The position numbers were made by a program, and so were the translations under genes. From a virus, in the IMG/VR virus record IMGVR_UViG_3300031951_001363, positions 1-21,833 of that record: a DNA stretch of 21,833 bases; one strand, 5' to 3'. Below the pieces are notes generated by a model that did no database searches, was not told the DNA's origin, and saw nothing but the letters and a program-made list of their open reading frames with translations. Within the stretch, counting starts at the first letter, position 1. Each line of letters begins with the position of its first letter. Shown piece after piece: positions 1 to 21,833 of this stretch.

Positions 1-443
1 TCTATATCATAGACAGAAAAAAGATAAGAAAGAGTCCAATGTTTTGGATCTGAAATATTAGTGAGACCTGGAATTTGACTTTGGGTGTTAGAATCAGAAA
101 GAGTAGGTACAATACGAACTCTTAATTTATCATTACCATCATTTCTAAAATTATAAAAAGTTTTGGGTGCAATAGTATTAATATTAGTAGTACTATCTAA
201 AATTTGACCCAACTTATAATTCATACTACCAGACCCAGATTCTGGATTATAAAAAAACGTCATGTGTCCTCTTGCAGGCCAATCTGATAAAGAATCTTCT
301 ATAGTTAAATTTACTATAGAATTGGGGTTGATAGGAAAAATAAGATTGTCTGACTCCCCATTACCGCCATCAAGATACAACTCCACTGTATGTTTTACGT
401 GGTTAAATTTAGTATCAAAAACAGCATCTTCTACAATTCTCAT
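1..443 (-). CDS. Virion structural protein, probable baseplate component (3' truncated by window edge)
   Basis: An open frame starts at an ATG at 443-441 and runs without a stop to the left window edge, giving at least 147 residues. The start begins MRIVEDAVFDTKF. The visible part is rich in short hydrophobic and polar alternations, suggesting beta structure, with stretches such as LIFPINPNSIVNLTIEDSL and DWPARGHMTFFYNPESG. I do not recognise the family from sequence alone. It lies 11 nt downstream of the gp53-like wedge gene, at the distal end of a tail and baseplate gene run, so a baseplate or hub role is the natural inference. The pattern 'N-P-x-x-I, then DSLSDW, then G-x-x-x-F' loosely recalls the N-terminal beta domain of tail hub proteins, but I would not name it on that basis. 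Confidence 0.6.
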   Translation of the reverse strand, partial: MRIVEDAVFDTKFNHVKHTVELYLDGGNGESDNLIFPINPNSIVNLTIEDSLSDWPARGHMTFFYNPESGSGSMNYKLGQILDSTTNINTIAPKTFYNFRNDGNDKLRVRIVPTLSDSNTQSQIPGLTNISDPKHWTLSYLFSVYDI

Positions 444-454
444 GTTATTAAAAT

Positions 455-811
455 TTAATAAAGTTTACTGGTTGATATTTGATTTAAAATTAATTTAACA
501 GAATCTGCTTTTAAAATTTTTAAAGTAGACCCTGGTTCAGGAATTACAGTAGCATCAGCGATATTATTAACATCAGTTATTATCCACCAAATGTTAGGAT
601 TACCATATTTCTTATAAGAAATAAAAGGCCAAGTATCCCCATATCTTACATCATAATCTTCAAAATACCCATCAGGTAAATTTTTAGGAATAACTATGGT
701 TTGTAAAAGATTATAGTAATACCTACCATCTTCATTTGTATAAACATTGAAAATGTTTTCGTAATTAGAACGTTTTAATCTAGGTAAATCTTGAATATTG
801 TTTTGATACAT
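455..811 (-). CDS. 53: Baseplate wedge subunit, gp53-like (LysM-like)
   Basis: A 118-residue protein with ATG start. In T4, gp53 helps join baseplate wedges around the hub. The central segment YGNPNIWWIITDVNNI closely resembles the YGNP-x-x-x-W motif of T4 gp53, and is followed by a V-I-P-E-P-G-S-T-L-K-I-L segment of the kind found at the end of LysM-like domains. The protein is shorter than T4 gp53 (about 196 residues) and appears to keep only the LysM-like core, common in gp53-like proteins of other contractile-tailed phages. It sits 6 nt downstream of the 313-residue tube-initiator-like gene and 11 nt before the truncated gene, so it is part of the baseplate operon. The motif match is good; the exact equivalence to gp53 is inference. 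Confidence 0.68.
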   Translation of the reverse strand: MYQNNIQDLPRLKRSNYENIFNVYTNEDGRYYYNLLQTIVIPKNLPDGYFEDYDVRYGDTWPFISYKKYGNPNIWWIITDVNNIADATVIPEPGSTLKILKADSVKLILNQISTSKLY

Positions 812-817
812 ATACTA

Positions 818-1759
818 TTATCCTACTTGAACCTTACTTAAATGTTGAAACAAATTGCGACTAGGCATAACCATATCCGTTAAAGTCATATTAACTTCAT
901 AAGCATCAGGCACAATACAATCATTCCCACTTCGATCTTTTAATGTTCTCATATTACCTCTATTATTAATAGTTAAATTGGTAACACAAGAAGCGTAACT
1001 AAAGTGCTGTCCTGGAATTATCACTTGATAGTAAACCGGGGGAATACTTGTAATAAAGTCTCGTTTAGTGAAAAGATTGTTGTTTACTAATACCCAACAT
1101 AAAAATCTATTTTTTTCCCAATCATCTGGATTTATTGTATTGAAAAGTGGAAATTTAATATTAATAGTACGAAATTCATGATTCTGCCATACCCTTGGTC
1201 TGTCCATAATACCGACTCTTGGATAGACAGCAGCTAATCCGGTTTTATATATACCTTCAATTCCTTTGAAAGCATCGCCTAGTCCTATAGCATTAAACCC
1301 CTGTTCTACAGCATCAAGGGTTTGCCATACTGGGGTAGAAACTTCAAAGTTAACATCAGAGAAATAAGGAAACCTAAAATTATTTCCTGTAGATTTTTGA
1401 GGAAATAAATTTTCATAAGGCGACATAGGATCTTCATTACCCTTAAGTTGATTGCCCAAACCCGAAGCATAATAACTAATTTGATTTACTATAGTAGATT
1501 CATCTACTTCAAATTCTACTAATTTAACTACAGGAACTTCATCTGTTTTTTTGGATAATGTCCAAGTATAATCTTTTACAACATCAAACGATTCTCCTTT
1601 AACATCGTAAATATAAGTAGCTGCACCTGATTTAATTGGTGCAAACTTTTCAGAAAGTTCTTTGGCTTTTGTTTCAAGCTGATTTATAACACTTTCTGGT
1701 CGTAATGTCGGATTAGACGTTTGTGCCTCACCGCTAGCATATGTTCCTGGTTCTGACAT
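818..1759 (-). CDS. Baseplate/tail-tube junction protein, gp48/gp54-like
   Basis: A 313-residue protein with ATG start, 8 nt after the tape measure stop. In T4, gp48 and gp54 sit on the baseplate hub and nucleate tube polymerisation; their genes follow gene 29, as this gene follows the tape measure here. The N-terminal third is low in hydrophobicity and begins with a Gly/Thr/Ser-rich stretch. The C-terminal 100 residues look like a tube-type beta domain, including YYQVIIPGQHFSYASCVTNL, NRGNMRTLKDRSG and DAYEVNMTLTDMVMPSRNLF. This last pattern (aspartate, aromatic, alternating hydrophobics, then SRN) is typical of tail-tube junction proteins. Length is close to T4 gp54 (about 320) and gp48 (about 364). 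I cannot tell which of the two it matches, and only one such gene is present before gp53. Confidence 0.58.
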   Translation of the reverse strand: MSEPGTYASGEAQTSNPTLRPESVINQLETKAKELSEKFAPIKSGAATYIYDVKGESFDVVKDYTWTLSKKTDEVPVVKLVEFEVDESTIVNQISYYASGLGNQLKGNEDPMSPYENLFPQKSTGNNFRFPYFSDVNFEVSTPVWQTLDAVEQGFNAIGLGDAFKGIEGIYKTGLAAVYPRVGIMDRPRVWQNHEFRTINIKFPLFNTINPDDWEKNRFLCWVLVNNNLFTKRDFITSIPPVYYQVIIPGQHFSYASCVTNLTINNRGNMRTLKDRSGNDCIVPDAYEVNMTLTDMVMPSRNLFQHLSKVQVG

Positions 1760-1767
1760 ATTAATAC

Positions 1768-4143
1768 TTATGACACAGCAAATTGTCTCCTAATCATCCT
1801 TATAGGATCTACATTAGAAGCAGCTAATTGAGCAGCAGATGGTAATTGTTGAGATTGTTGGTTGTTAACAATTATATTACTATTATTGTTAGGTTGGTTG
1901 TTATTAAAGACTGATGCTAATTTTAAAATAGCATTACTTAAATTTTTAATGGTTTCATTAGTATTTGCTGTATTACTTGCGATAGTTCCTAAAAGATCAT
2001 TACTAATTTTAAATCCTTCAGGTGACATATATTTGTCTAAAGGAATAACTGCTTCAGGACCTGCTTCACCTATTAGTGCTACAGTAGGAGAGGTTGCAAT
2101 TGCTCCGTCTTCTGCGGCAGGAATCTTCGTTTCTGTTACTGTTGCTTCTTTGTTGTTTTTGTCTTGTGGACTCTGTGAAACGTTAATTTCTGTTTCTGGT
2201 GTTGAAGTAGGGGTTTGTTGTGTTGGAGTAGCTTCAGGTGGTTTTATGTCTTCTAAAGCTTTTTGATCATACCCAGCTGCACCTGCAATTTTTTCTGCAA
2301 GCCATCCTTCAGCTTTAATAGTGGTACCAGGAGGAATGGGTAATCCTAATTTTTGTGCAATTAACGCTCTGACAGGAAAACCGAGAATAGTGTCTGGTAT
2401 TAAACTTAAAGCATTATCTAAAAATTTTTGTTTGATAGTTTTACTAATATCTTCAAATAATCCAGCGACAGAACCAAAGAGATCACCAGATGCAGCTGCG
2501 CCCGCTGCCTTATTTATAGAAGATTCCAAATTATCAGTTCCTAATAAATCTACTATCCACCCCAGACCAGGAGTCATTTTGGCAATATCTACCAATGCAC
2601 CTCCAGGATCTCCCCCCATAAATTTTTCTCCTATTTTCACCCACATCCCAAAAATAGGTTTAAGTTTACCCATAATAGTATCGGTAATCAAATTACGGAA
2701 ATCTATTACTTTGCCTCCTACAGTATTTCCTACTTCTGTTACTTTTTCTTCACCACCCATTAAATCCACAACCCACCCCATATAAGGTATAGTTTTACAT
2801 ATATCTACAATAACATCTCCAATTTTACCATCCATCCATTTTTTGCCAATTTCACCAACCCAGCCCATAGCATTGGTAATTTTTTCAAAAATAAAATCTT
2901 TAACACCCTTTAAGAAATTTATAGATTGTCCACCCGCAGTATCACCAGCTTGAGTTACTACTTCTTCTCCTCCCATTAAATCTACAACCCAACCCATTCC
3001 AGGTACAAATTTAGCTACTTCAACAAATGCTTCACCCCATTTACCTTCAATAAATTTTTTACCCAAGTCAGCAACCCAAGTAAAAGCAGCACTAAGTTTT
3101 TCTCCAATAACGTCATATATCTTTCCAAAGAAATCGCCAATCATTCCCATTTTAGTTTTGCTTGCTTCTCCTGTAGCACCACCAGCTTTGTAATCCAAGA
3201 AGGCATTAAGAACATCTAAACCAATAGAGATCGCTGTGCCTACACCAGGAATTATAGAAGCAATACCAGATAATACATCAATAATACCACCAACTACATC
3301 TCCGGATTTAAATCTAGTATAAGCAAAACTTAAACTAATAACAGTACCAACTAAAGGTAAACGTTTTAAAAGAGGGGTAATAAATTTTACCAAACCTCCA
3401 AGCATCTTTGTAAGCAACCCAGGAGTTTTAGCTATAACCCCTGTAAGAGTTTTAGATACACCTTTACCAAAAACACCTCTCAATGCTTTGTAAGCAGATT
3501 GAAAAAGTTTAATAGGAGCACCAATAAAAGATTTTAAATTTTTAATAAGACTTAAAGCTCCTTTTTCTAAAAGTTTTAAACCTCCCATAATACCCACTTT
3601 ACTTAAAATCTTTAATAATCCTTTAAATGGTCCTTCCGTATTAAGTCCTGTAATTAAAGCAGCAAGACCTCCTAACAATAAAGTAATACCACCACCAGCC
3701 ATTAATGCTCCTCCTAATAATTTAGATATACCAGGAGGTAATAAATCTAAAAGACTTCCTCCCTTTTTACCTTCTTCTTTTTTATCTAATTTTTTGAGGT
3801 CTATAATACCTTTTAAAATGTCTGGAAGCTTTCTGGCTAAATCTTTATAACCTTCATCTGTAATACCTCCAATTAAAACTACTTTTGGTTTCTCTTCATC
3901 TGCGATCAAATCCTTTTCTTTTGACGGAGATGATTTGTTTGAGAATATGGGAGCGATAATATTACCTAATATACCGCCTGGTTTAGATGATTTATCTACA
4001 GGTTGTTTTGTTTTTTTACTCAATGAAGCTTCTGCTAATTTAGAAGCTTTTTGAATAACCTGTTTCAAAAAATCTTGACTCAGATCAAACTTACCAAGTG
4101 TTGTTTGATCTTTAAGGGTATTAGTTTGATTATCTCCTAACAT
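1768..4143 (-). CDS. 29: Tail tape measure protein, gp29-like
   Basis: A 791-residue protein, the largest in the window, with ATG start. It should lie inside the tail tube, set its length and be ejected ahead of DNA. The N-terminal 130 residues are charged. From about 133 to 315 there are glycine-rich hydrophobic helices that could cross a membrane (about 142-165 and 285-310). Residues 338-549 hold three 72-residue repeats. Residues 633-690 are a Pro/Thr/Ser/Glu-rich linker. At 692-702 is IGEAGPEAVIPL, a motif common near the C-terminus of tape measure proteins, followed by an Asn/Gln-rich tail. The gene lies between two gp26/gp51-like genes and the tube-junction gene, the expected place. Using the usual rule of about 1.5 angstrom per residue, the tail would be near 115-120 nm; this is inference. 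Confidence 0.88.
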   Translation of the reverse strand: MLGDNQTNTLKDQTTLGKFDLSQDFLKQVIQKASKLAEASLSKKTKQPVDKSSKPGGILGNIIAPIFSNKSSPSKEKDLIADEEKPKVVLIGGITDEGYKDLARKLPDILKGIIDLKKLDKKEEGKKGGSLLDLLPPGISKLLGGALMAGGGITLLLGGLAALITGLNTEGPFKGLLKILSKVGIMGGLKLLEKGALSLIKNLKSFIGAPIKLFQSAYKALRGVFGKGVSKTLTGVIAKTPGLLTKMLGGLVKFITPLLKRLPLVGTVISLSFAYTRFKSGDVVGGIIDVLSGIASIIPGVGTAISIGLDVLNAFLDYKAGGATGEASKTKMGMIGDFFGKIYDVIGEKLSAAFTWVADLGKKFIEGKWGEAFVEVAKFVPGMGWVVDLMGGEEVVTQAGDTAGGQSINFLKGVKDFIFEKITNAMGWVGEIGKKWMDGKIGDVIVDICKTIPYMGWVVDLMGGEEKVTEVGNTVGGKVIDFRNLITDTIMGKLKPIFGMWVKIGEKFMGGDPGGALVDIAKMTPGLGWIVDLLGTDNLESSINKAAGAAASGDLFGSVAGLFEDISKTIKQKFLDNALSLIPDTILGFPVRALIAQKLGLPIPPGTTIKAEGWLAEKIAGAAGYDQKALEDIKPPEATPTQQTPTSTPETEINVSQSPQDKNNKEATVTETKIPAAEDGAIATSPTVALIGEAGPEAVIPLDKYMSPEGFKISNDLLGTIASNTANTNETIKNLSNAILKLASVFNNNQPNNNSNIIVNNQQSQQLPSAAQLAASNVDPIRMIRRQFAVS
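2497..3132 (-). repeat. Three tandem 72-residue repeats inside the tape measure gene
   Basis: Residues about 338-405, 410-477 and 482-549 of the tape measure protein align at an exact 72-residue spacing. The anchor is a W-(V/I)-V-D-L-(M/L)-G segment starting at residues 385, 457 and 529. Each unit has a helix start with F, then W-V, then G-K-K-(F/W) or G-E-K-F, then a P-x-(M/L)-G-W turn before the anchor. Copies 1 and 2 also share GGEE and GNT/GDT-x-GG; copy 3 has decayed there. A weaker PGVG-containing segment near residues 280-305 may be an older copy. Confidence 0.85.
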
Positions 4144-4173
4144 CTTCTATATTATTTAAGAAGATGTCTCAAG

Positions 4174-5004
4174 TTACATATTAAAAAGAGAAGCGTCTAA
4201 CGATAGTTCTTTATTTAAAACTACTAATTGATCCTGTTCATTTTTAACAGATACTGTAAAATTTAATATATTTTTTGTAATATTTCTGTAACTTTCAATA
4301 TACTTGATTACTTTATTAATCAAATTAGTAGGCAATTGTTCTACAATTTTAATTCTATTTTTAAAATCAATATTAGACAATTCAATACTTTGATCGTTTA
4401 CTTTAATAGATGAAATAAATTTAGTTACTTCGTTTATGAAGGTTTCCCCTATAATGTTTCTCAATTCTTCGGGAGATTCGACTTCGATTTTAACATTTTT
4501 ATGTAATTCTTTTTCTAATTTATTTTCAGTTAATAGAGAAGGTAAATTACATTTAATGGTGCATTGATCCACTTCAATTAATTCTTCAGGTAAAGTTTCA
4601 CAATTTTCAACAGCGCTTTGATAGATATTAGTTAAATTTACCAAAACCTTTTCCACATTTAAATTATTCTCTTCTTTTTCTTCTTTAGTAAAAGAATAAT
4701 TGTAATTTTCAGAAATACTTTCTATTCTGGTTTTTAACAAAATAAAAATTTTATCATAAACAGTAAAGTCGTTTATAGATATATTCGTGTCTAAACAATT
4801 TTCTTTGATAATGTTATTAAATGATAAAGTAAATTCTGTATTGTAAATGGGTGAATCTACAACACTTTTTAAAATTCTTTTAAGTTGTTCTGTAGTTAGT
4901 TGTTTAAATCTTACTTCTTTTTGTAAAGAAGGAATAAAAACATCAAATCCTGTTGTCTCATCCAAGGATTTAAGAGCAGATAGAATATCTTTAATTTCGG
5001 TCAT
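4174..5004 (-). CDS. Baseplate hub / tape-measure-assembly protein, gp26/gp51-like (copy A)
   Basis: A 276-residue soluble protein with ATG start. The N-terminal part reads as an acidic start, then FIPSLQKEVRFKQLTTEQLK and a helical region DFTVYDKIFILLKTRIESIS. This order (short beta segment, 'K-x-L-T-x-x-Q-L-K', helices, then D-x-x-F-I-L-L-x-x-R) is the layout of the T4 baseplate protein family that includes gp26 and gp51, needed for hub assembly. The neighbouring 317-residue gene has the same layout, so the two are likely paralogs. Both lie directly upstream of the tape measure, the position held by tape-measure chaperones in other tailed phages, so a chaperone-like role is plausible but inferred. 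A perfect TATAAATA octamer lies 5 nt upstream of the start. Confidence 0.62.
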   Translation of the reverse strand: MTEIKDILSALKSLDETTGFDVFIPSLQKEVRFKQLTTEQLKRILKSVVDSPIYNTEFTLSFNNIIKENCLDTNISINDFTVYDKIFILLKTRIESISENYNYSFTKEEKEENNLNVEKVLVNLTNIYQSAVENCETLPEELIEVDQCTIKCNLPSLLTENKLEKELHKNVKIEVESPEELRNIIGETFINEVTKFISSIKVNDQSIELSNIDFKNRIKIVEQLPTNLINKVIKYIESYRNITKNILNFTVSVKNEQDQLVVLNKELSLDASLFNM

Positions 5005-5009
5005 ATGTG

Positions 5010-5017
5010 TATTTATA
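5010..5017 (-). promoter_or_regulatory. T4 late-promoter-like octamer TATAAATA
   Basis: The minus strand reads TATAAATA here, identical to the T4 late promoter -10 consensus, ending 5 nt before the ATG of the gp26/gp51-like gene. If used as a T4-type late promoter, transcription would start at or next to the start codon. Alternatively it could be an A/U-rich translation-initiation element. The octamer also occurs by chance in AT-rich DNA, for example inside the gp59-like gene. Confidence 0.4.
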
Positions 5018-5034
5018 GAAGATTTTTTTTATTC

Positions 5035-5988
5035 TCACCCTGTAAATTGAGAAGTAATGGGTGGTAGATTATCTGATTCATATGGATTTAAAGGTTCTTC
5101 TTCCGAAAGACTTTCATCAAAATCTGATTCCATCAAATCATGATTTGGTTGTGTGTTGTTGTTATTATTTTGTTTGTTTATTTCTTCTAATTTTTTTACT
5201 AACAAAAAGTATTCCCCTGGACTACAATTTTCTATATATTCTGCGGTAAAATTTCCTAATTTACAAAGAGCGAAAATGTTTTCATACAGAGACATTAATT
5301 GATTACCAAATAAAAGTCTTGTAATAATAGATAAATTTTTAATGTTGAAATTAAAATACAAAGAAACCTTTTCTTTTAATTTTTCATTATATTTTAACAA
5401 ATCTAAATTATTAAAATAATTTACTATTTCGTTTATTTTTTTAAATGAATCGGAGAAAAATTTAGCTGGAATTTTTTTAAATGCTTCTTCACACTCTTGA
5501 ATATTTTTAAAATGATAAAGTTCATTTTCTAACTTAAACCCTTTGATAAAAAAATAAGAAATGTTGTCTATTTTTTTATTCAATTCGATAATTTCATTTA
5601 TTGTCGGTAATTTGTAAATAGCTGTTATAACACTTTCTTTATTTTCACTTAAAATATCTTCAATTGAGATACTTTTTAATTCCTCTATTATTTTGTAAAG
5701 ATTTATTTCTAGTGTAGTGTTCTCATTGAATTGAAGAGTAATAACATCACCCATACTCGAACATCTTAATTCTAGTAACAAAATAAAAAAATCTACAAAG
5801 TGAAGAGATTCAATGTCAGTATTTTTTGTAATTTTTTTTAAAATTTTATTGAGATTAAAAAATAATAAATCTGGATCTATTTCTTCTCCCAATAAACATT
5901 TATAAATTATTTTAAGATGTTTGACCTTGAGTTCTTTACAGGAAATTATTTTTTTATCACTTAATTGTATTTGCGAATAAAACGCCAC
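5035..5988 (-). CDS. Baseplate hub / tape-measure-assembly protein, gp26/gp51-like (copy B)
   Basis: A 317-residue protein; the start is GTG at 5988-5986, as no in-frame ATG occurs near the N-terminus and the upstream stop is close. The N-terminal half contains KELKVKHLKIIYKCLLG and then HFVDFFILLLELRCSS, the same order of motifs as the neighbouring 276-residue protein, so I read them as paralogs in the gp26/gp51 family. The middle is Lys/Ile/Asn-rich and helical. The last 45 or so residues are unlike copy A: a run of Asn, then a very acidic stretch (ESDFDESLSEEE) and a Pro-containing end. It begins 8 nt after the tube-like gene stop and ends 30 nt before copy A, without overlap, so a lambda gpG-T type frameshift fusion is not indicated. 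Confidence 0.55.
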   Translation of the reverse strand: MAFYSQIQLSDKKIISCKELKVKHLKIIYKCLLGEEIDPDLLFFNLNKILKKITKNTDIESLHFVDFFILLLELRCSSMGDVITLQFNENTTLEINLYKIIEELKSISIEDILSENKESVITAIYKLPTINEIIELNKKIDNISYFFIKGFKLENELYHFKNIQECEEAFKKIPAKFFSDSFKKINEIVNYFNNLDLLKYNEKLKEKVSLYFNFNIKNLSIITRLLFGNQLMSLYENIFALCKLGNFTAEYIENCSPGEYFLLVKKLEEINKQNNNNNTQPNHDLMESDFDESLSEEEPLNPYESDNLPPITSQFTG

Positions 5989-5996
5989 ATTAAGAT

Positions 5997-6803
5997 TTAT
6001 TGAACTCTGGTCGCTCTAGCAACATCAATGTTAGATCCTCTAACAGGAGTACTTAGAGGTACTGGTATTTGTTCATTGTAATGAGCTCTTATTAAAGCTT
6101 GATTACCATTTTCATTAGTTTCTGTGTTGTAATAGTGATATGTAAATGTCGTCTCTCTGTTTACAGGAGAATTAGTTTGAGTGTAATTATACTCTTCTCC
6201 ACCAACACTTATAGGACAAGCACCAAAAAATGTAAACTTTTGCAATACGTATGGTTTTGTATTACTATCAATTACTCCTAATTTGTAAGCTGATATGTTA
6301 CATCTATAATTGTCTTTTCCTCGTCTAGCAATCATCCCTAAATGTGCTGTAGCTACTACCCAAGGACGAATAACATTATCTACAAAACTAACATTAGTTT
6401 CTAAAAAGACAATTGATAAAGCTGGAAATGAATCCCTACCACCACCAACATTACTACGAATAAAACCATTAGTCTGAATCCCTTCCGGATTAACTTGATT
6501 GCTTTCTCCTGGAATTTGAACTGCTTGAGCAAACATACAACCCTTAACTTCTTGCAAATCTGCATTTAAAGTAGTTTTCATGGCTTTATCTACTTCCCAT
6601 TTCATGGGTTCATATTCTAAGCCACTTTTAATAGCAGCTACAGGTAAAACCTCTCCATAATCTAACCCTCGGTTAGTATTTCCTCCTGCTGAAAATGCAC
6701 CTTCAAATTTTAAAACCCATTGTGCTCCTTTAGGTAAAGCACCTGCTGGTTTACTTAAAACATTAGTAAGGAAAAATGGAATTTGTCCACTAAATTCAGG
6801 CAT
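5997..6803 (-). CDS. Tail-tube-fold protein (second gp19-like paralog)
   Basis: I choose the ATG at 6803-6801 (MPEFSGQIPF...), giving 268 residues; an upstream in-frame TTG at 6812 lies inside an inverted repeat and is less likely. The C-terminal region has FFGACPISVGGEEYNY followed by R-E-T-T-F-T-Y-H-Y-Y, the same pattern as the tail tube protein next door (YGAYVVSVGDISYNL ... LAYQYW), and recalls the end of T4 gp19 (G-L-W-P-T-N-V-G ... LALDYW). It is longer than a normal tube subunit, with inserts around residues 60-130. It could be a baseplate-proximal or distal tube protein. It follows the main tube gene by 28 nt. Fold assignment is by pattern only. Confidence 0.55.
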   Translation of the reverse strand: MPEFSGQIPFFLTNVLSKPAGALPKGAQWVLKFEGAFSAGGNTNRGLDYGEVLPVAAIKSGLEYEPMKWEVDKAMKTTLNADLQEVKGCMFAQAVQIPGESNQVNPEGIQTNGFIRSNVGGGRDSFPALSIVFLETNVSFVDNVIRPWVVATAHLGMIARRGKDNYRCNISAYKLGVIDSNTKPYVLQKFTFFGACPISVGGEEYNYTQTNSPVNRETTFTYHYYNTETNENGNQALIRAHYNEQIPVPLSTPVRGSNIDVARATRVQ

Positions 6804-6806
6804 AGA

Positions 6807-6827
6807 TAGCAATAATATTTATTGCTA
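6807..6827. repeat. Perfect 9-bp inverted repeat with 3-nt loop
   Basis: The arms TAGCAATAA (6807-6815) and TTATTGCTA (6819-6827) are perfectly complementary around TAT. It lies just upstream of the chosen ATG (6803) of the second tube-like gene and just after the tail tube stop. There is no T-tract on the minus strand, so it is not a clear terminator; it may be an mRNA processing or translational element or a protein-binding site. Confidence 0.6.
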
Positions 6828-6831
6828 AATA

Positions 6832-7380
6832 TTAAAATAAACGAGGTAAGAATCTATTAGTAGAAGTAACTCTCCAATATTGATATGCTAAAGTAGCTGG
6901 AACTGTTTGAATAGTACCATTATCTCCTAAGTTATAAGAGATATCACCGACAGAAACGACATAAGCACCGTAAAGGGTGTATTGACGAACTGTATTACCA
7001 GCTTTACCTAATAGATTTAAAGAGATTACAGAAGAATTTCTAGCAATGTTGTAATTTCCCGAAGAGGTTGCATCATCAAAAGTATTAAATGTAGCATTCT
7101 CTAAAGCTGAACGAATGTCATAATTTTGATCACAACGGAAAGTAACCGCATATGATTCAGAACCTGGATATGAAGCAGTGCCAGGAACATTGAAATTAAG
7201 GCCCATAAAAGGAACCTGAACATTGTTAATTGATCTACCAGGAAGACTTGCAGTCTCAAGGTAAATTAATGTTTCTTCACCAAAGTTGGTGTTGGCTAAC
7301 TGAGCTACGCGAAATTGAAATTGGCGAGCGAAGTCTTTGCTTTGTACTGATCTATAAAAATCTGAGATGTTCTGTGCCAT
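6832..7380 (-). CDS. 19: Major tail tube protein, gp19-like
   Basis: A 182-residue protein with ATG start, close to T4 gp19 (163 residues). Tube subunits polymerise as hexameric rings inside the sheath. Visible family features are FARQFQFRVAQL near the N-terminus, the conserved turn ASLPGRSINNVQVPFMGLNF in the middle (compare ALPAG ... VPVGFMNRKI in T4), YAVTFRCDQNYDIR, and YGAYVVSVGDISYNL with LAYQYW near the end. It lies directly downstream of the sheath gene (19 nt gap), as gene 19 follows gene 18 in T4. A GATAAATA element lies 7 nt upstream of the ATG. Two longer proteins in the same operon share its C-terminal pattern, but this one has the length and position of the principal tube protein. 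Confidence 0.85.
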   Translation of the reverse strand: MAQNISDFYRSVQSKDFARQFQFRVAQLANTNFGEETLIYLETASLPGRSINNVQVPFMGLNFNVPGTASYPGSESYAVTFRCDQNYDIRSALENATFNTFDDATSSGNYNIARNSSVISLNLLGKAGNTVRQYTLYGAYVVSVGDISYNLGDNGTIQTVPATLAYQYWRVTSTNRFLPRLF

Positions 7381-7399
7381 ATATTATTATTTATCTAAA

Positions 7400-9502
7400 T
7401 TAGATGAGTTCTTGGAAATCTTGTCCTGTTCTGGTAGCAATGAAATTAACTAAGATGAATTCTGCTGCCTTGACTGGTTTGATGTAGATATCAACTGCAA
7501 GTTCATTTCTATCAATTACATCAGGTGTATTATTACGTTCGTCACAAACGATAAGGTAATCATACAACCCTTCTGTATTTTTTGCTAATTCAAACACAGG
7601 AGAAATTGAATTTCTGACTCTGGTGCGTGTAAATTCTGTATTAGGTTCGAATACAAAGTATTTGAGTGTTTTTTGTACTGCTCTTTCGAGTGTCAAGAAC
7701 AATCTACGAACATTGACTCTATCAAATGCAGATGGTTTATTTTGTAAGGTCTTTTGACCGAAAATTGTAAACCCATCACCACTGAATAGAACAATAGGAT
7801 TAAGAGATATTGTATATAGGAAGTCTCTTTGTTTTTGATTCGGATTAAATGCAATATCAACAATATTGTTTAATGTGCCTCTATTTAAACCTGCAGGAGC
7901 AATCCATGGTTGTGCAACGGTATCTGTACGAGCATAAACCGCCGCAGCATAACCTGAAGAAGGTATCCAGATCATTTTGTCTGAATAAGCATCATAAACT
8001 TTTAACCAGTTAGCATAAGCTGCTGCATAGTTACTGTTAATTGAAGAATAACAATTTTTAAGAGGTGTATAAATGTTAGTAGAGAATGTAGCTTCTCTTA
8101 AAGAAGTAATCTTTGTATTTTCACCATTAACAAAATTTTGTCTTAAAGGATCAGAAATAAATACGCAATCTTTTCTTATTTCTGTAACAAATCGATTGAA
8201 AACATTGAAGCATGATCTCCAACGTTCAATTACCATGGCATTCGGATTAGTCAATTCGTCAATGTCTACGTATTTTGCATCGTCATAATGGAATGATGAT
8301 GCATTAGCAAACACAGTTGAAAGACCACCATCAACTAAAATATCGACTGAAATGTTTTCAGTTGATTCAATGTGGGTAAGAGCTCTTTCAAGTTTAGTGA
8401 TAATACTACCGGTAATTTTATCGTTATCAATAGTATATGAGGTTGTCCATACACCAACAGGGTATATTGCTTTAGTTTGTTGTAATGTTCTTACACTTAC
8501 ACCAGGATTAACAGAAGTTAAGCTATTCCAATTTGTTTTCTTTGAAAGTGCTGGGTTAATTAAAATTTTAATATTATTAGAAGAGTTATTAACAACATCT
8601 TCTAAGAAGAATGATTTAGTGGTTCCACCTACATTGGCCCCGGTCTTTTTCTTAGAGTCAAAAGAACCGATAAATGATTCGGCTAATCCGTATGTAAGTG
8701 TTTGTGGTTCATATATCGAATTACGAACCTTTAATACTGTTAAGATTACTGAGTCGTTGTAATATTCATCACCGAAATTATAGGTAGGAATAGATTCAAT
8801 GACTTCAGAAACTGAATTTGATCCTTGTAATGAAGCCGCAGCTGAAAGACTGAAACCTAAGCGAGCATCAGGAACAGTGTAATATTTACCACTTCCAGTT
8901 AAACTGTAAAATTTAGTAACAGAAGAGAAGTCTGAGTTAGGTCCAAATTCTGTGTTATCTGCGATACCAATATAATAACCTTCAAAAATTTCATTAACTG
9001 TGGTTTGTGCTTCATTTATAACAATAAAACCAGCATTTAAAGAATTCAAGTTTAATGAAGGGACGTTTAAGGTAGATCCAATATTACCCCAGGTAAAATT
9101 ATTTTGTACAATATCGTTATATTGAGTTTGGTCAAGTGTAACGTGTACGGGTGCACCAATATCAAATCGACCTGAAGCGGAAGCTACTGGATAGAGAAGT
9201 GCACTATATTGATTAGCGAAACCTTCACCTGAACCTGAACCATAAGGGATTCTGGTAGTTAAAAGATTGGCATTTGTACCTACGATTTCTTTAGCGGTAT
9301 AATAAAAATATTTTTCAGCTGCTGTTTCGGGGCGACCATAGATAGTTTCAAATTCTGAAATTGAAGTAACGAGAAGTACTTCATCAATAGGACCTTGATT
9401 AGCAAAACCTGGTAAAAAAACTGTAGTACCTCCACCAACTTGTTGGTAAAGTGATAAGTCTGTTTCTATAATTTGTATACCCGGAGAATTAATTGACTTC
9501 AT
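7400..9502 (-). CDS. 18: Contractile tail sheath protein, gp18-like
   Basis: A 700-residue protein with ATG start, compared with 659 for T4 gp18. It forms the contractile sheath around the tube. The N-terminus (INSPGIQIIETDLS, GGGTTVFLPGFANQGP, then ISEFETIYGRP) is characteristic of phage sheath proteins. The C-terminal domain is also typical: LFLTLERAVQKTLKYFVFEP, then FTRTRVRNSISPVFE, YDYLIVCDERNNTP and a final VDIYIKPVKAAEFILVNFIA. The middle is a variable region of the kind that faces outward in T4 sheath. It lies between a tube-like gene and the tail tube gene, matching the T4 17-18-19 order with one insertion. A CATAAATA element lies 14 nt upstream of the ATG. This is one of the most secure calls in the window. 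Confidence 0.96.
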   Translation of the reverse strand: MKSINSPGIQIIETDLSLYQQVGGGTTVFLPGFANQGPIDEVLLVTSISEFETIYGRPETAAEKYFYYTAKEIVGTNANLLTTRIPYGSGSGEGFANQYSALLYPVASASGRFDIGAPVHVTLDQTQYNDIVQNNFTWGNIGSTLNVPSLNLNSLNAGFIVINEAQTTVNEIFEGYYIGIADNTEFGPNSDFSSVTKFYSLTGSGKYYTVPDARLGFSLSAAASLQGSNSVSEVIESIPTYNFGDEYYNDSVILTVLKVRNSIYEPQTLTYGLAESFIGSFDSKKKTGANVGGTTKSFFLEDVVNNSSNNIKILINPALSKKTNWNSLTSVNPGVSVRTLQQTKAIYPVGVWTTSYTIDNDKITGSIITKLERALTHIESTENISVDILVDGGLSTVFANASSFHYDDAKYVDIDELTNPNAMVIERWRSCFNVFNRFVTEIRKDCVFISDPLRQNFVNGENTKITSLREATFSTNIYTPLKNCYSSINSNYAAAYANWLKVYDAYSDKMIWIPSSGYAAAVYARTDTVAQPWIAPAGLNRGTLNNIVDIAFNPNQKQRDFLYTISLNPIVLFSGDGFTIFGQKTLQNKPSAFDRVNVRRLFLTLERAVQKTLKYFVFEPNTEFTRTRVRNSISPVFELAKNTEGLYDYLIVCDERNNTPDVIDRNELAVDIYIKPVKAAEFILVNFIATRTGQDFQELI

Positions 9503-9528
9503 AATGTTATATATTTTATTTATGTTTT

Positions 9529-10149
9529 TTAGGTCATTTTTTGTGCGTTATAAATTACATCCAACTGACTAAACTGGAATTGTACTGAAGATTTTATGTT
9601 CGTTGCATCATTGTAATCATAGTTAATAGCACCTAGACCTGTGATAAATGCTCCTGAGTAACGAAATTCAATTACTGTTTTATTATATTCATCTTTAGAC
9701 AATAAAGAAAAAATAGATTGATATTCTGTAAGTGTACCATTCTCAATTCGATCCTTCCAAGATTCTGGATCTGTACCCGCATACATTGATTGTAAAGGAT
9801 CACTTAATATTGATAACCATTTCCACAAGATGTAATAATTTTTAAATCTATTATCTACTACAAAATTTACATTTAATGGAGGATAATTTGGACGACTATA
9901 TGAAGTTACATTGTAGGTTTGACCTGAAAAAGGAACTTCTTGTGGTGGTACTAAAATATCAGGAACAATAGTACCAAAAATAGTCAATTGCAACGGATCT
10001 ACCGAAATAGTAGGATCAGTAGAAGCCATTTTTCTCATAATTCTAGGTAAGTTTAAAACAAGAACAAATTTATCTTTTGTTCCCATGTTTAATGGTGACT
10101 GTTGTTGCGGATTACCTAAACTACAAAGATCTACTGGTTCGGGATTCAT
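9529..10149 (-). CDS. Tail-tube-fold protein between terminase and sheath (third gp19-like paralog)
   Basis: I choose the ATG at 10149-10147 (MNPEPVDLCS...), giving 206 residues. This start overlaps the terminase stop as ATGA, a classic coupled arrangement, and is better than the in-frame GTG at 10161 further inside the terminase gene. After FVLVLNLPRIMRK the protein has PPLNVNFVVDNRFKNYYILW and ends with YSGAFITGLGAINYDYND and V-Q-F-Q-F-S-Q-L-D-V. This last part matches the C-terminal pattern of the tail tube protein and T4 gp19 (GA-x-x-x-x-(V/L)-G, then alternating aromatic residues). T4 has no gene between 17 and 18. It could be a terminal tube ring or tail-neck protein; that is inference. 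Confidence 0.55.
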   Translation of the reverse strand: MNPEPVDLCSLGNPQQQSPLNMGTKDKFVLVLNLPRIMRKMASTDPTISVDPLQLTIFGTIVPDILVPPQEVPFSGQTYNVTSYSRPNYPPLNVNFVVDNRFKNYYILWKWLSILSDPLQSMYAGTDPESWKDRIENGTLTEYQSIFSLLSKDEYNKTVIEFRYSGAFITGLGAINYDYNDATNIKSSVQFQFSQLDVIYNAQKMT

Positions 10150-11666
10150 AATGCTTTCCACCCTTCTCCCATAAGATCAAAAAAATCTTTATCTTCTTCA
10201 GGAAAAAGATTTTTATCATTAAACAAAGAAGACGGAGTTGTTGTTTGTTGTTGTAAAGATGACATTGAAATTAAAGGAGTAATTGTTTCTGTATTACTTA
10301 ATTCTTTAACACCATATAATCGTGAATCCTTGTCCCAATATCCTATGTCAGATATTCTAGAAGGTTTTCCTTGATCGTCAAAATCATCTACTTGAAAGTA
10401 TTGTTGGCAAATTTCTGTTTCTAAAATAAACAAAGTCCATACTAACGCCATAACACGATCATCGTAAAAATTGTCATTCTTTTTACGATAAGTTCCGTTT
10501 GGGTATTTAATAAAAGTTTCTAATTCTTTAATAGTATCAATATCATTAATTTGTACACATTGTAATGTATTTGTCCAATATCTCATATTAGAGACACCAG
10601 CAAATCTTAAATTGGTGTGTGATAAAATTCCTAAATGTCTGGTGGTTTGTTGTGTGGTTGAAGATATTTTAGAACATGATACTATTTTTTCATATTCATG
10701 TTTGTGGTACAGTGCATCAATAACTTGACCACCACAATTATTTCTTTCTACTAATAATGGCGGATTTCCCCATTGACCACACAATTTCACCAAATTATTA
10801 GCAAAGTGATAAGGTTCAATAGAATTATCTCCATAAATTGCTACTTGTTTAATATCTTTTAAATCAGTTATATCTAATACTTGAGCAACAGATGCAGCTC
10901 TTCCTATACCTTCACCAACATCCACCCCGATAGCATAAAATTTTTGCTGATCTGGTAATTCAAAAACTCTATAAGTGTCATTATCTAAACTATAGATAGG
11001 TGTTTTTCTATTTTCTTTGAATCTTTCAATAATTTGAGCACCCACTGCAGAATTACCGCCATCTAAAAACACATTTCCAAATTCTTGTAAAAATGCTTCT
11101 TCAGAACCAAGGGTGGCTATCATTTGTTCTTTCCATCTATCAGTTCTTCCAGGAATGTCCCACCAATCTACTCTTTCGGCTTTCCAAGTACTCTTACCTC
11201 TTTCAGCTGCAGAATAAACCTCATAAAATTTATTGTCGGTGCCGTTTGGTGTAGAGACTGCAAATATTTTAGATTTTTTACCGGAAGAAATAACAGGAAT
11301 AACAGATTTCCAGAAGTCCTCAATAAGATGTGTATTGTGGTGTAAAATTTCATTTGCATAAAAAACATGCCCGTCATCAACATCAACTATATCATATACA
11401 TAATTCTTATCTATTTTTTCTTTTTTTATAACAATTTCTAAACCGTCTTTTGTTTGAATTTGTTTATTAAGACAATTTTTACACAAAATTTTATTATTAT
11501 TTTTGTCTAAAAATGCATGATTAGCAGATACAATTACATTTTTGTTTTTTTCTGTGGTTACTAAATACAATACCTTTTTACTATATTTTTTTACTCCTTT
11601 AAATTTTTTCCAACCTGTTGGTGTTTCAATAGACCAATCATCTATATTAAATTTTTCATTGTCCAT
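10146..11666 (-). CDS. 17: C-intein plus C-terminal part of terminase large subunit (split gp17)
   Basis: A 506-residue ORF with ATG start. Residues 1-111 are a C-intein (separate entry). Residues 112-506 (395 residues) are the rest of the terminase: FWKSVIPVISSGKKSKIF and VSTPNGT (138-143) match the ATPase coupling motif after Walker B in T4 gp17 (PVISSGRRSKI, TTTPNG). The RNase H-like nuclease carries D249 in AIGVDVGEG, E307 in LLVERNN and D402/D403 in NFYDDRVMALVW, matching T4 D401, E458 and D542. On its own this ORF lacks both Walker motifs, so it cannot be a working packaging motor without joining to the upstream half. Its start overlaps the end of the endonuclease gene by 11 nt. It gives 599 terminase residues after splicing, near T4's 610. 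Confidence 0.95.
   Translation of the reverse strand: MDNEKFNIDDWSIETPTGWKKFKGVKKYSKKVLYLVTTEKNKNVIVSANHAFLDKNNNKILCKNCLNKQIQTKDGLEIVIKKEKIDKNYVYDIVDVDDGHVFYANEILHHNTHLIEDFWKSVIPVISSGKKSKIFAVSTPNGTDNKFYEVYSAAERGKSTWKAERVDWWDIPGRTDRWKEQMIATLGSEEAFLQEFGNVFLDGGNSAVGAQIIERFKENRKTPIYSLDNDTYRVFELPDQQKFYAIGVDVGEGIGRAASVAQVLDITDLKDIKQVAIYGDNSIEPYHFANNLVKLCGQWGNPPLLVERNNCGGQVIDALYHKHEYEKIVSCSKISSTTQQTTRHLGILSHTNLRFAGVSNMRYWTNTLQCVQINDIDTIKELETFIKYPNGTYRKKNDNFYDDRVMALVWTLFILETEICQQYFQVDDFDDQGKPSRISDIGYWDKDSRLYGVKELSNTETITPLISMSSLQQQTTTPSSLFNDKNLFPEEDKDFFDLMGEGWKAL
11334..11666 (-). other. C-intein (IntC), 111 residues, of an atypically split intein
   Basis: Residues 1-111 of the downstream terminase ORF have no terminase counterpart. 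They contain a block B-like segment NVIVSANHAFL with S47-x-x-H50 (usual form Thr-x-x-His), a block F-like segment YDIVDVDDGHVFYANEILHH and block G ending His109-His110-Asn111, with Thr112 as first C-extein residue. With the 33-residue N part the total is 144 residues, mini-intein size. Because block B lies in this half, the break is near the N-terminus (site S1), as in the AceL-TerL intein, unlike the usual DnaE-type split. Confidence 0.9.
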
Positions 11667-12852
11667 AAAAATTAAATTCTTTTTCTGTTATTACTTTATA
11701 TGTTGCATTATTTTTTAGACACCAATTTTTTAAAAAATTTATTTTAGCTTTTGTTTTTTCGTCTATTAGTAAATTTGAAGGTTTAATTTCTATCGCTATC
11801 CTTTTTATTGGGTCCCAAAAATCAACAATATATATTTTTTTCTCATTATTATAGTAATACTCGATTCTTAAAGTTTCATATTCTAAATGCGTATTTTGTT
11901 CGTGAAAAATTAATTCCCAACTACTTCGATATGTTTGTATATTTGTAATTTCACTTTTAAGTCTTTTATGATTAAGACGATTTTGGGTACAAGGAGTAAA
12001 TTCCCCGTTAAAAATTTTATTTTTCATAATTTCTGACATTCTTTCAGAAATTTTATTTTCAATTATTTGTTCTTGCTGTTTTTGTTTTCTTTCTTCTGTC
12101 CAAATTTTTTTATTAGATTCTTTGATTTTTTGTTTAGTTTCTTCACTGTGTTTATAATTTTTTTTAGCTAAAAGTCTTTTTCTTTGAATTTCTTCTGTAA
12201 ATAAAAATGATATATCTTTAATTTTTGCTGCTTCAGATAAACAATCATGTTTGCATTTTTTGTTATTACAAGTTTTTAACAAATAATTAAATGATTTTAT
12301 TTCTTTAAGCGAACCACATTTACAAAAACATCCAGAACCATAAAAATAAAAAATAATTTTTTCAAAATTATTTTTTAAAATTTCGGGAAATTGTCTATTA
12401 AAAACAAAATTTAATAGATTTTTATCCATTATAAATTTTTTATAAGATACTTTTTTAATATAATTTTTTATTTTTTCTTTTACTGTTTTATCATTTAATG
12501 AAATTTTTTCATTATTGTCTGGTATAAAATTATTCACATTTTCAATAAACCAATTTAATTTTTTTGCGCTATATGTTACCTTTCCTTTTAAGTATCCTTT
12601 AACAAAATTACAAAAACGTTTATCCGGAATATTTTCTGGGGGGATATTCCAATATATATGATAATATTTTTGTGCTAAAGGAGCATTTTCTAAAACAGTA
12701 CCATTAAAATAATTTTGAATGTAAAAAAATATTTCTTTTTTATTTCTTAGTGCGTAAAAATTTTCATAATAAACATTTTTATTGAGTTTATTATTACATT
12801 CTGTTGTAAAAAAATTTATAATTTTTTGACGTATAATACTTTTGTCGAGCAT
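11656..12852 (-). CDS. Putative homing endonuclease between split-intein halves (zinc-ribbon, NUMOD3-like, PD-(D/E)XK/Vsr-like)
   Basis: A 398-residue protein with ATG start, very rich in Lys, Asn and Ile. It sits 8 nt after the N half of the terminase and overlaps the C half by 11 nt, in the same direction. The N-terminal 165 residues have no motif I recognise. Residues 175-204 carry six cysteines (175, 177, 179, 195, 200, 204) that could form a zinc ribbon. Residues 232-265 (KHSEETKQKIKESNKKIW and on) resemble the NUMOD3 DNA-binding motif of phage homing endonucleases. The C-terminus has YRSSWE (E313), VDFW (D344) and EIKP (E355, K357), a PD-(D/E)XK arrangement like Vsr-type nucleases. Vsr-like enzymes (I-Bth0305I family) are known in fractured split-intein genes. 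A CATAAATA element lies 5 nt upstream. It probably cuts intein-less terminase alleles; that is inference. Confidence 0.85.
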   Translation of the reverse strand: MLDKSIIRQKIINFFTTECNNKLNKNVYYENFYALRNKKEIFFYIQNYFNGTVLENAPLAQKYYHIYWNIPPENIPDKRFCNFVKGYLKGKVTYSAKKLNWFIENVNNFIPDNNEKISLNDKTVKEKIKNYIKKVSYKKFIMDKNLLNFVFNRQFPEILKNNFEKIIFYFYGSGCFCKCGSLKEIKSFNYLLKTCNNKKCKHDCLSEAAKIKDISFLFTEEIQRKRLLAKKNYKHSEETKQKIKESNKKIWTEERKQKQQEQIIENKISERMSEIMKNKIFNGEFTPCTQNRLNHKRLKSEITNIQTYRSSWELIFHEQNTHLEYETLRIEYYYNNEKKIYIVDFWDPIKRIAIEIKPSNLLIDEKTKAKINFLKNWCLKNNATYKVITEKEFNFYGQ

Positions 12853-12857
12853 AATTT

Positions 12858-12865
12858 TATTTATG
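12858..12865 (-). promoter_or_regulatory. Late-promoter-like or initiation element CATAAATA before the endonuclease gene
   Basis: The minus strand reads CATAAATA, one base from the T4 late octamer, ending 5 nt before the endonuclease ATG, the same spacing as at three other starts in the window. It overlaps the stop codon of the N-terminal terminase half. It may allow separate expression of the endonuclease late in infection, or act in translation initiation. Confidence 0.3.
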
Positions 12866-13574
12866 CATTTTGGAGTGATTTATATAATTCTTCAATATGT
12901 ATATTTTTTATCTCACCCGTTTTTTCATTTTTTAATTTAATGGTCGTGTCACCAGCTAAACACTCAATAAACGCCATTTCGTCAATAATAAGGGATGAAA
13001 TACTTTCACCTCTTACTGCGGTAGAGGTTGTTGTACTAACACCAATACTAGAATCATTATCGAATGTTAAACCAGTTTTACCATATTCTTTGACACCCGG
13101 CTTTAAAAAATTTGGTAGTTGTTCATAAGCTAATCTTATTCTTTTAAATACATTGATAGCTGTTTGTTCTCTATTGGCAACTACCATGATTCTTTGATCT
13201 GATTCAAAACAAGCTAACCAAAGAGCATAAATGGTCATTAATGTAGTTTTACCGAATTGTCGACAAGACAATAAGATAGTAAATCTGTTATTAATTAAAG
13301 ATCGAAGTATCTGTTTTTGTCTGGTGTAGAGGTTAATAACTTCTTTACCTCTATCAAGATTTACTATATAAAAATAATTTTCTGCAAAGTAAATAATATC
13401 ATCTTTACATTTTTTGAGTTCTTCCACCATTTTAGGTGTCCACTCAAATTGTGCTTCAGATTTAGGAACATTTTTATCTCCTCGATAATATTGAAAATCA
13501 TTAATAGGATTTTCGAAAATATCTGGGAATGTTTCTACTGATGGAATTATTTCTTGTTTTTTCTTACGACCCAC
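12861..13574 (-). CDS. 17: N-terminal ATPase part of terminase large subunit plus N-intein (split gp17)
   Basis: A 237-residue ORF; the start is GTG at 13574-13572, with no better ATG between it and the stop of the gene upstream. Residues 46-63 (WTPKMVEELKKCKDDIIY) match the adenine-binding approach of T4 gp17 (WTREMVEEWKKCRDDIVY). Walker A is SCRQFGKTT (103-111) and Walker B with catalytic acid is SLIIDE (194-199), both as in T4 gp17. At residue 205, one residue after AFIE, terminase sequence stops and a 33-residue N-intein starts with CLAGDT, running to the stop. The N-extein is 204 residues. It lacks the long N-terminal extension of T4 gp17. Alone, it has the nucleotide-binding motifs but neither the coupling motif nor the nuclease. 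Confidence 0.95.
   Translation of the reverse strand: MGRKKKQEIIPSVETFPDIFENPINDFQYYRGDKNVPKSEAQFEWTPKMVEELKKCKDDIIYFAENYFYIVNLDRGKEVINLYTRQKQILRSLINNRFTILLSCRQFGKTTLMTIYALWLACFESDQRIMVVANREQTAINVFKRIRLAYEQLPNFLKPGVKEYGKTGLTFDNDSSIGVSTTTSTAVRGESISSLIIDEMAFIECLAGDTTIKLKNEKTGEIKNIHIEELYKSLQNA
12864..12962 (-). other. N-intein (IntN), 33 residues, of an atypically split intein
   Basis: Residues 205-237 of the upstream terminase ORF. It starts with Cys205 (codon TGT at 12962-12960) in the block A pattern CLAGDT, followed by an alternating charged and hydrophobic segment and IEELYKSL at the end. Normal split inteins have about 100 residues in this half; 33 is unusually short but similar to the 25-residue N part of AceL-TerL. 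Cys as residue 1 can make the first acyl shift. Confidence 0.9.
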
Positions 13575-13582
13575 ACTTTTAA

Positions 13583-13945
13583 TTAACCTTGTTGATTTAA
13601 TATACCAACTAAGGTCGAACGCAAGTGTTCAATAAGAGCATCTCTATCTGCTGCATTATGAGCTGCCATAATGCAAATTTTTTCTCCGTTTAAATCATAC
13701 CCCAAAACCATATAACATTTGAGATATTCTTCCATAATAAGAGTTAGATGATCTAAATCTTTTTCTTTGGCTTTATTAGTGTATGTAGTATTATAAAAAC
13801 GTAAAAAAGCTTGTTTGATTAGATCTTCTATTTGAAGAGTACTTTCCCCTAAAATATGATTTGATTTTTTAACATCATTACCCAATTCAGATGCCTGTAT
13901 TTTTTTTGAAACCTTTTTTGGGGTTGGTTTCTTTTTTTGAGGCAT
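13583..13945 (-). CDS. Small conserved-looking protein upstream of terminase, function unknown
   Basis: A 120-residue protein with ATG start. The first 16 residues are strongly basic (MPQKKKPTPKKVSKK). The rest looks helical, with LDHLTLIMEEYLKCYMVLGYD followed by LNGEKICIMAAHNAADRDAL and a final amphipathic helix. It ends 8 nt before the terminase GTG. In T4 the gene before 17 is 16, the small terminase, but I see neither a helix-turn-helix nor similarity to gp16, and the length (120 against 164) differs. It could be a very divergent small terminase or an unrelated conserved T4-type protein. I do not assign a function. Confidence 0.8.
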   Translation of the reverse strand: MPQKKKPTPKKVSKKIQASELGNDVKKSNHILGESTLQIEDLIKQAFLRFYNTTYTNKAKEKDLDHLTLIMEEYLKCYMVLGYDLNGEKICIMAAHNAADRDALIEHLRSTLVGILNQQG

Positions 13946-13949
13946 GATA

Positions 13950-14285
13950 TTACTTATTAGAACTTTGTCTATCTTTGTAACCAGGAGCCTTATTATTAAT
14001 ATTATATTTTACTAAGTGTTCAATTAAAACTTCAAAAGAGCTAGTTTTAATTTTAAGACGTCCTGGGATAAATTGACCTCCATCATATAGCTCAAAATAA
14101 GTTTCATCTAAAAATGGATCATTAACATAGCAAGTACAGAACACAGATGAAACACCAGGATCAATTACAACAGTCCAAGCTCTAGGATCTGATTCACTAT
14201 AATCCGAAAAAAGTTTATATGAATAATAACCTGAATCTCGAAGTCTTTTTAAGATATACCCTAGTGTAGTTAATTTATTTGCCAT
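13950..14285 (-). CDS. Small protein of unknown function
   Basis: A 111-residue protein with ATG start, 4 nt before the basic 120-residue gene. It begins with LTTLGYILKRLRDSGYYSYK, which could form an amphipathic helix, followed by DYSESDPRAWTVVIDPGVSS and VFCTCYVN, a probable beta region with two close cysteines. The C-terminal half continues as beta and helix (GRLKIKTSSFEVLIEHLVKY). It has the look of a compact single-domain protein and I do not recognise the family. A TATAAATT element lies 5 nt upstream of the start. Confidence 0.8.
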   Translation of the reverse strand: MANKLTTLGYILKRLRDSGYYSYKLFSDYSESDPRAWTVVIDPGVSSVFCTCYVNDPFLDETYFELYDGGQFIPGRLKIKTSSFEVLIEHLVKYNINNKAPGYKDRQSSNK

Positions 14286-14290
14286 ACTCT

Positions 14291-14298
14291 AATTTATA
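14291..14298 (-). promoter_or_regulatory. Late-promoter-like or initiation element TATAAATT
   Basis: The minus strand reads TATAAATT, one base from the T4 late octamer, ending 5 nt before the ATG of the 111-residue gene. The spacing equals that at the gp26/gp51-like and endonuclease genes. Confidence 0.3.
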
Positions 14299-14308
14299 CA
14301 GAATAAAA

Positions 14309-15046
14309 TTACTTTACAAGAGCAGATATAATAAATTTTACACAAACATCATTATCTTTTGATTCGAATAAGGTAACCTTTAAATTATTGTTAACCTTAA
14401 TTCTGAAATGATCAACTCTTAATCCTGCAAGAAGTCTTATGTTTTCTAAATTTAGCGGCAAAGTATTTTTGATGGGTTCTCCTACAAATGAATCATTAAC
14501 CAAGTAAGTAATGTTGTTAATATTTTGTCTTTCAAAATCATTTAATTCAGCATATACATTACCATCTTTAGTATAGAAATAAACTTTGTCTGAATCTGTA
14601 GCTATTGAACTTCCTCTTAAAATTTCATTAAATTTAATACCAGATAAAATAAATTCTGAATCATAAGTGAGTTGATTTATTTTATCTGGATTAACTGGAC
14701 ATTTTTGTATGTAACTATCTTCGAGTAAAAAATAATTAAATTTAAATTGATCTGTCTGATATTTGATGTGGTTATTTTCAATTGTTAAATTCAATTCACT
14801 ATCTTCAACACAATCTAACAATCGAACAAACTTTTTGACATCAGGAAGATTCAAACGACTTACTCCCTCAAGATTAGTATCTGTTTTTAGTGTAGCTAAA
14901 AGTACTATATTTCCATCTTGTGTAGCACATACAGCATAGAGAACATTTTCTCTTGGTATCAGAGAAACATTGTCTGCCAATTTACTAATAGGAAGTAAAA
15001 ACTTTTGTACTAAAACATCTTTATTGAAAGTAATTTCTTGAGGCAT
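14309..15046 (-). CDS. 45: DNA polymerase sliding clamp, gp45-like
   Basis: A 245-residue protein with ATG start; T4 gp45 has 228 residues. The clamp is a trimeric ring that tethers polymerase and, in T4, also activates late transcription with gp33 and gp55. The protein shows the two-domain beta-rich pattern: NVSLIPRENVLYAVCATQDG and SRLNLPDVKKFVRLLDCVED in the first half, TYDSEFILSGIKFNEILRGS and VYFYTKDGNVYAEL in the second, ending in ESKDNDVCVKFIISALVK, which resembles the C-terminal end of gp45 proteins. In T4, gene 45 lies with 44, 62 and 46; here it is between folE and the terminase, so the order is different. Identification rests on pattern and length. Confidence 0.82.
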   Translation of the reverse strand: MPQEITFNKDVLVQKFLLPISKLADNVSLIPRENVLYAVCATQDGNIVLLATLKTDTNLEGVSRLNLPDVKKFVRLLDCVEDSELNLTIENNHIKYQTDQFKFNYFLLEDSYIQKCPVNPDKINQLTYDSEFILSGIKFNEILRGSSIATDSDKVYFYTKDGNVYAELNDFERQNINNITYLVNDSFVGEPIKNTLPLNLENIRLLAGLRVDHFRIKVNNNLKVTLFESKDNDVCVKFIISALVK

Positions 15047-15048
15047 TT

Positions 15049-15056
15049 AATTTATA
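15049..15056 (-). promoter_or_regulatory. Late-promoter-like or initiation element TATAAATT before gp45
   Basis: The minus strand reads TATAAATT, ending only 2 nt before the gp45 ATG. If used as a promoter the transcript would start within the gene, so a translational role or chance is more likely at this spacing. Confidence 0.22.
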
Positions 15057-15083
15057 ATAAGGCAAAATTAAAAAGTATCAAAT

Positions 15084-15476
15084 TTACTTTTTAATACCAT
15101 TAACAGAAACTCTGAAGTATTCTACAAATTCTTTTAATGAATTATCAATAGATTTCAACACATCAACTATCTCTGATGTGTTTGTTATATTTGTAGTTGG
15201 AGGAGCAACAGGAACAGGTTGGATTGGTTGTTGTGGTAATGGTTGAATTGGTTCAGGAAGAGGATACATTTGTTCAGCCATTTTGTTAAGTTGATCCATT
15301 TCTCTCTGTTTCTCTTCTCTTTTTCTTTCTTGAACCACCGTCAAGAAAGAAGCAGGATCAATACGTGTTGCTGGTCCACTTGTTCTATGAGTTGTACTAT
15401 CATCAACTTGCTTTAAAGTCATTCCAGCCATTTTGGCTACGAATGCGGTGGCTAATTGATCTTCAAAACTTTCCAT
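15084..15476 (-). CDS. Small proline-rich protein of unknown function
   Basis: A 130-residue protein with ATG start, 3 nt after the folE stop. It has three parts: a mixed N-terminal segment (FEDQLATAFVAKMAGMTLKQ), a highly charged helix around residues 48-68 (VVQERKREEKQREMDQLNKM), a Pro/Gln linker at 72-93 (PLPEPIQPLPQQPIQPVPV) and a C-terminal helix (SEIVDVLKSIDNSLKEFVEY). Such a charged helix, proline linker and terminal helix could serve as an adaptor or assembly protein. I find no family match. Its place between folE and gp45 says little about its role. Confidence 0.75.
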   Translation of the reverse strand: MESFEDQLATAFVAKMAGMTLKQVDDSTTHRTSGPATRIDPASFLTVVQERKREEKQREMDQLNKMAEQMYPLPEPIQPLPQQPIQPVPVAPPTTNITNTSEIVDVLKSIDNSLKEFVEYFRVSVNGIKK

Positions 15477-15479
15477 ATG

Positions 15480-16115
15480 TTATGAGGGATTATTTTTAGC
15501 AAATTCAACAAACTTATAAAATTCTGAACGAGCATTATTACCGTTATCCAAAAATACTCCAGACATTTTAGCTGTTTTCATATTACTATTATGACCAATT
15601 CCACGATTTGAACAGCATGTGTGACCTGCTTCTAAAAGAACAGCTACACCTTTATTGTTTTCACAAACACGATTTACGTAATTGTGAATCTGCATTGTCA
15701 AATTTTCTTGAACTTGAGCACGTCTAGCAAACCAATCTACAATTCGATTTAATTTAGAAAGACCAATTACTTTACCTTCTTCAGAAGGAATGTAAGCTAC
15801 ATGAGCCACACCAGTAAAGGGAAGCCAATGATGAGCACACAAACTTACTACTTTAATATTAGTTTGACAAACCATACCATCATATTTGTCTACATTATCG
15901 AATGCTGTAATTTTTGGTTGAGTACTAAAACAACCAAAAAGAAGTTCATTCATATAAGCCTTAGATACACGATGAGGTGTATCCTGTGCATTGGGATCTG
16001 ACTTATAATCAAATCCCAATGCTTCCATAAATGAACCGAAATGTTTAGAAGCTTCTTCAATACGAATTTTCTTTTCGTCTTCTGTATAAGAAATATTTCC
16101 GTTAGAATGAATCAT
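15480..16115 (-). CDS. folE: GTP cyclohydrolase I (FolE)
   Basis: A 211-residue protein with ATG start, near the usual 190-220. The enzyme converts GTP to 7,8-dihydroneopterin triphosphate, the first step to folate and to preQ0/queuosine-type 7-deazaguanines. Family motifs are complete: [17 protein letters not shown] (45-61), [20 protein letters not shown] (91-110) with C93, H95 and H96, [20 protein letters not shown] (118-137), [11 protein letters not shown] (163-173) with H165 and C167, and the closing TAKMSG. The zinc set corresponds to E. coli C110, H113 and C181. In phages, FolE often supplies 7-deazaguanine DNA modification together with queC, queD and queE, none of which is in this window; a folate or thymidylate role is equally possible. 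Confidence 0.95.
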
Positions 16116-16128
16116 ATATTATTAAAAA

Positions 16129-17076
16129 TTACAGTCCTGCGAGAAGTTCTTTGAGTTTAGCATCAGTATCATCTTCATCAGTTGATGTAGGTGCTTTAGG
16201 AGGTGTTGGTTTCGATTCCGGAATTTCCGAACTTTCTTTAATACCTTCAAAGATACTATTCAAGGCATCATTTTTTTCTACTTCTTTTGGTGATGGGGTT
16301 GTTGATCTAACCTCAATTACTTCATCTTCATCGGTAGTGTCTTCAACCACATCAGATACACAGAAATAATGTTGATCCAACATACGTTGAAGTTCTGCTT
16401 GTGTTTTTGGTTTAAAGAACTTATTGAGGTCATGAACACTATTGTAAACCTCATCTAGTTTCTTTTGATCAATTCCTTCCAATTTTGAAGGAGACATAAA
16501 TTTAGAAGAAACATAGGTAGTCAACATACGATTTGCACCACCGAAATTAGCTGAACGAGATTCACACTTAATTTTAAAGGTGCATCCATCAGACAGATCA
16601 AAAATTTTGACACCAAATTCATCAGCGTCATCTCCATCAATAGCATTATTAATGATCTTAGCCAATTCTTTACCATAACGAATAACTTTTACTTTACCTT
16701 CATTCTCTGGGTTGGTTGGGTCAGAGATAACATAAGCATTGACCATCCAATTTTCCTTACGAGAAACCTCTTTGAGTTTGCTCTTTTCTTCTGAAGAACC
16801 TGTATTGTATGTCTTCAAAACATAAGAATCGATTGGACAAGACTCACCGTAGGTTGTAGGGCAAAGTGTTGTTACAAATTGACCTGTAGATAGACTCTTC
16901 CAAGAATGATGATAATAATGGAAGATAGTATTTTTAGGTTCAATTACATTAGGAACTAGTCGAACCAAGTAGGTTTTACCAGATTCAAATTTCATGATCT
17001 CTTTAAAAGAACTTTCTCCGTTCTTGTTACTAAGAGAGGTTTTAATTGCATCGAACATATTTTTTGTGAATGTCAT
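16129..17076 (-). CDS. 32: Single-stranded DNA-binding protein, gp32-like
   Basis: A 315-residue protein with ATG start (T4 gp32: 301). It coats single-stranded DNA and coordinates the replisome. The core has FKEIMKFESGKTYLVRLVPN, the zinc region (53-83), then NWMVNAYVISDPTNPENEGK, close to T4 WANILVVKDPAAPENEGK, and KVIRYGKELAKIINNAI. The C-terminus is a Ser/Pro/Glu linker and an acidic tail TDEDDTDAKLKELLAGL, matching the T4 tail (DDTDLDDLLNDL) that binds gp59, polymerase and UvsX. In the zinc region H57, C72 and C80 are in place but the fourth ligand, T4 C90 in CPVC, is replaced by Asp83 (CPID). It follows the gp59-like gene, the same 59-32 order as T4. A sigma70-like promoter lies upstream. 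Confidence 0.9.
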   Translation of the reverse strand: MTFTKNMFDAIKTSLSNKNGESSFKEIMKFESGKTYLVRLVPNVIEPKNTIFHYYHHSWKSLSTGQFVTTLCPTTYGESCPIDSYVLKTYNTGSSEEKSKLKEVSRKENWMVNAYVISDPTNPENEGKVKVIRYGKELAKIINNAIDGDDADEFGVKIFDLSDGCTFKIKCESRSANFGGANRMLTTYVSSKFMSPSKLEGIDQKKLDEVYNSVHDLNKFFKPKTQAELQRMLDQHYFCVSDVVEDTTDEDEVIEVRSTTPSPKEVEKNDALNSIFEGIKESSEIPESKPTPPKAPTSTDEDDTDAKLKELLAGL

Positions 17077-17106
17077 AATAGTATATTGGGTTGATTTAGA
17101 TTTATG

Positions 17107-17134
17107 ATTATATAGTTGGTTGTAATAATATCAA
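17107..17134 (-). promoter_or_regulatory. Sigma70-like promoter for gp32 (TTGATA-N16-TATAAT)
   Basis: On the minus strand, TTGATA (17134-17129) is followed after 16 nt by TATAAT (17112-17107). The -10 is a perfect match and the -35 differs by one base. Transcription would start near 17100, leaving a leader of about 24 nt before the gp32 ATG. gp32 is often expressed from its own promoter in T4-type phages. AT-rich sequence raises the chance of false matches. Confidence 0.45.
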
Positions 17135-17139
17135 ATGTT

Positions 17140-17790
17140 TTATTGAATATTTTTATCAATAAAAAGTTTTAATTTGATAAAAGCTTTTGTTAAAAAAGGT
17201 CTGAGTTTATCTGAGTTGATATACTTTTGTCGGTAATCGAGAAAGTTTTTTCCAAAATCCCCAAGAAAAAGTTCTCTGGTATCTTCAGGCATTTTATTTA
17301 TATATGAAGATACGTTATCAAATTCCATAATAGAATAAGGATTAATCAAATTTTTTTTGATATGGTATACCCAAGAGTTTTCTGATGAGTTTTCTGAATG
17401 TTCTAAATAGTCGTGAAGCTGTATTTTATTTTGAACACAAAATTTGCAAATAAACAAAAGTGATTCTTTGACCTCATCATATTGACTGTCTGGAGAACTC
17501 TTTGTTAAAAGTTGTTTATATATTGTATATGATTTAATGGCTCTAGGAGAAGCAAAATAATTTAAATCAAAATAAGCAACATCAGGATAAAGCTTGTAAG
17601 GAGCTTTGAAATAAAGTTCCATATCAATATCAGGATATCTCGTAAAGAACGTCGAAAGTCTTTTAACTGAAAAATATTTCGGGTCTTCTTCAAATCCTTC
17701 AAAAGACTTTTTAATTTTAAAAGGTTTATTTTTTAAAGTCCGCGAAACAATTAAATGTGTGTTGTAAATTCTGGTTTCTAGGTTTGTCAC
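17140..17790 (-). CDS. 59: DNA helicase loader, gp59-like
   Basis: A 216-residue protein; T4 gp59 has 217. It loads the gp41 helicase on gp32-covered DNA at forks. The start is GTG, overlapping the preceding stop as GTGA; the next Met is far downstream. Features that recall gp59 are KYFSVKRLSTFFTRYPDIDM near residues 38-57 (compare RDKYFFQKLSEKYKLKEL in T4), a following YFKAPYKLYPDVAYFDLNYF (compare FISNLVANQDAWIGDISD) and a long helical remainder with I-K-x-x-x-x-Y-K. The position is strong evidence: after gp41 and a small gene, and directly before gp32. The similarity is weak by eye, and confidence rests on length and synteny. Confidence 0.72.
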   Translation of the reverse strand: MTNLETRIYNTHLIVSRTLKNKPFKIKKSFEGFEEDPKYFSVKRLSTFFTRYPDIDMELYFKAPYKLYPDVAYFDLNYFASPRAIKSYTIYKQLLTKSSPDSQYDEVKESLLFICKFCVQNKIQLHDYLEHSENSSENSWVYHIKKNLINPYSIMEFDNVSSYINKMPEDTRELFLGDFGKNFLDYRQKYINSDKLRPFLTKAFIKLKLFIDKNIQ

Positions 17791-18092
17791 ATCAAAGATT
17801 TTTTAAACAGTCGTTTAGTATTTTTTGATTTTAACAAAGAAGGATAAAGTTGCAAGAGGCCTAATAGTGCTTCGTTTATATTTTCGGAGTGGGTTATACT
17901 AATAAAAATTTCTCTCAAATCTTTATTTTCTAGAATGGCAGTAAATAACCCTGAAGGGTTAATTTTTTTATTTTTGATAATAGACAAAAACGACCCAAAT
18001 TTAAAAACTCCTAGAATATATTCTTTGGTTGATAATTGACTTAAAGGATCACTTCTGCTAATAAAGTCTTCTAAAATTTTTTCATTAAACAT
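17787..18092 (-). CDS. Small protein in the position of T4 gene 33 (late transcription coactivator candidate)
   Basis: A 101-residue, Lys-rich, helical protein with ATG start and a 4-nt overlap with the gp59-like gene. In T4 the transcription order is 33-59-32; gp33 (112 residues) links host RNA polymerase to the gp45 clamp for late transcription. Here the small gene has the same order, direction and similar size. But I do not see the hydrophobic, acidic clamp-binding end of T4 gp33 (its final DFLL): this protein ends TKRLFKKSLM, which is basic. It could be a divergent gp33, or an unrelated gene. The sequence itself gives no recognised domain. The leader holds a TTGACA and a small hairpin. 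Confidence 0.75.
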   Translation of the reverse strand: MFNEKILEDFISRSDPLSQLSTKEYILGVFKFGSFLSIIKNKKINPSGLFTAILENKDLREIFISITHSENINEALLGLLQLYPSLLKSKNTKRLFKKSLM

Positions 18093-18098
18093 TTATAT

Positions 18099-18135
18099 GG
18101 TAAACTTATTTACCTTACCTTTATTTTTTTGTCAA
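18099..18135 (-). promoter_or_regulatory. TTGACA element and GGTAAA/TTTACC hairpin in the leader before the gene-33-position ORF
   Basis: The minus strand has a perfect TTGACA (18135-18130) just after the helicase stop; 17 nt on is TAAATA, a poor -10. Between this and the start codon is an inverted repeat: GGTAAA (18114-18109), a 4-nt loop and TTTACC (18104-18099). The hairpin ends 7 nt... before the ATG at 18092, so it could affect translation. Both signals are short and could be chance. Confidence 0.3.
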
Positions 18136-18137
18136 TT

Positions 18138-19475
18138 TTAGGCAAATTTTTCTAAAGCATTACTGGCTTCATTTAAAGCACTTTGTGGATTCTCTGTTTC
18201 AAAATGGTCAGGATTAACTTCTTTTAAAGTGAGTGTTTCGTAGTTACATTTAAATGCACCATGACCAAAGTTAGGTCCAAATCGATTCTTTTGCATACCC
18301 ATATTAATAACACCCAACTCTCTGTCTTCTGCTTCTTGCCAAATAGAACAAATAATATCTGCGGTTGCCGCAAGACCTATACTTTCAGCAATGCTTTCCA
18401 TTCCAGGAGAAGATGTATTAAAACTCCCACGTTGTAATTGAGTAGCAGACACAAAAGGTATATTATATTTGAAAGACAAAGCTCTTAATTGTTCTGATAT
18501 TTCTTTAATATCCGCATAAGAATTTTGACCCTTTGTTGTAGGTAGAATAAGGTTAATATAATCTATTACAACAATGTCCGGTTTAAACCCTTTGTGTCCT
18601 AATTTAGTTATATAAGCATCTATATGTCTTGTAGTCACCGATTTGGGTGCATATTCTTTGACAATAAATTTACTATTAATATTTTTTCGAATATGGGTAA
18701 GTTGTTCTTTAAGTTCTGGTGTGTAGGTTTTAAGATCATTAAGAGGAATTTGTGTTAGTTGTGAAGAAATTCTCTTTGAATACATGAATTCTGACATTTC
18801 TAAAGAAATCAAAAGAACATTTCTATCAGTTAATGCCATATTACTTGCAATGTTACCCAAAACAATAGATTTACCCACATTAACTTGTCCTGCAAAGACT
18901 GTTAATGTTTTGGGGAATAATCCTCCTTCGGTTTTTTCATCAAAAAACTTCCATCCTGTAGGAATAGCTTTATATACAGTTGTTAATTCTTTGATATGTT
19001 CATCAACGTCTTCGAAATACCAATGTCCTAAATCCTCTCTTAAATTAATAGCATAAGCCTTTTCAAATTCTTGAAGAGTTTCTCCTGCATCTACTTTCCC
19101 TTGTGAGAACTTTTCTGCGGTCTTTACAATAGTGTTATAAAGACATCTTTCTTTTAAGAATTTTTCGGTATTAGAAAGCAATTCATCTTTGTTAAAATTA
19201 CTATCAATTTGTTTAAACTTAGCAGCTACTTCATTAAAAGATTTTCTTTCGTCTTCTGTGGTGAGTCTTGTTTTGATTTCAGTCAAAGATGGTACTGCAC
19301 CACGTTCTTTGAAGAATGATATAATATTTTTAAAAACAATTTTAATGTTTTTATCATTAAAATAGGATATATCTACGTGTTCAACAATAGAAGCTAGATA
19401 TTCTTGACTAAGAAGAGAATTGAAAAGAATAATATTTTCGTAGTAATCCAGGTCTAATTTGGATTCGGAATGCAT
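18138..19475 (-). CDS. 41: Replicative DNA helicase, gp41-like (DnaB family)
   Basis: A 445-residue protein with ATG start; T4 gp41 has 475. It unwinds the fork as a hexamer. The N-terminal 150 residues are helical, as in the primase-interaction domain. The RecA-like motor has IPTGWKFFDEKTEGGL (171-186), Walker A GQVNVGKS (196-203), NVLLISLEMSEFMYSKRIS (219-237, the helicase motif with catalytic Glu), Walker B DIVVIDYINLI (300-310), IPFVSATQLQRGS (339-351) and QKNRFG near 395-400, all in DnaB order. It overlaps the uvsX stop by 1 nt (TAATG), so it is translated in step with uvsX. In T4 the same order (uvsX, 40, 41) holds, but here gene 40 is missing. Confidence 0.96.
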   Translation of the reverse strand: MHSESKLDLDYYENIILFNSLLSQEYLASIVEHVDISYFNDKNIKIVFKNIISFFKERGAVPSLTEIKTRLTTEDERKSFNEVAAKFKQIDSNFNKDELLSNTEKFLKERCLYNTIVKTAEKFSQGKVDAGETLQEFEKAYAINLREDLGHWYFEDVDEHIKELTTVYKAIPTGWKFFDEKTEGGLFPKTLTVFAGQVNVGKSIVLGNIASNMALTDRNVLLISLEMSEFMYSKRISSQLTQIPLNDLKTYTPELKEQLTHIRKNINSKFIVKEYAPKSVTTRHIDAYITKLGHKGFKPDIVVIDYINLILPTTKGQNSYADIKEISEQLRALSFKYNIPFVSATQLQRGSFNTSSPGMESIAESIGLAATADIICSIWQEAEDRELGVINMGMQKNRFGPNFGHGAFKCNYETLTLKEVNPDHFETENPQSALNEASNALEKFA

Positions 19476-20578
19476 TATTCGATATTATCAACTTCTTCTT
19501 CAATTTCACTAGCAGAACTCTTACCATAACAGAGGTTTTCTTGTAAAGCTTGTTCCAAATCAGGCATGATCTTTGTCCAAAACTCAGGATTATTTTCCAA
19601 ATCTTTACGATATCCTAAACTTTCACCTTTATACATAACTGTACGTCCAGGTTTTTCAATAACTTTAAATGCTTCAGCTATATCAAATAGTCCAGTGTGT
19701 TTATTAAGGCCTGTTTTGAAATTAAGATATAGTTCTGTTTTAAGGTAGTTAGGAACAAAACGATTTTTAACTGTTAAAGCACCCAAAGTGACTCCGGAAA
19801 TATTATGTGCAATAGCTACTGATTGTTCTTCTGGGTTGTCTGCTGTCTTTTCATTACGTGTACTCAATTGAACTAGAACAGAAGCCAAGTAAATAGGTCC
19901 TTTACCGCCTGATTGACTCTTAACTAATGTCGGAAACATTTCCATTCCTTCATAAACGTGATTAGAAAACAAAACAGGAACCTTAGCTTTAGCTGCTTTA
20001 TATGTCAATACACGCATCATCGACTTAATAGCTTTTGCTCTTTGACCAACATCAGCCGCTTCTTTTCCAGACGCTGCGTCTTTAATTTCTTTAGCTGAAG
20101 CCAAATTGCCTAAAGAATCAATAGTTGCAATAAATTTAAGATCTGGGTTTGATTCTCTAGCTTTAATTACGTTATCCAAAAACGTACACATTTGATTTCT
20201 ACAATCTTCAATGGTTTCTACTGGATAGTATTTTACACGAGAAGTATCCATTCCTACATTCTGTGCACTCTTCTTATCAACAGCAACTTCAGAATCCCAA
20301 ATTACAGGAATGTAACCTTTCTTTTGAGCATTCGCCATAATCTTGTTCATGATAAGAGTTTTACCTGCCATACTTGGTCCAGCAAAACCCGTAATTCTTC
20401 CCGAAGGAATACCTTTATAAACAGAACCGCTAATAATAGCGTTAAGAGCATAAGATCCTGTATCAATCCAATCATCTGCTGTTGATAGTGTTGATGCATC
20501 TAGGATTTCAGCATCAGGATTAAGAGCGTCTACGGATTTAAATATATCTTTTAGGTTATCTAATTCATTTTTTGGCAT
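19475..20578 (-). CDS. uvsX: UvsX recombinase (RecA-like)
   Basis: A 367-residue protein with ATG start; T4 UvsX has 391. It coats single-stranded DNA, pairs homologous strands and drives recombination-dependent replication. Visible features are an N-terminal helical part, DTGSYALNAIISGSVYKGIP and GRITGFAGPSMAGKT (Walker A at 67-74), VIWDSEVAV (92-100), Walker B KFIATIDSLGNL (148-159), and KVPVLFSNHVYEG with SQSGGKGPIYLASVLVQLST in the C-terminal part. The Gln/Glu-rich acidic C-terminus ends SEIEEEVDNIE. The gene is the first one after the terminator at 20622-20655, and a promoter-like sequence lies between. Next is gp41, overlapping by 1 nt. Confidence 0.96.
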   Translation of the reverse strand: MPKNELDNLKDIFKSVDALNPDAEILDASTLSTADDWIDTGSYALNAIISGSVYKGIPSGRITGFAGPSMAGKTLIMNKIMANAQKKGYIPVIWDSEVAVDKKSAQNVGMDTSRVKYYPVETIEDCRNQMCTFLDNVIKARESNPDLKFIATIDSLGNLASAKEIKDAASGKEAADVGQRAKAIKSMMRVLTYKAAKAKVPVLFSNHVYEGMEMFPTLVKSQSGGKGPIYLASVLVQLSTRNEKTADNPEEQSVAIAHNISGVTLGALTVKNRFVPNYLKTELYLNFKTGLNKHTGLFDIAEAFKVIEKPGRTVMYKGESLGYRKDLENNPEFWTKIMPDLEQALQENLCYGKSSASEIEEEVDNIE

Positions 20579-20587
20579 ACAAGTAAA

Positions 20588-20615
20588 ATATTAACATCGA
20601 TTATATTTTTTTCAA
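20588..20615 (-). promoter_or_regulatory. Promoter-like sequence before uvsX (TTGAAA-N16-TAATAT)
   Basis: The minus strand has TTGAAA (20615-20610), then 16 nt and TAATAT (20593-20588), ending 9 nt before the uvsX ATG. A perfect TATAAT at 20605-20600 could instead be the -10 box, with only a T-tract at the -35 position. A promoter is expected here because a terminator lies just upstream. Which box is used cannot be settled by eye. Confidence 0.4.
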
Positions 20616-20621
20616 GAGAAT

Positions 20622-20655
20622 AAAAAAAAAAGACCTTCAAAAAGAAGGTCTTTTT
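20622..20655 (-). terminator. Intrinsic terminator after the 122-residue gene
   Basis: GACCTTC (20632-20638) and GAAGGTC (20644-20650) form a perfect 7-bp stem around AAAAA; A:T pairs extend it by 5 more. On the minus strand the stem is followed by ten U residues. On the plus strand it has a five-U tail, so it could also act in the other direction, though no plus-strand gene ends here. It separates the kinase/small-gene unit from uvsX. Confidence 0.9.
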
Positions 20656-20675
20656 AGTGTTATGTTTTTTTACTT

Positions 20676-21044
20676 TTATTCGTCATCAAACAATTTTACA
20701 ACATCACCACCGTTTTGTGGTTGTTGTGCGACTGGCGCTGCCGAAAATAGTTGTTGATACTGAGCTTGCAACTTGAAGTCAAAAACAATGTCTTTGCATT
20801 CAGTAATCAAATCCTTTTTATAATTCCAAACAGTTGCTGTTGTCTTATCTGCTAAAAATTCTTTGAAGAAGAGAGGGAGAATTTGTAGAGTTAGTTGACC
20901 AGTTTGTTGGTTTGGTGAAATATGAACTACTGCTGGGTTTTTAACAGCAAGAATCTTGTCATTTGAGTCGCTGTCTACTTTTTCTCCGATAACAGTGCGA
21001 CCAACTGTATCAAAGAATACTACTAGGTTTGTTTTTGTTTCCAT
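20676..21044 (-). CDS. Small conserved-looking beta-rich protein, function unknown
   Basis: A 122-residue protein with ATG start. The first 60 residues look like short beta strands: LVVFFDTVGRTVIGEKVD, AVKNPAVVHISPNQ and GQLTLQILPLFFKEF, then TATVWNYKKDLI. This alternation (strand, turn with G, strand, N-P turn, strand) loosely recalls Sm-like or small beta-barrel RNA-binding proteins, but I would not name it on that basis. A helix (FDFKLQAQYQQLFSA) and an acidic C-terminus (DVVKLFDDE) follow. It is the last gene before the terminator and 34 nt after the kinase-like gene. An AATAAATT element lies 6 nt upstream of its start. Confidence 0.78.
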   Translation of the reverse strand: METKTNLVVFFDTVGRTVIGEKVDSDSNDKILAVKNPAVVHISPNQQTGQLTLQILPLFFKEFLADKTTATVWNYKKDLITECKDIVFDFKLQAQYQQLFSAAPVAQQPQNGGDVVKLFDDE

Positions 21045-21078
21045 GATTTTAATTTATTGTTGTATTTTTAATAAAGCA

Positions 21079-21636
21079 CTAAAGTTCGAATCCGGTTTCT
21101 TTTTCTTTTTGAACTTTTTTAATAATTTTAGAAACCTGTTTAACTCTTTGTTCGACTGTTCCTGAAATACGGTAAACAGGAATTTCATAGGAATTAATCA
21201 AATTCTCAAAATTCATGACAACGGTATCATAAAAATTTCTATCTATAGAACGAACACCATCATCAATTAAAGGTAGCTCAGGTTCAACATAACAAATAGC
21301 GTCATATTTGTGAATGGTTTGTTCAAAGAGTTTTTGAAATACTGTTTGCATTTCTTTATTCATTTCGTCGTAAAAATACATAGTATAAGACAAACCATCC
21401 AACGCACAACGATCTAAAATAGCATCTCCAGGGACATGAGCAAATTCATAAAATTTAGTCATGACGTATAATTGAGTGACTGTATTACCATTTTCATTGA
21501 TAGGAATACCCATATCTTTCAATCCCCTCAAAAGATTACTCCTAAAAATAAAATCAGTATATTTACCAGAGTCTTTTAAAGCATTTACTAATGTTGTTTT
21601 ACCTGTACAATGAGCCCCACTAATAGCAATTTTCAT
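21079..21636 (-). CDS. P-loop nucleotide/nucleoside kinase-like ATPase (AAA_28/NadR-like)
   Basis: A 185-residue protein with ATG start. Walker A is GAHCTGKTT (7-15) in the form SGAHCTGKTTLVNAL. DAILDRCALDGLSYTMYFYD (71-90) holds the Asp-Arg substrate or lid region typical of the AAA_28 ATPase family, to which the kinase domain of NadR (ribosylnicotinamide kinase) belongs. KYDAICYVEPELPLIDDGVR (110-129) is the second strand and lid segment, and the end is a basic helix (SKIIKKVQKEKE). Substrate cannot be told from sequence: nicotinamide riboside, a nucleoside or a nucleoside monophosphate are all possible. It is 2 nt from the preceding partial gene, so they probably act together. Confidence 0.8.
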   Translation of the reverse strand: MKIAISGAHCTGKTTLVNALKDSGKYTDFIFRSNLLRGLKDMGIPINENGNTVTQLYVMTKFYEFAHVPGDAILDRCALDGLSYTMYFYDEMNKEMQTVFQKLFEQTIHKYDAICYVEPELPLIDDGVRSIDRNFYDTVVMNFENLINSYEIPVYRISGTVEQRVKQVSKIIKKVQKEKETGFEL

Positions 21637-21638
21637 AT

Positions 21639-21833
21639 TTAAATTATAACCCCTTTCTGTGTTTTTTCAATATACTTTTTGAAGGTAAAAATATTATAAA
21701 ACATATTTTTTAATTGTTCTGCATCAGCATCTTCGTCAATAAAATCTACTAATTTGATTGACCATTTTTCTTGCAAACCAAATTGTTCATCATAACGCTT
21801 ATTTAAAAGACCAGCTACAATCGGATTAGAGGT
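21639..21833 (-). CDS. C-terminal end of an unidentified gene (5' truncated by window edge)
   Basis: A frame open from the right window edge gives 64 residues and a TAA stop at 21641-21639. Visible text includes AGLLNKRYDEQFGLQEKW, LVDFIDEDADAEQLKNMFYN and YIEKTQKGVII. It is a mixed-charge, helical C-terminus. I do not recognise the family. The stop is 2 nt before the ATG of the kinase-like gene, so the two are probably in one operon. Confidence 0.7.
   Translation of the reverse strand, partial: TSNPIVAGLLNKRYDEQFGLQEKWSIKLVDFIDEDADAEQLKNMFYNIFTFKKYIEKTQKGVII

What the first reader, a model, noticed from the sequence alone, without database searches (positions are those of the whole stretch)
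11656..12852. Complete homing-endonuclease-like gene between the two intein halves (fractured gene)
Seen: a 398-residue ORF lies exactly between the halves, same strand, 8 nt after one and overlapping the other by 11 nt. It has six Cys in 175-204, a NUMOD3-like stretch (232-265) and E313, D344 and E355-x-K357 in PD-(D/E)XK order. Known: fractured genes with split inteins flanking Vsr-like endonucleases (I-Bth0305I family) have been described. Inference: the combination of an atypically split intein and this N-terminal architecture (large unknown domain plus zinc ribbon) may be a distinct subtype.
Basis: partly seen in the sequence, partly recalled or inferred. Interest (0 to 1): 0.82.

Follow-up and report, generated by a model that had tools for sequence, protein, structure and literature searches.

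The report
Homing nuclease splitting phage terminase gene
A phage's DNA-packaging motor gene has been broken in two by a selfish DNA-cutting gene flanked by two protein-splicing half-tags; the arrangement is a real, recurring one, and this nuclease family turns out to sit almost always in the same active-site codons of quite different phage motor genes, with this phage as one of two exceptions found.

Summary
In detail: TerL-N+IntN (13574..12861), an intact 398-aa ORF (12852..11656) and IntC+TerL-C (11666..10146) on one strand, with an 8-nt gap and an 11-nt overlap. It is a fractured gene. Intein-free relatives (73-78% identical) read MAFIE-(N/P)HLI(E/D)DFW, so the block is inserted precisely, with Thr at +1. 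IntN/IntC are an atypically split (33+111 aa) TerL intein.

The endonuclease is not Vsr/I-Bth0305I-like. It is a TnsA/T4-gp4-like PD-(D/E)XK nuclease with zinc-ribbon-like cysteines and NUMOD3. E313, D344, E355 and K357 are (nearly) invariant in 36 relatives. The same family lies between split-intein halves in cultured T4-like phages and about 50 other contigs, in TerL, UvsW-like helicases, clamp loaders and PhoH. The insertion is almost always directly after Walker B (GAYGAR|TGY, DE|C). This window is one of two exceptions, five codons downstream; no other contig with this insertion site was found.

Verdict: new variant of a known kind. The Walker-B association, a nuclease that changes host ATPase genes, and natural intermediates (nuclease fused to IntN, eroded, or halves 27 kb apart) make it more interesting than the single locus. 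Cleavage and splicing are untested.

The parts
12963..13574 (-). TerL N-terminal extein (ATPase half, GTG start), ends ...LIIDEMAFIE
   Evidence: Terminase_6N E=5e-7, PHROG 5989 terminase large subunit 2.6e-57; coordinates
12978..12983 (-). Walker B Asp-Glu codons (GACGAA) of TerL: the place where nearly all other family members carry their intein
   Evidence: sequence; family comparison
12864..12962 (-). IntN, 33 aa, CLAGDTTIKLKNEKTGEIKNIHIEELYKSLQNA, nucleophile Cys1
12858..12864 (-). ATAAATA element (T4 late-promoter-like) 5 nt before the endonuclease ATG; the same heptamer precedes four structural-gene starts
   Evidence: match to a consensus only, not evidence of activity
11656..12852 (-). 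Free-standing TnsA/gp4-like PD-(D/E)XK putative homing endonuclease, 398 aa
12241..12330 (-). Cysteine cluster, residues 175-204 (zinc-ribbon-like; metal binding not shown)
   Evidence: CxxC clusters also in relatives
12109..12159 (-). NUMOD3 motif, residues 232-248
   Evidence: PF07460 E=0.0025
11668..12051 (-). Nuclease domain, residues 268-395: RSSWE313...D344F...E355-I-K357-P, alpha-beta-beta-beta-alpha-beta
   Evidence: AF2 mean pLDDT 90.6 for the domain; invariant columns
11334..11666 (-). IntC, 111 aa, ends ILHHN; its ATG overlaps the endonuclease end by 11 nt
   Evidence: PDB matches: gp41-1 intein 1e-7, CatC 3.7e-6
10146..11333 (-). TerL C-terminal extein, starts Thr+1 (THLIEDFWKSV), plus stop
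   Evidence: PHROG 2 terminase E=9.9e-21; empty-site homologues

Best explanation
This is a fractured gene. A mobile block IntN-endonuclease-IntC sits inside the large-terminase gene of a T4-like phage. The two TerL halves are made as separate proteins and re-joined by protein trans-splicing through an atypically split intein (33 + 111 aa), leaving MAFIE-T-HLIEDFW. The free-standing ORF is a TnsA/gp4-like PD-(D/E)XK homing endonuclease that is expected to cut intein-free terL alleles of co-infecting phages near this site, after which recombination copies the whole block and converts the +1 codon to Thr. Shown by sequence: the architecture, the precise insertion against empty homologues, intact intein and nuclease motifs, recurrence of the same nuclease between split-intein halves in four ATPase gene types, and its loss or decay in some loci. 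Inferred: trans-splicing, DNA cleavage, homing.
For: Gene order and overlaps. Empty-site TerLs L095-L097 and L117, 73-78% identical over the C half. IntN/IntC homologous to atypically split TerL inteins (best L037, E=2e-26) and to solved gp41-1/CatC inteins; Cys1, SANH, HHN and Thr+1 all present. Base composition: exteins 31-32% GC, IntN 27%, endonuclease 21%, IntC 23%, so the change falls at the splice junctions. Nuclease fold and invariant catalytic residues. Same order TerLN-IntN / nuclease / IntC-TerLC in cultured phages HY03, PspYZU05, phiR1-RT and SEA1 and in many contigs. The nuclease has repeatedly changed host gene (9 changes on the tree, minimum 3; TerL rows as one clade rejected, p-AU 0.010). 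No Rfam intron in the region at E<=1.
Against: No activity was tested. The window is a 21.8-kb fragment, and no second contig carries the intein at this exact site, so movement into this site cannot be followed between close relatives. The window nuclease is a long branch with unresolved place, and most of its N-terminal 200 residues are modelled below pLDDT 50. The Pfam matches of the window protein itself are just under the curated cut-offs.
Confidence: 0.83

Rival explanations
1. The nuclease no longer homes: the split terL persists because precise loss is rare, and the ORF is a decaying passenger or has been co-opted.
For: Decay is seen elsewhere: the same TerL intein with a 129-aa nuclease remnant (L132) or with the nuclease gone and a 153-nt gap (L129-L131); further nuclease-less ones L146, L159. 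The window protein has the longest terminal branch among the TerL-associated rows.
Against: The window ORF is full length, all catalytic residues are kept, the domain folds confidently and its stop is coupled to the IntC start.
Confidence: 0.25
2. The nuclease is a Vsr-like EDxHD enzyme of the I-Bth0305I kind that is typical of the first described fractured genes.
For: Same overall fold class; I-Bth0305I catalytic domain appears in the fold searches (TMt 0.51-0.54).
Against: TnsA ranks first in both PDB fold searches (prob 1.00) and in Pfam; no Vsr hit in 36 members; catalytic pattern is E...D...ExK; PHROG neighbours are gp4-type 'head closure' proteins.
Confidence: 0.06
3. The gene is simply broken (pseudogene, frameshifts or assembly chimera) and the phage makes TerL elsewhere or not at all.
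For: The window is a fragment from an uncultured-virus collection.
Against: The same arrangement recurs in independent contigs and in complete genomes of cultured phages; both halves are conserved and in frame up to the junctions; close relatives show an exact empty site.
Confidence: 0.02
4. Two separate histories: a TerL-type split intein whose endonuclease was replaced by one from a helicase-associated lineage, rather than one block that moved together. (A refinement of the best explanation, not an exclusive alternative.)
For: The intein is nearest to TerL inteins L037/L017, but the nuclease is nearest by path to helicase-associated L014-L016. In the same atypically split inteins other loci hold GIY-YIG, DUF7487 or DUF559-type nucleases, so swapping happens. 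Sister phage L094 carries a GIY-YIG one about a dozen residues upstream of the window's site.
Against: The placement has no support in the tree; TerL nucleases as a whole are not one clade even without the window (p-AU 0.012).
Confidence: 0.35

Closest known systems
Fractured genes with split inteins and free-standing homing endonucleases (Dassa et al. 2009, NAR 37:2560; full text not held, recalled from memory; cited in PMC11766414 and PMC10448857)
   Same: Conserved enzyme gene broken by a split intein with a free-standing endonuclease ORF between the halves, in phages
   Different: The new nuclease family described there is Vsr-related (from memory: in about half of the loci); here it is TnsA/gp4-like
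Atypically split TerL inteins AceL-TerL, GOS-TerL and the engineered Cat intein (PMC11766414; PDB 6DSL)
   Same: Same host gene, short IntN (25-37 aa natural) and long IntC (about 104 aa); IntC homologous to CatC (E=3.7e-6 window, 5e-12 HY03)
   Different: Window uses Thr+1 and sits five residues downstream of the usual TerL DE|C site; +1 is Cys in the Cat construct and in the phage relatives
Same-family nucleases in TerL of Escherichia phage HY03, Yersinia phage phiR1-RT, Pseudomonas phage PspYZU05, Salmonella phage SEA1; fused form in Krischvirus kaaroe and Shewanella phage Thanatos-2
   Same: Same order and overlapping starts, about 40% identical nuclease domain
   Different: Insertion directly after Walker B DE, Cys+1; no 170-aa N-terminal region in the HY03 type (199 aa)
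T4 gp4-type head-completion nuclease and Tn7 TnsA
   Same: Closest known folds and sequence families of the nuclease domain
   Different: Not nucleases of inteins; a NUMOD3/cysteine region is not part of those families as known to me
Mycobacteriophage TerL inteins (mBio 2016, PMC5050341)
   Same: Inteins concentrate in TerL ATPase motifs; endonuclease activity shown there for two TerL inteins
   Different: Contiguous inteins with embedded endonuclease domains, not fractured genes

Membership tests
Fractured gene (split intein + free-standing endonuclease) | Host gene in two ORFs, each ending or beginning with an intein half | tested here: met
Fractured gene (split intein + free-standing endonuclease) | Endonuclease ORF between the halves, own start and stop | tested here: met
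Fractured gene (split intein + free-standing endonuclease) | Protein trans-splicing restores the enzyme | not testable with these tools
   splicing residues intact; not assayed
Fractured gene (split intein + free-standing endonuclease) | Homing into intein-free alleles | not testable with these tools
   precise empty sites exist; no cross possible
Vsr-like/EDxHD endonucleases (I-Bth0305I) | Vsr-type sequence signature or closest fold | tested here: not met
TnsA/gp4-like PD-(D/E)XK nucleases | Profile match to TnsA-like or gp4-type families | tested here: met
   PF08722 26 of 36 members (window 4.9e-5, below cut-off); PHROG 218/14892 head closure 22/21 of 33 members
TnsA/gp4-like PD-(D/E)XK nucleases | alpha-beta-beta-beta-alpha-beta core with E, D, ExK | tested here: met
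Atypically split TerL inteins (AceL/GOS-TerL kind) | IntN of about 25-40 aa, IntC above 100 aa, in TerL | tested here: met
   33 and 111 aa
Atypically split TerL inteins (AceL/GOS-TerL kind) | Sequence kinship of IntC | tested here: met
   CatC 3.7e-6, TerL inteins down to 2e-26
Atypically split TerL inteins (AceL/GOS-TerL kind) | Usual (not defining) site of the relatives: directly after Walker B DE, Cys+1 | tested here: not met
   DEMAFIE|T; empty homologues confirm; a difference of site, not of intein kind
Group I intron with homing endonuclease | Intron RNA structure in the interrupted region | tested here: not met
   no Rfam match at E<=1

The most novel reading that the evidence does not exclude
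A homing-endonuclease family specialised on the codons of the Walker B motif: because GAYGAR followed by TGY (or a related codon) codes the catalytic Asp-Glu of many P-loop ATPases, one nuclease lineage with its split intein can jump between unrelated motor genes (TerL, UvsW-type helicase, clamp loader, PhoH), and the window shows such a lineage that has shifted to a new site a few codons away with a different +1 residue.
Probability: 0.35. Interest if true: 0.8.

Novelty: new variant of a known kind. Interest (0 to 1): 0.62.

Why it matters
It links three things that were known apart: fractured phage genes, the atypically split TerL inteins used in protein engineering, and a nuclease family annotated only as 'endonuclease' or 'TnsA-like'. 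The set contains natural stages: nuclease fused to IntN in one ORF, fully free-standing, decayed, lost, and halves moved apart. This makes the origin of split inteins directly testable in cultured coliphages. If the Walker-B preference is a property of the nuclease, it would explain how an intein-linked nuclease passes between unrelated genes. The new TerL inteins (Cys1/Thr+1 among them) may also be useful splicing tools.

Tried and rejected
A close-relative scan of viral contigs with the whole nuclease found none; the alignment of the domain was needed. No relatives in 84,980 bacterial/archaeal genomes at that sensitivity. A search for other inteins at the same TerL site gave nothing. A group I intron was rejected. 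Position matrices from helicase-type sites placed the window's empty site in roughly the top 1-2% of positions, but with a negative score, few independent targets and the reading frame not controlled for; treated as inconclusive. NCBIfam gave nothing useful. Dassa 2009 and the GOS-TerL paper are not held, so statements about them rest on memory and on reviews. AU tests show only that TerL nucleases are not one clade, not where the window belongs. My junction tables used text patterns that look for DEC; loci missed by the pattern were read by eye.

Full report
What is there. On the minus strand of this T4-like virus record (21,833 bases) the terminase large subunit is encoded by two ORFs with a third between them.

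Precise insertion. Relatives of the TerL C half in viral contigs include uninterrupted genes: L095, L096, L097 (74-78% identical over the C half) and L117 (73%). They read DEMAFIE-N-HLIEDFW or DEMAFIE-P-HLIDDFW where the window reads DEMAFIE | intein | T-HLIEDFW. No residue is lost or gained; only the +1 residue changes to the nucleophile Thr. GC content drops from 31-32% in both exteins to 27% (IntN), 21% (nuclease) and 23% (IntC), so the change of composition coincides with the splice junctions. No intron RNA family is seen.

The intein. IntC matches the solved gp41-1 intein (1e-7) and the consensus atypical TerL intein CatC (3.7e-6). Joined IntN+IntC are closest to TerL inteins L037 and L017 (E about 1e-26 to 1e-23), then to those of phages Thanatos-2, kaaroe and HY03. 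All have the short-N/long-C split of AceL-TerL and GOS-TerL (described in PMC11766414). A scan with four such inteins gave 59 loci.

The nuclease. Pfam gives TnsA-like N (326-390) and NUMOD3 (232-248). An alignment of 12 phage and window domains keeps R-S-S-(W)-E, D-F and E-x-(K/R)-P, and in 33-36 members the residues E313, D344, E355 and K357 are invariant or nearly so. AlphaFold2 gives a confident domain (mean pLDDT 90.6) in alpha-beta-beta-beta-alpha-beta order. TnsA is the best PDB match (prob 1.00, TM by query 0.56-0.57); I-Bth0305I is weak. In the library of viral models the best are annotated as NUMOD3 or TnsA-N proteins of phages, with a head-completion nuclease further down. PHROG profiles link the domain to 'head closure' (T4 gp4-type) families in 21-22 of 33 members. 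It is therefore TnsA/gp4-like, not Vsr-like. Most of the N-terminal 200 residues of the window protein are modelled poorly and remain unexplained.

Where the family lives. Between split-intein halves of TerL it is found in Escherichia phage HY03, Pseudomonas phage PspYZU05, Yersinia phage phiR1-RT and Salmonella phage SEA1. In kaaroe and Thanatos-2 the nuclease is fused behind TerL-N+IntN in one ORF while IntC-TerL-C is separate, a plausible intermediate. It also splits UvsW-type helicases (PM2, NP4, a Lak phage, many contigs), clamp-loader subunits and PhoH. There the intein is split at the usual place (IntN mostly about 95-108 aa), whereas in TerL it is always split after 30-53 aa. In 42 contig loci with readable flanks (34 distinct flank sequences) the insertion is GAYGAR|TGY, Asp-Glu of Walker B followed by Cys; the cultured phages and further TerL loci agree. 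Loci cut by contig ends (L016, L058) are consistent on the side that is seen; L032 is a real exception with a truncated intein. The window is the other exception. Walker-B sites are not exclusive to this nuclease: DUF7487-type nucleases also occur there in TerL (L141, L147, L161), and other nucleases occupy other TerL sites (L179, L181, L183, L094). It is known that inteins favour ATPase motifs, also in TerL (PMC5050341). What I did not find described is one nuclease lineage using the same codons in four unrelated ATPases; the primary fractured-gene paper is not held here, so this is not a claim of priority.

History. On a tree of 57 nuclease domains, host-gene labels need 9 changes (minimum 3; shuffles mean 26), so nucleases cluster by host gene yet have moved between genes several times; TerL-associated ones as one clade are rejected (p-AU about 0.01). 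The window nuclease has a long branch; its nearest rows by path are helicase-associated but without support. Its sister phage L094 has TerL fractured at another point (ESIN|CLIVDEM) by a GIY-YIG nuclease, again with a short IntN. TerL of this phage group is thus a repeated target, and different nucleases occur on a common kind of split intein.

How it works, and how sure. Shown from sequence: insertion, intact splicing motifs, intact catalytic motifs, recurrence, decay. Inferred: trans-splicing restores TerL; the nuclease cuts empty terL in mixed infections and the block is copied with co-conversion of the +1 codon. An ATAAATA heptamer 5 nt before the nuclease ATG is shared with four structural-gene starts (5 of 7 minus-strand copies lie 3-14 nt before a start), which suggests, but does not show, late expression of the nuclease on its own.

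Verdict. The finding is real and the core reading (fractured gene) holds; the family assignment of the nuclease is corrected; the novelty is a new variant: a TnsA/gp4-like nuclease family of split inteins with a strong Walker-B habit, of which this window is an off-site member.

Noticed in passing
L187 1495..2211 (-) and L169 (about 3489 on, +): In two Campylobacter phage records the TerL half with IntN (IFIDE|CVAGDT...) and the half with IntC are unlinked; in the 135-kb record they lie about 27 kb apart, with no nuclease beside them: a natural terminase that would need trans-splicing from separate loci.
   Followed up: partly
L094 2481..5521: Sister phage's TerL is fractured about a dozen residues upstream of the window's site by a GIY-YIG nuclease; its IntC ends HQ instead of HN, and the nuclease start is preceded by a possible hairpin.
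   Followed up: partly
L099, L100, L101: Related TerL genes carry a contiguous intein ending THN|TTITTIYALW, at Walker A.
   Followed up: no
L032 3765..6462: UvsW-like helicase split by the same nuclease family at another place with only intein remnants; possibly a gene in pieces that works without splicing.
   Followed up: no
L129-L132: The same TerL split intein with a truncated (129 aa) or missing nuclease, showing decay after splitting.
   Followed up: partly
window minus strand 5010, 6816, 7388, 9517, 12858: ATAAATA heptamers 3-14 nt before start codons of structural genes and the nuclease; fewer in the window than shuffles predict (8 against 17.9), yet concentrated at starts.
   Followed up: partly
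L010 about 2230..3550: In Lak phage B2 the nuclease ORF is open only if TAG is read as Gln, in a helicase split by the intein halves.
   Followed up: partly
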